Below, piece after piece: positions 1-64,000 of a stretch of DNA of 64,000 nucleotides. The DNA lies in NCBI RefSeq assembly GCF_019334805.1, contig NZ_CP079822.1:1860001-1924000 (forward strand), given 5' to 3'. Both the position numbers and the translations under genes were made by a program. Each line of letters opens with the position of its first letter. Positions within the stretch are counted from its first letter, which is position 1. A model generated the notes under the pieces. It did not search any database, was not told the origin of the DNA, and saw only the letters and a program-made list of their open reading frames with translations. The DNA is from Rothia mucilaginosa. Its GTDB lineage: Bacteria > Actinomycetota > Actinomycetes > Actinomycetales > Micrococcaceae.

Positions 1-277
1 AAGGTGTGGAACTTGCAAGGACCGATCTCAAACTGGGATTCGATAGAACAGTTTAGCAAACGCTGACTTCGCTTTGCCGTCACTTGGAAACCTATCCGTT
101 GGAAGTGCAGCTATCCTCACATACGCTTTTCCAAGTGAAGTATAGCTATGCACGTTTCACCGACGTTAGTAAAAACCCCGAACTTATCGCAGTCAACAGA
201 AACCCGGTAGAAAATATATAGGAGCCAAAGGTGGCGCCTTTTAAAATCCAAGTCGTGGGAACGACAGCAAACAAGAT

Positions 278-313
278 CGGTGAGGTCGCAGGTTCAAATC
301 CTGTCCCCGCAAC
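278..313 (+). other. 3' fragment of a tRNA (possible attachment-site remnant)
   Basis: The segment reads like the 3' part of a class I tRNA: a possible anticodon-stem 3' strand (CGGTG), a five-base variable loop AGGTC, a T arm GCAGG-TTCAAAT-CCTGT, then CCCCGCA plus a discriminator A. No matching D arm, anticodon stem 5' strand or 5' acceptor strand (expected TGCGGGG) is seen upstream, so this is not a complete gene. Identity starting at the anticodon stem and running to the 3' end is the usual outcome of integration into a tRNA gene. The parent tRNA species cannot be read from this fragment. Confidence 0.5.
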
Positions 314-317
314 GGAT

Positions 318-351
318 AACTCCCGATAGCTTAGCTATCGGGAGTTTTTTT
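318..351 (+). terminator. Rho-independent terminator after the tRNA fragment
   Basis: A perfect 13-bp stem (318-330 with 334-346) with a three-base TTA loop is followed by a run of T. It begins five bases after the tRNA 3' end and would have ended the tRNA transcript. Confidence 0.75.
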
Positions 352-1374
352 ATTCCCTAAAACCCGTACTCCCGCCGACCTGTCTCCTTCTGCTGTCCTC
401 CCGTCACCTTCCGACCGCCGGTCTGCCTTCTTTCGCCACCTTCCTGCACCTTTCCTGTCGGCGACCTGTCTTCATTTGCCGCCTACTTTTCTTCTTCTTG
501 TGCTACCTTTCTGCCGCCTGCTGGGCGGCTTTCTTTATATCTCCTGCCTCTCCGTATCTCCTGCCTTCTGTAATCTGCGGAGGGGGTCTTCTGAACCTTG
601 TCGGGGCGGTGCTTCGGGGAGACTGATGGGGGGGCAGCCTGCTGCCCCTTCCGGGGTGCTTGAGGTGGATCTTTCGGCCTCTCGAAACCCCTCTTGAAAC
701 CTCCTCACGGAATTTCATAGAACCGTCGTGAAAGTACCCTGGACTGGTTTCGGAACGTCTCCCGATGCGTCTTTCGAGGTATTCCTCAGTCCGTCTATCG
801 GGGCTTCAAGCGGGTGTGCCCATGGGGGTGGTGGAGTCACTTCCGAGCGGTTGCTGGAGGGTGGTTACGCCTTCTTGAGACGCTGCTTTTGAGCTCCTTG
901 AAAGGGGATCTGAAAGGGGTCCTGAAGGGGGCTATGGGGCGGGTCTCAAGAGCGTGATGAGGGGTCCGATAGGATGCCTGGGTGGGGGAGTGGCGAGGGG
1001 GATATTTTTGCCTCAAAGTGCATTCTCAAAGTGGAATATGCGAAAGGTGTCTATATTCCGGGCTTGGAAATCACCCGTTTTGCCCCGGAATTCCGCGGTT
1101 TTTGGCAAAAATTGGGCTTCGAGTGCAACAATTCACCCCGAAAGTGATTGTAGTCACATACGAAACATTCAAGTTAATTGTAGAGTTTTTTGAAATCCTT
1201 TCAAAAAACGCTCAAAAACCCCGGAAAATCAAGGAAAAATAGCCCATTCAACCTCTACTTGAGGGTGATTCAAGTTAAACTAGAAGCTTAGAAAAAGCTC
1301 TTGTTAAGATTGAATCTTGTTCGATACCCAAAAATAGCCCCAAAAAACCGCTGGAAAAGGCTTTTTGACCTGGT
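352..1374. other. Gene-poor region, no supported coding sequence
   Basis: About 1 kb with no convincing gene. The first part (about 360-560) is strongly C/T-rich on the plus strand with repeated CCTGTC/CCTTCTG-like words; 560-1000 is G-rich; 1010-1370 is AT-richer. Short open frames exist on both strands but lack ribosome sites, family motifs and normal codon use. An inverted repeat CTTGA-7-TCAAG lies at 1258-1274 directly before TAAACT and could mark a regulated promoter. Confidence 0.5.
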
Positions 1375-1609
1375 AGCTTTGAGTACGTGGTCACCGCGGT
1401 CCGCCGCGTAGCTCTCCGAAATGAATACTGCACCCCTCCATCACACGAGGACGTCCCCGCAACACACATGGGGATGGTTGATGGAAGCGTCTCGTGCGGC
1501 GTCACATCCGCGGGCCGACCGCCTATAGGCTTCTCACCTATAGGCCACCTATCACTCAACCACTCACGGGCGTTCACGCCCCAGAAACACCAACAACGAG
1601 GACAACCCC
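1375..1609 (+). promoter_or_regulatory. Long untranslated leader of the secreted hydrolase gene
   Basis: This stretch before the ATG at 1610 is GC-rich and full of short inverted repeats: the palindrome GCCTATAGGC at 1521-1530, the same CCTATAGG core again at 1537-1544, and GGGCG-TTCA-CGCCC close to the start codon. GAGGAC about ten bases before the ATG is the likely ribosome site. No known riboswitch class was recognised. A folded leader or repeated operator is inferred. Confidence 0.35.
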
Positions 1610-4033
1610 ATGGCACTTCGCCCCCGCACTATTAAGGCTGGCTCTCTCGCAGCCATCGCTGTACCCTCCGTGCTCGGTAGCACCCTGGTAGCACCCGCTT
1701 CCGCTTTTGCACCCGTCGTTCAGGACATCCCCGGCGCAGCTACCGCAACCCAGGCTCCGAAGTCTCTGTTCACCTCCACCGTGCAGCCGACCCTCTCTCA
1801 GGTTGCTGTGCAGATCCGTCAGCAGGCTGAACAGGTAAAGCAGGCGCAACAGGCTCCCGCAACGACCGCGGTTCAGCCCATCCAGAAGACTTACACTGCA
1901 CAGGCTGTTCAGCCCGCACAGGCAACCCAGCAGGCTGCTCCCTCGGCTACCTTCCAGTCCGCACAGGCTGCGCAGGCTACCCAGGCTGCACAGCCTTCCG
2001 CTCAGCCCGCGCAGACCGCACAGGATGCTCAGTCGGCATCCGGTGTGGCGGCAACCCGCACCAACCAGACTTTCCTGTCGTACACCTCCCCGGCGGGTAC
2101 TACTTCGCAGTACCACGTTTACGCTGAGGGTGTGGACTTCTCCAAGCCCGTTGGTGTGGTCTTCTACTTCGACGGCGACTACTGGCGTAACGACCAGTCC
2201 AAGGTCTACGACCCCTCCGGTGAACTGGCTCAGATGGCTGCATCCGCAGCGGCACAGAACATGCTCTTCGTGCCCGTCATCTCCCCGGACACCAACCGTT
2301 ACGATGCTGGCGTGAGCTGGTGGGAAGACATGGAGCGTAACGGCGAGTTCTTCCGTTCCTTCGCTTCCTCCTTCATCGCGGCTAACGGAGTGGACTCCTC
2401 CAACGTGTGGACCATGGGCTACTCCGGTGGCGCTGAGTTCATCACCTACGAGCTGAACACCAAGCCCCAGACCTGGCGCAATGGCGGCGGCTCCATTATG
2501 GTCGCTGGCGGCGGCCTGGACGAGGGTACCCCCTCGGCTGCGCTGAAGTCCCAGCCCATGTTCTGGTACGCAAACTCGAACGACGGTACCGGTGAGACCT
2601 ACCCGCAGACCTGGAGTGCACGAGGCGCCGTTGAGGGAGGCTACAACGCCTACCGCAACGCCGGCTACACCAACGCTTCCGCGACCGTTCTGAACGGTTC
2701 GGGCCACTTCGACTACAACTTCTCGCAGATTCTGAGCAACTCGCTCTCCAAGGGCAAGGCAACCGCCGCTCCCAGGGTCGAGCAGAAGACCGAACAGAAG
2801 GCTGAGCAGAAGCAGCAGAACACTCAGCGTGCCCGCACCATGAGCTCCGCAACCTACCAGAGCTACACCTCCCCGGCGGGCACCACCTCCCAGTACCACG
2901 TGTACGCGAACAACCTGGACTACTCCAAGCCCGTTGGCGTGGTCTTCTACTTCGACGGTGACTACTGGCAGCGTGACGAGTCCAAGGTCTACACCCCCGA
3001 CGAGGGCATGCTCGCGGCGATGGGCAAGATCGCTAATGCCCGCAACATGGTCTTCGTGCCTATTATCTCCCCGGACACCAACGCATCCGGCAACGGCATC
3101 ACCTGGTGGGAAGACATGAACACCAACGGTGAGTTCTTCCGCTCCTTCGCTTCCTCCTTCATCGGCCAGAACAACCTGGACGCTTCCCAGGTGTGGACCA
3201 TGGGCTACTCCGGTGGCGCTGAATTCATCACCTACGAGCTGACCGACCACAACACCGCATGGCGTAACGGCGGCGGCTCCATCATGGTTGCAGGCGGCGA
3301 CTCGGACGGCTCTGTGGACGCTGATGCAACCACTAAGGGCTTGCCTATGTACTGGTGGGTTGGCGCGAACGACACCTCCGGTAACACCTACCCCGTCACC
3401 TGGAGCGCACGTGGCGCAGTCGAGTCCGGCTACAACGCATACCTGGGCGCTGGCTTCTCCGACGCCCGCGTGAAGCTGATTGACGGCTTCAGCCACCACG
3501 ACTACGACCTGCCGCACATCCTGGCGTCCTCCCTGGACTTTGCGGGTAAGACCCCCGCGCTGGGCTACCGCGACCTGTCCGACTCGGACCCGAACTACAA
3601 CGAGATCAGCTGGAACTCTGATCGCCGCATCATGCTCGGCTTCGCGGACGGCACCTTCCGCCCGAACGCATCGGTCAACCGTGCGCAGCTGGCAACCTAC
3701 CTGTACCGCGTGGCTGGTCGCCCCGCCGTGAACGCACCGGCTGTTTCGCCGTTCAGCGATGTTCCGGCGAACCACCCCGCGTACAAGGAGATTTTCTGGC
3801 TGAGCCAGCAGGGCATCAGCGGTAGCGACTTCCGCCCCCTGGAGGCCGTCACCGAGCCCGCCATGGCTGAGTTCATGTACCGTGCAGCTGGCTCCCCGGC
3901 ACAGGCTCAGGGCGGCTACGCGTCCCAGGCTCTGGCGTGGGCAGCCTCCAACGGTATTGGTACCGGCTCCACCTCTTCGGATGCGATCACCCGCGCCGCT
4001 ATGGCAGGCTACCTGTACATCTACGCGAACTAA
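1610..4033 (+). CDS. Secreted protein with two alpha/beta-hydrolase-like domains and SLH-like repeats
   Basis: The 807-residue product starts with a Sec signal peptide (basic start, hydrophobic stretch 11-28, cleavage near APASAFA). A Gln/Ala/Pro-rich linker covers about 40-150. Two near-identical domains follow (about 153-380 and 415-645). Each carries the nucleophile motif GYSGG (Ser272 and Ser534), an AND/SND loop that could hold the acid (near 325 and 588) and a late His (His366; His629/630). They are joined by an EQK-rich hinge. The last 155 residues hold SLH-like repeats (for example FADGTFRPNASVNRAQLATY), so the protein is probably held at the cell wall. The ATG follows GAGGAC. The substrate is unknown; an esterase acting on host or wall material is an inference. 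Confidence 0.85.
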   Translation: MALRPRTIKAGSLAAIAVPSVLGSTLVAPASAFAPVVQDIPGAATATQAPKSLFTSTVQPTLSQVAVQIRQQAEQVKQAQQAPATTAVQPIQKTYTAQAVQPAQATQQAAPSATFQSAQAAQATQAAQPSAQPAQTAQDAQSASGVAATRTNQTFLSYTSPAGTTSQYHVYAEGVDFSKPVGVVFYFDGDYWRNDQSKVYDPSGELAQMAASAAAQNMLFVPVISPDTNRYDAGVSWWEDMERNGEFFRSFASSFIAANGVDSSNVWTMGYSGGAEFITYELNTKPQTWRNGGGSIMVAGGGLDEGTPSAALKSQPMFWYANSNDGTGETYPQTWSARGAVEGGYNAYRNAGYTNASATVLNGSGHFDYNFSQILSNSLSKGKATAAPRVEQKTEQKAEQKQQNTQRARTMSSATYQSYTSPAGTTSQYHVYANNLDYSKPVGVVFYFDGDYWQRDESKVYTPDEGMLAAMGKIANARNMVFVPIISPDTNASGNGITWWEDMNTNGEFFRSFASSFIGQNNLDASQVWTMGYSGGAEFITYELTDHNTAWRNGGGSIMVAGGDSDGSVDADATTKGLPMYWWVGANDTSGNTYPVTWSARGAVESGYNAYLGAGFSDARVKLIDGFSHHDYDLPHILASSLDFAGKTPALGYRDLSDSDPNYNEISWNSDRRIMLGFADGTFRPNASVNRAQLATYLYRVAGRPAVNAPAVSPFSDVPANHPAYKEIFWLSQQGISGSDFRPLEAVTEPAMAEFMYRAAGSPAQAQGGYASQALAWAASNGIGTGSTSSDAITRAAMAGYLYIYAN

Positions 4034-4054
4034 AGCTCGCACCCCATAACGCAT

Positions 4055-4101
4055 AAAGATCCGCCCCGTTCCTGAACTCATCAGGAACGGGGCGGATCTT
4101 T
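4055..4101. terminator. Bidirectional terminator between convergent genes
   Basis: A perfect 21-bp inverted repeat (4055-4075 with 4081-4101) with a five-base loop. It starts with AAA and ends with TTT, so it can stop both the hydrolase gene on the plus strand and pspA on the minus strand. Confidence 0.85.
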
Positions 4102-4154
4102 ATAGGTTTAGCTCAAGAAGCTATGCGCTAGACCGGGCTTAGAGAGTCCCAGGC

Positions 4155-4919
4155 TTAGAGAGTCTGGGTGGGAGCTTCCACAGCCAGGGGAGCCGGAGCT
4201 GCCGGAGCGTTCTTTGCCTTCAGAGCGGCCAGGCGAGCGTCCAGCTCGGTCTCGCGCTCCATCTGGTCCAGGGTGTTGAACTGTGCGTCCAGGGAGGAAG
4301 CTGCCAGCTCCTGCTGACCGATGACGCGTGCCTCTTCGCGGCGAACCTTCTCTTCGAAGCGGCTCATCTCGCTGGTCGGGTCCAGAACGTCGAACGCCTT
4401 CAGAGCGTCGTTCACCTGGGTCTGAGCTGCTGCAGTCTTCTGACGTGCGGTCAGCTCATCGCGCTTGTACTTGACCTCTTCAAGCTTGGAGCGCATCTTC
4501 TCCAGGCCGTCCTTGAGCTGGTTGACAACCTGAGTCTGGGAAGCCAGCTGAGGCTCAACAGCCTGTGCAGCCTTCTCAGCCAGCAGCTGCTTGTTCAGAG
4601 CAATCTTCGCGAGGTTATCGAACTTGTCAGCGTTGGCAACGTCGCCAGCTGCGCGGAACTCATCAGCCTTGTTAGAAGCTGCCAGAGCCTTGGTGCCCCA
4701 CTCCTGAGCGGCCTTGACGTCCTCAGCGTGGTCCTTCTCGAGCAGACGCAGGTTGCCGATGGTCTGTGCTACTGCAGCCTCCGCCTCGCGGATGTTGTTG
4801 GTGTAGTCACGAACCATCTGGTCCAGCATCTTCTCCGGGTCCTCAGCTGCATCAATCAGAGCGTTGATGTTTGCCTTAGTGAGCTGTGCAATACGGCCGA
4901 AGATGGTCTGCTTAGCCAT
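4155..4919 (-). CDS. pspA: PspA/IM30 family membrane-stress protein
   Basis: The 254-residue product matches PspA/IM30/Vipp1. The opening MAKQTIFGRIAQLTKANINA is followed by the family signature of an acidic helix (AAEDPEKMLDQMVRDYTNNI) and then almost continuous coiled coil to about 215. The tail is Ala/Pro-rich. Family proteins coat and stabilise damaged cytoplasmic membrane as large oligomers. Length is close to the usual 220-260. The start ATG sits behind GTAGGAGATT. The next gene upstream on the same strand (TPM-domain protein) is a common actinobacterial partner, which supports a shared envelope-stress role. No PspF or PspC homologue is seen here. Confidence 0.93.
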   Translation of the reverse strand: MAKQTIFGRIAQLTKANINALIDAAEDPEKMLDQMVRDYTNNIREAEAAVAQTIGNLRLLEKDHAEDVKAAQEWGTKALAASNKADEFRAAGDVANADKFDNLAKIALNKQLLAEKAAQAVEPQLASQTQVVNQLKDGLEKMRSKLEEVKYKRDELTARQKTAAAQTQVNDALKAFDVLDPTSEMSRFEEKVRREEARVIGQQELAASSLDAQFNTLDQMERETELDARLAALKAKNAPAAPAPLAVEAPTQTL

Positions 4920-5183
4920 AATCTCCTACTTTCTGTTCACGGGCTGCGGGGGAGCACTACGCTCCTCGTGAGCCGTGCCCGTATAACTAATTATGTGGCA
5001 GATTTCTGGGTGCATGCTGTGAAAATGATGCACGCCTGATTTCTGCAACCTAAACTTTTGGTAAATTACCTCAGGTGTTTTCCGACTGGGGAAGAAAGCG
5101 GTGAGGTAAGCTATGCACCCCGCCGGTCAGACTGTAGAAAAACCTACAGAAACCGACCGGCAGGATTTGTAGCGTGGAGGCGG

Positions 5184-7238
5184 TTAGAAGCTGCCGCCGT
5201 CACCGCCGCCGCTACCCCAATCGCCGCCACCGCCGCTGAAGCCGCCGCCCCAGCTACCGCCGCTACTACCGCCACTGCTACCCCAGCTACTGGTGCCGGA
5301 GTTAATAGCGGTCATCAGAGCGCCCAGCAGCAGGCCCTTCGCCAGGTCTCCACCGAAGCCGCTACCGCCGCGGTCGTTCTGGTTGTTGTAGTAGTTGCCG
5401 ACCTCGCTCTGAGCGCGGTTCTGCGCATCGGTCGCCTTCTGGATCGCCATGTTGGCTTCCTTCATAGCGTTCAGCGGATCCGAAGGGGCCAGGCGCTGAG
5501 CCTGACCCAGGTGACGCTCCGCCTCAGAAACAGCCGTCAGCGTCATCGGACCCACCGCAGCACGGCGGTTATTGATGTAGCTACGCGCACCGTTCACCGC
5601 AGCGTAGGCAGAACGCATCGTACGATCCAGGTTCTGCGAAGCCGCACGAGAACGCTCGCGGGTAGCACGCATATTGGTCATTGCCTTATCCAGCTCGGCG
5701 GAAAGCTGACGCAGCTGGTTCGCCAGAGTCAGCGGGTCATTCGGACGAGCCGAAGCGCTCTGATTGACCTGGTTGAGCACCGCCTCCATACCGGCAGCGA
5801 CCGCACCCAAATCATCGCGACGCTGAGACGCCGCGAGGCTCTTAGCCTCCGCCACGTCACGCTGAATGCTCAGCAGGTCGGTGCTCAGACCCAGCTGAGC
5901 CTGCTCCAGCTCCTGCGCGCGGGTATTGACCGCAGCGCCCAGCGCCTGAATTTGCGAGGCGGCTTCCTCCGCGGTGCGCAGGTGAGCAACCGCCTCCGAA
6001 CGTGCCGTAGCAATGGTCGCCTGAGCCTTCTCAACCTCAGCAGCGCACAGCACCATGTTCGACTCCAACAGGGCAGGAGTCTTCGAAATGGGCTCCAGTG
6101 CGCTGGGCAGGTAACGTTCCCTCATCGCGTGGTACTGGGCGGTAATCTCTTCCACCGAAGCACGCAGCTGCGGCAGACGCTGAGCCAGAGCCTCAATAGC
6201 TTGGGGTGCCTCCTGCTCCAAGTTGCGCAACTGAGCCAGCTTAGCGTCCTGTTCCTGAGCGATACGGGTAACTTCCTGAGAGTTATCAATAATCTCAGTC
6301 AACCAGGCACGCTGCTCGGCCTCAGTGTCGGGAATGCTATCGGTCAGAAGCTGCTGACGCTGGAAGGACTTACGCATCAGATCCTCAGCGCGTGCAATCT
6401 CCTGAGCAAACTCGGCGACCTGCTGGTCGCTGTACTGTGCACGCGCAAAATCCAGTTCCTGCTTCGCATGGCTCATCGTCGTATCAGCCTGCAACAGGGC
6501 GCTACCGGCGCGAGTGCGCAGCTCCTCCAGCGGAACCTCCGGGATGGGGGAGTAGTTACGAGGCGCACCGTAGGAACGCTGAGGCTGCTGCTGAGCGTTC
6601 TTCTTCTTGCGGCGACGGTACATCGCGTAACCACCAGCACCAACAGCTGCCGCCGCACCCACACCGAGCACACCGGTCACCACACCAGAAGAGCTACCGC
6701 CCTTCTGGGCCTCAATACCCTCAACCGCAGCAAGAGCTGCACCCGCATAGTCGCTGTTCTGCAGCTTCGGCTTAATGTAGTTCTGGTACACCTTCGTCTG
6801 CTGATCGCTCGAAAGAGTCTTGGTGCTACCTGCCAAGAAATACGCCTGGCGGGACTCGGTCGCAATTACCAGCACCACATCGGCAGAACCCCAATTGTTC
6901 TTCGTGGCAAGCGCCTTCGTCCAGCTCGAAGAAGTAGACGGGTTCTCGAACTTATCAATGGTCACCACGTGCAAATCCACGTTGTACTTCTTCGACAGAT
7001 TCGAAATCTTAGATTTCAGGGTAGCGGTATCACCCAAAGAGTTCGTGGAATCGTACACGGTGGTGCCCGTAATCTGCATCGGGTCAGCAGCCTGCGCTGA
7101 GGTGCTCAAAAATGCAGAACCAGCCGGCAGAACCACCGGGGCACAAGAAAGACCTGCCGCCAGCACTGTGGCACCCAGAATAGTGCGCAGGCGAGGGCGT
7201 GCGGGACGAATCTGACGCGCAAAGGCGTGCTCGGTCAT
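5184..7238 (-). CDS. TPM-domain (YgcG-like) membrane protein with Gly/Ser-rich tail
   Basis: The 684-residue product has an N-terminal signal peptide ending near STSAQA, then a TPM domain (about 50-175) recognisable by the DVVLVIATESRQAYFLAG region. A transmembrane helix (about 185-205, VVTGVLGVGAAAAVGAGGYA) is followed by basic RRRKKK. The next 400 residues are helical and coiled-coil-like with many Gln/Ala/Glu. The end is a Gly/Ser/Trp-rich tail (GGGFSGGGGDWGSGGG). TPM-domain proteins are tied to membrane-protein assembly or repair. Here the domain would lie outside and the coiled coil inside, next to PspA, the next gene downstream. The start ATG has a strong GGAGGAAAGACC site. A direct interaction with PspA is an inference. 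Confidence 0.82.
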   Translation of the reverse strand: MTEHAFARQIRPARPRLRTILGATVLAAGLSCAPVVLPAGSAFLSTSAQAADPMQITGTTVYDSTNSLGDTATLKSKISNLSKKYNVDLHVVTIDKFENPSTSSSWTKALATKNNWGSADVVLVIATESRQAYFLAGSTKTLSSDQQTKVYQNYIKPKLQNSDYAGAALAAVEGIEAQKGGSSSGVVTGVLGVGAAAAVGAGGYAMYRRRKKKNAQQQPQRSYGAPRNYSPIPEVPLEELRTRAGSALLQADTTMSHAKQELDFARAQYSDQQVAEFAQEIARAEDLMRKSFQRQQLLTDSIPDTEAEQRAWLTEIIDNSQEVTRIAQEQDAKLAQLRNLEQEAPQAIEALAQRLPQLRASVEEITAQYHAMRERYLPSALEPISKTPALLESNMVLCAAEVEKAQATIATARSEAVAHLRTAEEAASQIQALGAAVNTRAQELEQAQLGLSTDLLSIQRDVAEAKSLAASQRRDDLGAVAAGMEAVLNQVNQSASARPNDPLTLANQLRQLSAELDKAMTNMRATRERSRAASQNLDRTMRSAYAAVNGARSYINNRRAAVGPMTLTAVSEAERHLGQAQRLAPSDPLNAMKEANMAIQKATDAQNRAQSEVGNYYNNQNDRGGSGFGGDLAKGLLLGALMTAINSGTSSWGSSGGSSGGSWGGGFSGGGGDWGSGGGDGGSF

Positions 7239-7414
7239 GGTCTTTCCTCCGTTGTCGTGAAGTATGAACGGACCTGTACTTCACGGCGTGCTTGAACATC
7301 GCACGCCTTAGTGCTGGTCACATTATTAGTGTAGCGGTGGCTCAGCCACGCAAACACACAGATACGAGAATGTTGCGCCGCTGTTTGCCACCCGTTTACC
7401 GACTTCCCAGGCTT

Positions 7415-7462
7415 TATACAGGAAAGCTGGTATACAGGAAAGCTGGTATACAGGAAAGCCGG
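7415..7462. repeat. Three tandem copies of a 16-bp unit
   Basis: The unit TATACAGGAAAGCTGG is repeated without spacing at 7415-7430, 7431-7446 and 7447-7462; the third copy has one change (CC for CT). A 9-bp inverted repeat (CCGGGGTCT with AGACCCCGG, 7459-7487) overlaps its end and could act as the terminator of the downstream end of the minus-strand gene at 7508. The tandem array lies between that gene and the promoter side of the TPM gene. Confidence 0.9.
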
Positions 7463-7507
7463 GGTCTAGCCTCACGCCAGACCCCGGCCCACCGGCTATT
7501 CAGTTAG

Positions 7508-10015
7508 TTAGCGCCGACGGGCAATCTTCAGATTGCTCATCAGGTGCTCCACTACCTCCGCGGCATCAACATCGTGGATACTCTGTGCTATGCCGTTCAC
7601 CACCTGAACCCGCGAAGACGAGGCGAACATCCAGCCTAAGAACTGCACAGTATTCAGCAACCTAGAACTGCGATCTGCCTGCTCCCGCATCTGCGACCAC
7701 AGGATGCGGGGGACCGGCACGTCACGACCCCTATACTCCCGGGAGCTAGCGTGAGCCTCCAGAAGCTCAGCGAGCGCCTCAATATTTTCGGTCAGCTCCT
7801 TCAAATCCTCATCTGCGGCAGAGGGACCAACGAAATGACGATCAACCAGGGACCAAGGCATGTAGCCGCTACAGCTACTCACCCACGCCAGCTTCAAACG
7901 CAGATTCTGCAGGCGAAGCACCTGCTGCAGAAGCCGCGAATGGGTGCGCAACACCGACAGCGGCATGGAAGATAGCCTCTTCTCCTCCGAAAGCAGACCC
8001 TCGAAGGAACCTTCCCCGGAAAACGCCTTATACGGATCCGAGACGCCCGCAAGCAGCACCGGTCCCTCGTAATGAACGAACGCCAGAACCTCGGGAACAC
8101 TCGAGAGGCAACGGATGCGCTCGCCAATAGTCGGCAGATCCTCCCCATCGGGGGCATACTGTTCGCGGCTGAACATCAACGTCTGGATAGGCTGCTCGGC
8201 AAGATCGGGCGAGTCATGAGCAAGCGCCCGCAAATCGGTCACAACCTCCGCCAGAACGCCGTCCTGCTCAACCTGCAGAAGCTCCTCCAGGAGCTCAATG
8301 ACAGAGCGCGCCTGCAAGCTCAAAACAGCAGCGCAGAACTCCGCATCCTGAAGCTCAAGACGCACCTTCTCCAAGCGCTCCTCCAGCGTGGACTGCACGC
8401 CCTTGAGCTCAAACTCGCTCAGCTGTTCTGGGCGGAGCATACGGTGCGTACCATCCTCGCCGGGACGGTAGAAAAGTTCGCTAAACTCCAACGTAGACTG
8501 AACGCCCTTCAACGCCTGCTTTCGCAACTCAGGTAGAACGTCAAAGGCAACTTCTGTCATCTCATTCCAGACCTTGACCTCATCGAGATTTGAGTCCTTA
8601 CGAACAGTCTTCTTCCAGGTCTCGGCAAGCTGCATGGCGCGATCAAATTCGCTCAGCTCCACAAAAGCCGCCAGCTTCTGCGCGCTCTCACGCAGATAAC
8701 GCACCGCGTAGAGGCGGTCGCTCAAAGAATCCGGGAGGGTATCCTCCAGCAGACGCCAACGGAAGGTACGCTCAAAGCACTCCTCGGTCAGGCTAATGAC
8801 GGCGGCGCTCAAAGAGAGCGCATGATCACGGGCAAAAGCGAAAGAGCCCGGGGTATCCGCCAAACGGGGCAGGGACGAATAGAACTCCAACGCCCCGCTC
8901 AGCTTCAGCCGAGATACCCGGATGGTTTCTTCCAGCTCGGCGGCAAGCACCGCGCGGTCAGCCTGCGGGGTTTCTTTGAAACTGTGCAGCGGGGAAACCT
9001 GCGCACGCTTCAGCGTCTGCAGGTTCATGACCGCACGCATGAGGTAGTTCTCCAGAATATCGACCTGCTGCAGGCGCGGACGCTGATTCAGCGGAACATG
9101 ATTCTCCTGCGTGCCTACCAGCAGGTGCTCCGGCACACCGCTAATCGACGGCAACGCAAAGACTTCATCCTCAGATTTACTGACAGAAAGCACCATGGGG
9201 TAGCGGCTACGCTGCGCGTTCTCTAGAGGGGGAATGAGCTTGAAGTTGGTGCTCAAAGAGAAATGGTCGGAGGGCGCCGGGTTACTCTGTGCCGGGTTAC
9301 TCTTGGGAGCCTGCTGGGCGGCCTCCTGCTGCGGGCGCTCTTCAGGCTGCGCCGGGGTGTTCTGGGTCATGCTCTGCTGCACCTGGCTTTCTGCTGAATG
9401 GCTTTCTGCTGAATGGTTTTGCGTCGAATGGGTCTGTATCGAAGAACCGGAGATACCACCGGCCTGCATCGGCTCCAACGGCGAAGGTGCAGCCACCGGC
9501 TGAGGAGGCTGAGGTGAGGCAGGGTGAGGCGAGGGCGCCTGAGCCTGCTGTGCCTGAGCCTGCTGAGCTTCGACAGCCTCCTGCTGGGGGAGCGGGGACT
9601 GCGCCGGGTTCTGGGGCGTTGCAGATACCGGGGTCTGCGCGGGGTTCGGTACCTGGTTCTGAACAGGACCCTGCGTCGGCTGCTGAACGCTACCACCGGG
9701 CTGTGCCGGCTTCGGCTGGTAGTGCATCGGGTAGCTCACCGCGCCCTGTACTTGCTGATTGGGTGCCTGGTGAGGGGGAACCTGCTGATTCATCGCCTGG
9801 TTCTGCTGTTGCTGCTGCTGTTGCAATACCTGCCGTCTAATCTCACGCGCACGACGGCGCGACGGGCTCAACGACGCAAACAACGCCACCACCGCGCAGA
9901 TCAGTACAAACAAAAGTAGCGCGTACAGGCGGGTTGCGCCGTCCAGCGAAGATGCCACCGCCGGTAGGGTCGGCAGCGTGCCAAGAAGAGCGAAAACAGC
10001 AGAAATAATCCTCAT
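7508..10015 (-). CDS. Uncharacterised membrane-anchored protein with Gln/Pro-rich linker
   Basis: I do not recognise this 835-residue protein. It begins with two hydrophobic stretches (about 3-22 and 29-50), followed by basic SPSRRRAREIRR, so the bulk is probably cytoplasmic. Residues about 60-235 are a low-complexity Gln/Pro/Ala/Ser linker with a run of seven Gln. From about 260 to the end the protein is Leu/Glu-rich and predicted helical, and the octapeptide KGVQSTLE occurs twice about 35 residues apart. The layout (membrane anchor, disordered linker, long helical domain) resembles scaffold or division-associated proteins, but there is no motif to name a function. The start ATG has only a weak ribosome site. 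Confidence 0.8.
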   Translation of the reverse strand: MRIISAVFALLGTLPTLPAVASSLDGATRLYALLLFVLICAVVALFASLSPSRRRAREIRRQVLQQQQQQQNQAMNQQVPPHQAPNQQVQGAVSYPMHYQPKPAQPGGSVQQPTQGPVQNQVPNPAQTPVSATPQNPAQSPLPQQEAVEAQQAQAQQAQAPSPHPASPQPPQPVAAPSPLEPMQAGGISGSSIQTHSTQNHSAESHSAESQVQQSMTQNTPAQPEERPQQEAAQQAPKSNPAQSNPAPSDHFSLSTNFKLIPPLENAQRSRYPMVLSVSKSEDEVFALPSISGVPEHLLVGTQENHVPLNQRPRLQQVDILENYLMRAVMNLQTLKRAQVSPLHSFKETPQADRAVLAAELEETIRVSRLKLSGALEFYSSLPRLADTPGSFAFARDHALSLSAAVISLTEECFERTFRWRLLEDTLPDSLSDRLYAVRYLRESAQKLAAFVELSEFDRAMQLAETWKKTVRKDSNLDEVKVWNEMTEVAFDVLPELRKQALKGVQSTLEFSELFYRPGEDGTHRMLRPEQLSEFELKGVQSTLEERLEKVRLELQDAEFCAAVLSLQARSVIELLEELLQVEQDGVLAEVVTDLRALAHDSPDLAEQPIQTLMFSREQYAPDGEDLPTIGERIRCLSSVPEVLAFVHYEGPVLLAGVSDPYKAFSGEGSFEGLLSEEKRLSSMPLSVLRTHSRLLQQVLRLQNLRLKLAWVSSCSGYMPWSLVDRHFVGPSAADEDLKELTENIEALAELLEAHASSREYRGRDVPVPRILWSQMREQADRSSRLLNTVQFLGWMFASSSRVQVVNGIAQSIHDVDAAEVVEHLMSNLKIARRR

Positions 10016-10160
10016 GACTTCACCATAACCCAGCTAAATCCCGGGTGCTCGCAACGCCGTTGCCTTAGCGCATACTAAAAGGGAAGTAGCCGGGGTACCG
10101 GGTGCTTTCCGCTGGTGCTTTCCACCGGTGCATCCCGCATCCGCCTCACAGTTAAAGGAC

Positions 10161-10200
10161 GATGCGGCGCAAGCCCTCATGCAGGGGCTCACGCCGCATC
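10161..10200 (-). terminator. Hairpin downstream of the 55-residue membrane peptide gene
   Basis: Outer stem GATGCGGCG (10161-10169) with CGCCGCATC (10192-10200) and an inner AGCCC/GGGGCT pairing. Read on the minus strand it is followed by CCTTT. It lies about 130 bases past the stop of the small gene, so it may instead be a leader structure of the gene starting at 10015. Confidence 0.45.
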
Positions 10201-10331
10201 GATCATCACTCAACTCATTATCACACCCGGGCCGGTCCTCACACCGACCCTTCGGGACATACTGGGGATTCTCGCCCCTCCCGGTGCAGGGCTCTCATCT
10301 CCCGCCCCGGAAAACTATCAAACTCTATACG

Positions 10332-10499
10332 CTACCTACCGGCGGTCAGCGCCTGGGTAGCCATCTGCTGAGCCAACTCGGAGGCCTTTTCCGCACGATG
10401 ACGGCGGTACACCATTCCCGAGCAACACGCCACAATACCCGCACCAATACCGATGGAGCTTGCCAAGACCGCACAGAAAATCAGGGTTCCGATCATCAT
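10332..10499 (-). CDS. Small single-pass membrane protein, 55 residues
   Basis: The minus strand encodes 55 residues starting MMIGTLIFCAVLASSIGIGA and ending with TAG. A hydrophobic helix (about 3-30) contains two adjacent Cys (25-26) and is followed by basic YRRHRAEK and a short helical tail rich in Ala/Gln. AAGGAGAAACCC lies directly before the first of two consecutive ATG codons, an excellent ribosome site. Codon use matches the neighbours. No family is recognised. It sits alone between the 835-residue membrane protein and the divergent HtrA gene, so it may be an accessory subunit of an envelope complex; that is speculation. Confidence 0.72.
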   Translation of the reverse strand: MMIGTLIFCAVLASSIGIGAGIVACCSGMVYRRHRAEKASELAQQMATQALTAGR

Positions 10500-10873
10500 G
10501 GGTTTCTCCTTTGCCTTTGTCCTTTGCCTTTGTTCTCGGCTCTATGTGCCTTCAACATTACGGACTGACCCTGTGTTCAAGCTGTGTACCAAGAAGCATC
10601 ATGCTGTGTAAACCGTGGAGAAAAACTGGGCGCTTTAAAAGAGAAACATGAGAGCGAGTAGCGAACAAAGCCCCAAAACAAACTAGCCGTCGGGCAAATC
10701 TCCGGGTATCTCAGACCCGCGAATCAGCTGCCGATGAAAGGGTGTGAGGAAAATTCCCAGGGAACTCCCCGATAACCAACAGCAAAAAAATATAGAACGC
10801 CATAAAACACCCTCTACAGTAGAAAGATAGCGTGCGCCCAGGGTGAGGCACACGCGCGACTCTAGGAGAACTT
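10500..10873. other. Divergent intergenic region upstream of the HtrA-like gene
   Basis: No gene is seen. It contains the ribosome site of the 55-residue gene (minus) and, on the plus strand, an AT-rich stretch (10780-10830) with TACAGT at 10815-10820 as a possible -10 element. TCTAGGAGAACTT just before the ATG at 10874 is the ribosome site of the protease gene. Confidence 0.5.
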
Positions 10874-12202
10874 ATGACTCAGAACAACGGATGGTCTTAC
10901 GGCGGCAATGACGGCGTCACGGATGCAACCCGTCCCCTGCAGAACGTGAACGGACAGGCAAGCTACCAGCCCGCAAACCAGCAGCAGGGTCAGAACGCAT
11001 ACCCGCAGGCATACGCCTCTCCCGGATACACCTACCCCCAGGCGGCGGCTGCTCAGGTCGCTTCGGCACAGTCTGCACCTCAGAACACCGATAACAACAA
11101 GCGTTACGGTGCCGGTGTTGTGCTCACCGCAGCTCTGCTCGCAGCCCTCGTTGGCGGCGGCGTTGGCGCGGGCGTCGGAGGCGGCATCGCAGCATCGAAC
11201 AACAGCTCCTCCAGCGCTTCCTCGCGCGGCTCCGTCAGCTCCAATATCAGCAACTCCTCCACCGTGGCAGGCGTAGCAGAAACCGCGAAGAAGGTCCTGC
11301 CCTCTACCGTGACCATCGTTGCTTCGAACGGCTCCTCCTCCGGCGGCGGTAGTGGCGTTATCCTCGACAAGGAAGGCCACATCCTCACCAACCACCACGT
11401 GGTTACCCTCGAATCTTCCAGAGAAGCATCCACCATTGAGGTGCGCCTGAGCGACGGCACCGTACGCACCGCAACCGTGGTGGGCCTGGACTCTGCCGCT
11501 GACCTGGCGGTCCTGAAGATTAACCCCTCCGGCCTGGACCTGCAGCCCATCACCTGGGGTGACTCCTCCAAGCTGGTCTCCGGCGAGGTAGTGGTTGCCC
11601 TCGGCGCGCCGTATCGTCGTAGCGAATCGGTAACCTCCGGCGTGGTCTCGAACGCAAACCGCGTGCAGCCTGCCGATGCGAAGGGCCAGAACTACATCCC
11701 CATGGTTCAGGTTGACGCTCCCATCAACCACGGTAACTCCGGTGGCCCGCTGGTGAACCTCAAGGGCGAACTGGTCGGCATTAACGCGCAGGGCCAGGCA
11801 AGCCAGGATGGCGGCACCGCCGACGGTATGGCGTTCTCCATTACCTCCAACTACGCCAAGCGCATCTCCTCCGAGATCATCGCCAAGGGCAAGGCAACCC
11901 ACGGCTACCTGGGTGCGAGCGTGAAGAACAGCCCTGCGGACACCGGTTCGGGCTCGTCCAAGCTCATCCCCGGTGGCGTTGAAATTGCCTCGGTAGAATC
12001 TAACAGCCCCGCCGCGAAGGCAGGCCTGCGATCCGGCGACGTCGTGATTGAAGCCGACGGTCACGCCGTGACCAAGAGCGAAGAGCTCAACGGTACCGTA
12101 CGTGCCGCAGCGGCAGGTTCTGATCTGAAGCTGAAGGTTAAGCGCGGCTCCTCCACCCATGACATCACCGTGACCCTGGGCGACGCCGACAGCCAGAAGT
12201 AA
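10874..12202 (+). CDS. HtrA/DegP-like membrane-anchored serine protease with PDZ domain
   Basis: The 442-residue product has a Gln/Tyr/Pro-rich cytoplasmic N-terminus (1-77), one membrane helix (about 79-106), a Ser-rich stalk, a trypsin-like domain (about 130-340) and a C-terminal PDZ domain (about 343-437). The catalytic triad is complete: His175 in TNHHVV, Asp210 in AADLAVLKI and Ser289 in GNSGGP. Family members degrade or refold misfolded envelope proteins outside the membrane, and mycobacterial PepD and HtrA are the closest architectural parallels. A strong terminator follows, so the gene is probably monocistronic. Confidence 0.94.
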   Translation: MTQNNGWSYGGNDGVTDATRPLQNVNGQASYQPANQQQGQNAYPQAYASPGYTYPQAAAAQVASAQSAPQNTDNNKRYGAGVVLTAALLAALVGGGVGAGVGGGIAASNNSSSSASSRGSVSSNISNSSTVAGVAETAKKVLPSTVTIVASNGSSSGGGSGVILDKEGHILTNHHVVTLESSREASTIEVRLSDGTVRTATVVGLDSAADLAVLKINPSGLDLQPITWGDSSKLVSGEVVVALGAPYRRSESVTSGVVSNANRVQPADAKGQNYIPMVQVDAPINHGNSGGPLVNLKGELVGINAQGQASQDGGTADGMAFSITSNYAKRISSEIIAKGKATHGYLGASVKNSPADTGSGSSKLIPGGVEIASVESNSPAAKAGLRSGDVVIEADGHAVTKSEELNGTVRAAAAGSDLKLKVKRGSSTHDITVTLGDADSQK

Positions 12203-12291
12203 CCCCTCGCGTCTGAACTAGCAGCGCGGTGCAGCTGAGAAACACCCGCTCAGCTGGGACTGCTTAGTTAGCCTAAACAACGCGCACAATA

Positions 12292-12329
12292 AAGATGCTC
12301 CCACCCCATACTCGGGGTGGGAGCATCTT
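12292..12329. terminator. Bidirectional terminator
   Basis: A perfect 16-bp stem (12292-12307 with 12314-12329) and six-base loop, between the plus-strand protease gene and the minus-strand glycosylase-family gene that converge on it. Confidence 0.8.
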
Positions 12330-12373
12330 GCATTAGTAAGACAGAACTATAGTGATACTGCAGAGCGGGCGGG

Positions 12374-13021
12374 CTAAGCGTCCTTGAGGACCTCTCTCAC
12401 ACGCCTCTGCAAAGCCGGGACAACCTCCTGCTCGAACCACGGGTTCTTCGCCTGCCACCTAAAATTCAGCGGCGAAGGATGCACCAGCGGCAGAAACTTA
12501 GGAAGATAAGACTCCCACGCACGAACCGTCTCCGTCAGGTTCTTCTGCGCCTTTGGGGCGTGCACACCATCCAGGTAGTGCTTCTGAGAGTAAGCCCCCA
12601 CCAGCAGAATCAGCTGAACGTTCGGCATGAGATCCAGAAGCTGCGGATGCCACTTCGGCGCGAAATCCTTACGCGGCGGGTTATCGCCGTGCGCGCCCTT
12701 ACCGGGGTAATAGAAATCCATTGGTAGCAGCGAAATCAGGTCGGGGTCATAGAACTGCTCATCCGACACGCCCATCCACTCGCGCAACTTCACGCCGCTC
12801 GGGTCATTCCACGGGATACGGCTCTCCTGCGCGGCACGCCCAGGCGCCTGACCAATCACCACAATACGAGCATGAGGGGAGGCTGAAAAGACCGGCGCCC
12901 AGCCCTGTTCCGTAAACTCCCTATTCTGCGGATCCAAACGAATCTGCTCAGCCAGGGGAGGGGCTGTCTCCAGAATCTGCTGAACCAGATGCTCCGGCAG
13001 ATTATGGTGTGTTGCAGCCAT
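12374..13021 (-). CDS. Uracil-DNA glycosylase family protein
   Basis: About 215 residues from the ATG at 13021, which overlaps the end of trmL and has GGGAGG upstream; a longer in-frame start at 13075 would run into trmL. The active-site loop GQAPGRAAQESRIPWNDPSG and the late motif HPSPLNFRWQ are the two hallmarks of the single-domain uracil-DNA glycosylase superfamily. The DFYYPGKG and LLVGAYSQKHYL segments match the small family often annotated simply as family protein rather than canonical Ung. Activity on uracil is probable but not shown. It is likely co-transcribed with trmL. Confidence 0.85.
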   Translation of the reverse strand: MAATHHNLPEHLVQQILETAPPLAEQIRLDPQNREFTEQGWAPVFSASPHARIVVIGQAPGRAAQESRIPWNDPSGVKLREWMGVSDEQFYDPDLISLLPMDFYYPGKGAHGDNPPRKDFAPKWHPQLLDLMPNVQLILLVGAYSQKHYLDGVHAPKAQKNLTETVRAWESYLPKFLPLVHPSPLNFRWQAKNPWFEQEVVPALQRRVREVLKDA

Positions 13022-13022
13022 G

Positions 13023-13490
13023 CTAGATGGCGCCTCCCTCAAAACCGTTCTGGCGCCACGCCTCAAAAATCGCAATGGACGCAGAATTAGCCAGGTTCAG
13101 CGAACGGCGGCCCGGCTTCATCGGAATCTTCACCCGCTCGCTCACGTGCGGGTCCTGCTGAACCTCAGCGGGCAGACCCACCGACTCCGGACCGAACATG
13201 AACACGTCACCGGGACGATACTCAATATCCGCATACGAAGTCGAAGCAGTCGTCGTGAACGCAAAAACACGCTCCGGGGCGAGTGCCTCCCACGCATCCT
13301 CAAGGGTCTCATGCACCGTCACCACCGCCAGGTCGTGATAGTCCAGACCCGCGCGGCGCAGATGCGCATCATCAAAGTTAAAGCCCAGCGGCTTCACCAG
13401 GTGCAGCTCAGCGCCAGTAATCGCCGCCAAACGGATAGCATTGCCGGTATTGCCCGGAATCTCAGGGGTATAGAAAAGAATCTTGAACAC
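13023..13490 (-). CDS. trmL: tRNA (cytidine/uridine-34-2'-O)-methyltransferase, TrmL-like
   Basis: A SPOUT-class methyltransferase that in known relatives methylates the ribose of the wobble base of tRNA-Leu. Motifs: PEIPGNTGNAIRLAA near the N-terminus, MFGPESVGLP (SAM-binding knot) and IPMKPGRRSLNLANSASIA at the C-terminus. With the GTG at 13490 the product is 155 residues, the normal length. AGGA lies very close to that start, and an upstream extension would be out of line with the family. The stop is followed at once by the ATG of the glycosylase-family gene, so translation is probably coupled. Confidence 0.88.
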   Translation of the reverse strand: MFKILFYTPEIPGNTGNAIRLAAITGAELHLVKPLGFNFDDAHLRRAGLDYHDLAVVTVHETLEDAWEALAPERVFAFTTTASTSYADIEYRPGDVFMFGPESVGLPAEVQQDPHVSERVKIPMKPGRRSLNLANSASIAIFEAWRQNGFEGGAI

Positions 13491-13657
13491 GTTCCTAAGT
13501 GTACCGCGCAGCCCCCGACCAGCCCGGAACAGCCCCGAGCGTCCCGAGGAGTAGCGCTCGCCGACCCAGCCGCAGATGAACACGCCTAGAAGAGCGCGGG
13601 TAGAGCGCGATAAAATAAACGAGGCGACAAACCGCCGACAACCCAGCAGGAGGAACC

Positions 13658-14905
13658 ATGAGCGCAGAAACCAACCGTCAGAACGGCCGCGTCTACCTCG
13701 ACCATGCCGCCACCACCGACGTACTGCCCGCCGCCATCGACGCCATGGTCGAACAGATGCGCAACGGCGGCAACCCCTCCTCCCTGCACGCTGTAGGACG
13801 CAATGCCCGCGCCACCGTCGAATATGCCCGCGAACGCATCGCCCGCGCCGTCGGAGCCGACCCCGCCGAGGTTATTTTCACCTCCGGTGGCACCGAAGCG
13901 GACAACCTCGCCGTCAAGGGCATCTACTGGAAGCGCCGCGAAGAAGACCCGCAGCGCACCCGAATTCTCGTCTCCTCCATCGAGCACCACGCCGTGGAAG
14001 AAACCTGCGAATGGCTCGAAAAGGCAGAAGGCGCGCAGATCGAATGGATCCCCGTAGACAAGCACGGTAGCGTCAACCCGCAGACCGTCCGCGAACTCAT
14101 CGAAAAGAACCCCGAAGACGTAGCGCTCGTGACCGTCATGTGGGCGAATAATGAGGTCGGTACCGTACAACCCATCCCCGAGATTTCCGCCATCGCCGCC
14201 GAATACGGTATTCCCGTGCACTCGGATGCGGTGCAGGCTTTCGGTGCGGTGCCTATCGACTTCCACGCCAGCGGGGTAGCGACCCTCGCAATCTCCGGCC
14301 ACAAGATTGGGGGCCCCATGGGCATTGGCGCGCTGGTCGCAACCCGCGCGGTACAGATGACCCCCGTCCTACACGGAGGCGGCCAGGAACGCTCCGTACG
14401 CTCCGGCACCATCGACGCACCCGCCATCGCAGGTTTCGCAGAGGCCGCCGTGCACTCGGTACAGCACCTCGACAAAGAATCCGCCCGCATCGCCGCGCTA
14501 CGCAACGAACTCGTTGCGGCAATTAGCGCGCTCATCCCTCAGGCGCACCTGAGCGGCGAAAACCCGCTCACCGAAGAATACCCCGGCCAGAAGCGACTGC
14601 CCGGCAACGCCCACTTCACCTTCGAAAACGCAGAAGGTGACACCCTGCTCTTCCTGCTGGATATGCAGGGCATCAGCAGCTCCACCGGCTCCGCCTGCAA
14701 CGCCGGGGTGACCCGCCCCTCCCACGTGCTCATGGCAATGGGAATGGACGAAGACACCGCCCGCAGCGCCCAGCGCTTCACCCTCGGTCACTCCACCACC
14801 GGAGCCGATATTGCGCGCCTCATCGCGGCACTACCCGCTGCCTACGAACAGGCAGCAAAGGCGGGGCTGTCCTCGCAGCTGCCGGACGCCTCCCGCTGGC
14901 ACTAA
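13658..14905 (+). CDS. Cysteine desulfurase (NifS/IscS class)
   Basis: A 415-residue PLP enzyme that takes sulfur from cysteine and passes it on as persulfide. Seen: LDHAATTDVLPAA near the start, SSIEHHAV (His110/111), the cofactor Asp190 in HSDAVQ, the Schiff-base Lys216 in SGHKIGGP, and the persulfide Cys347 in SSTGSACNAG. Length and motif spacing are normal. It is followed by mnmA on the same strand with a 190-base gap, so its product is the natural sulfur donor for tRNA 2-thiouridine formation. The start ATG has CAGGAGGAACC. Confidence 0.95.
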   Translation: MSAETNRQNGRVYLDHAATTDVLPAAIDAMVEQMRNGGNPSSLHAVGRNARATVEYARERIARAVGADPAEVIFTSGGTEADNLAVKGIYWKRREEDPQRTRILVSSIEHHAVEETCEWLEKAEGAQIEWIPVDKHGSVNPQTVRELIEKNPEDVALVTVMWANNEVGTVQPIPEISAIAAEYGIPVHSDAVQAFGAVPIDFHASGVATLAISGHKIGGPMGIGALVATRAVQMTPVLHGGGQERSVRSGTIDAPAIAGFAEAAVHSVQHLDKESARIAALRNELVAAISALIPQAHLSGENPLTEEYPGQKRLPGNAHFTFENAEGDTLLFLLDMQGISSSTGSACNAGVTRPSHVLMAMGMDEDTARSAQRFTLGHSTTGADIARLIAALPAAYEQAAKAGLSSQLPDASRWH

Positions 14906-15093
14906 AAGACAGAAAAAAGGTACCGAACCGCCCTCAGCTTGCAATATCAGCGTTCGCTGAGGGCGGGCTGAGGGGGCACTGCCCAATATCCCGCCGAGCC
15001 CCTGCGTACAATGGGTAGCTACAGTAACGAAAAGTCCGCCCACACAAATAAGGCGTACCTTTCTAAAGGCTCAACACAACAGAAGGATAGGCA

Positions 15094-16317
15094 GTGAAAA
15101 TTCTTGCAGCTATGAGTGGCGGCGTTGACTCCGCAGTCGCCGCAGCCCGCGCCGTAGAAGCAGGACACGAAGTAGTCGGCGTTCACCTCGCCCTATCCCG
15201 CATGCCCGGCACCCTGCGCACCGGCTCCCGCGGCTGCTGCACCCTCGAAGACTCCATGGACGCCCGCCGCGTCTGCTCCCAGCTGGGCATCCCCTTCTTC
15301 GTCTGGGACTTCTCCGAACGCTTCAAGGAAGACGTCGTCGACGACTTCATCTCCGAATACGAAGCCGGACGAACCCCCAACCCCTGCATGCGCTGCAACG
15401 AAAAGATCAAGTTCGCCGCGCTCCTCGAACGCGCCCTCGCACTCGGCTTCGACGCCGTGGTGACCGGCCACTACGCCCGCGTCATCACCACCGAAGACGG
15501 CAACCGCGAACTGCACCGCGCCGCCGACTGGGCCAAGGACCAGTCCTACGTGCTCGGTGTGCTCACCCACGAACAGCTCAAGCACGCCTGGTTCCCCCTG
15601 GCGGACACCCCCTCCAAGGCGCAGGTACGTGCGGAGGCGGCAGAGCGCGGCTTCTCCGTAGCAAAGAAGCCGGACTCCTACGACATCTGCTTCATCCCCG
15701 AAGGCGATACCCGCGCCTGGCTGGGCGACCACATCACAATGCGCCCCGGCCTCATCAAAGACACCCACGGCGAGGTGCTCGGCGAGCACCCCGGCGCGCA
15801 GGCATACACCGTAGGCCAGCGCAAGGGCCTGGCACTGGGCCGCCCCGCCGCCGACGGCAAGCCCCGCTTCGTGCTGGAGGTGCGCCCCAAGGAAAACGAA
15901 GTTATCGTCGGCTCCCGCGAGCTGCTTGCCGTGCACGAAATCCGCGGTATCCGCGCCACCTGGGCGGGCGTACCCGTAGAACAGGCGGCACGCTTCCTGG
16001 AAGAGCCCGCACAGCTGGGCGCTCGTAGCGAAGAGTTCGAGGTGACCGCACAGGTACGCGCGCACGCTGACCCGGTCCGCGCCAAGGCGTACATGACCTG
16101 GGCACCCGACCCCGAAGCTGAAGAAGAAGGCGCACTGCGCCTGGAAACCGTAGTGCGCCTGTTGGATCCGCTCTCCGGCGTGGCACCGGGACAGACCATG
16201 GTGCTCTACCAGGGCACCCGCGTGCTGGGTCAGTCCACCATCGCCCGCGCCTACTCGCTGGACCGCGAAGACATTCAAGAAACCCTGTCTGCTGGCGCCT
16301 CCACCAGCGCCGACTAG
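15094..16317 (+). CDS. mnmA: tRNA-specific 2-thiouridylase MnmA
   Basis: The 407-residue enzyme adenylates U34 of Lys, Glu and Gln tRNAs and installs sulfur. The P-loop SGGVDS (8-13) opens the protein; the two catalytic cysteines are present as Cys98 in TPNPCMRCN and Cys199 in [10 protein letters not shown]. The central [10 protein letters not shown] block and the C-terminal beta-barrel are complete, although an acidic insert (about 328-345, DPEAEEEGA) lies near the end. The GTG start at 15094 has GAAGGATAGGCA upstream. It follows the cysteine desulfurase that probably supplies its sulfur. Confidence 0.96.
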
Positions 16318-16418
16318 CCGCACAGAATAGCCGCGTACCCCGCTATTCGCAGCTGTTGCCGCAACAGCCTGCTCGAGCGCAACGCACAGAAGACCACAAC
16401 CGGACTGAGGAGAGACCG

Positions 16419-16808
16419 ATGACTGCCGAACACACTTCCTGCGAATTTGACCCCCACGCCACCTCCATGGGCGATGAAGTCGCGCCGGAGGTTTACGAGG
16501 AGCTCTTCGCCATGCGCCGCTCCATCGACAACTTCGATGCAGCGTTGGTGCACATCCTCGCGGAGCGTTTTCAGGCAACTAAGCGCGTGGGCGTCCTGAA
16601 GGCTAAGCACAACCTGCCCGCTGGCGACCCCGGTCGTGAAGAGGCGCAGATTGCTCGCCTGCGTGCCATGGCGAAGGAATCCAGCCTGGACCCGGAATTC
16701 GCGGAGAAGTTCCTGAACTTCATCATCTCTGAGGTGATTCGCCACCACGTGCGCATCGCGAACGAGCACGCTGACCAGGACGAAGAGACTGAAAAGTCTG
16801 AAAGCTAA
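16419..16808 (+). CDS. Chorismate mutase, AroQ type
   Basis: A 129-residue all-helical chorismate mutase that makes prephenate for Phe/Tyr synthesis. Visible signature: an N-terminal helix with MRRSIDNFDAALVHILAERF, then KRVGVLKAKHNLPAGDPGRE and the last helix FLNFIISEVIRHHVR. The start ATG at 16419 follows GAGGAGAGACCG; an in-frame ATG 63 bases upstream lacks a ribosome site. It is a free-standing enzyme, not fused to prephenate dehydratase or DAHP synthase. The C-terminus is acidic and probably disordered. It lies about 100 bases after mnmA. Confidence 0.9.
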   Translation: MTAEHTSCEFDPHATSMGDEVAPEVYEELFAMRRSIDNFDAALVHILAERFQATKRVGVLKAKHNLPAGDPGREEAQIARLRAMAKESSLDPEFAEKFLNFIISEVIRHHVRIANEHADQDEETEKSES

Positions 16809-16958
16809 GACTTTCTAAGATTTCACCCTCTTCGAGATCTCAGCCTCTCCGAAAAGCCCCGCTCTCATCCCTGCTGAGCATCCATCGTGCTGAGCGTCCA
16901 GCGGCAGAGCATCGACCCGCCCGCACTTTTCCCTAACCTGTCTTAACCTCACTCGTTT

Positions 16959-18266
16959 ATGCCCCCTCAATCTTCCTCCCGCCAGAATGCCCGCACCGAG
17001 CCGGTGCCGGAGCGCCTGCTACTGCCCGGTGAGTACCGTGCCCCCGAAGGCGACGAACTGACCGAGCAGGACCTTGCTACGCTCGCTACTGAGCGTCCGC
17101 TGGTGCGCGCTAGCGGTCGGGGTGATTTTCCCGGCGATGATCTGGCTGAGGCGATGTCCCGTGTAGAAGGTGAGCTGGGTTCCCCGCACTTGCCGTTCCT
17201 GCCGCATCTGCCGGCGTTGGGCTGGCGGGCTACCCCGCTGGCACGCACCCTGGCGGTGTGCGAGGGACTTGCCTTTGACGGTGTCTCGTTTGGCTGGCGC
17301 ATGGTGCATAGCGGCGGCAGGGGAGCGCGCGAGTCTGCCTTGGCGAAGGACCGTCTGCTCTCCGATATCAACCTTCTAGCTGACCGTGTGGGCGCGCAGA
17401 AGAAGAGGTTCACCTCCGGTGTTGAGGGCTCCGCTGCGGTGTATAAGATTCAGCTGGTTGGTCCGCTGACCCTCGCAGCCAGCATCTACCTACCCGGTGG
17501 CGAGCGTGCCATCAGTGATGCAGGGGCGAGCCGTGACCTGCTGGAATCGTTCTTGGAAGGACTGGAGCGTTGGGTGGAGTCTCTGCGTGAGGCTCTGCAG
17601 GCTCCCCAAGCGCTGATTGCGGTGCAACTGGACGAGTCGGAGTTTCAGCGTCTGATGGAGGGCTCTATCCCTACGGTGAGTGGCTTCCGTTCGTTGCCTT
17701 CGCTGCAACCTCACTACTATCAGCAGGTGTACCGCCGTGTGGCGGAGCGCTTCGCGGAGCTGAACCTGCAGCTCATCCTTGATGTGGATGGCACCGCGCT
17801 CAAACCGGTGCAGGAGCTGAAGCTGCTCAGCCAGTCCCGCCCCGCCCTTGATGCTTTGGCGCTGTTGAAAGCTATGCAGGTCGAGGGTGCCGCTCCCTGT
17901 GCTTTGCTGTTGCATCCTGACCGTGCCCGGTTGAAGGGACCGGGCATGCTGCAGGTTCCGCCGCTGAGCGACCCTCGTTCCTGGGAACCTGTGGCGCAGC
18001 TTTTGGAGGCTCAGGCTCAGCTGTGGCTGCCGGTGGTGACCTCTGCGCGGGTTCCTGATCAGGTGCGCCGCCTGTACAGCCTGTGGCGCGAGGTTGGTCT
18101 TGAGCCGACCCAGTTGAGCGCGGTGGGTTTGATGCCTGATGAGCGTATTCAGAGCGGTTCCGTGCCTGCTGGGATGACTTCAGCCGCGGTAAGTATGCTG
18201 GATGCCACGGCTTCGCTGGCTCGGGTGACAGAGTGTGCCCGTGCATTGGCTGAGTGCGCGGTATGA
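16959..18266 (+). CDS. MetE-like (UROD/MetE barrel) protein, function unassigned
   Basis: The 435-residue protein resembles the C-terminal barrel of cobalamin-independent methionine synthase in segments such as GSPHLPFLPHLPALGWRA, KIQLVGPLTLAASIYLP and VQLDESEFQRLM. Micrococcaceae and relatives carry a similar stand-alone protein near mnmA. I cannot find the His-x-Cys and second Cys zinc ligands of true MetE, so methionine synthesis is doubtful. The ATG at 16959 has no clear ribosome site. It ends 55 bases before mtrA. The molecular role is unknown. Confidence 0.75.
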   Translation: MPPQSSSRQNARTEPVPERLLLPGEYRAPEGDELTEQDLATLATERPLVRASGRGDFPGDDLAEAMSRVEGELGSPHLPFLPHLPALGWRATPLARTLAVCEGLAFDGVSFGWRMVHSGGRGARESALAKDRLLSDINLLADRVGAQKKRFTSGVEGSAAVYKIQLVGPLTLAASIYLPGGERAISDAGASRDLLESFLEGLERWVESLREALQAPQALIAVQLDESEFQRLMEGSIPTVSGFRSLPSLQPHYYQQVYRRVAERFAELNLQLILDVDGTALKPVQELKLLSQSRPALDALALLKAMQVEGAAPCALLLHPDRARLKGPGMLQVPPLSDPRSWEPVAQLLEAQAQLWLPVVTSARVPDQVRRLYSLWREVGLEPTQLSAVGLMPDERIQSGSVPAGMTSAAVSMLDATASLARVTECARALAECAV

Positions 18267-18321
18267 TTAGAGAATCAGCTTTTTTATGTAAGTATTTACG
18301 ACAATTCTTTAGGGAGGTACT

Positions 18322-19023
18322 GTGAGCGCAAGCGACGCACACACCATTTTGGTGGTTGATGACGATGATGCTCTGGCGGAAATGATTGGCCTCGTGCTCG
18401 CGCAAGAGGGCTTTAACGCTGTTTTTTGCGAAAATGGCAGCCGCGCTTTTGAAACTTTTATGCGCTCCACTCCCGATTTGGTGCTTTTGGATTTGATGCT
18501 TCCTGGCATGAACGGTATTGAAGTGTGCCAGCAAATTCGCCGTTCTTCTAATGTGCCGATTATTATGTTGACCGCTAAAAGCGACACTGAAGATGTTGTT
18601 AAGGGTCTTGAAGCTGGCGCTGATGATTACATTGCTAAGCCTTTTAAGCACGCTGAATTGTTGGCGCGTATCCGTACCCGTTTGCGTCCGCGTGAGAGCC
18701 GCCAGCTGGTGGTGTCCATTGGCGATATTGTCATGGATATGGACGGTCGTACCGTCAAGTACCACAGCACTGAGGTTCCGATGACTCCTCTGGAGTTTGA
18801 CCTGTTGGCTGCGCTGGTTCGTCACCCGGGTCAGGCGTTGAGTCGTCAGGAACTGCTGGATATGGTCTGGGGTTACACTGATGTGAGCGATTCGCTGGTA
18901 AATGTGCACGTCCAGCGTTTGCGCGCTAAGTTTGATGAGCTGGGTGCGGATCGTTTTATTCAGACGGTCCGTGGCGTTGGCTATAAGATTCCGACCGAGC
19001 TGGTGGGATCTTCCGGTAGCTAA
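18322..19023 (+). CDS. mtrA: Response regulator MtrA
   Basis: A 233-residue OmpR-family regulator. The receiver domain (about 8-120) shows the acidic pocket Asp13-Asp16, phospho-acceptor Asp57 in LVLLDLMLPGMNG, Thr84 and Lys106. The winged helix (about 135-228) contains MTPLEFDLLAALVRHPGQ and VNVHVQRLRAKFD. The near-perfect match to actinobacterial MtrA and the mtrB-lpqB genes downstream settle the name. MtrA controls cell-wall remodelling and division genes. The start is GTG behind TTAGGGAGGTACT. The upstream gap is short and AT-rich. Confidence 0.96.
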   Translation: MSASDAHTILVVDDDDALAEMIGLVLAQEGFNAVFCENGSRAFETFMRSTPDLVLLDLMLPGMNGIEVCQQIRRSSNVPIIMLTAKSDTEDVVKGLEAGADDYIAKPFKHAELLARIRTRLRPRESRQLVVSIGDIVMDMDGRTVKYHSTEVPMTPLEFDLLAALVRHPGQALSRQELLDMVWGYTDVSDSLVNVHVQRLRAKFDELGADRFIQTVRGVGYKIPTELVGSSGS

Positions 19024-19057
19024 TCGGAACCTATTCATAGGCGAAGGGATAACCTGA

Positions 19058-20809
19058 TTGTCTGTTGCGAAGTCGAGCCATGAGCACGGCGCTTTGACGG
19101 CGGAGGCGGTAGCCTCCGCCTCTTCGCGTACCCGCACTTCCAAGCCGCGTAAGGCGCAGAAGCCGCGTAGGAACCTGATGCAGCGCGCTCAGCGTCTATG
19201 GAAGGAATCTCTGCAGTTCCGTGCTTTGGGTACTGCAGGCATCATGATGTTCCTGAGCTTCTTGATGGTGGGTTGGTCCTTGTCGAGCCAGATTGCGACG
19301 AGTCTTTTTGAGAATCAGAAGGGTCAGGCGCTGGCGGAATCGGAGAGTGGTTTCCGTAACGTTCAGAGTGTGCTGGACTCCTCTGAGGCTCGTAGTGACA
19401 GCGAGATTCGCCGTAATGTGAGCCGTACCCTGACCGTGCTGGATGCGGGCAGCTCGGGTAAGCGTAATTGGATTCTTGTGCCTTTGGAAGGTCAAGGTAA
19501 GCAGGGCTTTATTCCCGAGCAGAGTAGTAATAATTCTTTGAATTCTTCGAGTATTCCGAATGATTTCAAACAAACTGTTCGCGATAAAGATGGTATTTTC
19601 TGGCAGACGTCTACGGTGACTACTGTCGAAAATAATCGTGAGCGTACCTATCCGGTGCTTATTGTTGGTACCCATATTTCTATTGCACAGAACCCTAATT
19701 ACGGTTTGTTCCTTGTGTACGATATGACGGATTCTTCCGCCACGATTGCGCATATTAACTTTGTTCTTTTTGGTGGTTTCTGTGCGTTGCTTACTGTGGT
19801 GCTTTCTGTGGTGTGGATTGTGACTCGTTTTGTGGTCCGCCCGATTACGCAGACCGCTATTACGGCGGAGAAGCTGGCTGCTGGCGATCTGGATCAGCGT
19901 GTGTCGGTGAATGGTGAGCATCAGGCGGCGCGTCTGGGTTATTCGTTCAACCTGATGGCTGATTCGCTGCAGGAGAAGATTGTTCAGCTGGAGCGCCTGT
20001 CGACTCTGCAGCAGCGCTTTGTGTCTGACGTGTCGCATGAGTTGCGTACTCCGCTGGCGACGGTGCGTTTGGGTACTGAGCTTCTGTACGATTCGCGTGG
20101 GGATATGGACCGGCCGCTGGGTCGCACTGTGGAGCTTCTGCACGATCAGGTGGATCGTTTCCAGTCGATGCTTTCTGACCTGCTGGAGATTTCTCGTTTC
20201 GATGCAGGTAGCGCAATGCTGACCATCGACACTGAAGACTTCATGCGTGTGCTGTCGAATATTTTGCAGGAGGCTCTGCCGCACCTGGAGCGCACGAATA
20301 CTAAGCTGAACGTGCATACGAGCCATGAGAGCATCATGGTTGATATGGACCGCGTGCGTATTGAGCGTGTGCTCCGTAACCTGCTGTACAACGCGATTGA
20401 GCACGGCGAGTCCCGCCCGATTGATGTGTACGTGGGTGCGAATGCCACGAACCTGGGTGTTGCGGTGCGTGACCACGGTATCGGTCTGTCTGAGGATGAG
20501 GCTGTTCAGGTGTTCAACCGTTTCTGGCGTGCTGATACTTCCCGTAAGCGCACCCTGGGCGGTACGGGCCTGGGTCTGTCGATTGCTGCTGAGGATGTGC
20601 GTCTGCACGGCGGCACGATTGAGGCGTGGGGCGAGAAGGGCCGCGGTGCCTGCTTCACGATGAACCTGCCGCTGATTCACGGTGCGCCTTTGGGTGAGTC
20701 GCCGGTTCTTGTGACGGGTGAGCCTGAGGCAATCTCGCATCGTTCGGCGACTGCGAAGGATACGCTGCCCAATATTGCTCCTCGTGTGAACATTGAGGAC
20801 GAGCTCTAA
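19058..20809 (+). CDS. mtrB: Sensor histidine kinase MtrB
   Basis: The 583-residue membrane kinase pairs with MtrA. A basic cytoplasmic N-terminus precedes TM1 (about 57-76), an extracytoplasmic sensor domain (77-232), TM2 (233-257), a HAMP domain (258-310), the HisKA helix with phospho-acceptor His327 in FVSDVSHELRTPL, and an HATPase domain with NLLYNAIEHGESR, GIGLSEDE and GGTGLGLSI. The start is TTG at 19058 with GAAGGG upstream, 34 bases after mtrA. A 40-residue tail extends past the kinase core. Confidence 0.96.
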   Translation: MSVAKSSHEHGALTAEAVASASSRTRTSKPRKAQKPRRNLMQRAQRLWKESLQFRALGTAGIMMFLSFLMVGWSLSSQIATSLFENQKGQALAESESGFRNVQSVLDSSEARSDSEIRRNVSRTLTVLDAGSSGKRNWILVPLEGQGKQGFIPEQSSNNSLNSSSIPNDFKQTVRDKDGIFWQTSTVTTVENNRERTYPVLIVGTHISIAQNPNYGLFLVYDMTDSSATIAHINFVLFGGFCALLTVVLSVVWIVTRFVVRPITQTAITAEKLAAGDLDQRVSVNGEHQAARLGYSFNLMADSLQEKIVQLERLSTLQQRFVSDVSHELRTPLATVRLGTELLYDSRGDMDRPLGRTVELLHDQVDRFQSMLSDLLEISRFDAGSAMLTIDTEDFMRVLSNILQEALPHLERTNTKLNVHTSHESIMVDMDRVRIERVLRNLLYNAIEHGESRPIDVYVGANATNLGVAVRDHGIGLSEDEAVQVFNRFWRADTSRKRTLGGTGLGLSIAAEDVRLHGGTIEAWGEKGRGACFTMNLPLIHGAPLGESPVLVTGEPEAISHRSATAKDTLPNIAPRVNIEDEL

Positions 20810-21043
20810 GGGGTTCGGGCGGGGAGAGGCTTACGCTTCTGCCGTATATGGGTGTGTTGGTGTTGCTCGGCTGTATTTACGCTTATCCTTGCGTATTTGC
20901 ACTGTTTACCCAGTACAATCAATGCAGGTATATTTTCACGGTGTTGCTATTTCACTGTGGTTATCTTTTCACCGCGCTGCGATGGCCTGCAGCGTTAGCA
21001 GGTGATGGTTTGTCTTTGTTCGTAGAGGAAGGTTAAGACCTCC

Positions 21044-22750
21044 ATGTCTCACAGGGCTATTGTTTCTCGACGCGCCGTGCTGTCTTGGGGTGCGGTGTCT
21101 TTGGCGACGCTCGTGAGCTCTTGCGCGGGTCTTCCCTCAAACAATCGAGTGACTCAGCACAGTAGCGGTCTGGAAGTGAAGAGTGTTAATACTTCTCCGG
21201 CGCGTGCGCCGGGTCCGCTGGCGGGTGCTACTCCCGAGGCGATTATTGAGGGCTTCGTGCGTGCTGGTGTGGATAGCATTGAGAATTATGCGGTGGCGCG
21301 CCAGTATTTGAGTTCTTCTTTTGCAGGCCGTTGGAATCCTATGGGTACGACTCGTGTGTACCGTAATACGGTGCAGCCTCGTAGCGACGATAGCGGAACT
21401 GCTGAGGGGATGTACCATGTGCGTTTCCAGCAGACGGCGACTGTGAATAGTCAGGGTATTACGAGCACCTTCCCGGAGGCTCAGACTGAGACTCAGGATT
21501 TCACCATGGTTATGGAAGATAACCAGTGGCGTATTAGCTCCTGCCCGGATGGTCTGTGGCTGGATGGTGCCGAGTTTGAGCGCGTGTTTAGCCCGTGCCG
21601 CCTGTACTTCTACGATCGTGCGTTCCGTTATGCTGTGCCTGATATCCGCTGGTTCCCGCATACGGACCGTTACTTTGAGCTGCTGGTGCGTACCCTCATG
21701 ATTGGTCCTGCATCCTACTTGAAGGATGTTGCGTTCTCGGCGTTGAATGAGTCGATGAGCCTTGAGACCGCTAACATGAGCGATAACCAGGATGTGCTGG
21801 TTCGCCTCTCGGGTGAGCACCTGGACGATAACCGTTTGGCGCGTGTGCGTGAGCAGATTATGCACGGCTTGGAGAACTTCTCGGGTCTGGGCAAGACTGA
21901 GGTTTTCTATAACGGCACTCTGATTCCTGAGAACGCGCCGAGCGGCTTTTCTGCGGTGAAGCTGAACCCGGGTGTTCCTGCCCGCACGGTTGCTATTAAT
22001 TCGAACGGCCAGATGGTGGCGCGCGATGACTATATGAGCAATGCGGGTGAGCAATTGCTTCTGCGTGGCGTGACCCAGTTGAGTTCCCCGGCGATGGGCT
22101 ATTCGGCGGATGTTTACGCCTGCTTGGCGAACGATGCCGCGAGCCTGTACACGGTGTATCAGGGCACTGCCCGCCGCGTGTGGCAGAGTACCGCTCTGAC
22201 TGCTCCCAGTTTTGATGCGTATGGCTGGGTGTGGGCAGCCGATGGTGAGGGTATTGTTCGTGCCTTCAAACCGGATTCTGAGGATGCAACCGAGCGTGAG
22301 CGCGGTGTTGATATTGGTCTGTCCTGGCAGCGTAATTTGAGCTTTACGAGCGTGAACGTTTCACACGATGGTGCCCGCATGGCGATTGTGGCCTCTACTG
22401 AGGGTGCGTCGGCTGTGATTATTTCCGGTATTGTGCGTGATGATGCCGGTAAGCCTCTGCGTCTGACGGAGATGGTGCGTCTGAGCTCTTCTGTGACTCC
22501 GCGTAATGCCCGTTGGGCTGGCGACCAGAGCGTCGTGGTGGTGAACGTGAAGAATGGTGAGTCTGAGGTGATTTCCCTCAGCGGTGAAGAGACGAAGCTG
22601 GACCGTTTGGATGGTGTGATGACCATTTCGACGGCGGATAATACGTCGAATATTATTGCTCACCGTTCTGACGGTTCGTGCTACCTGATGGAGGAGCGCG
22701 GCTGGATTCGCCTGGACACGACCCTGCACGAGATTAGTTACGCCGGTTAG
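21044..22750 (+). CDS. lpqB: Lipoprotein LpqB
   Basis: The 568-residue lipoprotein starts with SRRAVLSWG and a lipobox LVSSCAG with lipidated Cys27; the paired Arg could also suit Tat export. A GerMN-like domain (about 180-300) is followed by a beta-propeller-like C-terminal half (about 315-560). In mycobacteria LpqB binds the extracellular part of MtrB and tunes MtrA signalling. The mtrA-mtrB-lpqB order is kept here, but a 234-base gap separates mtrB from lpqB, so lpqB may also have its own promoter. It sits 27 bases before comF. Confidence 0.93.
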   Translation: MSHRAIVSRRAVLSWGAVSLATLVSSCAGLPSNNRVTQHSSGLEVKSVNTSPARAPGPLAGATPEAIIEGFVRAGVDSIENYAVARQYLSSSFAGRWNPMGTTRVYRNTVQPRSDDSGTAEGMYHVRFQQTATVNSQGITSTFPEAQTETQDFTMVMEDNQWRISSCPDGLWLDGAEFERVFSPCRLYFYDRAFRYAVPDIRWFPHTDRYFELLVRTLMIGPASYLKDVAFSALNESMSLETANMSDNQDVLVRLSGEHLDDNRLARVREQIMHGLENFSGLGKTEVFYNGTLIPENAPSGFSAVKLNPGVPARTVAINSNGQMVARDDYMSNAGEQLLLRGVTQLSSPAMGYSADVYACLANDAASLYTVYQGTARRVWQSTALTAPSFDAYGWVWAADGEGIVRAFKPDSEDATERERGVDIGLSWQRNLSFTSVNVSHDGARMAIVASTEGASAVIISGIVRDDAGKPLRLTEMVRLSSSVTPRNARWAGDQSVVVVNVKNGESEVISLSGEETKLDRLDGVMTISTADNTSNIIAHRSDGSCYLMEERGWIRLDTTLHEISYAG

Positions 22751-22777
22751 CCTCGGGTAGGCGCGAGCGAGGAAAGG

Positions 22778-23713
22778 GTGCTTTCGGTGAGTTCAGTACA
22801 GCGTGGTTTGAACGATTCCGTGAATGGGTCCTGGAGCAAGTCTCTGACCGGGCTTGCGGGCGCTCTCAAGAGTGCCGGCGGGTCTTTGGGGGAGGTGCTG
22901 ATGCCGCGTACTTGCCCGTGCTGTGCGGTGCCGGTCGCCTATGGGGCAGGCTCGCCACTGTGTGAGGCTTGCTTGCCGCAGTTGCGTTCGGCGTTGGCTA
23001 AGGTGGAGCGAGTATATGCTCTGCAACCTCTTGATGGCGCGGCTGCTCCCGAGGTGCGTGCGGCATCCCGTTATGAGGGGATCATGCCGCGTGCCCTGTT
23101 GGCGTTGAAGAATGCGGGCCGTACCGACCTGCTGCCCCTGTTGGGAGAGGGTTTGGCGCGTAGCGTGTACGAGCTTCTTCGGGCGCATCGGGTTGAGCTT
23201 CAGAGCGTACCGGGGTCTTCTATCTCTTCTGTGGGCACCTCCGCCGCACCGGTTGAGGTTCTGCTGATTCCGGCGCCGTCCTCTGCCCAGAGCGTGCGCC
23301 GCCGCGGCTATGCGCCGGCGAATCTTTTGGTGCAGGAGGCGGCGCGTCAGCTTAATAAGCGTCTGCCTGCCTCGGTGCGGGTGCGCGCTGTGGACGTTAT
23401 CGGGTACGTTCCTCGCGGTCGGCGGGGGAGCGGCGCCTCCCTATCTTCTCGTGTGGGTGCTTTTCTCCTTAGCGCCTCTGAGACAAAGAATGAGCAGAAG
23501 AGCCTGGGCGCTGTGGGGCGTGCCGAGCGGATGCACGGTGCCTTGCGCGTCATGGAGCCTGCCCTGTGCACGGGTCGGGTGAGCGTTATTTGTGATGATG
23601 TGGTGACCACCGGTGCGACCGCCTCTGAGATGGTGCGTGTGCTACAGGAATCCGGTTCGCGGGTGCTGGGCGTGTGTGCTGTGGCGGCGGTACCGAAAAA
23701 GGCTCAGACATAG
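22778..23713 (+). CDS. comF: ComF family phosphoribosyltransferase-like protein
   Basis: A 311-residue ComF homologue. An N-terminal zinc-ribbon-like part has CPCC and CEAC pairs; the C-terminal phosphoribosyltransferase fold has RRRGYAPANLL and the PRPP loop VICDDVVTTGATASE. ComF acts in DNA uptake in naturally competent bacteria; in actinobacteria the role is unproven but the lpqB-comF-hpf order is conserved. It has two Ser/Gly-rich inserts. The GTG at 22778 sits right after GAGGAAAGG; the next in-frame GTG at 22787 is equally possible from spacing. Confidence 0.9.
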   Translation: MLSVSSVQRGLNDSVNGSWSKSLTGLAGALKSAGGSLGEVLMPRTCPCCAVPVAYGAGSPLCEACLPQLRSALAKVERVYALQPLDGAAAPEVRAASRYEGIMPRALLALKNAGRTDLLPLLGEGLARSVYELLRAHRVELQSVPGSSISSVGTSAAPVEVLLIPAPSSAQSVRRRGYAPANLLVQEAARQLNKRLPASVRVRAVDVIGYVPRGRRGSGASLSSRVGAFLLSASETKNEQKSLGAVGRAERMHGALRVMEPALCTGRVSVICDDVVTTGATASEMVRVLQESGSRVLGVCAVAAVPKKAQT

Positions 23714-23809
23714 CGTTTCTTGTAGTTAGTTGCAAGAGATACACGATTTTTGGCGAATAAAGTTCGCAGACGGACGAATAGCTATTATTTAGGCTAAATA
23801 TTTGTCATA

Positions 23810-23840
23810 TCTAGTGATATGAAACATGTTTCGTACTAGA
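23810..23840 (+). promoter_or_regulatory. Nested palindrome in the hpf promoter region
   Basis: A perfect 12-bp palindrome GAAACATGTTTC (23821-23832) is enclosed by a second inverted repeat TCTAGT (23810-23815) and ACTAGA (23835-23840). TAGAAT at 23837-23842 is a possible -10 element, which puts the palindrome in the spacer where repressors or MerR-type activators bind. The surrounding 150 bases are much more AT-rich than the flanking genes. The function as operator is inferred. Confidence 0.45.
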
Positions 23841-23928
23841 ATATAGACAAGGGAACGGCATTGGAGTCGAACCCCCGTACCGGGTCCAGCCGGACGCGGT
23901 ATAAGCCCCCAACCTGGAGGGAATGATC

Positions 23929-24564
23929 GTGGAAGTCAACATCTACGGCCGCAATATCAAGGTCACCGAACGCCTGGAAGAGTACGTGAGCGAGAAGGTT
24001 CAGAAGTTCGCTCAGCTCGGCGATAACGTGAAGGACATCGACGTCAAGTTCAGCAAGGACGGTCACCTGGGTGGCGAGTCCATCCGCGTTGAGATTACCG
24101 TTGTTGGTACTGGTCCTGTCCTCCGTTCCGAAGCCCAGGGTCACGACAAGTTCGCGGTCTTCGATGAAACCTACGGCAAGCTCCTGGAGCGTCTGCGCCG
24201 TGCACGTGACCGCCGCAAGCTGCACAAGCGCGGTGGCAAGCACCCCGTCTCCGTGGCGGACGCTACCGGATCGATTCCCGTGGTTACCGAAGCAATTACC
24301 GAGATTCTGTTGCCGGATGTTCCGGTGGAAGAAGCAGCATTCGACAACAGCGAGGTCACCCTCGCCGACGAGGCCGCATCTCCCATCGAGATTCGCCACA
24401 AGAGCTTCAAGGGTGAGCGTCTGACTCCCGCAGAAGCTGTTGACCGTATGGAACTGGTCGGCCACGACTTCTACCTGTACATTGACAGCGAGACCGGCGC
24501 ACCGGCTGCGGCATACCGTCGTAAGGGCTGGAGCTACGGCATCATTACTCTGGACAACGAGTAA
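23929..24564 (+). CDS. hpf: Ribosome hibernation-promoting factor, long form
   Basis: The product (211 residues from the GTG at 23929) has the N-terminal ribosome-binding domain (EVNIYGRNIKVTERLEEYVSEKVQKF) and, after an acidic linker, the C-terminal dimerisation domain (HKSFKGERLTPAEAVDRMEL... WSYGIITL). Long HPF pairs 70S ribosomes into inactive 100S dimers under stress and starvation. GGAGG at 23916-23920 is eight bases from the GTG but only two from an ATG at 23923, so GTG is preferred. It stands alone between an AT-rich promoter region and a terminator, as expected for a stress-induced gene. Confidence 0.94.
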   Translation: MEVNIYGRNIKVTERLEEYVSEKVQKFAQLGDNVKDIDVKFSKDGHLGGESIRVEITVVGTGPVLRSEAQGHDKFAVFDETYGKLLERLRRARDRRKLHKRGGKHPVSVADATGSIPVVTEAITEILLPDVPVEEAAFDNSEVTLADEAASPIEIRHKSFKGERLTPAEAVDRMELVGHDFYLYIDSETGAPAAAYRRKGWSYGIITLDNE

Positions 24565-24634
24565 AAACTAACGTACCTGCTGGATGCTGAGGCGTAAGGC
24601 TCTTTAGGGGTCGTACTCAGCGAGTAGGCTCAAG

Positions 24635-24686
24635 ACCCGGGCGGTCTGGGAATACACACCGTGTTTCTCCAGGCCCCCGGGTTTTT
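24635..24686 (+). terminator. Terminator after hpf
   Basis: ACCCGGG (24635-24641) pairs with CCCGGGT (24676-24682) and inner GTCTGGG/CTCCAGG pairs extend the stem; a TTTTT run follows. It ends the hpf transcript. The rest of the 340-base gap up to secA shows no gene; the secA promoter should lie in 24690-24890. Confidence 0.75.
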
Positions 24687-24904
24687 CTTTGCCCTCCACA
24701 CATCTGTTCCTTTAGACGGATGGATCGGCTCTGCCTCAACCGGAGGGTGAAAGATTCGAGTGTCACCAAATGTCACCTCGTGGGCGCAGAGCGTAAAAAA
24801 GAGCTCGGACGGGCGAATTAGGCGGCTCTGCCATACAATATGTAGGAAGGCCTCACAGCGCGCACTTGGTGAGGGTACCGAAACAAGCAAGGAGTAGAAG
24901 CTCA

Positions 24905-27520
24905 GTGGCATCTTTCTTGGAGAAAATCCTCCGAACCGGCGATAAGAGGGTTCTGCGACAGCTCGAAGCGTACACTAAGGCGGTGAACTCGCTCGAGGAC
25001 AGCTTCGCATCGATGACCGATGAGGAACTGCGAGCAGAGACCGACAAGTTCCGCGAGCGCGTCAAGGACGGCGAATCCCTCGACATTATGCTGCCGGAGG
25101 CCTTTGCGGTGGTCCGTGAAGCATCCAAGCGTACCCTGGGCAAGCGCCACTACGACGTGCAGCTCATGGGTGGTGCAGCGCTGCACCTGGGCAACATTGC
25201 CGAAATGAAGACCGGTGAGGGTAAGACCCTCGTTGCGACCCTGCCCGCGTACCTGAACGCGCTCAGCGGCAAGGGCGTGCACATTGTGACCGTGAACGAC
25301 TACCTGGCTGAGTACCAGGCGAACCTCATGGGTCGCGTGTTCCGCTTCCTCGGCATGGAGTGCGGCGTGATTCTGTCATCCATGGAGCCTGACGAGCGTC
25401 GTAAGCAGTACGCCGCAGACATCACTTACGGTACGAACAACGAGTTCGGCTTCGACTATCTGCGTGACAACATGGCGTGGACCGTGGAGGAGCAGGTTCA
25501 ACGCGGCCACAACTTCGCCATTATCGATGAGGTGGACTCCATCCTGATTGATGAGGCGCGTACCCCTCTGATTATTTCCGGCCCCGCAGCCGGTGAGGCA
25601 AACCGCTGGTATGCAGAGTTCGCGCGCATTGCCGCAACCCTGCTCAAGCGCGGTGAAGACTACGAAGTAGACGAGAAGAAGCGCACCGTCGGCATCCTCG
25701 AATCCGGCATTGACAAGGTGGAAGACCACCTGGGTGTGAAGAACCTCTACGAATCCAAGAACACCCCGCTCATTGGCTTCCTGAACAACTCTATTAAGGC
25801 GAAGGAGCTGTTCACCAACAACAAGGACTACGTGGTCGTTGACGGCGAAGTCCTGATTGTTGACGAGCACACCGGTCGTATTCTGCCGGGCCGCCGCTAC
25901 AACGACGGCATCCACCAGGCGATTGAGGCGAAGGAAGGCGTCGAAATCAAGCCTGAGAACCAGACCATGGCGACCGTGACTCTGCAGAACTACTTCCGCA
26001 TGTACGACAAGCTGTCCGGTATGACCGGTACCGCGGAAACCGAAGCGGCAGAGTTCATGAACACCTACGAGCTCGGCGTGGTGCCCATCCCCACCAACAA
26101 GGGTGTGCAGCGCATCGACAACCCCGATAAGGTGTACCGCGACGAAATCGCCAAGTTCAAGGCGGTCGTCAAGGACATTAAGGAACGCCACGAAAAGGGC
26201 CAGCCGATCCTGGTGGGTACCGCAAGCGTGGAGAACTCCGAATACCTTTCCCGCCAGCTGGCGAAGGCAGGCGTGCGCCACGAGGTGCTGAACGCAAAGA
26301 ACAACGAGCGTGAGGCTGCTATTGTTGCGCAGGCGGGCCGTAAGGGCGCCGTCACCGTGGCAACCAACATGGCTGGTCGCGGTACCGACATTATGCTCGG
26401 CGGTAACCCCGAATTTGAGGCCGTCGAGAAGATGCGTGAGCTCGGCCTGGACCCGAACACCAACTCCGAGGCGTACGAGGCACGTTGGCCCGAGGTCCTG
26501 AAGGCCTGCGAAGACGCCGCTAAAGAAGAGCACGATGAAGTCACCAAGCTCGGTGGCCTGTACGTGCTCGGCACTGAGCGTCACGAGTCCCGCCGTATCG
26601 ACAACCAGCTGCGCGGTCGTTCCGGCCGTCAGGGTGACCCGGGTGAGTCCCGCTTCTACCTGTCGCTGACCGACGAACTGATGCGCCTGTTCAACACCGG
26701 CATGGCAACCCGCCTCATGGCGGCAGCCCCCGAGGACTCCGCATTGGACTCCAAGATCGTCAGCCGCGCTATCGCTACCGCCCAGTCAAACGTTGAAGGC
26801 CGTAACGCTGAACAGCGTAAGAACGTGCTCAAGTATGACGACGTGCTCAACCGCCAGCGCGAAGCGATCTACAAGGACCGCGGCCGCATCCTGCACGGTG
26901 ACGACCTGAAGGAACAGATTTCTGGCTTCGTGGACGAGGTGCTGACCACCATCATCGACGCGCGCGTCGCTGAAGGCCACGCCGAGGACTGGGACTTCGA
27001 CGAGCTCTGGAGCGCCCTCAAGCAGGTGTACCCCATCTCCATCACCGTGGACGACCTCGCTGAAGACGCTGGAGACCGCACCAAGATTACTCGCGACCAG
27101 ATCGTGAAGGAAGTCCTGGCGGACGCACACCTCATCTACGATGAGCGTGAAAAGAGCGTCGGCGAAGAGAGCATGCGCGAAATCGAACGCCGTGTCATGC
27201 TGTCCGTCATCGGCGAGCGCTGGCCCGAGCACCTGTACGAGATGGAATACCTCAAGGAAGGTATCGGTCTGCGTGCGATGGCTCAGCGTGACCCGCTGGT
27301 CGAGTACCAGCGTGAAGGCTACGACATGTACCAGTCGATGCTCGGCGCGATCCGTGAAGAGACCGTGACCTACCTGTTCAACCTTGACCTGTCCAAGCAG
27401 CGCACTCAGGCTTCTGCCGTGCGCCTGGCTGAGCCTTCGCGCCCGAAGTTCCTGCAGTACTCCGCCCCGGATGAGGACGGCCACGAGCAGGTTCACGTGG
27501 AACGCTCGAAGGACAAGTAG
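24905..27520 (+). CDS. secA: Preprotein translocase ATPase SecA
   Basis: The 871-residue motor drives proteins through SecYEG. Starting at the GTG at 24905 the protein begins [20 protein letters not shown], as in actinobacterial SecA1. Seen: Walker A MKTGEGKT (101-108), [15 protein letters not shown], the second NBD with [16 protein letters not shown] and [13 protein letters not shown], and [20 protein letters not shown]. The C-terminal zinc-binding motif common in proteobacteria is absent, as is usual here. AAGGAG lies about ten bases before the start. An in-frame GTG 39 bases upstream has no ribosome site. A strong terminator follows. Confidence 0.97.
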
Positions 27521-27554
27521 CCTCAGCGTAAAAGCTGAAATGCTATAGACCTAG

Positions 27555-27599
27555 CAGAGAGGGTGCGAATCCAACACTGGATTCGCACCCTCTCTGTTT
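27555..27599. terminator. Bidirectional terminator after secA
   Basis: A perfect 19-bp stem (27555-27573 with 27578-27596) with loop ACAC. It separates secA from the convergent Rv3235-like gene. Confidence 0.85.
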
Positions 27600-27633
27600 G
27601 TCTGTGTGTTTTGTAGGGGAAGCCGGGGAAGCC

Positions 27634-28287
27634 TTAGTCTTCGTCCAAGCGGCTCTGCGGCTGCTCAATTGCGGTAATCAGCCACATGCCGTGAATCAGG
27701 CGCATCTGCATGGTCACCACGCGCACCTTATCCGCACAACGCAGTAGCGCCACCACCTCGTAGAGCTCCTCGTGTACCTTCTGCGCTCGCACCCGCAACA
27801 GAACCGGCGGAAGAGTCAACAGCATCTCCTTGCGCACCTGACGCGGGTTCTTCGGGAAGAATGGCAACAGACGGTGGAAACAATCCGCTGACACCCACTG
27901 CGCCAGCTGCTGACGCGAACGACGAGCCGACATGATCTCCAGGTAAGCAATCGCCACACCCGCGCAACGACCCTCCAACTGGCGAGCTAGCGCATCCGCC
28001 GGACGCAGCGGGCGGCCCCTCTTCACTACCTTCGGGCGCTGAGCCGAATGCTGCTCATAACGCGGCAGAGGAAGCAGCGAATAAACCGAGGGACTGTTGC
28101 GCCTCTGCACCAGAGTCATCGTGCCCTGCCCCTGCTCGGGGAGCGGAGCCACCTGCTCGGCAGCCACCGGCTGGGAGGCGCGTGCCGCCTGACGCTTCGA
28201 GTACGGGCTGGCAGACTGGTTGTCGCGGGAGGCAGGCTGATGCGGCGGGGTCCACGGGGAACGGGGGAGAAGGTTGGAGAAGCTCAT
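27634..28287 (-). CDS. Rv3235-like family protein
   Basis: A 217-residue protein with a disordered, basic N-terminal half (Pro/Gln/Arg/Ser) and a compact C-terminal domain (about 100-210) ending MQMRLIHGMWLITAIEQPQ. This tail matches the Rv3235 family found next to secA in actinobacteria; its function is unknown, although the fold with a final W-x-I strand resembles SecA-partner or NTF2-like domains. GAAAGGAGCCGTC precedes the ATG at 28287. The LysM gene lies upstream on the same strand with a 109-base gap, so the two may form an operon. Confidence 0.75.
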   Translation of the reverse strand: MSFSNLLPRSPWTPPHQPASRDNQSASPYSKRQAARASQPVAAEQVAPLPEQGQGTMTLVQRRNSPSVYSLLPLPRYEQHSAQRPKVVKRGRPLRPADALARQLEGRCAGVAIAYLEIMSARRSRQQLAQWVSADCFHRLLPFFPKNPRQVRKEMLLTLPPVLLRVRAQKVHEELYEVVALLRCADKVRVVTMQMRLIHGMWLITAIEQPQSRLDED

Positions 28288-28396
28288 GACGGCTCCTTTC
28301 GGTGCAGAGGCTTTCGGTGTAGGGGTATGTGAGGTGAGTTGAGCGAACGAAAGACTGTTGGGATGAGGTGGAATGGGGTGGAAGACGCGGGTGAGG

Positions 28397-29359
28397 TTAG
28401 TGAACGGGCTGTTCGGGGATCTGTAGAACCTGCCCCTCGTAGAGCAGCTCAGCGTTCTGACCCAGAGCGTCCTTGTTCGCCTCGTAAATGTCGAGGGTGT
28501 AGTCGTAAATGGTGGAGGCGTCGGTGCCTTCACCCAGCTGCTCGGCGGCAATCGACCAGAGCGTATCGCCCGCCTGAACCGTGTAAGAGTAGGTGCCCGC
28601 CTCGGTGCGGGGAGGAGAAAAGAAAGGGCTACGGTCCTGCAAGTAGCCTGCCGCCTCCGTGGGTTGAGGAGCCAGGGGGATATCGGGAACCTCGGCGGAG
28701 AGCGGCAGGAGAGCGGCGGACTGTGCCGGGTCGGTAGCGGAGAAAACCGTATCTGAGCTGGTGTCTGCCCCCACAGTACTCGTTGACTCTGCGGTCATGA
28801 CCGCAGAGATAGTCGTCTGCGGCATGCCTTCCGTACTGGTCAGCCCGGCGTTGCTGGGCGTAACCACCGTAGCCTGTGCGGGAGCCAGAACCGCACCCAC
28901 TCCAAGAGCCGTGCCACCGAGCGTCAGAACGATGCGGCGCATAAAGCGCGGACGGAAAATCGCCGGGACCTTCAGCACCGCGCGGTCAGCGTTGTGGCTC
29001 GAAACGCGCAAAGACCAAGCGTAGAAGAGCGCGTAGATAAAACTGATGAACCACCAGGCGGTAATGAGGATTGCCGCCGCGCCAGCGCAGAGCAACGAAG
29101 CGTCAGCAAGAGGGTGCGCCGAAGGGATGCGGTGCAGGTTCACGCTCAACGCGCCCAAGACCGCCGCCGAAAGCAGGGGAGGGGCGATGAAGAGCAGTGC
29201 GTCCTGATAGTTTGCCTTAGCACCGGACTCGGTTACAGAGTCGGCTACGGCTACCTCTGCACTGACGGTACGAGGCGCGGCTGCGGGGCGTGAAGCGACG
29301 GTGACAGGGCGTGAAGCGAAGGTTGCGGGAGCTGAGCCCGGAGTGGAAAGATGGTCCAC
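28397..29359 (-). CDS. LysM-domain membrane protein
   Basis: The 320-residue protein has a Pro/Ala/Ser-rich start, three hydrophobic segments (about 52-75, 84-110 and 144-164), a Thr/Ser/Pro-rich stretch, and a C-terminal LysM domain (about 266-318, YSYTVQAGDTLWSIAAEQLG... LLYEGQVLQIPE). LysM binds peptidoglycan, so the C-terminus should face the wall. The GTG at 29359 has TTTGGAGG five bases upstream and is preferred to a TTG 12 bases earlier. Its promoter region is very AT-rich with repeated TTTGAT-type words. Its partner is the Rv3235-like gene downstream. Confidence 0.88.
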   Translation of the reverse strand: MDHLSTPGSAPATFASRPVTVASRPAAAPRTVSAEVAVADSVTESGAKANYQDALLFIAPPLLSAAVLGALSVNLHRIPSAHPLADASLLCAGAAAILITAWWFISFIYALFYAWSLRVSSHNADRAVLKVPAIFRPRFMRRIVLTLGGTALGVGAVLAPAQATVVTPSNAGLTSTEGMPQTTISAVMTAESTSTVGADTSSDTVFSATDPAQSAALLPLSAEVPDIPLAPQPTEAAGYLQDRSPFFSPPRTEAGTYSYTVQAGDTLWSIAAEQLGEGTDASTIYDYTLDIYEANKDALGQNAELLYEGQVLQIPEQPVH

Positions 29360-29377
29360 AATGACCTCCAAATGGTG

Positions 29378-29492
29378 TATTTGATAGCTTTTGGTGTTTC
29401 TTCATTTATACAGGAGGTTGCGCCAAAAATGAAGCAAAACGCATCAAAATATATGAAAAACATGTAATTTGATAGAATTTGCTTCAAAAATC
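29378..29492. promoter_or_regulatory. AT-rich divergent promoter region with TTTGATAG / GCATCAAAA words
   Basis: TTTGATAG occurs at 29380-29387 and 29467-29474, GCATCAAAAT (inverse orientation) at 29441-29450, and related GAAGCAAAA and GCTTCAAAAA lie between and after. The same TTTGATGC/GCATCAAA core recurs upstream of the tad operon at 47091-47202. The region serves the LysM gene on the minus strand and the hypothetical gene at 29567 on the plus strand. Operator function is inferred from repetition only. Confidence 0.35.
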
Positions 29493-29566
29493 AGGCTCGA
29501 GAATCACCATCCGACCAGAAAACGTCCCGGTTCGTATCCGCACCCCTCCTCGGGTAGGGTCATAGT

Positions 29567-30220
29567 ATGAGCATGGAAAAGTTCCTACGAGACATTGAGG
29601 CGCGCCTCGCCTCCGAACGCGCCTGGGATATGGAACAAGACGCCCGCCAAGTCGCCCGCGTCCACTATTCAACCATCACCCTCGACGACCGCCTCCTCGC
29701 ACAAGTTGGCGGCCCCATCCGTATCTGCGCCACCGACATGCAAACCTACGAAGGTAAGCTCGAAATGGTCGGCGAAGAATGGGTCAGCATCGAAGCGCGC
29801 GGCGAGAACATCATCATCCCCCTGCGCGGAATGCTTTGGTGGGAAGGCGGCATAGCTCCCGGACGCGCTGATGTTCGCCCCGAACGCTACCGCATGAAAA
29901 TCCAGCTCGCCCTGCGCTCCCTCGCCATGGCACGCGAGCCCGTCCGCCTCTCCCTCGAAGGCGGCACCGTCAGTTACGATGGCGTGATTGAGCGAGTTGG
30001 CGCCGACTTCCTCGAATTGCGCCTGCTCAACGGTGGACAGTACCCGCGCATCCACGAACGCGACCAGTACGCGCGTGCAGCCTACGGTGCGCAGGGAGGT
30101 TACGGGCAGGCTGGTTATGGTCAGGGCGCCTCCGGCTACTCCCGTGCACCTCGCGGCGCTGGCGTGCGCACCATTCCGCTGGCTCGTATTAGCGCAGTTA
30201 TCGCCCGTATCTCACGCTAA
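29567..30220 (+). CDS. Conserved hypothetical protein, 217 residues
   Basis: I do not recognise a named family. The N-terminus (1-40) is acidic and helical; residues 40-165 look like two small beta-barrel-type repeats: LDDRLLAQVGGPIRICATDMQ followed by YEGKLEMVGEEWVSIEARGE, then VRLSLEGGTVSYDGVIERVG and DFLELRLLNG. This pattern resembles Sm-like or PilZ-like folds. A Gly/Tyr/Gln-rich segment (about 168-195, YGAQGGYGQAGYGQG) precedes a final basic strand (TIPLARISAVIARISR). No signal peptide. GGGTAGGG lies upstream of the ATG. The partner genes and function are unknown. Confidence 0.75.
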   Translation: MSMEKFLRDIEARLASERAWDMEQDARQVARVHYSTITLDDRLLAQVGGPIRICATDMQTYEGKLEMVGEEWVSIEARGENIIIPLRGMLWWEGGIAPGRADVRPERYRMKIQLALRSLAMAREPVRLSLEGGTVSYDGVIERVGADFLELRLLNGGQYPRIHERDQYARAAYGAQGGYGQAGYGQGASGYSRAPRGAGVRTIPLARISAVIARISR

Positions 30221-30317
30221 AAGCACGGGGTAAATAGTGGGCAGTTCAATTTGTGGGAACGCCCATAAAAACGCCTCGACAAGTATAAATTCCCTTATAA
30301 AAGCAACAATAAACACA

Positions 30318-30367
30318 AAAAGGTCCGCCCCTCTCCATTGAAATCTCAATGAGAGGAGCGGACCTTT
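30318..30367. terminator. Bidirectional terminator
   Basis: A long, nearly perfect inverted repeat (AAAGGTCCGC... with ...GCGGACCTTT, about 22 bp, two imperfections). It lies between the hypothetical gene ending at 30220 and the convergent HTH gene ending at 30412. Confidence 0.8.
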
Positions 30368-30411
30368 CTAAAACCACTCGAGCGTTGCGCCCGCGAGGTG
30401 CATGTCGAATG

Positions 30412-30645
30412 CTACTCAGCCTTAGCCTTTGCAGTGAGCTTGCCGGAAGCAATCGCCTCCAGAGTCTGCTCGTGGCGCTCAGTAATGTACTCTTCAAAAC
30501 GAGAGCGTTCAATGCGCCACTGGTTACGTCCACCAATCTGAATGGCGGGAAGTTCGCCGCTACGCACCAGAGCACGCACCTGCGAAAGCGAAACCTGCAG
30601 CTCCTCGGCAACGTCGCTCAGAGTGAGGAAACGAGGTGCAGTCAT
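30412..30645 (-). CDS. Excisionase-type helix-turn-helix DNA-binding protein
   Basis: A 77-residue protein with a single MerR/Xis-type winged helix: FLTLSDVAEELQVSLSQVRA, then ALVRSGELPAIQIGGRNQWR and the helix IERSRFEEYITERHEQ, followed by a basic Ala/Lys tail. Proteins of this type in actinobacteria include BldC-like and Rv-type regulators that bind AT-rich direct repeats cooperatively. The ATG at 30645 follows GGAAAGGAATAATTCG; a longer in-frame start at 30690 lacks a site. It is transcribed divergently from the CpaB/CpaE-like pair. It may act on the AT-rich divergent region, but no target is shown. Confidence 0.85.
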   Translation of the reverse strand: MTAPRFLTLSDVAEELQVSLSQVRALVRSGELPAIQIGGRNQWRIERSRFEEYITERHEQTLEAIASGKLTAKAKAE

Positions 30646-31008
30646 CGAATTATTCCTTTCCGTGAGTGAAATCCTGGGCCCCTTAGCCACCGTTAGCGGC
30701 CTTATACATAGAGTCCATACGGAACATCTATTGAGTACTTTCAGTATATGTCATCACCATGAAATTTGCGCACAAAAAGCCTTATATGAGCTGAAAAGTT
30801 ATCTAATTACCCATTCAAAAGGGGCAAGACTCAAAAATATTTCATAAACGCGACTCTTGTTGAGAGCGAGTACTAAATGAAATATGCTGTTAGGGTTAGT
30901 GCCAGAATCCAGTCAAAGCACTATCGAAAACACACCACTCGCTCATCGGTCAGTTGAACAACACCCGGAATCACCGCCGGCTTCCGCACCGAAAGGCACA
31001 ACCACATC
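30646..31008. promoter_or_regulatory. AT-rich divergent region upstream of the CpaB/CpaE-like pair
   Basis: No gene is seen. Two copies of a 9-mer face each other: ATATTTCAT at 30837-30845 and ATGAAATAT at 30877-30885. The same 9-mer ATATTTCAT lies at 33571-33579 upstream of the PdtaS gene. TTTGCGCACAAA, a near-palindrome, lies around 30764. The composition differs sharply from the flanking genes. It should hold promoters for both neighbours. Confidence 0.4.
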
Positions 31009-31701
31009 ATGCGCATACGACAGAACGCGACGAAGCGTTCCACCCTCACCGAGCCCCACGCCAGGCGCCTCAAAAGGCCCACCGTCAAGGACTGGCGATT
31101 CATCCTCGGTGTACTTCTCGTGCTCGTCTCCATCACCGGCGTGCAGCTCTACGTGCAAGCCAACAACAGCAAAACCGAGTACTACACCGCCAAAAGCGAG
31201 ATTCGCCTCGGCGAGAAGATCACCGAAGACAAACTAGCCCGAGTCGAAGCGAACATCGACTCCGCCAACGATAAGTACTTTACCCGCGCCGACGCCGCCC
31301 AGATGAACGGCAAAATCGCGATTCAGCGCATCCCCGCCGGTAACCTCATCAGCAAAGAATCTGTAGGCACCGAAACCTCTCCGGGGCGCCGCCTCGCCAC
31401 CGTCAGCATTGACCGCACCGCCGCCTCCGCATTGAAGGCAGGCGAGCGCGTGGACGTGTGGACCTCCGGCCCGCGCAACCCCGACACCAAGAGCGATAAC
31501 CGCACTGAAAACGGCGCCCGCGCCATCGTCACCAACGCTGAAATCGTTGCTGTAACGGTCGACGAAGGCGTGCTTGGCGCCAACGGCAAGGCAACCGTGC
31601 AGCTGTGGGTCAAGGAAGAAGCCCTCGCCGCCCTCGTCAAGGAAAGCAACAGCGACTCCAAGATCAGCCTCATCCCCGGCACCTATGGGGAGGGTCAGTG
31701 A
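31009..31701 (+). CDS. SAF-domain protein, CpaB/RcpC-like pilus assembly factor
   Basis: A 230-residue protein with a basic N-terminus, one transmembrane helix (about 31-50, FILGVLLVLVSITGVQLYVQ) and a SAF domain (about 58-130: TAKSEIRLGEKITEDKLARV ... IAIQRIPAGNLISKESV) followed by an RcpC-type domain (RLATVSIDRTAASALKAGERVDVW). CpaB/RcpC proteins sit in the periplasmic or extracytoplasmic part of Flp/tad pilus machines. Its stop overlaps the GTG start of the next gene, a CpaE-like ATPase, so the two are translationally coupled. The tad operon itself begins at 47.2 kb. Confidence 0.88.
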   Translation: MRIRQNATKRSTLTEPHARRLKRPTVKDWRFILGVLLVLVSITGVQLYVQANNSKTEYYTAKSEIRLGEKITEDKLARVEANIDSANDKYFTRADAAQMNGKIAIQRIPAGNLISKESVGTETSPGRRLATVSIDRTAASALKAGERVDVWTSGPRNPDTKSDNRTENGARAIVTNAEIVAVTVDEGVLGANGKATVQLWVKEEALAALVKESNSDSKISLIPGTYGEGQ

Positions 31702-33368
31702 ACATCCCCGTCATCCTCTACGGCGATGACGGCTCGCTCCTGAACCGCATCGAATCCCAGCGCGGCCGCGTCTCCGTGGCGCGCACCGTGCAGGACTTCA
31801 GCGAAGCCGTCGGAATGGCGCACACCGGCATTGCCCGCGTGCTACTCTGTGCCCACGTGCCCGCCGAAATAAGCGCCTCCACCGTGGACGCGCTCGCCGC
31901 CTCCGAAGTGCTCCTGGCGGTTATCGCCCCGGACAACCTGCCGCTGCCTACGCAGGCGCACCGCATCCGCCCCGAAGCAGCCCTCGAAGAAATCCTGGGC
32001 TCGCTCGAACAGGCTGTGGATGCGGCGCTCGCCCGACCCACCGCAGGCTACGGCGTACCCGCGCAGATCCCGGCTCAGCCGCCCGTTCAGCCTGTTATCC
32101 ACCGCCCCGAGGCTGCCTACGGTCAGGACACCGGTTACGGCTACGATGCAGGCTACGGCTACGACAGCGGACACAGCGGCTACGGTCAGGATTACGGCGC
32201 TGCTGGCTATGGGGCGGGCGGCTACGGCTATGATCCCGCCGCGGGTGCTGCTACAAATGCTGGTGCACACTACGGCGCCGACTACGGAGGCTACGGAATC
32301 GACCCCGCAGCACCGGCCGCCCCGGCACCCGGTGCGCCTGAGCCGGCGGAAGCCTCCTCGACCGCCCCCAGCAACGAGGAATCCGTGCTCAGTCAGGCCG
32401 CTGCCATCGTTGACTCTTTCGCGCCCGGCAGCGACTACGCCCTGCACGTGCAGAACGAGAATAACGACGGCACCCTGCCGCAGCACCCTGACATCAACCA
32501 GGACCCCGCCGCGCCTTCCCGCTACCAGCCGGGCCACCGCCTCGGCACAATTGTGACCGTCTGGGGCACTCACGGCGCGCCCGGTCGAAGCACCATCGCC
32601 TTCAACCTTGCCGCCCTCGCGGCGCAGCAGGGGCAGCAGGTCTGCCTCATCGATGCAGACACCTACGCGCCCAGCCTGGATGCGCTCATGGCGCTCGAGG
32701 ACACCGGCTCCGGTCTGGCAATTCTCTGCTCGGACGCCGACCGCGCCCAGCTCGACGAGAAGAAAGCCGGAGCCATCATGGAGCGCGTGCCCCTCAAAAA
32801 CGGCACCTTCGACTTCTTGAGCGGCATCACTTCCTCCTCGCGTTGGCCCGAGGTGCGCGCCCGCGCCTTCGCCGAAGTACTCGAATGGCTCAAACACCGC
32901 TACGACCTGGTCATCTGCGATGTTGCCGCCCCCATCGAGGTCGACGAGGAACTGACCTTTGACGGCCCGGCACCGCGCCGTAACGCCGCGACCCTCACCG
33001 CGCTCGCCTGCGCCGACCGCGTAATTGCGCTCGGTGAAGCGGACGTCATCGGCCTGCCGCGCCTGATTAACCTTGCCCGCGAGGTGCAGTCGCGACCGGA
33101 TCTTTTCGCCCCCGAAACGGATGTGCAGTACTGGCTCAACCGCAGCCGCCGCGAAGCCGCCGGATTCAACCCCGAGGCGAAGATGCGCGATAACTGGGCA
33201 CGCTACCTGTCGGTTCCGCTCACAGGCGTGATCCCGTACGAGCGTAAGGTCATGGACCGTTTGCGCCGTAACGGTGAAGCGCTGCTGGAGGTCGCACCCC
33301 GCCACGCGGTCGTGCAGTCCTTGGAAGCGATGCTTGAAGGTATGTACGCGGTACGCGCCGGCGCATAG
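31698..33368 (+). CDS. CpaE/TadZ-like ParA-family ATPase
   Basis: The 556-residue protein has an N-terminal receiver-like domain (1-115, VILYGDDGSLLNRI...), a Tyr/Gly/Asp-rich linker (about 120-235 with repeated GYGYD), and a C-terminal MinD/ParA-type ATPase (about 290-556). The deviant Walker A reads GTHGAPGRST, with Arg where Lys is usual; CLIDADTY and DLVICDVAAP are the switch motifs. TadZ/CpaE proteins place the pilus machine at the cell pole or septum. The GTG at 31698 overlaps the SAF gene stop by four bases behind GGGAGGGTCA. A relative in mycobacteria (Ssd) lies inside the tad cluster, unlike here. Confidence 0.87.
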   Translation: MNIPVILYGDDGSLLNRIESQRGRVSVARTVQDFSEAVGMAHTGIARVLLCAHVPAEISASTVDALAASEVLLAVIAPDNLPLPTQAHRIRPEAALEEILGSLEQAVDAALARPTAGYGVPAQIPAQPPVQPVIHRPEAAYGQDTGYGYDAGYGYDSGHSGYGQDYGAAGYGAGGYGYDPAAGAATNAGAHYGADYGGYGIDPAAPAAPAPGAPEPAEASSTAPSNEESVLSQAAAIVDSFAPGSDYALHVQNENNDGTLPQHPDINQDPAAPSRYQPGHRLGTIVTVWGTHGAPGRSTIAFNLAALAAQQGQQVCLIDADTYAPSLDALMALEDTGSGLAILCSDADRAQLDEKKAGAIMERVPLKNGTFDFLSGITSSSRWPEVRARAFAEVLEWLKHRYDLVICDVAAPIEVDEELTFDGPAPRRNAATLTALACADRVIALGEADVIGLPRLINLAREVQSRPDLFAPETDVQYWLNRSRREAAGFNPEAKMRDNWARYLSVPLTGVIPYERKVMDRLRRNGEALLEVAPRHAVVQSLEAMLEGMYAVRAGA

Positions 33369-33476
33369 CGTCAACCTCAGCGCCCGACATCAAGCCGGGT
33401 GCATAGCGTCAAGCCCGGCGCGTAGCGTGAGGCCAGAGCGCTAACATTATTGTCTGCCAGAAATGGACACAAGAAG

Positions 33477-33532
33477 ACCCGACCTGCCGGTATACGGTCC
33501 CGACATTGGGAGCGCCGGCAGGTCGGGTTTTC
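33477..33532 (+). terminator. Terminator after the CpaE-like gene
   Basis: A perfect 14-bp stem ACCCGACCTGCCGG (33477-33490) with CCGGCAGGTCGGGT (33515-33528) and a TTTT tail. Before it, 33360-33450 contains three degenerate repeats of CATAGCGTCAA/CGTAGCGTGA. The rest of the 380-base gap up to 33749 is AT-rich, without a gene, and carries ATATTTCAT at 33571-33579. Confidence 0.8.
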
Positions 33533-33749
33533 TGCACCTCAAGCATAGTGAGGGCGGGGGAGTAGCACGAATATTTCATCTCAAAATTGAGGGTTTCATC
33601 TCATCTCACAGCGTCATATTTGGGAATAAAAGCCTGCTTCAAGAAATGCTCTGTAAACTATTCCACGTATTGCCGTTTGAATGGGAATTGCGGCGAGCAA
33701 ACCGTAAAATAGTTGAACCTACCCGAACTCATGGGAAGCACGCAAACAT

Positions 33750-35324
33750 ATGTCTTTTACTGAAGCGACTCTGAGCGCCTACGACTTCGGTCCTGGCGAT
33801 ACTGAACGTATTCACCTCATCAAGGGTGAATGGCAGATCATCTCCGATATTGCCCAGAGCGACCTGGTTTTATGGTTCCCCACCGACTACATTGTTGCCG
33901 ACGGCAGCTCCCCGGATGCCGTATCCGGCCCCAGCGCAACCAGTAGTTTCCGTGCCATCGCTCACGTGCGCCCTTCCAACGTTCGAACCCTCTTCCACCG
34001 CGACATCATTCAGCGCGAGATGGACGAGGGAATCCGCGACGAGGCATACCGCGTCTGGATTGACCAGAACATCAGCACCTACACCGATGAGGGAAGCGGT
34101 GAAGGCGTCGGTGCTCGACCGCGTGTACACGTGACTTTTGTGCCCATTGTGCGCAATAACCGCACCATCGCACTGCTGACCAGCCACAAGATTGCCACCC
34201 CCAATGGTTACCCCTCCATCAGCGACGAGGTCTACGAATTCGCCGCTGACACCATGCTCTCCATGGTGCACTCCGGCCTGTGGCCCGACCCCCTCGCTCA
34301 GGGCAACAACACCCAGGGCAACCCCCGCGTGATTGATGGCATTATTGTGCTCGACCGCTCCGGCCGTGTGGTCGTCGCTTCCCCGAACGCGAACTCCATG
34401 TACAACCGCATGGGCATGACCGGCTACCTCGAAAAGCAAAACCTTGCCGACGTCACCCGTGCGATGCTTCCTGCCGGTGAACAGGCAGACGAAACCCTGC
34501 AGCTGGTCCTTGCCGGTCGTAGCGACCTGCGCACCGAATTGGTTATTGCCCGTGCTCGCGTGACCATGCGCTCCATCCCGCTACTGGTGCAGAGGCGCGC
34601 CCGCCTTGAGAGTGAGGGCGCCGTGATTCTCTGCCGTGACGTGACCGAGCTGCGCCGCCGCGAGCTGGAGCTCATGACGAAGGACGCGACCATCCGCGAA
34701 ATTCACCACCGCGTGAAGAACAACCTGCAGACCGTGTCCGCTCTGCTGCGCCTACAGTCGCGCCGCATGACCACGGACGAGGCGCGTCAGGGCCTGGAGC
34801 AGGCGATGCGCCGCGTGGCAACGATTGCTACCGTGCACGAGGCGCTCTCGCAGGGTCTGACTCAGAACGTTGACTTTGACGAGCTGATTGAGCGTCAGTT
34901 CCACCTTGCCGCTGAGCTTGCTTCCCCCGGCCAGCATGTGTCCACCAAGCTGATTGGCTCCTTCGGCGCGTTGCCGAGCCAATTCGCTACCCCTCTGGCT
35001 CTGGTCATTAACGAGGTTGTCGCGAACGCCGTGGAGCACGGTCTGGACGGCGAGACCGGCACCGTGACCCTTGAGGGCATTCGCGGTACCAACGATGAGG
35101 GCGAGAATATCCTCACCGTCGTGATTACCGATGACGGTAAGGGCATGGGCGATAAGAAGATTGAAGAGTCCGGCCCGGACGCCTACCGCCCGGTGACCGG
35201 CAAGGAAGGCCTGGGCATGCAGATTGTGCGTACCCTGGTGGCGAGCGAGCTGAACGGCTCGATCCGCTGGGAGGCTAACGAGCCGACCGGTACCCGCGTG
35301 GTGATTACCGCGGTGCTCGTCTAA
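33750..35324 (+). CDS. pdtaS: PdtaS-like cytosolic sensor histidine kinase
   Basis: The 524-residue soluble kinase starts with a GAF-type domain (about 1-150, FTEATLSAYDFGPGDTERIH), followed by a PAS domain (about 200-305, GIIVLDRSGRVVVASPNA) and a HisKA_2 kinase core with phospho-acceptor in IREIHHRVKNNLQTVSALLR, then HATPase motifs ALVINEVVANAVEHG and GLGMQIVRTLV. No membrane segment. The order PdtaS-WhiB1 matches mycobacterial Rv3220c-whiB1. The known output partner PdtaR, an RNA-binding ANTAR regulator, is not in this window. Confidence 0.92.
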   Translation: MSFTEATLSAYDFGPGDTERIHLIKGEWQIISDIAQSDLVLWFPTDYIVADGSSPDAVSGPSATSSFRAIAHVRPSNVRTLFHRDIIQREMDEGIRDEAYRVWIDQNISTYTDEGSGEGVGARPRVHVTFVPIVRNNRTIALLTSHKIATPNGYPSISDEVYEFAADTMLSMVHSGLWPDPLAQGNNTQGNPRVIDGIIVLDRSGRVVVASPNANSMYNRMGMTGYLEKQNLADVTRAMLPAGEQADETLQLVLAGRSDLRTELVIARARVTMRSIPLLVQRRARLESEGAVILCRDVTELRRRELELMTKDATIREIHHRVKNNLQTVSALLRLQSRRMTTDEARQGLEQAMRRVATIATVHEALSQGLTQNVDFDELIERQFHLAAELASPGQHVSTKLIGSFGALPSQFATPLALVINEVVANAVEHGLDGETGTVTLEGIRGTNDEGENILTVVITDDGKGMGDKKIEESGPDAYRPVTGKEGLGMQIVRTLVASELNGSIRWEANEPTGTRVVITAVLV

Positions 35325-35351
35325 GCCCCTTGCTCGTATGACGTTATAGAG

Positions 35352-35387
35352 CTGCCGCCGCCCCGAGCACGGGGTGGCGGCAGTTTG
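35352..35387 (+). terminator. Terminator after pdtaS
   Basis: A 14-bp stem CTGCCGCCGCCCCG (35352-35365) with CGGGGTGGCGGCAG (35370-35383), loop AGCA, then TTTG. One G-T pair in the stem. Confidence 0.8.
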
Positions 35388-35413
35388 CTGTCTAGATAGG
35401 TTCTGTATATGGC

Positions 35414-35456
35414 AAAAGCGTGGTGCAGTGACTCTATATCACTGCACCACGCTTTT
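35414..35456 (-). terminator. Terminator after whiB1
   Basis: A perfect 18-bp stem AAAAGCGTGGTGCAGTGA (35414-35431) with its complement at 35439-35456. Read on the minus strand it ends in TTTT, 26 bases after the whiB1 stop. Confidence 0.8.
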
Positions 35457-35481
35457 GATGCCCTATTGAATACTCCGGAAG

Positions 35482-35730
35482 TTAGGATGCACGGCGGGCA
35501 CGAGCTGCGCGACGCTTCATCGCACGACGCTCGTCTTCACTGGTGCCACCCCATACGCCGGAGTCCTGGCCGGTCTCGATGGCCCACTTCAGGCAGACGT
35601 CTACAACCTCGCAAGAGCGGCAGACGGTCTTGGCCTCTTCAATTTGCAACAGGGCAGGTCCGGTGTTTCCTACGGGGAAGAACAGCTCCGGATCCTTGTC
35701 CAAACAAGCTGCACGACTACGCCAATCCAC
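35482..35730 (-). CDS. whiB1: WhiB-family iron-sulfur transcription factor, WhiB1-like
   Basis: An 82-residue WhiB protein: MDWRSRAACLDKDPELFFPV, then Cys9, Cys37, Cys40 and Cys46 as the 4Fe-4S ligands, the GVWGG turn (58-62) and a basic tail RRAMKRRAARARR for DNA contact. WhiB1 in mycobacteria is essential, binds the primary sigma factor and senses nitric oxide. Placement beside pdtaS and the short length favour WhiB1. The ATG follows a very strong AAGGAGGTCCACC site. A terminator closes the gene. Confidence 0.95.
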   Translation of the reverse strand: MDWRSRAACLDKDPELFFPVGNTGPALLQIEEAKTVCRSCEVVDVCLKWAIETGQDSGVWGGTSEDERRAMKRRAARARRAS

Positions 35731-36211
35731 GGTGGACCTCCTTCATGATTTACGGTCTCACGCGGTGGCAAGACACATCTATATTTCCTGTGTGCGTGTC
35801 AACCACATCCGCTGATGGGATGCTCACCCAGCGTTAGGGTGAAAATTGACTTATCAACTTTCGCATGTTGGGGCGGATGTGACAAGTACTTTTCTCTAAA
35901 AACTTCAGTATTACACTGAGGCATCTATCACTTAGGTAAACCTTTGTCTAATTGAGGGGGTGGGGAATCGCATGCTGACACGCATATTCTGCGCTGCGTC
36001 TCATAGGTGGGGCGCGGGCGGCTGGGTGAGCGGCGCCTCAGGCATAATATAAAGCGGTACCTATCCCCGACATACCGCACCGATGACGAGGCGGTGCACC
36101 CGAGACGGGGGAGCGCCCACCCGCTAATGCACCAGCACATCGGAAACATACCAGCACATCGGATCGAATACACCCCGGTCTGCCGCCAACACTACCCCTG
36201 AGGAGCCCACC
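35731..36211. other. Upstream region of whiB1 and of the small membrane protein gene
   Basis: No gene is seen in these 480 bases. The part nearest whiB1 (35830-35950) is AT-rich and holds an imperfect inverted repeat CTTCAGT-ATTAC-ACTGAGG (about 35907-35925), a candidate regulatory site. GAGGAGCCCACC lies before the GTG at 36212. Confidence 0.45.
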
Positions 36212-36652
36212 GTGCCGTCACGCCCGTTCAACGTCATCTACGCATTCGTTCTGACCGAAACCTTCGCGGCATACATTCTGATTCGCGGTATCCTCTACCC
36301 CTTTATCGTCAGCGGTATGTCTACCGCCCAGGCGATTGTGGGCGGCGCGCTCCAGGTGCTCATCGCCGCGGGCATGACCTACTTCGGCCTGCGTTTCTAC
36401 CGCGGCCGCTTCGGTTCGCGCCTGCCCATGATCCTGATTACCCTCTGCGCCCTGTGGGTCACCGCAAGCACCCTCGTCTTGAACGTGAGCGCTTACGGCC
36501 TGAATATTGGCCAGTCCATCACGATTGCGGGTGTTATTGGCGCGGCGGTTGCCTTCATCTTCGTGCTCATGCCCAGCAGCCGCCGCTATATTGAGGCGGT
36601 CACCGAGGCGTCGGGCGAAGAGGCGGAGAAGTACAGCCGCCGACGCCGCTAA
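36212..36652 (+). CDS. Small integral membrane protein, four helices
   Basis: A 146-residue protein with four hydrophobic segments (about 8-32, 42-62, 71-93 and 101-121) and a basic C-terminal tail ending KYSRRRR. The layout is Leu/Ile/Val-rich with short loops, consistent with a polytopic membrane protein with both ends inside. No family motif is recognised. The GTG start has GAGGAG nine bases upstream. It converges on the large FtsK/SpoIIIE gene, 66 bases away, without an obvious terminator between. Function unknown. Confidence 0.78.
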   Translation: MPSRPFNVIYAFVLTETFAAYILIRGILYPFIVSGMSTAQAIVGGALQVLIAAGMTYFGLRFYRGRFGSRLPMILITLCALWVTASTLVLNVSAYGLNIGQSITIAGVIGAAVAFIFVLMPSSRRYIEAVTEASGEEAEKYSRRRR

Positions 36653-36717
36653 ACCTCTAGCGCGTAAACCCCTAGCTGGCTCGGTTCTAGAGCGCTCAGC
36701 TCTAGACCGCTCCAACT

Positions 36718-39700
36718 TTAGACCGTTGCCGGCACCTTCTGCGTAGCTGTTACAGCCTGTGCTGCCGTGGTCAGCGTCAGGGGAACCTGCGCCGCGCACA
36801 CGGAGGCGCCATCCACCACCACGAGGCGACCGGCGGGCTGCTCACCCTGCGTGAATCGATCCAGCGGCAGCGCGGTCACCGTGCACATGTCGGCATCCGC
36901 CAAGGATGCGGGCGCGAGCAGAAGCGCACGCGAGCATCCCATGAGCGCAGCCAACAGGGGTGAGGAGGCGCGCCTCGGCCAGGGCGTGTAGGCGACCAGC
37001 ATGGCGCGGAACTCGCCGCGACGCTCCAGAAGTAGCTGCTGAACGGCGGGGGAGAGATACTGCAGATCATCGACGAACACGAGCGTGCGCGCGGGGTTCT
37101 TCACCGAGTCCAGGAGCGCACGGGTACGCTCCACGCTCGGCGGCTCACCCGAGGCGCCGCCAGCACCCGTAGCGCCGCCAGCACCCGTAGCGCCGCCAGC
37201 ACCCGTGGCGCCGCCAGAACCCTCAAGGACGAGGGTATCCAGCTGCGGGTTGAGCTGAGCAATGCTCTCCAGCAGGGTGCTTTTACCCGCCGACCGGGAG
37301 CCCTGCACCGGAACTACCGCGCCAGCTGGGGTGCTCAACCACACCGGCATCTGCCGGCGGTCAAACGCGACCAAGAGCTTAGTGCCCTGCGGATTGCAGG
37401 CGGCGTGGGCGGCGGTCACGTACTCGGTCGAGGGCATGCGATAGTATTCGGGGAACTGCCGCAGAAGCATGCCGGGGCGAGTGTTTGACCCGCTAGAAGC
37501 GCTCGCGGCGTTACCCCGCAGAACCTGAACCAGCTCCTGGAAACCCGCAACACAGGGCGAAAGAATCGAAGCGCTCAGCGGCTGATCCCCAATCAACTCC
37601 TCATTGATGGCGCCCTCCACGCAGTAGTGGCTCTGCGCCGGAGTGGGGTAGTCCTTGCTCGTTGAACGCATCAGGTCAGCATCCAGGAAGCGGCGGCTCA
37701 ACAGCGTGGAATGCGCCGCAGCGGCGAAACGACCGCGCGGGTTCAACGCGGAGGTGAACACCACCGAATAGCCGCGACGGCACCCCTGCGAGAGCAGGTC
37801 GTAGAGCAGGTTCTCCGTATCGGGTTGGCGAACCAGCGCTTCCAACCAACTGTCCAGACCGTCCACAACAATGAGCGGGCGGGTGGAGCCCTCGGTGCCC
37901 CACAGGTTCGGGGTGCGTAGCTGCTCCAGGCAGAACCGCAGATGCGAAAGTTCCTGCGCCCCCACGAGCGCCTCAAAAACGCCAGCATAGGGTTCTAGGT
38001 CGCGGTAGAGCGCACCGTCAGAGGTCAGCAGAACAATCGGCGCGCGGGTGGCGAACGCCTGAGCTAAAAGCCCGTAGAGCATCGGGGCCCGTTCGGCACT
38101 CTGCGCCAGCAGTGCCAGCGCCTGCTGACCCGACCAGCTGATCGGGCGGCGCACACCGTAGCGGGCAATCTCCAACTCGCCCAATAGATACCCTTCGGAA
38201 GCAGCACCAGAGTCAGCGGGTTCCTGCGGGGCAGCCGCCGGGTCAATGCCGTACGCTACCGGTTCGCTCACCGGCGCCTGCACCACGGGTAGCGGGGTGT
38301 TCTCGGGAAGCTCCGGCGGAATCGGGCAATACTCATCCTGAACCGCCGCATTCTTCTGATGGGTCTTCGGCGCGTATTCACGCTCGTAGAGTGCACGAAT
38401 CTGCTGCGCCGAACGAATCAGCAGCTCATCCTCATGACCACCCAACGTCTGAACGGCAGAAGCGGCAGTCAGCTCACGCCAGCCACCCTCCTCAAGACTC
38501 AACACCTGCACCGGACGGGCATCGCTGCACGAGGGGACCGCATCCACCAGCGGGGCGCGGAACGGCAAGGAACGACCATCCGGCAGGCGCACATACCCGG
38601 CACCCGGATGCGCCGCCGAAATATACGCCGCAGACTCATGCTCCAGCAGATTATAGGAATCCTGCGCGCTCGCCACGCGCAGGCAAATGCTCGTGGCAAT
38701 ATTGGCACGAATATCCTGCGAAATAGCACCCTGCGGACGCTGAGTCGCCAACACCAGGTGCAGACCCAGCGAGCGACCAATCGTGGCAATGCGCATCAGC
38801 TCAGCCATAGCGTCCGGCATGGAATCGATGAGCATGCGGAACTCATCCACCACAATCAGCAACTCGGGGTAGCGCGGAGTGGTACCCGCCGCCTGACAGG
38901 ACGCCAGGTAGTCGCGGTAAGAGTTCACGCCGAGCGCCTGCAGATCCACCTCGCGGCGATGAATATCGGCGCGCAAAAATTCGAGCGCACGCTCCACCGC
39001 GGACACATCAAAATTGCTCAACACGCTGAGCGCATGCGGTAGCTGAGCAAGAGGACCCAAACCAGCTGAGCCCTTGAAATCCACCAGAATCAGGCCGAGG
39101 CGCTCGGGCGGGTAACGCAGCGCAGCGCTAAGCACCAGCGAACGCAGCAGCTGCGATTTACCGGCACCGGTCGTGCCACCGAGCAGCCAGTGCGGGCCGT
39201 GCTCAGACAGACCAATATTCAGCGATCCACCTGAAGAAACACCGAGGTAGCAGCGAATATCGGAGGCGTAACGCTGAGCGGACCAGCGCTGCAGAACGGA
39301 CTCCACCGCCATGTCATTGGTGCGGTTCTTTTGCCGCGCGCTCTGCGCCTGCAGGGAAGAGAATAGATGCGCTGACTGGTGTACCTGAGCCTCACCGAGC
39401 GCGCCCTGCTCCTGCTCGCGTCCGGTGCGGTACAGGTTCTCAAGAGCGGCACAGAACGCCTCAACGCTGAGCCCATCGGCGTGCTGGCACAGACCCTCAC
39501 ACGCCAGAGGGTGCACCTGGTAGACACCCTCGGTGGGCTGCACTGCAGGCGCCACATAACCCTGCGCACGGTATCGGATACTCTGACGGTGGCTACCCTC
39601 ACTCGCGCACTCAACCCAGGCGGCGCCAAAAAGCGCGCCGGGCGCATGGGCGGAACTATCACCCTCAGCGCTGCCCAACACGCAGAGCGCCGGGGCGTTC

Positions 39701-41307
39701 ATCTTCTGCTCACGCGGGGAGGCGAACGCACGGGACTGTGAAGACTCAGCGACCGCCCCAGAGGTCAGCGCGGCTAACAGCGGAGCGTAGATAGCGCTCG
39801 CCTGCAGGGGCATGAGAATCAGCGGCGGAACAGATGAGGAAAGCTCCGACTGCAAGCTGCTCTGCAGCGCCTGCAGATACTTCTCCTGCTGCACGCCCGG
39901 CAGACAATGCACACTCACGCCCGGCACCACCGCCAGAGTCTGCATCAGACGATTGATTCGCTGCTGATCAGCGCTATCAGCGCCAGCCAGTAGAACGTGT
40001 ACCGAACCCGGATAACCCGCCACCAGCTGCACCAGGTAGGCACGCAGATGCGCCTCCTCCAGCTTCAGATAGTGACCGAGAGTCGGGGTGGGCAGCGGCA
40101 GATAGTGGGGTGCATCCTGCTTCTCCAGAGTGCCCAGCGGGAGGTTGCGGCCGCGCAGGTAGGGCTGGCGGGGACCGCACCCGAGCACAATAGCCGGGTA
40201 GGCGGCATCATGCAGAGCAGAGGGTCCCGAAATCGCCAGGTCGCCCGCGGTCGGCAGGGCGAGGGCACGTTCCTTCTCCTGCAGTGCCGCCTGATGAGTC
40301 TGCAATGATGCGGCACGGTTCTCCGCCCGACCGCCAAAGAAATGCAGAAGCATCAGCAGTGAAGACGCCGCTGACATCAGCAGAAGGAACCACATGCCGG
40401 TCACCAGCGCAATGATCAGACCCACCACAATCGGCAGGCACACGCTCAGCAGAATCTGCTTGAGCTTACGCGGCGCGGGAGGGTTCACCACCACCGGCTC
40501 AAAGGGGTTGCCGGCATCGCCCAGGGGAGCGAGCATCTGCGCGGGCTCGCCACTGGAAGAGCCAGAAGAAGAACCGAGAGAAGAACCGGGGGTAGCGGTG
40601 ACGCTCGCCTTCTTGGCGGTGTGTTCGCCGTCGGCGCTGGGTGAGGTGAGCATGCAGAGTGAGGAGCCGAGGCGGAAAGGCTCGTCCCAGCGCAGGATGC
40701 GCGGCTCGGCGCCCTGCGCCTTCATACTGCCATGTGCCTTCTCGCTGCCCTCGCTTGCGGCGGGGCGTTTCTCGATCCAGCGGATGCCGGAGCTATCGGC
40801 GTAGAAGCTGCCGTGCACCGGCTTGAGGAAGGGGTCCTGCAGGTGAATGTGGTGCGGCTGTTCTCCTCCACGGGCAGGTAGTGCCGCCCTGCCGAGGCTG
40901 GTGCGGCCGCGGCTGATGGGGAAGGTTGCGCCCGCTTCGGGTCCGCGCAGAATGTGCAGGAGGCTGACGGCGGGCGCGTTCAGCGATTGAGAATCTTGGG
41001 GCTGAGAATTTAGGGGCTGAGATTCGTTCGGAATGTGGATATTTAGCGCATCCGAGGTGTTGAGGGGGTCCTTATCGTGCGCGGGGCGTAGCTGGAACGT
41101 TGTATCCCGCGCCTGAGCGTGCGCGCCGGGTGTAGAGCGTTGCAGAGCGTGGTTGAGTGCCTGCTCTAGAGCCTGCTGGTTTGTGCTACCTGTGCTACCG
41201 GGGTGCAGCTGTATTCCGTTGGGTGCCGCCTCGCCGTCGAGTCGGAGTACGCGGGGGTAGGGGAGCGCGTTGGTGGTGTTGTGGTGGTCGAGAAAGAAGA
41301 GAGTCAT
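36718..41307 (-). CDS. FHA-FtsK/SpoIIIE ATPase, type VII secretion EccC/EssC-like
   Basis: A 1529-residue protein: an FHA-type domain (about 112-220, ISRGRTSLGRAALP and PVHGSFYADSSG), two membrane helices (about 285-325), then FtsK/SpoIIIE ATPase domains. The first has Walker A GGTTGAGKSQL (711-718), LILVDFKGSAGL and LLIVVDEFRMLID, and is intact. Two further ATPase-like domains follow; the last has GSRSAGKST. This order is that of EssC/EccC, the motor of type VII secretion. No WXG100 substrate, EccB, EccD or mycosin is encoded nearby. Starts at 41307 and 41322 are both possible and neither has a good ribosome site. Function as a secretion motor is inferred from architecture. Confidence 0.85.
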   Translation of the reverse strand: MTLFFLDHHNTTNALPYPRVLRLDGEAAPNGIQLHPGSTGSTNQQALEQALNHALQRSTPGAHAQARDTTFQLRPAHDKDPLNTSDALNIHIPNESQPLNSQPQDSQSLNAPAVSLLHILRGPEAGATFPISRGRTSLGRAALPARGGEQPHHIHLQDPFLKPVHGSFYADSSGIRWIEKRPAASEGSEKAHGSMKAQGAEPRILRWDEPFRLGSSLCMLTSPSADGEHTAKKASVTATPGSSLGSSSGSSSGEPAQMLAPLGDAGNPFEPVVVNPPAPRKLKQILLSVCLPIVVGLIIALVTGMWFLLLMSAASSLLMLLHFFGGRAENRAASLQTHQAALQEKERALALPTAGDLAISGPSALHDAAYPAIVLGCGPRQPYLRGRNLPLGTLEKQDAPHYLPLPTPTLGHYLKLEEAHLRAYLVQLVAGYPGSVHVLLAGADSADQQRINRLMQTLAVVPGVSVHCLPGVQQEKYLQALQSSLQSELSSSVPPLILMPLQASAIYAPLLAALTSGAVAESSQSRAFASPREQKMNAPALCVLGSAEGDSSAHAPGALFGAAWVECASEGSHRQSIRYRAQGYVAPAVQPTEGVYQVHPLACEGLCQHADGLSVEAFCAALENLYRTGREQEQGALGEAQVHQSAHLFSSLQAQSARQKNRTNDMAVESVLQRWSAQRYASDIRCYLGVSSGGSLNIGLSEHGPHWLLGGTTGAGKSQLLRSLVLSAALRYPPERLGLILVDFKGSAGLGPLAQLPHALSVLSNFDVSAVERALEFLRADIHRREVDLQALGVNSYRDYLASCQAAGTTPRYPELLIVVDEFRMLIDSMPDAMAELMRIATIGRSLGLHLVLATQRPQGAISQDIRANIATSICLRVASAQDSYNLLEHESAAYISAAHPGAGYVRLPDGRSLPFRAPLVDAVPSCSDARPVQVLSLEEGGWRELTAASAVQTLGGHEDELLIRSAQQIRALYEREYAPKTHQKNAAVQDEYCPIPPELPENTPLPVVQAPVSEPVAYGIDPAAAPQEPADSGAASEGYLLGELEIARYGVRRPISWSGQQALALLAQSAERAPMLYGLLAQAFATRAPIVLLTSDGALYRDLEPYAGVFEALVGAQELSHLRFCLEQLRTPNLWGTEGSTRPLIVVDGLDSWLEALVRQPDTENLLYDLLSQGCRRGYSVVFTSALNPRGRFAAAAHSTLLSRRFLDADLMRSTSKDYPTPAQSHYCVEGAINEELIGDQPLSASILSPCVAGFQELVQVLRGNAASASSGSNTRPGMLLRQFPEYYRMPSTEYVTAAHAACNPQGTKLLVAFDRRQMPVWLSTPAGAVVPVQGSRSAGKSTLLESIAQLNPQLDTLVLEGSGGATGAGGATGAGGATGAGGASGEPPSVERTRALLDSVKNPARTLVFVDDLQYLSPAVQQLLLERRGEFRAMLVAYTPWPRRASSPLLAALMGCSRALLLAPASLADADMCTVTALPLDRFTQGEQPAGRLVVVDGASVCAAQVPLTLTTAAQAVTATQKVPATV
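37154..37218 (-). repeat. 18-bp coding tandem repeat in the FtsK/SpoIIIE gene
   Basis: The unit GCGCCGCCAGCACCCGTA is repeated at 37154-37171, 37172-37189 and 37190-37207, with a partial fourth copy to 37218. In the protein it gives GATGAG repeats inside a flexible loop of the last ATPase domain. Perfect repeats of this kind can change copy number without breaking the frame. Confidence 0.9.
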
Positions 41308-43116
<1,809 letters not shown>

Positions 43117-43118
43117 CC

Positions 43119-45125
43119 ATGGCTGATAAGACTTTGAAGAACCTGCAGCGGGTTATTTTCCCGAGCGCGGTTGAGACTGACGTTGTGCCCCTGTACGTGG
43201 ACGCGAGTGTCGCGACCGGTGTTCAGTTGCCTACCCGTATTGACGGCGACGCTTCCACCTCCATTGCGGAGGCGATGAACACCTCCGGTCAGTCTGTATC
43301 GAACGCTAGCGCGAACCGTGATGCCGCTAACAGCCTGAACAGCCGCCGCTCCATCACCGTGAACGCGGGCCAGAGCCTGTCTTTCGGTACGTACTTCAAC
43401 GCGTTCCCCGCCTCGTACTGGCGCCGCTGGACTGACCTGCAGAAGGTCGTGCTGAGCGTTCAGACTCGCGGCGAGGGCATGGTCATTGTGTACAAGTCCA
43501 ACGGCCGTGGCGTGATTCAGCGCGTGGATGCGAAGCTGCTCTCCGGCGAGGAAACCAACACCTTCACGCTGCCCCTGGCACCGTTCGGTGACGGCGGCTG
43601 GTACTGGTTCGACCTGGCAGGCACCACCGACCTTGAGCTGGTTGAGGCGAACTGGCTGGGCGACATTGAGCCCCGCGCAGACGTGAAGGCTGGTCAGGCG
43701 ACCGTGCAGATTACCACCATGAACAAGGTGGAGTACTGCATCAATAACATTCGTGCTCTGGGTGAGAGCCCCGAGATTTTCAATGCTGTGCACGAGTTCC
43801 TGATTGTGGACCAGGGTACCCAGAAGGTGCAGGACCACGAGGACTTCGAAGAGGTCGTCAAGCCCCTCTCCGGTAAGTTCCGCATTATCAACCAGGGCAA
43901 CCTGGGTGGTTCCGGTGGCTTCTCGCGCGGCATGTTCGAGGCTGTCAACAACGGTTCCGATTACGTGCTGCTGCTCGATGACGACGTTATCGTTGAGCCC
44001 GAGTCGATTCTGCGTATGGTGACCTTCGCGAACTACTGCAAGGAACCCACCATCGTGGGTGCGCACATGTTCGACATGTTCGACCGTTCGGTTCTGCACG
44101 CGTTCGGTGAGGTTGTTGACCCGTGGCGTAACTTCTACGCTAAGCCGCACGATGACATGGCGATGGGCCACAACCTGGGTCACCACAACCTGCGTAACAC
44201 CCCGTGGCTGCACCGCCGCGTGGACGTGGACTACAACGGCTGGTGGATGTGCCTCATCCCGACCACCGTCATCAAGGAAATCGGTCTGTCCCTGCCTCTG
44301 TTCCTGAAGTGGGATGACGCTGAGTACGGTCTGCGCGCTAAGGCCGCGGGCTTCGCTACCGTGTCCTTCCCCGGTGCGGGCGTGTGGCACGTGTCCTGGA
44401 CCGATAAGGATGACTCCGTCGGCTGGCAGGCGTACTACCACGAGCGCAACCGCCTCATTACGGCGCTGCTGCACTCGCCCTTCGATAAGGGTGGCCGCGT
44501 GCTGCTGGAGTCCCTGTTCTTGGACGTCAAGCACACCCTGTCCATGCAGTACTACACCGAGGCTGGCCGCCTGATGGCGCTGGAGGATCTGCTCTCCGGC
44601 CCCGAGCACCTGCACCCCTCGCTCTCGCAGCGTCTGCCGGTGATTCGTGCGATGGCTAAGGAGTACCCGGAGTCTCAGGTGAAGCCGAACGTGGATGATT
44701 TCCCGGCCATCCAGACGAAGAAGCCTCCGTTCCGTGGCCGCCGCGCCTTTGCGTCCCCCGGTTACAAGAAGCTTGCTTCCTGGACCGCGAAGACTGTTGC
44801 TCGTCAGCTGCTCAAGCCGGTGAGTGAAGAGGCGAAGGCTCACCCGCAGATTCAGCTGAACTACGGTGAGACCAACTGGTGGACCCTGTCGAAGTTCGAT
44901 TCGGCTCTGGCGACTAACGCTGAGGGTACCGGTCTGTTCTGGTACCGCCGCGATCCCGAGCAGCTCAAGTCGAAGCTGGCTCAGGCCGCTAAGCTGCACG
45001 TTCAGCTGGTGACCGGTTGGGATAAGCTGCGTGAGCAGTACCGTTCGAAGGCTGCTGAGGTTGCCTCCTACGATGCGTGGGCTAAGACCTTCGCTGAGCA
45101 TACGGATTCTGAGCTGACCCGATGA
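43119..45125 (+). CDS. glfT2: Galactofuranosyltransferase, GlfT2-like
   Basis: The 668-residue family-2 glycosyltransferase has an N-terminal beta-sandwich (about 1-195), a GT-A core with YVLLLDDDVIVEPESILRMV (DDD metal motif) and the acceptor-side motif LFLKWDDAEYGLRAK plus GVWHVSWTDKDD, and a C-terminal helical part. GlfT2 in mycobacteria polymerises galactofuranose with alternating beta-1,5 and beta-1,6 links. The domain order and length match. The stop overlaps the ATG of the ABC permease by four bases, which ties polymer synthesis to export. Confidence 0.93.
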   Translation: MADKTLKNLQRVIFPSAVETDVVPLYVDASVATGVQLPTRIDGDASTSIAEAMNTSGQSVSNASANRDAANSLNSRRSITVNAGQSLSFGTYFNAFPASYWRRWTDLQKVVLSVQTRGEGMVIVYKSNGRGVIQRVDAKLLSGEETNTFTLPLAPFGDGGWYWFDLAGTTDLELVEANWLGDIEPRADVKAGQATVQITTMNKVEYCINNIRALGESPEIFNAVHEFLIVDQGTQKVQDHEDFEEVVKPLSGKFRIINQGNLGGSGGFSRGMFEAVNNGSDYVLLLDDDVIVEPESILRMVTFANYCKEPTIVGAHMFDMFDRSVLHAFGEVVDPWRNFYAKPHDDMAMGHNLGHHNLRNTPWLHRRVDVDYNGWWMCLIPTTVIKEIGLSLPLFLKWDDAEYGLRAKAAGFATVSFPGAGVWHVSWTDKDDSVGWQAYYHERNRLITALLHSPFDKGGRVLLESLFLDVKHTLSMQYYTEAGRLMALEDLLSGPEHLHPSLSQRLPVIRAMAKEYPESQVKPNVDDFPAIQTKKPPFRGRRAFASPGYKKLASWTAKTVARQLLKPVSEEAKAHPQIQLNYGETNWWTLSKFDSALATNAEGTGLFWYRRDPEQLKSKLAQAAKLHVQLVTGWDKLREQYRSKAAEVASYDAWAKTFAEHTDSELTR

Positions 45126-46003
45126 ACGATCTGAAGTCTGTTCCCCTGAAGGCGCCCGGCCGTGGGCGCGGCATCCTGGATGCGGTGAAGAACCGCTACC
45201 TGCTTCGACTGCTGGTCGATAAGGAAATCCAGGTCCGCTACCGCGGCTCGGTGCTGGGCATTTTGTGGTCGTACATTAAGCCGGGTGTGCAGTTCCTGGT
45301 GTTCTACATTGCCATGGGTATGTTCCTTGGCTTGGAACGCGGTATGCACAACTATGCGGTGTACCTGTTCTCGGGCATGATTGCCATTAACTTCTTCTCG
45401 GAGGGTTTTGGTAATGGTGCTCGCGCCATGGTGGTTAACAGCGCGCTGATTCGTAAGATTTACCTGCCGCGTGAGCTGTTCTCGCTGTCGACGGTGTGGG
45501 TGGCTCTGGTGCATTTTGTGCCTCAGATTGCTGTGATGCTGCTGGCCTGCTTCTTGGTGGGTTGGTCCCCGACCTTCCTGGCGTTTGGGTCGATTCTGGC
45601 GGGCATGCTGATTGTGATGATGCTGTCCTATGGTCTGGGTTTGATTTTCGGTGTGGCGAACGTGTTCTTCCGCGATTCGGAGAACATTGTGGACATGCTG
45701 CTGATGGTGGCTACCTGGTTCTCGCCGGTGCTGTACTCCTGGACCATGGTGCGTGACACTCTCTATCCGTGGGTGTTCAACGTGTTCATGCTTAATCCGC
45801 TGACCGTTGCGGTGGAGCTGTTCCACTATGGCTTCTGGCATCCGACGCTCCGTCCTGAGGATTTGGCGCTTCCTGCTTCGCAGGTGGTTCCGCATCTTTT
45901 CAGCTTCTGGACTCCGATTGCCCTTGGTATTTCTCTGCTGACCGTTTTGATTGGTGATTTGCTCTTCCGTAAGTTTGAGGGCAACTTCGCCCAGGAGCTC
46001 TGA
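45122..46003 (+). CDS. wzm: ABC-2 type polysaccharide exporter permease (Wzm-like)
   Basis: A 293-residue permease with an amphipathic N-terminus (RLLVDKEIQVRYRGSVLGILW, the ABC-2 signature) and six hydrophobic segments between about 40 and 285. Wzm/Wzt pairs export lipid-linked polysaccharide. The gene starts inside the glfT2 stop (ATGA) and is followed by the ATPase gene, so this is a four-gene operon with synthesis and export together. The natural substrate is the galactofuranan made by GlfT2; that is inferred from order. Confidence 0.93.
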   Translation: MNDLKSVPLKAPGRGRGILDAVKNRYLLRLLVDKEIQVRYRGSVLGILWSYIKPGVQFLVFYIAMGMFLGLERGMHNYAVYLFSGMIAINFFSEGFGNGARAMVVNSALIRKIYLPRELFSLSTVWVALVHFVPQIAVMLLACFLVGWSPTFLAFGSILAGMLIVMMLSYGLGLIFGVANVFFRDSENIVDMLLMVATWFSPVLYSWTMVRDTLYPWVFNVFMLNPLTVAVELFHYGFWHPTLRPEDLALPASQVVPHLFSFWTPIALGISLLTVLIGDLLFRKFEGNFAQEL

Positions 46004-46007
46004 TTCT

Positions 46008-46781
46008 GTGGATATTAAGAAGCTTGAGTTCCCGCCGGTGAGCCCGGACGCTCCCGTGGTGATTCACGTGGAGAATTTGGTGAAGCGCTTCGTTCTGCGC
46101 CACACCCGTTCGATGAAGGAAGCTTTTGTGTGGCTGATTAAGGGCCGCAAGGGTGATCTTTCGGAGAAGTTCAATGCGCTCAACGGCGTGAGCCTGGACA
46201 TTCGTCAGGGTGAGCGTGTGGCTCTTCTGGGTCTGAACGGCTCGGGTAAGTCCACGCTGCTGAAGATGATTTCTGGCGTGATGCGCGCCGATGAGGGTGA
46301 GGTTCTCACTCGCGGCAATATTGCGGGTCTGATTGAGGTGGGCGCTGGTTTCCACCCGGATCTGACTGGCCGCGATAACGTGTACCTCAACGGCGCGATC
46401 TTGGGTATGTCCAAGGAGGAGATTGAGGCTTCCTTCGATTCGATTGTGGATTTCGCTGAGATTCACGACTTTATCGATACCGAGGTGAAGTTCTACTCTT
46501 CGGGTATGTACCTGCGTCTGGCGTTCTCGGTTGCGGTTCATACGAACCCGGATATCTTCCTGGTGGATGAGATTCTTGCGGTGGGCGATGAGCCGTTCCA
46601 GAAGAAGTGTATTGCGAAGATTCAGGAGCTGTGCTCTGCCGGTAAGACTCTTGCCGTGGTGAGCCATGACCTGGATTTGGTTTCTAAGATTTGTGACCGC
46701 GGCGTGGTGCTGGAGCACGGTAACCTGCGTTTTGACGGTCCGATTAAGGAAGCCGTGAAGGTGATTCGTGGTGGCGACTAG
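46008..46781 (+). CDS. wzt: ABC transporter ATPase for polysaccharide export (Wzt-like)
   Basis: The product (257 residues from the GTG at 46008) is the nucleotide-binding half of the exporter. Walker A LLGLNGSGKSTLLK, the Wzt-type loop VGAGFHPDLTGRDNVYLNG, signature YSSGMYLRLAFSVAV and Walker B DIFLVDEILAVGD are all present. It lacks the C-terminal carbohydrate-binding domain of some Wzt proteins, so it belongs to the short type. CAGGAG lies upstream of the GTG, four bases past the permease stop. A terminator follows at 46804. Confidence 0.94.
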   Translation: MDIKKLEFPPVSPDAPVVIHVENLVKRFVLRHTRSMKEAFVWLIKGRKGDLSEKFNALNGVSLDIRQGERVALLGLNGSGKSTLLKMISGVMRADEGEVLTRGNIAGLIEVGAGFHPDLTGRDNVYLNGAILGMSKEEIEASFDSIVDFAEIHDFIDTEVKFYSSGMYLRLAFSVAVHTNPDIFLVDEILAVGDEPFQKKCIAKIQELCSAGKTLAVVSHDLDLVSKICDRGVVLEHGNLRFDGPIKEAVKVIRGGD

Positions 46782-46803
46782 CCGCTAGGTGATTGCTTGT
46801 GAT

Positions 46804-46841
46804 GGGGCGTGTATTCCCGATGGGGGAGTGCACGCCCCTTT
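46804..46841 (+). terminator. Terminator of the galactan operon
   Basis: GGGGCGTG (46804-46811) pairs with CACGCCCC (46831-46838), followed by TTT. It lies 22 bases past the wzt stop. Confidence 0.65.
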
Positions 46842-46979
46842 GCCATGCCTGAATACTGTGCCCGAATGCCCTACCCTAATGCCCCGCCCGAGAAGATGAT
46901 CTGCTCGATGGGGTTCTGGCGTTTCAGCAGGGGAGGTAGGGGCAGCTGGGTGTGGCAGGGGCTGCTGCGGGGTATTTAA

Positions 46980-47240
46980 GACGAAATATTACGTGTGCAC
47001 TAAGTGCAATATGGTGGTGCTCAACGGTGAGCGGTTCGGGAGGCGCACGTGCAATTGTTCTGCAAGTCACAGCTGACTAGGCACTTTGAATTTTGATGCA
47101 CGTTAGGTAATGATATGTGCGATTCCATGCATCAAAAATACTCAAATACTATACTCGTAAATATTAAGGGGCGTTTTATTACATTTTGATAAATTTGATG
47201 CACTGAGGGTAGGGTGATGATGGCATTGATGTATCAATGC
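46980..47240 (+). promoter_or_regulatory. AT-rich tad promoter region with TTTGATGC sites and a palindrome
   Basis: TTTTGATGCA at 47091-47100, its inverse TGCATCAAAA at 47128-47137, TTTTGATAAA at 47184-47193 and ATTTGATGCA at 47193-47202 share one core. A perfect 18-bp palindrome GCATTGATGTATCAATGC lies at 47223-47240 and covers a possible ATG. The same core appears upstream of the LysM gene (29380-29474). The strong AT bias against GC-rich neighbours fits a regulated promoter. The binding protein is unknown. No gene is seen between 46842 and 47236. Confidence 0.5.
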
Positions 47241-47287
47241 TTCACCGTATTCCACACAACCACACCACACAGCATCGGATCATTTCA

Positions 47288-48550
47288 ATGGAGAACACCG
47301 TACTGGATACCCGGGCGGAGCATCTAACTCTGCTCGAGGAAAATATCCGTGAGGCAATGCGCCACCGCAGCCTGGACCCGCACGAGGACCAGCATGCGGT
47401 GCGCGGGCTCATTGACGAGCACCTGACCGATTATGAGCAGCGGCGCGCCCGCATTTCCCTGCCGGATTTGGGTGACCGCGAATCCGTGATTCAGCGCCTG
47501 CACGATGAAATCTGCGGCTTTGGTGTGATTCAGCCGTTCCTCGATGATGAGAGCGTTGAAGAAATCTGGATTAACTCTCCCGATGAAATCTTTATCGCCC
47601 GCAACGGCGAAAGCGAATTGACCGGTCTGCACCTGAGCGCCGAGGCGATCAATAGCCTGCTGGAGCGCATGCTCAAGCCTTCGGGTCGTCGTGTGGACCT
47701 TTCTTCCCCGTTTGTTGATGCATCCCTGCCGGATGGCTCCCGCCTGCACGCGGTGATTCCGGATATTACTCGCAGGCACACGAGCATCAATATCCGTAAG
47801 TTCGTGGTGCGTGCCCGCCGACTGCCCGACCTGGTGCGCATGAACTCGCTGAGTGCCGGCGCGGCGTCCCTGCTGCACGCGGCGGTGGAGAGCGGCATGA
47901 ACATCCTCGTTTCGGGCGCAACCCAGGCGGGTAAGACCACGATGCTGAACTGCCTGTCTGCATCCATTCCGCCGCGTGAGCGTGTGATTACGTGCGAAGA
48001 AATCTTTGAGCTCGCGGTTCCGCTACGCGATGTGGTGGGCCTGCAGTGCCGCCAGCCGAACCTTGAGGGCACCGGCGCGATTGAGCTGCGCCGCCTGGTC
48101 AAGGAAGCTCTGCGTATGCGCCCGGACCGCATCCTCATTGGTGAGGTGCGTGAGGCGGAATCCCTGGACATGCTCATTGCGCTCAACGCGGGTCTGCCGG
48201 GTATGTGCACGATTCACGCGAACTCGGCGCGTGACGCGGTGACCAAGATTTGTACCCTGCCGCTGCTGGCGGGCGAGAATATTTCCTCGGCGTTCGTGGT
48301 GCCGACCGTGGCGTCCTGCTTTGACATTGTGGTGCATTGCGGCCGCGATTCGCGCGGTCAGCGTCAGGTCGAAGAGATCAGCATGCTGGGTGGCCGCGTT
48401 GAGGACGGAGTGATTGAGATGTCCCCGCTGTTTGTGCGCCGTGACGGTCAGATGGTGTGCGTGGCGTTGGAGCTGCCGAACCCGGACCGTTGGATTCGTG
48501 CCGGTCACCGTCCTGAGCAGGTGCTGGCTGCGGCGAAGGCGGGTCAGTGA
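47288..48550 (+). CDS. tadA: Tad pilus secretion ATPase TadA/CpaF
   Basis: A 420-residue type II/IV secretion ATPase that powers Flp pilus assembly. Walker A GATQAGKT (210-217), Walker B RILIGEVR (281-288), an Asp box ITCEEIFEL, and the His box CTIHANSARDAV are present, with the CpaF-type N-terminal domain. The ATG at 47288 is taken as start because the N-terminus then begins in the conserved acidic helix; a start at 47237 inside the palindrome is also open. No clear ribosome site is seen for either. The stop overlaps the next gene. Confidence 0.92.
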   Translation: MENTVLDTRAEHLTLLEENIREAMRHRSLDPHEDQHAVRGLIDEHLTDYEQRRARISLPDLGDRESVIQRLHDEICGFGVIQPFLDDESVEEIWINSPDEIFIARNGESELTGLHLSAEAINSLLERMLKPSGRRVDLSSPFVDASLPDGSRLHAVIPDITRRHTSINIRKFVVRARRLPDLVRMNSLSAGAASLLHAAVESGMNILVSGATQAGKTTMLNCLSASIPPRERVITCEEIFELAVPLRDVVGLQCRQPNLEGTGAIELRRLVKEALRMRPDRILIGEVREAESLDMLIALNAGLPGMCTIHANSARDAVTKICTLPLLAGENISSAFVVPTVASCFDIVVHCGRDSRGQRQVEEISMLGGRVEDGVIEMSPLFVRRDGQMVCVALELPNPDRWIRAGHRPEQVLAAAKAGQ

Positions 48551-49404
48551 TGCCTCTGTTTCTGAGCCTGATTTTGGGGTTGGGCGTCTGCCTGATTTAC
48601 CTTTCCTGCTTTCCGGATAACGGCAAGCCGCCGAAGCCGAGTAACGACCCGGCGCTGGTTGTGGCGCTGCGTAAGGCGGGTATGCATTCGCTGACTCCTC
48701 GCACGTTCATGTGGGTGAGCGTTGCCAGCGGCGTGAGCGCGTCGGTTCTGCTGTTGATGGTCACTCAGCTTTTGCCGCTTGGCTTGCTGGGCCTGATTGG
48801 TGGTTTTGCGGCACCTCGCGTGATTGTGAATCATCGTGCTCGCGCGGCGGATGCCCGTATTTGGCAGTTGTGGCCGGATGCGGTGGACCACCTGCGTTCG
48901 GCGATTCGTGCGGGTTTGTCCCTGCCGGAGGCGCTGATTCAGCTCTCGTACCGCGGCCCGGAAGAGTTGCGTGATGCCTTCGCCCATTTCTCGCGTGATT
49001 ACCGTGCGTCGGGTGAGTTTGTGCCGTCGCTGAACCGTTTGAAGGAGTACCTCTCTGACCCGGTGGCGGACACCATTATTGAGGCGTTGAAGATTGCTCG
49101 CGAGGTGGGCGGTTCGGACCTGGGTAAGCTGCTGGGCACGCTGAGTGATTTTCTGCGTGAGAATGCGCGTACCCGTTCGGAGCTTCTGGCTCGCCAGTCG
49201 TGGACTGTGAATGCGGCTCGCCTCTCCTGTGTGGCGCCCTGGTTTGTGCTGTGTCTGATGGCGACTCAGCCTGCCGCGCGCATGGTGTATAACTCGTTTG
49301 CCGGTGCGATGCTGATGATTGCAGGTGCCGCTATTTCTTTGGCGGCGTACCGTCTGATGCTGCGTATTGGTGAGTTGCCGCGTGAACGGAGGGTTTTCGG
49401 GTGA
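48550..49404 (+). CDS. tadB: Tad inner-membrane platform protein TadB
   Basis: A 284-residue protein of the type II secretion F family: two N-terminal helices (about 1-18 and 53-90), a cytoplasmic GSPII_F domain with LRSAIRAGLSLPEALIQLS and a late LARQSWTVNAARLSC stretch, then C-terminal helices to the end. TadB and TadC form the membrane platform on which pilin is polymerised. The ATG at 48550 shares one base with the tadA stop (TGATG), so translation is coupled. It is followed by tadC with a GTGA overlap. Confidence 0.9.
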   Translation: MPLFLSLILGLGVCLIYLSCFPDNGKPPKPSNDPALVVALRKAGMHSLTPRTFMWVSVASGVSASVLLLMVTQLLPLGLLGLIGGFAAPRVIVNHRARAADARIWQLWPDAVDHLRSAIRAGLSLPEALIQLSYRGPEELRDAFAHFSRDYRASGEFVPSLNRLKEYLSDPVADTIIEALKIAREVGGSDLGKLLGTLSDFLRENARTRSELLARQSWTVNAARLSCVAPWFVLCLMATQPAARMVYNSFAGAMLMIAGAAISLAAYRLMLRIGELPRERRVFG

Positions 49405-50333
49405 ACCTGCCTCTGATTTTTGGTCTGCTGTTGGCGACTGGCGTGGGTCTGATTCTTTCGTCGGTGCTGAATACCCGCAGTATTTCGTTTTCTGATCGTG
49501 TGGCGTCGCAGCTGCGCGGTGAGACTCTGCGTGAGTCGCTGTGGAAGGAGCAGGAGCGCCGTGAGCCGAGCCTGCTAGAGGCGATTTCGGCGTTCTGCGC
49601 GCCGCTTCTGCGTTCGCTGTCTTCGTCGTTGAGCGGCTCGTCGCTGAGTGATAGTTCGGTGCAGGAGCGTTTGCGTCGTGCTGGCTCTTCGCAGAGTGTG
49701 AGCGCGTTTCGTGCTGAGCAGCTGCTGTGGGCTCTTGCCGGTGTGACCGTCATGAGCGCCTTGACCGTCATTGGCGTGGTGCAGGAGCGTTTCTCCATCC
49801 TGGTGGCTCTTGTGCTGGTGCTGGTGAGCGGTTTGAGCGGCTTTCTGGCGCGTGACTGGTGGCTGGGTGAGGCGGTGACTAAGCGTGAGAAGCAGTTGGT
49901 TGCTGAGTTCCCGGCGCTGGCGGAGATGATGGCTCTGTCGGTGACGGCGGGCGAGTCGGCGCTGGCGGCTTTGGAGCGTATCTGTTTGACCTCTCGCGGC
50001 GAGTTGGCTCGTGAGTTTTCTGAGATTTTGGCGCAGACCCGCACCGGTGTTTCGCTGCTGAGCGCGTTGCAGGAGTTTGCGGAGCGTACTCGCGTTCCGG
50101 CGTTGAGCCGCTTCGTTGAGGGTATTGCTGTCGCGATTGAGCGCGGTACCCCTCTGGCTGATGTGTTGCGTGCGCAGGCTCAGGATGTGCGTGATAACGC
50201 TAAGCGTGAGCTGATGGAAACAGCCGGTAAGAAGGAGATTGCGATGCTCGCCCCGGTGGTGTTTTTTATCCTGCCGCTGACCGTGATTTTTGCGGTCTTC
50301 CCGGGCTTGTCGCTCATGCGTTTGAATTTTTAG
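49401..50333 (+). CDS. tadC: Tad inner-membrane platform protein TadC
   Basis: A 310-residue partner of TadB with the same fold: an N-terminal helix, a pair of helices at about 110-150, a GSPII_F domain (ALAEMMALSVTAGESALAAL ... ARTRTGVSLLSALQEFAERT) and a final helix (MLAPVVFFILPLTVIFAVFP). The GTG at 49401 overlaps the tadB stop. A 108-base gap then separates it from the pilin gene, typical of tad operons where the pilin needs higher expression. Confidence 0.9.
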   Translation: MNLPLIFGLLLATGVGLILSSVLNTRSISFSDRVASQLRGETLRESLWKEQERREPSLLEAISAFCAPLLRSLSSSLSGSSLSDSSVQERLRRAGSSQSVSAFRAEQLLWALAGVTVMSALTVIGVVQERFSILVALVLVLVSGLSGFLARDWWLGEAVTKREKQLVAEFPALAEMMALSVTAGESALAALERICLTSRGELAREFSEILAQTRTGVSLLSALQEFAERTRVPALSRFVEGIAVAIERGTPLADVLRAQAQDVRDNAKRELMETAGKKEIAMLAPVVFFILPLTVIFAVFPGLSLMRLNF

Positions 50334-50441
50334 ATTTTGCGGCGGGTACACACCGTACCGGCTGCACCGCGGTGGGCTGGGCTGATTGTCCGGTGCGCCG
50401 CACCAACCACACACTACACCCTTTGACAGAAGGAGAAAATC

Positions 50442-50669
50442 ATGTTCCGTCGTTTCCGCACCACCCTCACCGTGCTGATTGCCCTGGCTATCGCATCCGT
50501 GCTGGCTCTGCGCCTGAAGAACAAGCAGGATGACCCCGAGCGCGGCGACGTGCCCGGCTGGGTCATGATTACCATGATGAGCGCCGTGCTGGTTGCCGCT
50601 ATCCTGGCGATTGCTCAGCCCGCTCTGACCAAGATGTTCAACGACGCGATTGCTCTGGTTCACCAGTAA
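50442..50669 (+). CDS. Flp-type pilin candidate, 75 residues
   Basis: A short protein with a first hydrophobic stretch (about 8-22), a charged loop KNKQDDPERGDVPG and a long helix (about 40-62, GWVMITMMSAVLVAAILAIA). The GDVPGW boundary before the second helix resembles the cut site of class III pilins, and the position after tadC and before TadE-like genes is where Flp or DUF4244 proteins lie in actinobacteria. AGAAGGAGAAAATC precedes the ATG, the best ribosome site in the operon, as expected for the major subunit. No prepilin peptidase is seen in the window. Confidence 0.72.
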   Translation: MFRRFRTTLTVLIALAIASVLALRLKNKQDDPERGDVPGWVMITMMSAVLVAAILAIAQPALTKMFNDAIALVHQ

Positions 50670-51124
50670 TGCGTAAGCCCCGCATCGCTTCTGAGCTGAC
50701 TGCCGCTGAGCTATCCTCCGCGGAATATTCTGTGGAGGAGAGCGAGCGCGGTGACGCCAGCACGGAATTCGTCATGGTCGGTGCGCTGCTGGTGTTGCTG
50801 ACCATGGCGATTCTGCAGGTTTCTTTCGCCCTGTATGCACGAACCATGTTGGTGGATGCTGCGGCGGCTGGGGCACGTTACGGTACGATGCGTGACCGCA
50901 CTCCGCAGGAGGGCATGGAGCGTACCCGTCAGATGATTGAGGGGGTTCTTCCGTCTTCGTATGCTGAGAATATTTCGTACCGTCAGAGTAGTGATTCTAC
51001 GGGTGTGCGCACTTTGGAGGTGACGGTGAAGTCGCCGTTGCCGGTGCTGGGTCCGTGGGGTTTTCCGGATTCTATTGAGGTGAAGGGGCATGCGATTTAT
51101 GCGGAGCAGCGTTCCGGTGATTAG
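50669..51124 (+). CDS. TadE-like minor pseudopilin
   Basis: A 151-residue protein. An acidic start is followed by ERGDASTEF, the TadE-type cut site (Gly-Asp-x-x-x-Glu-Phe), a single helix (VMVGALLVLLTMAILQVSFAL) and an extracytoplasmic domain with TMLVDAAAAGARYGTM. TadE proteins are pseudopilins of the tad machine. The ATG shares a base with the stop of the pilin gene. It overlaps the next TadE-like gene by 35 bases. Confidence 0.85.
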   Translation: MRKPRIASELTAAELSSAEYSVEESERGDASTEFVMVGALLVLLTMAILQVSFALYARTMLVDAAAAGARYGTMRDRTPQEGMERTRQMIEGVLPSSYAENISYRQSSDSTGVRTLEVTVKSPLPVLGPWGFPDSIEVKGHAIYAEQRSGD

Positions 51125-51596
51125 TGGTTTTTCGCTTCGGCAGCGGGTGAAGGAACGCCTGAAGAGCCGCTCTGATCGGCACAATCCTGAAGAGGGCAGC
51201 ACCATTGTGGAGTTCCTGGGTTTGGGTATTACTCTGCTCATCCCGGTGCTCTACGGCATTCTGACGATTTTTAGCTTGCAGTCTTCGGTGATGGCGGCTC
51301 ATGCGGCGAGCGCTCAGGTGGTGCTGTATGTGCAGGAGCAGCCGCAGGATTCGTCGGTTGGCCCGGATTTGGCTCAGCGTTTGGCGGTGCATGCTGCCGC
51401 GGATTACGGGGTTGAGCCTTCCGATGTGAGCGTGTCGTTGAGCTGTTCGTCGGGGGAGTGCGTCTCGGGCACGAAGGCGTACGCCACGGTGACGGTTCAG
51501 GCGCGTTTGCCGCTGCTGCCTTCGTTTATGGGTGGCGGCGTGATTCCGGTGAGTTCTCATGCGTCGAGTTGGGGGTCTGGTCATGCTGATTCCTAA
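51090..51596 (+). CDS. Second TadE-like pseudopilin
   Basis: A 168-residue protein with a basic N-terminus, the cut site NPEEGSTIVEF, a helix (LGLGITLLIPVLYGILTIFS) and an external domain with a possible disulfide (CSSGEC). AAGGGGC precedes the ATG at 51090; an in-frame GTG at 51117 would shorten the overlap with the preceding gene. It is the second of three single-helix pilus proteins in a row, a common actinobacterial arrangement. Confidence 0.8.
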   Translation: MRFMRSSVPVISGFSLRQRVKERLKSRSDRHNPEEGSTIVEFLGLGITLLIPVLYGILTIFSLQSSVMAAHAASAQVVLYVQEQPQDSSVGPDLAQRLAVHAAADYGVEPSDVSVSLSCSSGECVSGTKAYATVTVQARLPLLPSFMGGGVIPVSSHASSWGSGHADS

Positions 51597-52074
51597 TGGT
51601 TTGCCGGCGCGTGCCAGCATGAAGATTCGAGCCCGCGTGCTGGGTCGGGCGCTCGCCTCAGACCCGGAAGAGGGCAGTATTGCTCCGCTGATTGTGGGCA
51701 TGCTGGCGTTGCTGCTGCTCATCGGTTCGGTAACGGTGGCGATTACGGGTGCGTATCTGCAGACTCAGCATCTGCAGGATATGGCGGACGCTCAGGCGAA
51801 CTCGATTACCCGCACGATGCGCACTCCTGATGAAGCGAGTGGTTCGGCGGCGTGGGAGTATGCGAGCGCATACCTGGCTGAGGTTCAGCCGGGGCAGGAT
51901 TTTCATGCGTTGCGTCTGGAGAACGTGTCCGTAGATTCTGATCACAGCGTACACGTGTACCTGTCGGCTCGTATTCGTCCGCCGCTACTGTCGATTCTGG
52001 TGCCTGATGGTATTGAGGTGACCGCTCACGGTTCGTCGCGTTTGAAGACGAGCCAGGGCCCATCCACCGATTAG
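51583..52074 (+). CDS. TadG/Rv3654-like pilus assembly protein
   Basis: A 163-residue protein from the ATG at 51583. A basic start is followed by DPEEGSIAPLIVGMLALLLLI, the TadG-type first helix with an acidic-Gly-Ser-x-x-Pro boundary, then TGAYLQTQHLQDMADAQANS, typical of the TadG-like family, and an external domain to the end. GGGGG lies seven bases before this ATG; the ATG at 51559 is also in frame. It closes the operon and is followed by a terminator. Confidence 0.82.
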   Translation: MLIPNGLPARASMKIRARVLGRALASDPEEGSIAPLIVGMLALLLLIGSVTVAITGAYLQTQHLQDMADAQANSITRTMRTPDEASGSAAWEYASAYLAEVQPGQDFHALRLENVSVDSDHSVHVYLSARIRPPLLSILVPDGIEVTAHGSSRLKTSQGPSTD

Positions 52075-52145
52075 TGCGTTCATCAAGGGCGCACGGACGT
52101 ATCGGCGCACTCGCTTATTGGTGTGTTGTGAGCCCCCTTAGACTG

Positions 52146-52198
52146 CGAGGGTGCATCCGCAAGGTAGTGTAACGGCTAGCGGATGCGCCCTCGTTTTA
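52146..52198 (+). terminator. Terminator of the tad operon
   Basis: A 15-bp stem CGAGGGTGCATCCGC (52146-52160) with GCGGATGCGCCCTCG (52179-52193), one mismatch, then TTTTA. Confidence 0.8.
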
Positions 52199-52321
52199 TG
52201 CCCTTTTTAGGTCTTCATTGCGTGGCTTCTGCCCTCTGCCTGCCTTATCCTTCTGCGCTGTGGGCTGTTGCGGGCTGTAACGGCGGGACTTTCTGGCTAA
52301 TTCGCGATAGTGTTAAAAGCT

Positions 52322-53449
52322 ATGGCATCCTTCGACTTTTCTGCTGAGATTAAAGAGCTTCGCGCGATTTTCACCTCTATTGCTGCTGTGAGCGATATTG
52401 AGGGGATTGAGCGCGCCATTGAGGACCTGTCTGCGCAGGCTGCCGCACCCGATTTGTGGGATGACGTGGAGAACGCGCAGAAGGTGACGAGCGCACTGTC
52501 GTATAAGCAGTCGGAGCTGAATCGTCTGCGTTCGCTGTCTTCTCGCATTGATGATGTTGAGGTGATGGTGGAGCTTGCCGAAGCGGAGGATGAGGAGACT
52601 GCCGCCGAGCTACTCGCTGATGCTGAGCGTGAGTGCGGTGAAATCCGCGCCAAGCTGGAAGAGCTTGAGGTGCTGGTGCTGCTGTCGGGTGAGTACGATC
52701 AGCGTGAGGCTGTGGTGACGATTCGTTCGGGCGCCGGCGGCGTGGATGCTGCTGATTTCGCGGAGATGCTGCTGCGCATGTACCTGCGGTGGGCGGAGAA
52801 GAATGGCTACCCGACGAAGGTTCTGGACACCTCCTACGCTGAGGAGGCGGGCCTGAAGTCGGTGACCTTTGAGGTGAACGCGCCGTACGCTTTTGGCCGC
52901 CTGTCGGTGGAGGCGGGTACTCACCGTCTGGTGCGTATTTCGCCGTTCGATAATCAGGGCCGCCGCCAGACCTCGTTCGCGGCGGTTGAGGTGATCCCTC
53001 TGATTGAGCAGACGGATGCTATTGAGATTCCCGAGTCTGAGATTAAGGTGGATGTGTTCCGCTCGTCGGGCCCGGGTGGTCAGTCGGTGAATACGACGGA
53101 TTCGGCGGTGCGTATGACTCACTTGCCGACCGGTATTGTGGTGTCGATGCAGAATGAGAAGTCGCAGTTGCAGAACCGTGCGGCGGCTTTGCGTGTGCTG
53201 CAGTCTCGCCTGTTGCTGTTGCGTAAGGAGCAGGAGGATGCGAAGAAGAAGGAGCTTGCCGGTGATATTAAGGCAAGCTGGGGTGATCAGATGCGCTCCT
53301 ATGTTCTGCATCCGTACCAGATGGTGAAGGATCTGCGTACCGGCTATGAGGAGGGTAATACCTCTAATGTTTTGGATGGCGGTTTGAACGCCTTTATTGA
53401 TGCTGGTATTCGCTGGCGTGCTTCGGGGCGCGCGGCTGAAGAGAGCTAA
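52322..53449 (+). CDS. prfB: Peptide chain release factor 2
   Basis: The 375-residue factor releases protein chains at UGA and UAA. The stop-codon recognition tripeptide SPF lies in [18 protein letters not shown] and the catalytic GGQ in [17 protein letters not shown]. The start ATG at 52322 follows TTAAAAGCT without a ribosome site, so the message may be leaderless or nearly so. There is no in-frame UGA or frameshift site near codon 25, so the autoregulatory frameshift known from many bacteria is absent. smpB follows 19 bases later; ftsE and ftsX, usually between them in actinobacteria, are missing. Confidence 0.96.
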
Positions 53450-53468
53450 GACGTATAAGGATTGAGTG

Positions 53469-53963
53469 ATGGCTCAGAAAAAGAAGAAAGACGCGAAGAA
53501 GGACCCGAATAACGCGATTATTGCCCAGAATAAGAAGGCTCGCCACAACTACAACATTGTGGATACCTATGAGGCGGGTATTGTTCTGCTGGGTACTGAG
53601 GTGAAGTCTCTGCGTGATGGTGGGGCGTCCATTGTGGATGGTTTCTGCCAGGTGACCGATAACGAGTTGTGGCTCGAGGGTATTCATATTGCGGAGTACG
53701 GTTACGGTACGTGGACGAACCATGCGGCTCGTCGTCGCCGTAAGCTGCTGCTGCATCGTTCTGAGATTAATAAGTTGGCGCAGAAGTTGAAGGAGACCGG
53801 TTACACGGTGGTTCCGTTGAAGCTGTACTTCTCGAATGGTCGTGCGAAGGTTGAGATTGCTTTGGCGACCGGTAAGCGTGAGTACGATAAGCGTCAGGCT
53901 TTGCGTGAGCGTCAGGATGACCTGGAGGCGCGCCGCGCGATGCGTTACCGCAACCTCGGCTAG
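53469..53963 (+). CDS. smpB: SsrA-binding protein SmpB
   Basis: The 164-residue protein carries tmRNA to stalled ribosomes. It has a Lys-rich start, [49 protein letters not shown], and the basic C-terminal helix [14 protein letters not shown] that enters the decoding centre. AAGGATTGAGTG precedes the ATG at 53469. It follows prfB closely, and its RNA partner ssrA lies 2 kb downstream on the same strand, separated by two membrane-protein genes. Confidence 0.96.
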
Positions 53964-54089
53964 GGCTGAGGCAACGGCGGGGACCTATCTAGCCGATGAC
54001 TGTAGCTAGGGGCGGGGCGCGGTTCCTCGCGTATAATGGTTGAAAATTCGTGGCGTACCGCGAACACCATTCATTCTTTGAGGAGACAC

Positions 54090-54554
54090 ATGTCTGAGAA
54101 CCCGAACTACCAGCAGAACCCGGGCGAGTTCATTCCCGCCCCGCAGCAGGCACCCGCATACAACATGCAGGGTGGTTATCCCGGCTACCAGCCGACCCCG
54201 AGCTCGGCTCTGGCGATTGCTTCGCTGATTCTGGGTATTATTGGTCTGCTCTCTGGCTGGCTGATTTTCGGTGGCGCGCTGGGTCTGGTCGGCGTGATTC
54301 TGGGTATTGTTGCCCTGGTGAAGGTAAAGAACGGCACTGCCTCCGGTAAGGGCATGGCGATTGGTGGTATTGTCACCGGTGCGCTGGGCATGATTGTTGC
54401 TGTTGTTGTGCTGGTTCTGGGCTTGATTGGCATTGGCATGCTCAGCGAGTGCGCTGAGAATGCGGTGCAGGATTCGAGCGGTAACTATGTGTGCACCGTT
54501 CATGGTGAAACCATGACGATGAGCCCTAAGGAATATGAAGCTGTCCGCCGCTAA
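54090..54554 (+). CDS. DUF4190-type small membrane protein
   Basis: A 154-residue protein with a Pro/Gln/Asn-rich cytoplasmic N-terminus (1-40), two helices forming the DUF4190 pattern (about 42-70 SALAIASLILGIIGLLSGWL and 89-118 GMAIGGIVTGALGMIVAVVV) and a short extracytoplasmic tail with two Cys. GAGGAGACAC precedes the ATG. It is a shorter paralogue of the gene at 54794. Function unknown. Confidence 0.82.
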   Translation: MSENPNYQQNPGEFIPAPQQAPAYNMQGGYPGYQPTPSSALAIASLILGIIGLLSGWLIFGGALGLVGVILGIVALVKVKNGTASGKGMAIGGIVTGALGMIVAVVVLVLGLIGIGMLSECAENAVQDSSGNYVCTVHGETMTMSPKEYEAVRR

Positions 54555-54579
54555 GCCGCGTTGAGCATATAGAGATGTG

Positions 54580-54617
54580 AAGGGACCGAATAGTGTTGAA
54601 CTATTCGGTCCCTTGTT
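54580..54617 (+). terminator. Terminator
   Basis: A perfect 15-bp stem AAGGGACCGAATAGT (54580-54594) with its complement at 54600-54614, loop GTTGA, then TG and T-rich DNA. Confidence 0.8.
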
Positions 54618-54687
54618 CTTTCTCGGCGCTGATTCTGCCCGATTGGTGGATTCTGGGGGCTGAATCTGAAATCTTGGACTTCACAGA

Positions 54688-54716
54688 TGACCCAAATGAC
54701 GGCTTATTTATATAAT
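54688..54716 (+). promoter_or_regulatory. Candidate promoter of the YGQ-repeat membrane protein gene
   Basis: A consensus -10 TATAAT at 54711-54716 with TGACCC at 54688-54693 seventeen bases upstream as a partial -35. It lies 77 bases before the ATG at 54794 and just after the preceding terminator. Confidence 0.5.
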
Positions 54717-54793
54717 GGAACCGAACTCAGCGCGCAATGGTGCGTTGGGCGAGTATAAATTGTTCGCTGCAACTGTGAAGGAAAGAACGACGG

Positions 54794-55669
54794 ATGTCTG
54801 AGAATAACTACGGAAATAACCAGGGGAACGCACAGAACCCCTACGCTGCTCAGCAGCCTAATTCTTCCGCCCAGAGCTCGTACGGTCAGGATTACGGCCA
54901 GGCTCCTGCAACGCAGAACACTTACGGCCAGGATTACGGTCAGAACGCATCCGCTCAGAACAGCTACGGCCAGACTCAGCAGAACACTGCTGCGCAGAAC
55001 GCGCCCCAGCAGAACCAGTACGGTCAGTTCGGTGCGCAGTCTTCTTCTCAGAATGCTTATGGCCAGAACGCCGCTCAGGGTGCTGCAGCGCAGAACACCT
55101 ACGGTCAGGCGCAGCCCGCGCAGCAGCAGTACGGCTATGGTCAGGATGCTTCCTACCAGGCTCAGACCGCGCAGCAGAACCAGTACGGTTACGGTCAGGA
55201 CGCCTCCTACCAGGCGCAGCCCGCTGATTACAACTACCAGCAGAACTCTTACCAGCAGCCTCAGCAGGATGCTTACGGTTACGGCCAGCCCGCGGGTTAC
55301 CCGTATGCGGCTCCCGTGACGAAGAAGGCTCCCGGCATGGCGCTGGCGGCGATGATTCTCGGTATTGCGGCTGTGCTGACCGGCTTCCTCGTGTTTGGTA
55401 TTCTGCTGGGTATTGCCGCAATCATTCTGGGCGCGCTGTCCCTGAAGAAGACTAAGGAAATTGGCGCGGGTAAGGCATTCGCGCTGACCGGTATTATCAC
55501 CGGTGCGGTGTCCGTCCTGATTTCGATTTCCATGCTTTTCGTATACATTTCTTTCTTCCAGACTACTGAGAAGTGCCTTGAGGTTGGTACCGATGACGGT
55601 CACGGTAACGTGGTCTGCCAGATTGGTGACAACCCGAACAACCGCATGACTGTTCCTGCGCGCCACTAA
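54794..55669 (+). CDS. DUF4190-type membrane protein with Tyr-Gly-Gln-rich N-terminus
   Basis: A 291-residue protein. Residues 1-170 are low complexity: Asn, Gln, Tyr, Gly and Ala with more than ten copies of YGQ/YGYGQ motifs (for example YGQDYGQAPATQNTYGQDYG). Two helices follow (about 181-205 and 219-248) with the DUF4190 pattern, then an external tail with two Cys. The N-terminus should be cytoplasmic and resembles prion-like phase-separating segments. It is a longer paralogue of the gene at 54090. GTGAAGGAAAGAACG precedes the ATG. Function unknown. Confidence 0.82.
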   Translation: MSENNYGNNQGNAQNPYAAQQPNSSAQSSYGQDYGQAPATQNTYGQDYGQNASAQNSYGQTQQNTAAQNAPQQNQYGQFGAQSSSQNAYGQNAAQGAAAQNTYGQAQPAQQQYGYGQDASYQAQTAQQNQYGYGQDASYQAQPADYNYQQNSYQQPQQDAYGYGQPAGYPYAAPVTKKAPGMALAAMILGIAAVLTGFLVFGILLGIAAIILGALSLKKTKEIGAGKAFALTGIITGAVSVLISISMLFVYISFFQTTEKCLEVGTDDGHGNVVCQIGDNPNNRMTVPARH

Positions 55670-55693
55670 ATTTTGACCGCTTGATGCGGTGAG

Positions 55694-55741
55694 AAAACGG
55701 GGTGGGGACCTTAGATGTTCTGAGGTCCCCACCCCGTTTTT
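55694..55741 (+). terminator. Terminator
   Basis: An 18-bp perfect stem (AAAACGGGGTGGGGACCT with AGGTCCCCACCCCGTTTT), loop of eleven bases, ending in a T run. It lies 25 bases past the stop. Confidence 0.85.
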
Positions 55742-55953
55742 GTGTGCTGTGCCGGGCTACGGTGTTGCTGCTGCGCTGGTCTGTTCGCTGTATTCGCCGC
55801 TAGCGGAGGGGTGTACCTGCGTGGGTAGGGGACTTGCACACCGTTAAACACCTCCGATATACTGAACCTCTACCGTGTTTGAATGGCACCGCGGCATCAA
55901 GGTATGTTGAGGAAAACTTTCAGAAGACGGTGGGCTTTTTGATAAAAGCATAG

Positions 55954-56323
55954 GGGGATGATCGGTTTCGACGATGTGAGTTGAGATGGGTGAAGCGTGC
56001 CGAGGATGCAGGGTTATCTCGTTAACGCCCTCTGCAAAAAATTAAGTGCAGAATCTAAGCGCACTGACTTCGCACTCGCTGCCTAAGCGCGAGTTGCCGT
56101 CTGTCGGCCTGAGCATGCCTTTGGCTCAGTTACCGGCATCGACTTAAAAGGCCACTGCTGCTAGCCCTTGTTGCGGGGGCTGGCGGGACTTTTACGTGAC
56201 TAGGTTCGTCGGTATATGTGTTTATGCAAGTACCGGAGCCGAAAAGTAGCGTTCGCATAAACTGCGCACGGAGAAGCCCCGTTGACGCCACATCGGACCG
56301 GGGTTCGATTCCCCGCATCTCCA
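55954..56323 (+). ncRNA. ssrA: tmRNA (ssrA)
   Basis: The 5' end GGGGATG pairs with the 3' acceptor strand CATCTCC (56316-56322), and GGGGATGATCGGTTTCGAC is the standard opening. The T arm GGGGTTCGATTCCCC lies at the 3' end; CCA is not encoded. The tag frame runs from GCA at 56048 to TAA at 56084-56086 and encodes AESKRTDFALAA, ending in the ALAA that proteases recognise. The RNA rescues stalled ribosomes with SmpB, encoded 2 kb upstream. The first copy of the 78-bp repeat, with a strong hairpin, supplies the terminator. Confidence 0.97.
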
Positions 56324-56385
56324 CGATCTCCCAACCGTCCGCTACCCCGTAGGGGGGGTGCGGCGGTGATTATCGGTTCCAATCC

Positions 56386-56463
56386 AGAGGAAGAACCGCG
56401 GTAGGTTTCTACCACCCGGCAGGACGCCCCACGGCGTCACCTGCCGGGTATTTTTATGCCCAA
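56386..56463 (+). repeat. 78-bp direct repeat, copy 1
   Basis: Runs from AGAGGAAGAACCGCGG to TATTTTTATGCCCAA and includes an intrinsic terminator. Identical to copy 2 at 57115-57192 except for one base in the hairpin loop (GCCCC here, GCCTC in copy 2). Confidence 0.95.
56414..56455 (+). terminator. tmRNA terminator
   Basis: ACCCGGCAGG pairs with CCTGCCGGGT, with an inner ACGCC/GGCGT pairing, then ATTTTT. It lies 91 bases after the mature tmRNA 3' end. Confidence 0.8.
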
Positions 56464-56651
56464 ATTAGGCCCGCTCCGGGGCTTACCAGCGTGGTGGCCA
56501 CCATCATGGGCCTCGACCGCGCGATTAGATGCGGCAGCGGACCCGCCACTGAGAGCCTGCATGACAGAAGAGGTATATTTTCTTGTAATGTCAATTTACG
56601 TGTTACATCTGATGAGACTCTCTGATAGACTACTGAGTAGTGATGTAAGAT

Positions 56652-56668
56652 ACGTCACTATGTGACGT
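56652..56668. promoter_or_regulatory. 17-bp palindrome upstream of the peptide frame
   Basis: ACGTCAC-TAT-GTGACGT is a perfect inverted repeat in an AT-rich stretch. A second pair, TTACATC (about 56603-56609) with GATGTAA (about 56642-56648), lies just upstream. Both are placed like operators or a leader hairpin for the peptide and membrane-protein genes. Confidence 0.4.
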
Positions 56669-56713
56669 GAGAATGCATTCAGCATAAAGCTTATTCACAA
56701 CCGCAATTTCTGC

Positions 56714-56862
56714 TTGGAATTGGGGGGGGGCTAGCTGCTTCCACGATTGCAAGAGCTTTAGGGCCAGCATTTGTTGGTGGTTTTGGAAAAGCCCTTGGAG
56801 GTCCGGCAGTAATTGCCGCTGCGCTAGCTGTTGCAGCAGTGTCCTGCACTCTCACTCTTTAA
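56714..56862 (+). pseudogene. Bacteriocin-like Gly/Ala-rich peptide, frame interrupted at a G tract
   Basis: The frame that ends in TAA at 56860-56862 encodes, after GIGGG, a hydrophobic run LAASTIARALGPAFVGGFGK followed by ALGGPAVIAAALAVAAVSCT and a last LTL. It has GxxxG-type spacing and no acidic residue. No ATG, GTG or TTG lies in this frame between the upstream stop (56668-56670) and the G tract (nine G, 56722-56730). With ten or seven G the frame would join TTG at 56714. So the gene is either decayed, phase-variable or affected by a homopolymer reading error. The composition resembles small secreted bacteriocins; no family is assigned. Confidence 0.4.
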
Positions 56863-56877
56863 CCTGGGAGAGGTCCA

Positions 56878-57093
56878 ATGCGTACGAAGAATATATTTAC
56901 ACTAGGATTTTTTCTCACTATTGTTCCGGTGTTCTGGGTGATTATCTCATTTGCCAGAGACGGGGAGTTCTTTAATCCAGTATCAATTCTAAGTGCAATT
57001 TTAGGAGGTCTTTTGGTCACTTTTGCAGCCAGAAGGACGCTTGAGAGTGATTCAAAGTTCCCTAAGGGACCCCCTAAAGGACCTAGTGTGTAA
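56878..57093 (+). CDS. Small two-helix membrane protein, immunity-like
   Basis: A 71-residue basic protein with two hydrophobic helices (about 7-26, FTLGFFLTIVPVFWVIISFA, and 34-51, VSILSAILGGLLVTFAAR) and a Pro/Gly/Lys tail (KFPKGPPKGPSV). GGGAGAGGTCCA is an excellent ribosome site, and the gene starts 15 bases after the bacteriocin-like frame stop, so the two would be co-transcribed. Size and layout match immunity proteins of small bacteriocins, but no sequence family is recognised. The AT-rich codon use (ATA, TTA, AGA) differs from all nearby chromosomal genes and suggests transfer. Confidence 0.7.
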   Translation: MRTKNIFTLGFFLTIVPVFWVIISFARDGEFFNPVSILSAILGGLLVTFAARRTLESDSKFPKGPPKGPSV

Positions 57094-57114
57094 AACATCG
57101 CTTAGAAGTTTCTA

Positions 57115-57192
57115 AGAGGAAGAACCGCGGTAGGTTTCTACCACCCGGCAGGACGCCTCACGGCGTCACCTGCCGGGTATTTTTATGCCCAA
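57115..57192 (+). repeat. 78-bp direct repeat, copy 2 with terminator
   Basis: A copy of 56386-56463 with one base changed. Its hairpin (57143-57184) would end transcription of the membrane-protein gene 22 bases upstream. Confidence 0.95.
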
Positions 57193-57472
57193 GTTTCGGT
57201 CTGTATTGTCGGTCCGTTCCGGGGAGTGCCGGTGTGCCCGAGGGTGCTCAGGTGACCGCATCGTAATGAGAACGTCATCAGAGAAGACGAAAACGCACCC
57301 TATGGCGTAGTATCGAAGGGTAGATATCGTTGTTCGGTGTTGATTGTTCATTCAATCGCACCGGCAACGTTCGAGAGCAACCGTAGAGCCGCCAAAATAG
57401 CAGGTCATAGGGACGCCGCCACTACGATGCGGTGGCTACGCAGCCGCTATGACGACCACTCAAGGACACACC

Positions 57473-58069
57473 ATGGAAAACCAGATTCCCGCACCCTCCT
57501 TCCCCGAGCAGAACAACGCAAACTCCCCGCAGCCGGTACCTGCAGGTGTAGCACCCGGCGCTCCGCTCGGCGCAGCACCCGCTGGCCCCCCCCTGGGCGT
57601 GGCACCCGCTAACGTGCGCGACCGCGACGACAGCTACCAGCGCATCCCGGACATGTACCGCGTGCCGGCTGAGCACCGCCGCCCCTACGGTGAGACCACC
57701 GGCGACTTCCGCGGCCCCGGCTACTTCTACTCCATCGGCGCGTTCGGCGCCTCCCTGGGCGCCCTGGTGCTGACCCTCTACGCGTGGATTCAGGTCGCGG
57801 CACTCCGCACTGAGGCAAAGATCAGCTCCGGCGACTATAGCTCTGCGTATAGCTCCGGCCTGAGCCCCAACATCATGGTGATTGCGCTGCTGCTCGTGGG
57901 TCTGATCCCGGTGGGCGTGTCGATCTGGCTTGCCATCTACTCGGCGAAGGTGAACGCCGGTCACACCACCAAGTACACCTCGAAGATGACGACCTTCAAC
58001 ATTCTGGCGTACATCATCTCGGGTCTGAGCCTGCTGGGTCTGCTCGGCACCCTCACGATGCTGTCCTAA
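57473..58069 (+). CDS. Hypothetical three-helix membrane protein
   Basis: A 198-residue protein with a Pro/Ala-rich start (1-50), a charged stretch RDRDDSYQRIPDMYRVPAEH, and three helices (about 82-108, 132-154 and 173-196). It has no recognised domain. CAAGGACACACC precedes the ATG at 57473. Codon use is normal for the chromosome, which marks the end of the AT-rich island. The 280 bases between copy 2 of the repeat and this gene show no gene. Confidence 0.75.
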   Translation: MENQIPAPSFPEQNNANSPQPVPAGVAPGAPLGAAPAGPPLGVAPANVRDRDDSYQRIPDMYRVPAEHRRPYGETTGDFRGPGYFYSIGAFGASLGALVLTLYAWIQVAALRTEAKISSGDYSSAYSSGLSPNIMVIALLLVGLIPVGVSIWLAIYSAKVNAGHTTKYTSKMTTFNILAYIISGLSLLGLLGTLTMLS

Positions 58070-58101
58070 AACAGGCAATACGTGCTCTCAAAGCGATAAT
58101 A

Positions 58102-58147
58102 GCGAGGCGGCGGCTTTCCACTGACCGGAAAGCCGCCGCCTCGCTGT
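58102..58147. terminator. Bidirectional terminator
   Basis: A perfect 18-bp stem GCGAGGCGGCGGCTTTCC (58102-58119) with its complement at 58127-58144, loop ACTGACC. It separates the plus-strand membrane gene from the minus-strand hisN-like gene. Confidence 0.8.
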
Positions 58148-58193
58148 ATTTTTACTGCCGCCTGCTTTTACTGCCTCCTACTCAGGGGAGGGA

Positions 58194-59135
58194 TTAGGAG
58201 CGGGGTGAGAGCGCCTCCAGCACCTGCTGCTGGACCGCCGCCGTATTACTTGCCACCAGGGATACCGGGTGCACACCGGAGACTGAAATACCCGCATGCT
58301 CGGGCAGATCGCCCTCCAGGGTGGAGGCGACGCCGCCAGCCTCACGAATCAGCGGCAGTAGCGCCGCCACCTCGTAGAACGACAGGGATGCGTCCACGAC
58401 GGTGTCCACGGCACCCTCAGCGAGCATACACGCCGCCCAGAACGAACCGTACGCGCGGGAACGACCCACGCGACCCAGAAGCTGTACAAGCTCGCCAGAG
58501 CGGTCTACAGCGCCTTCAGAGGCTGCCTTCCAGGATACGAGGTCGGTGTACGCGGCAGACAGCTGATCCAGCTGAGTCAGCGAAGACACCTCAAGACGAG
58601 TAGCCTGCGCCAAGGACTTACCCGTGTACGCGCCCGAACCGCGAGCCGCCCACCAGCGGCGACCCAGCGCGGGCGCAGACACCACACCCACCACCGGCTC
58701 ACCCTGATCCAGCAGAGCAATCAGAGTCGCCCACACCGGCACGCCGCGGCGAAAATTATCTAGCTCAGCAATCGGCGCAATCACCCACTGGCGCGCCGCC
58801 TGACCGTTATAGCCGGCATGCGCACCGGCAATACCGTCACGAGTACGCACACGCGACAGCTGCGCGCGCAGAAGCTCCTCAATTTCCTGAGCCACACCCG
58901 AGGCGTAATCGGCAGGTTCCTGCACCGGCGCCTGCGGCTCCGCGGGCTGCTGAGCCGCCTGCTGCCACGGCGCCAACGGTGCCGCAGCGGGTGCCGCCTC
59001 GGCGGGCTCTACCACCTCGGAAGCGGGGGAGAAGACCGGGCGGTCACGAAAACGCATGGCGCTCACACGATCGACGCTATCGGCAAGAATATGCGCAAGA
59101 CGCAAATCGTCGGTGTACTGCTGGGGACGGCTCAT
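58194..59135 (-). CDS. Inositol monophosphatase-family protein in the hisN position, degenerate active site
   Basis: The 313-residue product lies where actinobacteria carry the HisN-type histidinol phosphatase, next to rsgA and aroA. The fold is recognisable from NFRRGVPVWATLIALLDQGE, GAYTGKSLAQATRLEVS, SRAYGSFWAACMLAEGAVD and the tail EVAALLPLIREAGG. However, the metal-binding DPIDGT motif is replaced by APIAELD, the early GEE-type loop is lost, and the later W-D motif is not conserved. A Pro/Ala/Gln-rich insert (about 45-78) splits the N-terminal region. The start ATG at 59135 follows GAAGAAGAG. Probably not a phosphatase; a binding or structural role is inferred. Confidence 0.8.
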   Translation of the reverse strand: MSRPQQYTDDLRLAHILADSVDRVSAMRFRDRPVFSPASEVVEPAEAAPAAAPLAPWQQAAQQPAEPQAPVQEPADYASGVAQEIEELLRAQLSRVRTRDGIAGAHAGYNGQAARQWVIAPIAELDNFRRGVPVWATLIALLDQGEPVVGVVSAPALGRRWWAARGSGAYTGKSLAQATRLEVSSLTQLDQLSAAYTDLVSWKAASEGAVDRSGELVQLLGRVGRSRAYGSFWAACMLAEGAVDTVVDASLSFYEVAALLPLIREAGGVASTLEGDLPEHAGISVSGVHPVSLVASNTAAVQQQVLEALSPRS

Positions 59136-59214
59136 AGTAATGCTCTTCTTCAATATTCGGTGATGTAGTCAGCAAAAATGTGTGTAGTGCTGTGTGTAGT
59201 GCAGGGGAGAGAAC

Positions 59215-60342
59215 CTAGACGAGAGCGCCCAGCTCCTTCTCTGAATCGCCCTCTTCAGGAGTCAACAGCAGTAGCTTACGCAAGGACTCCAGGCGGGCGG
59301 GACCGCTCTCGCCGGCATGACCGGCAGCAACGTACGCCTCCAGACCGCACTCGGGAGCCTGCGCCGCGTGAGTACACGCCTTCGGGCAATCCGCCGCACC
59401 CGGCGCCAAATCCACGAACGCCTCCACCACGGTCTCCGGCGGCACATGCGCCAGACCGAAAGAACGAATACCCGGAGTATCAATAATCCAGGTGCCCGGC
59501 TCCATCGGGTCGCCATTCGCATTCACCGGACGCAACGCCAACGCCGACGAGGACGTGTGGCGGCCACGGCCCGTCACCGCGTTCACATGACCGGTCGCAC
59601 GCTCGGAGCCGGTCAGCGCATTCACCAGGGTCGACTTACCCACACCCGAGTGGCCCAGAAGCACCGACACCTGACCCAGCAGCTTCTGCAGAAGCTCCTG
59701 AACCGGCGCCGACTCCAAACCGGCAGCGCCCTCCTGGCTCGGCGCCAAACCATCCGAAGAAGAAGACAGCACAATCTTCAAACCGCTCGCCGCATAGTAA
59801 TCCAGCAGGTTCTGCGGGTACCGCACATCGGTCTTCGTAATGCACAGAATCGGCTCAATACCGGCATCAAACGCCGCCACCACGGCACGATCAATGAAGC
59901 CGGTACGCGGCTCCGGGTTCGCCGCGGCAACCACAATCACCAGCTGCTGAGCATTCGCCACGACTACGCGCTCCGACGGGTCGGTGTCATCGGCGCTACG
60001 GCGCAGAATCGAGGTGCGCTCGCCCAGACGCACAATGCGCGCCAGGGTATCCTTCGCACCGGAGGTGTCACCCACCAGGTCCACAAAGTCACCGGTCACA
60101 ATCGCGGTGCGGCGTAGCTCCTTAGCGCGCGCCGCAACGAGGGTACGCTCCTTCTCGGTACCCTCATCAACTACGACCGACCAGCGGCCGCGGTCCACCG
60201 TAATAACCCTGCCACGAATCGCTTCTTTGAAGGTCGGGCGGTCCTTCGTGCGGGGTCGGGAGCCCTTCTTGTTCGGGCGCACGCGCACATCCGACTCATC
60301 CCATTCGGAGAAATCGCGCACGTTCATGCGGGAAGAACCCAT
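59215..60342 (-). CDS. rsgA: Ribosome small-subunit-dependent GTPase RsgA
   Basis: The 375-residue GTPase helps mature the 30S subunit. An OB-fold N-terminal domain is followed by a circularly permuted GTPase with CITKTD, the P-loop GHSGVGKSTLVNAL and the switch IIDTPGIRSFGL, and a C-terminal zinc knuckle with Cys and His in CPKACTHAAQAPECGL. The start abuts the aroA stop (TAAATG on the minus strand), so the two are co-translated. The aroA-rsgA-hisN order is usual in actinobacteria. Confidence 0.96.
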   Translation of the reverse strand: MGSSRMNVRDFSEWDESDVRVRPNKKGSRPRTKDRPTFKEAIRGRVITVDRGRWSVVVDEGTEKERTLVAARAKELRRTAIVTGDFVDLVGDTSGAKDTLARIVRLGERTSILRRSADDTDPSERVVVANAQQLVIVVAAANPEPRTGFIDRAVVAAFDAGIEPILCITKTDVRYPQNLLDYYAASGLKIVLSSSSDGLAPSQEGAAGLESAPVQELLQKLLGQVSVLLGHSGVGKSTLVNALTGSERATGHVNAVTGRGRHTSSSALALRPVNANGDPMEPGTWIIDTPGIRSFGLAHVPPETVVEAFVDLAPGAADCPKACTHAAQAPECGLEAYVAAGHAGESGPARLESLRKLLLLTPEEGDSEKELGALV

Positions 60343-61833
60343 TTAGAAGACCTCCTGGTCGGCGGTAACGGTGGAAGCGCCGGCCTGCCATTGCGCCAGC
60401 ATGTCCTCCCACATTGCGGTAAATTCGGGCATGGTCTTAGCCACGGTGGCAACGTTCTGCACCACCACATTGGGACGGCGCAGACCAATAATCGCCGCGA
60501 AGGTTGCCATACGGTGATCGTCGTAGGTGCGCGCCAGAACCGGCTGAGCCTCAGCGGGGATGGGCGCCTCAATCACCAGCGAATCGGCGGTGTCGTGGGC
60601 GGCACCTCCCAGACGGTTAATCTCAGCGGCGAGCGCGGCGAGGCGGTCCGTCTCATGACCGCGCAGATGCGCAATACCGGTCAGCTCCACGCGGCCCTTC
60701 ACGAAAGCACAGGCAGCCGCCATGGTCGGAGCCAACTCACCACCGGCAGACAGGTCAAAGGAGAAATCACCCTCGGGAAGATGCGCCGGACCGGTCACAG
60801 TCAGACGGCCCTCAGCGTAGCGAACCTGCGCACCCAGCGCGGGCAGAAGCTCACGCCACATATCGCCCACCTGGGTCGTACCCGCCGAAGAATCAGCCGC
60901 GGGTGCCGGCCAGTGAGGAATAGTCACCGACTCGCCGGTGACCACGGCGGCGGCAAGGAACGGACCGGCATTCGACAGATCCGGCTCAATGGTCATCTCA
61001 AAGCCGGAGAAGGAACCGGGGTGAACCGTCCAACGGTACTCGCCGCCCTCTGTTCCGGCGCCTTGGTTCGGGTAGTGCTCCTGCACCCGGATACCCATCT
61101 GGCGTAGCGCCTCCACGGTCATCTGAATGTGCGGGATGGACGGCACCGAAGAGCCCTCGTGCACCAGCACCATACCCTGCGGCAGGCGAGGCGCCATCAG
61201 CAGCAGAGCCGAAACAAACTGGGACGACGTCGAAGCATCAATACGAACCACGGGCGCCTCAGAGACACCCTCCGCGCTCGCCAGACCGGGGGAGCGTAGA
61301 ACGAAGGGCAGAGCATTCTCGCCCTGTTCACACTCCACCTGCACACCCAGCTGACGCAGACCCTCCAGAACCGGACCCATCGGACGCTGACGGGCGTGCG
61401 GGTCACCGTCAAAAGCGAACTCACCCGGCAGCAGCGCCGCCAGGGCGGGCACAAAACGCATCACGGTACCGGCAAGACCGCACTCAATCGACACCGCCTG
61501 CGAAACGGACTGTGCCTGAGCGGAATCTGCCTTCGCAAAGTTGAGGGGAGTGACCCTAACATCCGGGCCGAACGGCGAATCGGTCGGCACCAGCTCAATA
61601 CCCGCACCCAGCTGACGCAGCGCCTCAATCATCAGCGCCGAATCGCGCGAATGCAACGGCGCACGCAAATACGAGGGGGAATCAGCCAGAGCAGCAAGCA
61701 GCAGGTAGCGGTTCGTGAGCGATTTAGAACCCGGAATATGCACCAGCGCGTTCTTGCCAGCGGCTTCGCTGGAGGCGGGTGCCAGGGGAGCGGGCCAATC
61801 ACCGGGGGAAAGCTGCACTGCTGCGTCGCTCAT
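60343..61833 (-). CDS. aroA: 3-phosphoshikimate 1-carboxyvinyltransferase (EPSP synthase)
   Basis: The 496-residue enzyme joins shikimate-3-phosphate and PEP in aromatic amino-acid synthesis. Seen: IPGSKSLTNRYLLLAALA at the start, ECGLAGTVMRFVPALAALLP and RQRPMGPVLEGLRQLGV, DASTSSQFVSALLLMAPRLP, and the late RTYDDHRMATFAAIIGLR. It is longer than most (about 430) through loops in the second domain. The initial ATG lies after GAAGAGGATGT. It leads the minus-strand aroA-rsgA pair. Confidence 0.96.
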   Translation of the reverse strand: MSDAAVQLSPGDWPAPLAPASSEAAGKNALVHIPGSKSLTNRYLLLAALADSPSYLRAPLHSRDSALMIEALRQLGAGIELVPTDSPFGPDVRVTPLNFAKADSAQAQSVSQAVSIECGLAGTVMRFVPALAALLPGEFAFDGDPHARQRPMGPVLEGLRQLGVQVECEQGENALPFVLRSPGLASAEGVSEAPVVRIDASTSSQFVSALLLMAPRLPQGMVLVHEGSSVPSIPHIQMTVEALRQMGIRVQEHYPNQGAGTEGGEYRWTVHPGSFSGFEMTIEPDLSNAGPFLAAAVVTGESVTIPHWPAPAADSSAGTTQVGDMWRELLPALGAQVRYAEGRLTVTGPAHLPEGDFSFDLSAGGELAPTMAAACAFVKGRVELTGIAHLRGHETDRLAALAAEINRLGGAAHDTADSLVIEAPIPAEAQPVLARTYDDHRMATFAAIIGLRRPNVVVQNVATVAKTMPEFTAMWEDMLAQWQAGASTVTADQEVF

Positions 61834-61983
61834 ACATCCTCTTCTGGTTCAAATCATGGGGAGGGCGCAGAATCAGAGACGCTGCGCCGGTTGATGTCTA
61901 CCCCCTATTCTACCGGTTGAGGGTTTGCGAGCCGCTGAGGGCTGTCGCGCTGAGATAGACAGCGCGAACCAACCAATACGCGG

Positions 61984-62017
61984 GAAGGCGGCGCACCGTT
62001 ATTGGTGCACCGCCTTC
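61984..62017 (-). terminator. Terminator after rsrA
   Basis: GAAGGCGGCGCACC (61984-61997) with GGTGCACCGCCTTC (62004-62017), one G-T pair, loop GTTATT. It lies about 50 bases past the rsrA stop. Confidence 0.7.
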
Positions 62018-62067
62018 ACTCATCGTCAGACTTCTGTCCCCTCAGCGAGGCAACAGCGTGGGGCAGC

Positions 62068-62418
62068 TTAGAGGCTCGCCCCGGCGCAGAACTTCTGCAC
62101 ATCCTGCAGCAGGCGAGCCTTTAACTGCTCGGGCGCCTGCTGAGCGCACGAAGAACGCATCTTCTCACGCACCATCAGCTCAAAGTCCTTCACATCCGCG
62201 CACTCGGGGCAGGCATTCAGATGCGCTTGAATCGTGTGCAGCTGCTCGGGGCTCAGCTCCTGATCGAGGAATTCGTAGAGGCGCTTGAGGGTCGACGAGC
62301 AGGGCTGGCCGCCGCAATCCTCCAGCGGCTCGGAAGCCGCGGGGGCTTCAGAGACAGCGGGGGCTTCGGCGGCTACAGGGGCCTCGGGGACGGAAGAATT
62401 CTTGTCTGTGCTTGACAT
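62068..62418 (-). CDS. rsrA: Anti-sigma factor RsrA, zinc-binding, thiol-sensing
   Basis: A 116-residue ZAS-family protein. An Ala/Pro/Glu-rich N-terminus (1-33) leads to Cys40, His66, Cys70 and Cys73; the spacing (26, 4 and 3 residues) is exactly that of the zinc ligands of Streptomyces RsrA (Cys11, His37, Cys41, Cys44). Under disulfide stress the cysteines oxidise and the sigma factor is released. AAAGGAACCCC precedes the ATG at 62418. It lies 87 bases after sigR on the same strand, the usual pair. The disordered N-terminal extension is longer than in Streptomyces. Confidence 0.93.
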   Translation of the reverse strand: MSSTDKNSSVPEAPVAAEAPAVSEAPAASEPLEDCGGQPCSSTLKRLYEFLDQELSPEQLHTIQAHLNACPECADVKDFELMVREKMRSSCAQQAPEQLKARLLQDVQKFCAGASL

Positions 62419-62505
62419 CGGGGTTCCTTTCACACGGAAGGTATAAAGCGTTAGGGGAGAGCCGCCTCAACCTCATGGGGCTAGCTCACGTGGAGAAGAG
62501 CGGAA

Positions 62506-63258
62506 CTAAGAATCCGCAGGCGCCTCGGAACGAGAGCCCGCCGGCGGGGACTTTACGCCCTTGGCCGCCTTAGTGCCCTTGGTAGCCTTAGCCGGCTGCG
62601 CCTTAGTGCTCGCCTTAGCACCTGCCTTTGCTGCAGCTTTCGCCTCAGCCTTCGCTTCTACCATTGCGATAGTCGAAGGGCGCAGGCCATTCTCACGAGC
62701 ATAATCGAGCAGCTTCTCACGCAGAATCCGGCGGCCACGATGCAGACGAGACATCACCGTGCCCATGGGGATATCCAGAATCTCCGCAATATCCTTGTAC
62801 GCGAACCCCTCCACATCGGAGTAGTACACCACCATGCGGAAATCCTCAGACAGCTCGTTCAGAGCCTCACGAACCTCCGTATTCGGCAGTGCGCTCAGCG
62901 CCTCCGCCTCGGCAGAACGCAGACCCACCGCATCATGCTCACCGGCCTGAGCCAGCTGCCAATCCTCCACCGTCTCACCCTGAGACTGCTGCGGCTCACG
63001 CTGACGCTTACGGTACAGATTGATGTACGTATTCGTCAGGATGCGGTACAGCCACGCCTTCAGGTTCGTACCCTCAGTGAACTGGTGGTACGAAGCAAAA
63101 GCCTTCATATAGGTTTCCTGAACCAAGTCTTCAGCATCGGCAGAGTTGCGGCTCATCCGCAGGGCTGCAGCGTAGAGCTGATCCACATACTGCATAGCGT
63201 CCGCGGTAAAGCGTTCGCGCAGCTCGCGGGTATCCGCCGCGGTGTTGGTTTCAGCCAT
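62506..63258 (-). CDS. sigR: ECF sigma factor SigR/SigH class
   Basis: A 250-residue ECF sigma factor. Region 2 shows [20 protein letters not shown] and [20 protein letters not shown]; region 4 has [20 protein letters not shown] and [20 protein letters not shown]. It directs the response to thiol oxidation and is held by RsrA encoded next to it. A Lys/Ala-rich low-complexity tail (about 200-250, [20 protein letters not shown]) extends beyond the normal end of about 200-210. The ATG follows GAGGAGAAAC. A SigR-type promoter lies upstream. Confidence 0.95.
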
Positions 63259-63298
63259 GTTTCTCCTCTACAAGAACGCGCCAGGCGTTCACATCCAT

Positions 63299-63323
63299 AA
63301 CGTAGAATTCTTCTCTTTATTCC
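63299..63323 (-). promoter_or_regulatory. SigR/SigH-type promoter upstream of sigR
   Basis: Read on the minus strand, GGAAT (63323-63319) and GTTATGG (from 63301) are separated by 17 bases, close to the SigR/SigH consensus GGAAT-N17-19-GTT. It lies 41 bases before the sigR ATG and would give the autoregulation known for this class. Confidence 0.65.
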
Positions 63324-63355
63324 GCAGAACGTGCACAAACACCCGCGGGTAAAGC

Positions 63356-63396
63356 AAAACCCCGGGTCCGAATAATATCCGAAACGCCGGGGTTTT
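63356..63396 (-). terminator. Terminator between bL37 and sigR
   Basis: AAAACCCCGG (63356-63365) pairs with CCGGGGTTTT (63387-63396). On the minus strand it ends in TTTT, 20 bases past the bL37 stop. Confidence 0.75.
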
Positions 63397-63415
63397 AAAG
63401 TGTATGCAAGATACC

Positions 63416-63490
63416 TTATGCGTTGGGGCGCTTACCGTGGTTTGCGCCGCCCTTACGACGGTCCTTGCGCTTACGACCGCGCTTGCTCAT
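63416..63490 (-). CDS. Small ribosomal-associated protein bL37, 24 residues
   Basis: The minus strand encodes MSKRGRKRKDRRKGGANHGK followed by RPNA and a stop. More than half the residues are basic. The ending NHGKRPN matches the 24-residue bL37 protein seen in mycobacterial 50S ribosomes and encoded near sigH/sigR in actinobacteria. AAGGAGGCTCTG before the ATG is one of the strongest ribosome sites in the window. The gene has its own terminator. Too short for most gene finders. Confidence 0.9.
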   Translation of the reverse strand: MSKRGRKRKDRRKGGANHGKRPNA

Positions 63491-63720
63491 CAGAGCCTCC
63501 TTATAGTGTTCATGGATGCACGCCCCACCTTCGCGGTGCGCGCTCCCTATTACCTGCCCTAGCCGAGGCGGTCACCGAAACCGGTGGCCCACGCTATAAG
63601 GGCAACGCCGTCTATTTTTTCATAGAAACGGCATGATTGCATCTTGGAACCGGGATATGAGCTAAAAAACACGAACTTTCTTCACCTCAACTCACAGTCC
63701 CGCCCCGGGGGAGCAGGCTC

Positions 63721-64000
63721 TTAGCCGTGCTCAGGAATGTTCAGCCAGTTGTACCAGCCGCGGTGCAGAACCAGCCACGCCATCAGACCGTAACCGGACT
63801 GACCCGGACGACCATCATTCGCAGCAAGATCGTTGCGCCACTGCTCGTGGTGAAGCAGCGGGTTGAACGTATCCACGTACACGTGGTTACGGCGGGTCAC
63901 CACATCCGCATACGCCGCCGACAGGTCAGCGATACGGCGGTTACGCTCAGCGTCCAGAGTCGGAGGCGGACCAACAACCAGAACCTTAATATTGTTCTGC
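63721..64000 (-). CDS. SGNH/GDSL hydrolase, C-terminal part (runs off the window)
   Basis: The open frame enters at the window edge and ends at TAG... on the minus strand with NWLNIPEHG. The visible 93 residues read IKVLVVGPPPTLDAERNRRI, then ADLSAAYADVVTRRNHVYVD and DLAANDGRPGQSGYGLMAWL. The last block corresponds to the catalytic DGxHP-type segment of SGNH hydrolases, but the His is not in its usual place (DGRPGQSGY). Either the His lies elsewhere or the site is altered. The N-terminus with the GDS motif is outside the window. Confidence 0.75.
   Translation of the reverse strand, partial: QNNIKVLVVGPPPTLDAERNRRIADLSAAYADVVTRRNHVYVDTFNPLLHHEQWRNDLAANDGRPGQSGYGLMAWLVLHRGWYNWLNIPEHG

Follow-up and report, generated by a model that had tools for sequence, protein, structure and literature searches.

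A probable orphan immunity gene of a phage-borne EntV-like bacteriocin pair downstream of ssrA in Rothia mucilaginosa

Downstream of the tmRNA gene (ssrA) of Rothia mucilaginosa, two near-identical repeats enclose a small insert in which a peptide frame is followed by an intact gene for a 71-aa membrane protein. The question raised by this locus was what the two frames are, where they came from, and what the intact one would be for. The locus was analysed within a window of 64,000 nucleotides, the whole stretch of DNA under study. Judged from sequence comparisons, the 71-aa gene is probably an orphan immunity gene, left from a bacteriocin pair that a phage had carried. The features of the locus were as follows.

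55954..56324, + strand: neighbouring tmRNA gene (ssrA) and probable integration site (ARAGORN; Rfam RF00023, E 5.5e-67)
56386..56466, strand not given: left direct-repeat copy with terminator-like hairpin (repeat and hairpin calls)
56467..56580, + strand: remnant of the C-terminal tail of a phage terminase large subunit, TerL (tblastn, HMM)
56581..56712, + strand: upstream region of the former cargo genes (alignment with Rothia sp. RSM386)
56713..56862, + strand: pseudogene, C-terminal part of an EntV-like two-cysteine bacteriocin precursor (profile A5, 19 related proteins)
56878..57093, + strand: intact 71-aa two-helix membrane protein, candidate immunity protein (relatives, profile A6, predicted model, dN/dS)
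57115..57195, strand not given: right direct-repeat copy (repeat and hairpin calls)

A sequence-only reading of this DNA had described a 78-bp, one-mismatch duplication around 651 bp of lower-GC DNA, and the counts bore it out. Positions 56386-56463 and 57115-57192 differed at 1 of 78 bases, extension to 56466 and 57195 brought the mismatches to 2 of 81, and the interval between the copies (56464-57114, downstream of ssrA) measured 651 bp, with 47.6% GC versus 59.4% for the window. A near-identical 78-bp pair at this spacing was taken as beyond chance. The insert's first 107 bp, which include the TerL tail, were 65% GC and the remainder 44%, and the insert occurred only once in its own genome. 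The terminator that had been placed within the duplicated segment was seen as a terminator-like hairpin in both copies (stem starts at 56432 and 57161), and the palindrome reported inside the insert was found by eye at 56652-56668, its 7-base arms lying below the 12-base threshold of the repeat scan. In the Rfam search tmRNA alone was above the cut-off. No integrase was present in the insert, as had been claimed, with no ORF exceeding 71 aa (+ strand) or 79 aa (- strand). The nearest named loci came from Rothia sp. RSM386 (L010) and R. mucilaginosa 141_RMUC (L011). Positions 56491-56686 matched Rothia sp. RSM386 at 86% over 197 bp. As to a promoter and terminator of its own, by which phage cargo may be recognized, terminator-like repeats flanked the gene pair, and a promoter scan of 56581-56712, upstream of the pair, gave no match.

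Insertion at ssrA had also been proposed. In Rothia sp. RSM386 (L009, genome G020) the repeat was about 165 bp long and took in the final 16 bases of the tmRNA gene, which integration at the tmRNA 3' end would lead one to expect; the window copy stopped short of that end. Because the L009 duplication enters the tmRNA gene, ssrA was likely the insertion site of the element. The empty site expected from the proposal (a flank without the 71-aa gene) was not found among 35 genomes of the genus: the ssrA flank was present in 4 of the 35, all 4 with the 71-aa gene, and the other 31 aligned only up to the tmRNA end (a 33-bp stray in G018 excepted), which makes them uninformative on an empty site. From the immunity gene candidate into the right repeat, R. 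mucilaginosa 141_RMUC was 96.6% identical to the window over 293 bp, and since both genomes share this stretch, they probably hold one inherited junction. In 141_RMUC the repeat was present a third time, along with a further cassette; before that third copy (L011 8281-9412), this cassette contained ORFs of 125 and 105 aa.

The flanks of the gene pair pointed to a phage. The window TerL tail was detected by tblastn, in which residues 496-533 of the L014 TerL showed 60.5% identity over 38 residues (E 5e-10), and by HMM (E 9e-6), and PHROGs called the longer tail in relatives terminase large subunit. The TerL and portal profiles were seeded by L014 proteins; PHROGs named both of these, and also the L177 TerL. 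Chromosomal TerL tails were found in the window, G020, G566, G563, G116, and G487, and portal pieces in G009, G020, and G563. The L009 insert started with a TerL tail and ended with the head of the portal gene, while no portal piece remained in the window. In G566, G563, G116, and G487 the tails stood without the rest of TerL, amid genes that looked non-phage by eye.

The whole arrangement was present twice in one 80-kb IMG/VR record. The first copy (L177) read TerL, precursor, membrane protein, portal, its TerL being cut by the locus end (HMM 120-555 of 556), and the second (L061) read TerL, other cargo, a second TerL tail, precursor, membrane protein, portal. A chromosomal piece of G487 was 92.6% identical to the L061 unit over 1467 bases. 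These divergent phage copies surfaced only via the portal fragment, with the best 80 of 259 IMG/VR loci used; IMG/VR scans that used the 71-aa protein or peptide of the Rothia type were negative. Among the best 80 of the 259, both slot ends were present in 74 loci, of which 27 had a TerL-portal gap above 300 bp and five (L012, L013, L042, L047, and L061; two pairs look alike) had an additional partial TerL tail lying after the cargo and before the portal. Location amid phage structural genes, a mark of phage cargo (morons), was thus represented by the TerL tail in the window and by both sides in L009, L177, and L061. The pair in the window came from a cargo slot between TerL and portal, which goes beyond the sequence-only reading. 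Among the open PMC papers found by literature searches, no title or abstract start described a bacteriocin pair between terL and portal.

The left ends of the TerL tails clustered at L014 residues 436-496 of 535 (window, G020, G566, G116, G487, and G563; the L009 start is ragged), which fits either a discrete unit or repeated deletion up to a selected cargo. It is possible, if doubtful, that TerL tail, precursor, immunity gene, and portal head together make up a mobile unit, which would use the phage genes as homology arms, shuttle cargo between phages and the chromosomes of several actinobacterial genera, and stack in arrays, after which cells would drop the toxin and keep the shield.

Several other observations were made on the slot. 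The second TerL tails are what a single crossover of a piece made of TerL tail and cargo would leave. In L061 a cargo-upstream stretch preceded three units of the slot (1540-1679, 5182-5320, and 6763-6844, about 90% alike), with a strong hairpin ahead of the third cargo unit. Other cargo of the same slot included what we take to be a reverse-strand TfoX-like gene (L014 7567-7887) and, presumably, an ABC-type transporter set (L012 4393-7172). In G009 (L008 3870-5080), and likewise in 141_RMUC, the stretch before the 71-aa gene was replaced by other gene pieces and a gene that we assume to be Nudix-like. A second TerL tail, inverted, lay about 1.5 kb from the first in G563 (L136 9379-9573).

The frame preceding the 71-aa gene was placed through its relatives, of which the protein database held 19, some longer and one from Arcanobacterium hippocoleae. 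A search of 396 genomes of the order with profile A3, which was built from six of the 19, brought up G280 and G298, in both of which a small membrane protein came directly 3' to this peptide part; seven of its ten genomes (G167, G174, G200, G257, G311, G368, and G408), with E values of 9.6e-4 to 0.009 within longer frames, were dropped as chance and are not among the 20 loci compared below. A longer profile, A4, gave matches in 9 of the 213 genomes searched from one family and in 6 of the 396 from the order, and it recovered G436, G450, G442, G538, G537, and G487, none of which had gone into building it (G487 only at E 9e-4). Another Rothia (G044) had a precursor with an in-frame TGA and a membrane protein behind it. 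Intact precursors, 184-215 aa long, began with a signal-like N-terminus (by eye), followed by a prodomain and a C-terminal part that had a cysteine near each end. Signal, prodomain, and two-cysteine peptide stood in one frame in G436, G442, G450, G537, G487, and the two phage copies (signals by eye). A third protein search had a length window that shut out full-length precursors and supports no claim on intact metagenomic ones.

Comparison of sequences related this precursor family to EntV. The NCBIfam model EntV_fam (NF058576) matched L177 (E 1.2e-15), L061 (2.4e-8), G487 (1.7e-7), G537 (2.9e-6), and a fragment in G116 (3.3e-4); none reached its curated cut-off of 130 bits, the best score being 57.9 bits (L177). 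Because the matches of L177, L061, G487, and G537 were full length and significant but below the cut-off, these precursors were regarded as a distant branch and not as equivalogs. Seven of the ten precursors tested (G436, G450, G442, G044, G538, G298, and G566) had no EntV_fam match and were tied to the matching group by profile A4. The best PDB match of profile A5 was EntV (7roa, E 0.0093), with both cysteines aligned. In single-sequence PDB searches L061 reached EntV only at E 0.092, and G537 found no relative; the match of L061 to profile A5 was aided by its near copy G487 within A5. The L177 precursor matched PHROG 21353, a phage family of unknown function, over its full length (E 4.8e-37), which suggests that PHROG 21353 is an EntV-like bacteriocin. 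A precursor model of low confidence (pLDDT 71) had three N-terminal and four or five C-terminal helices with a weak linker between, and EntV was not listed in fold searches with it (Foldseek and a second look). For the window peptide frame and for the 71-aa protein, Pfam and NCBIfam gave nothing above the cut-off. An SfLAP match (E 0.013) and other sub-threshold matches were taken as chance. Behind the pair in G537, a further 462-codon open frame began like the precursor (L135 8470-9855; A5 E 2e-11).

The 71-aa protein is a real gene. The description of it as a basic two-helix protein starting 15 bases after the peptide frame held: it had two hydrophobic stretches, 8 K+R versus 4 D+E, and predicted helices at residues 3-26 and 34-59 (mean pLDDT 81.8), and in a fold search the model had no significant counterpart. 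Among the 5.8 billion proteins of a database, 69 relatives were found, 61 of them at least 66 aa long and 8 shorter than 66 aa; P0001, P0006, and P0064 had insertions or a changed end. The gene was found in 4 of 59 genomes, that is, in 4 of 35 of the genus and 0 of 24 others. Pfam, NCBIfam, and PHROGs contained no known immunity family for it. PHROGs searches with the 71-aa protein, P0015, P0080, and P0088 gave weak matches only, and the 71-aa protein and P0088 were not found in phage or plasmid records.

We then considered the partner of the precursor across loci. All 5 loci with an intact precursor, as well as both intact phage copies, had a small membrane protein 3' to it (taken from a provisional start codon in G436 and G450), and in the window the 71-aa gene likewise adjoins a bacteriocin gene, here as a precursor remnant. 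The same order, intact in other genera and in the phage record, together with the precursors that match EntV, upheld the earlier view that the locus is of the bacteriocin-plus-immunity kind. Partners in other genera were 8-33% identical to the 71-aa protein, G566 and G563 excepted, and at this low identity it is by their position, size, and helices that most partners are linked to it. Exclusion proteins and holins include small membrane proteins of such a type. The 71-aa protein might accordingly belong to phage conversion of another sort (superinfection exclusion or holin-like), its pairing with the precursor being secondary, and in L009 and G563 it does have a TerL fragment on one side and a portal fragment on the other; the G537 partner had a weak Pfam holin match (E 0.087). 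We consider this improbable: the partner stood directly 3' to the precursor in G436, G442, G450, and G537, where TerL and portal matches were absent, and the frames of precursor and partner overlapped in G487 and L061.

Which of the two genes survives was examined in 20 bacterial loci, which partly share ancestry and therefore do not represent 20 independent events. Both genes were intact in five (G436, G442, G450, G487, and G537). The membrane protein was intact and the precursor broken or absent in 11 (the window as G000, G009, G020, G048, G044, G280, G298, G116, G538, G563, and G566), whereas an intact precursor without the membrane protein occurred in 0 of 20. Neither was intact in the remaining four (G424, G281, G321, and G418), of which G281, G321, and G418 had the prodomain only and no membrane-protein profile match within 16 kb. 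Among the 16 loci that came from precursor queries, the membrane protein stood alone in 7 versus 0 for the precursor. G298, where the precursor has its front displaced by what we take to be insertion-sequence-like DNA from upstream, was counted as broken; without this locus the counts were 10 versus 0 overall and 6 versus 0 among precursor-found loci.

Profile A6 of the membrane proteins includes the window's own 71-aa protein, whose orthologs in G566 and G563 belong to another family. When the four Rothia genomes were compared with these two, dN/dS was 0.14-0.19 at dS 0.68-0.85, and 0.16-0.19 for the window's own protein, which shows constraint on the 71-aa protein across families. Within the Rothia group there were 0-2 synonymous and 0-4 nonsynonymous changes, with ratios of 0.6-1.2, too few to show selection. 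A prophage scrap in neutral decay, with no present function, would explain why little is left of the phage and of the precursor, why the Rothia copies differ by few changes, why the promoter scan had no match, and why some 71-aa relatives are broken too. It would not predict that, of the 17 loci having the membrane gene, 16 keep it intact and 12 have the precursor broken or absent, nor the cross-family dN/dS, and we regard it as unlikely, somewhat more so than phage conversion.

The peptide frame of the window is such a broken precursor. It was open from 56671 to a stop at 56860-56862, 15 bases before the ATG of the 71-aa gene, and contained no ATG and no TTG, its sole GTG lying seven codons before the stop. 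The match to profile A5 (E 3e-14) covered only positions 156-197 of 199. The frame keeps the second cysteine but has lost the signal peptide, the prodomain, and the stretch around the first conserved cysteine, and it offers no usable start; signal, prodomain, and two-cysteine peptide do not stand in one frame here. Since only the C-terminal part is kept, it was filed as a pseudogene. The status of a remnant, one of two offered by the sequence-only reading, was supported, and the other, a minimal working unit, was not. It is very unlikely that the cell makes and exports the short Gly/Ala-rich peptide as such, since the closeness of the two genes and the shortened frames of the same C-terminal part in the protein database are outweighed by the missing start and signal, by intact relatives that are 184-215 aa precursors, by L009, in which most of the precursor region is deleted, and by G009 and G048, in which a profile search left no precursor match.

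We return to the orphan immunity gene as the preferred reading. A temperate actinobacterial phage would have carried a two-gene cargo between terL and portal, consisting of a Sec-exported EntV-like bacteriocin precursor and then a small two-helix membrane protein protecting the carrier. A piece of this phage region would have landed behind ssrA in the R. mucilaginosa group, between copies of the ssrA 3' flank, and its phage genes would have been trimmed to the TerL tail (plus the portal head in relatives). The precursor would then have lost its front and frame and the immunity gene remained intact. We infer that the 71-aa protein is expressed, confers immunity, and, from within the membrane, blocks EntV-like peptides from neighbouring actinobacteria. 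A broken toxin gene beside an intact antidote suggests that the cell keeps the antidote as a shield against toxin-making neighbours; the retained gene could also be a bystander.

Known systems resemble the pair in part. EntV (enterocin O16, enterococcin V583) of Enterococcus faecalis (NF058576, PDB 7ROA), as far as the consulted descriptions go, has the same signal, prodomain, and C-terminal peptide of about 68 aa with a cysteine near each end. Corynicin JK (ypkK) of Corynebacterium jeikeium, an actinobacterial bacteriocin like the precursors here, is said in a title (Swe et al., 2007) to be in one family with enterococcin V583. In the available parts of two EntV papers, a 170-aa precursor is exported by Sec and cut to 68 aa, with a disulfide C106-C167 (PMC6606811, PMC9562342), and seven helices, three plus four, are described (PMC9562342), versus three plus four or five in our low-confidence model. 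Unlike EntV, the actinobacterial precursors were below the cut-off, most chromosomal ones tested having no model match, and unlike EntV as described, the precursor is paired with a small membrane protein, phage-carried, and, in the window, broken. The word 'immunity' occurs 0 times in the available text of PMC6606811 and once in that of PMC9562342. According to the accessible part of PMC8308785, streptococci make the class III bacteriocins dysgalacticin and streptococcin A-M57; the former carries a Sec-type leader and has next to it a membrane-associated immunity factor, DysI, and incomplete sil loci keep immunity without toxin. Dysgalacticin/DysI and streptococcin A-M57 are plasmid-borne, unlike the phage-slot pair. 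The orphan immunity genes of sil loci show the same retention, here reached through a phage cargo slot.

If this reading holds, a likely immunity protein for EntV-like bacteriocins can be named, and it would stand for many sequences, one cluster of the 71-aa type alone having 266 members. The EntV family would extend into several actinobacterial genera and phages (PHROG 21353), and the terL-to-portal slot would emerge as a vehicle for bacteriocin-immunity pairs. That the toxin alone is lost would offer a testable case of a shield outliving its weapon, probably in the human mouth, the habitat given for R. mucilaginosa in the consulted part of PMC7190385.

Two further observations concern the surroundings and the breaks. 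Upstream of ssrA, the window had two adjacent DUF4190-type membrane proteins with low-complexity N-termini (54036-54554 and 54794-55669), the second just under the Pfam cut-off. The breaks of the precursors clustered at or just behind an AWNW motif: a nine-G run at 56722-56730 in the window frame, an in-frame TGA with the remainder still in frame in G044 (L143 7860-7862) and G538 (L132 7841-7843), and two database proteins (P0095 and P0096) ending at AWN. Such breaks may reflect either recurrent inactivation or recoding.
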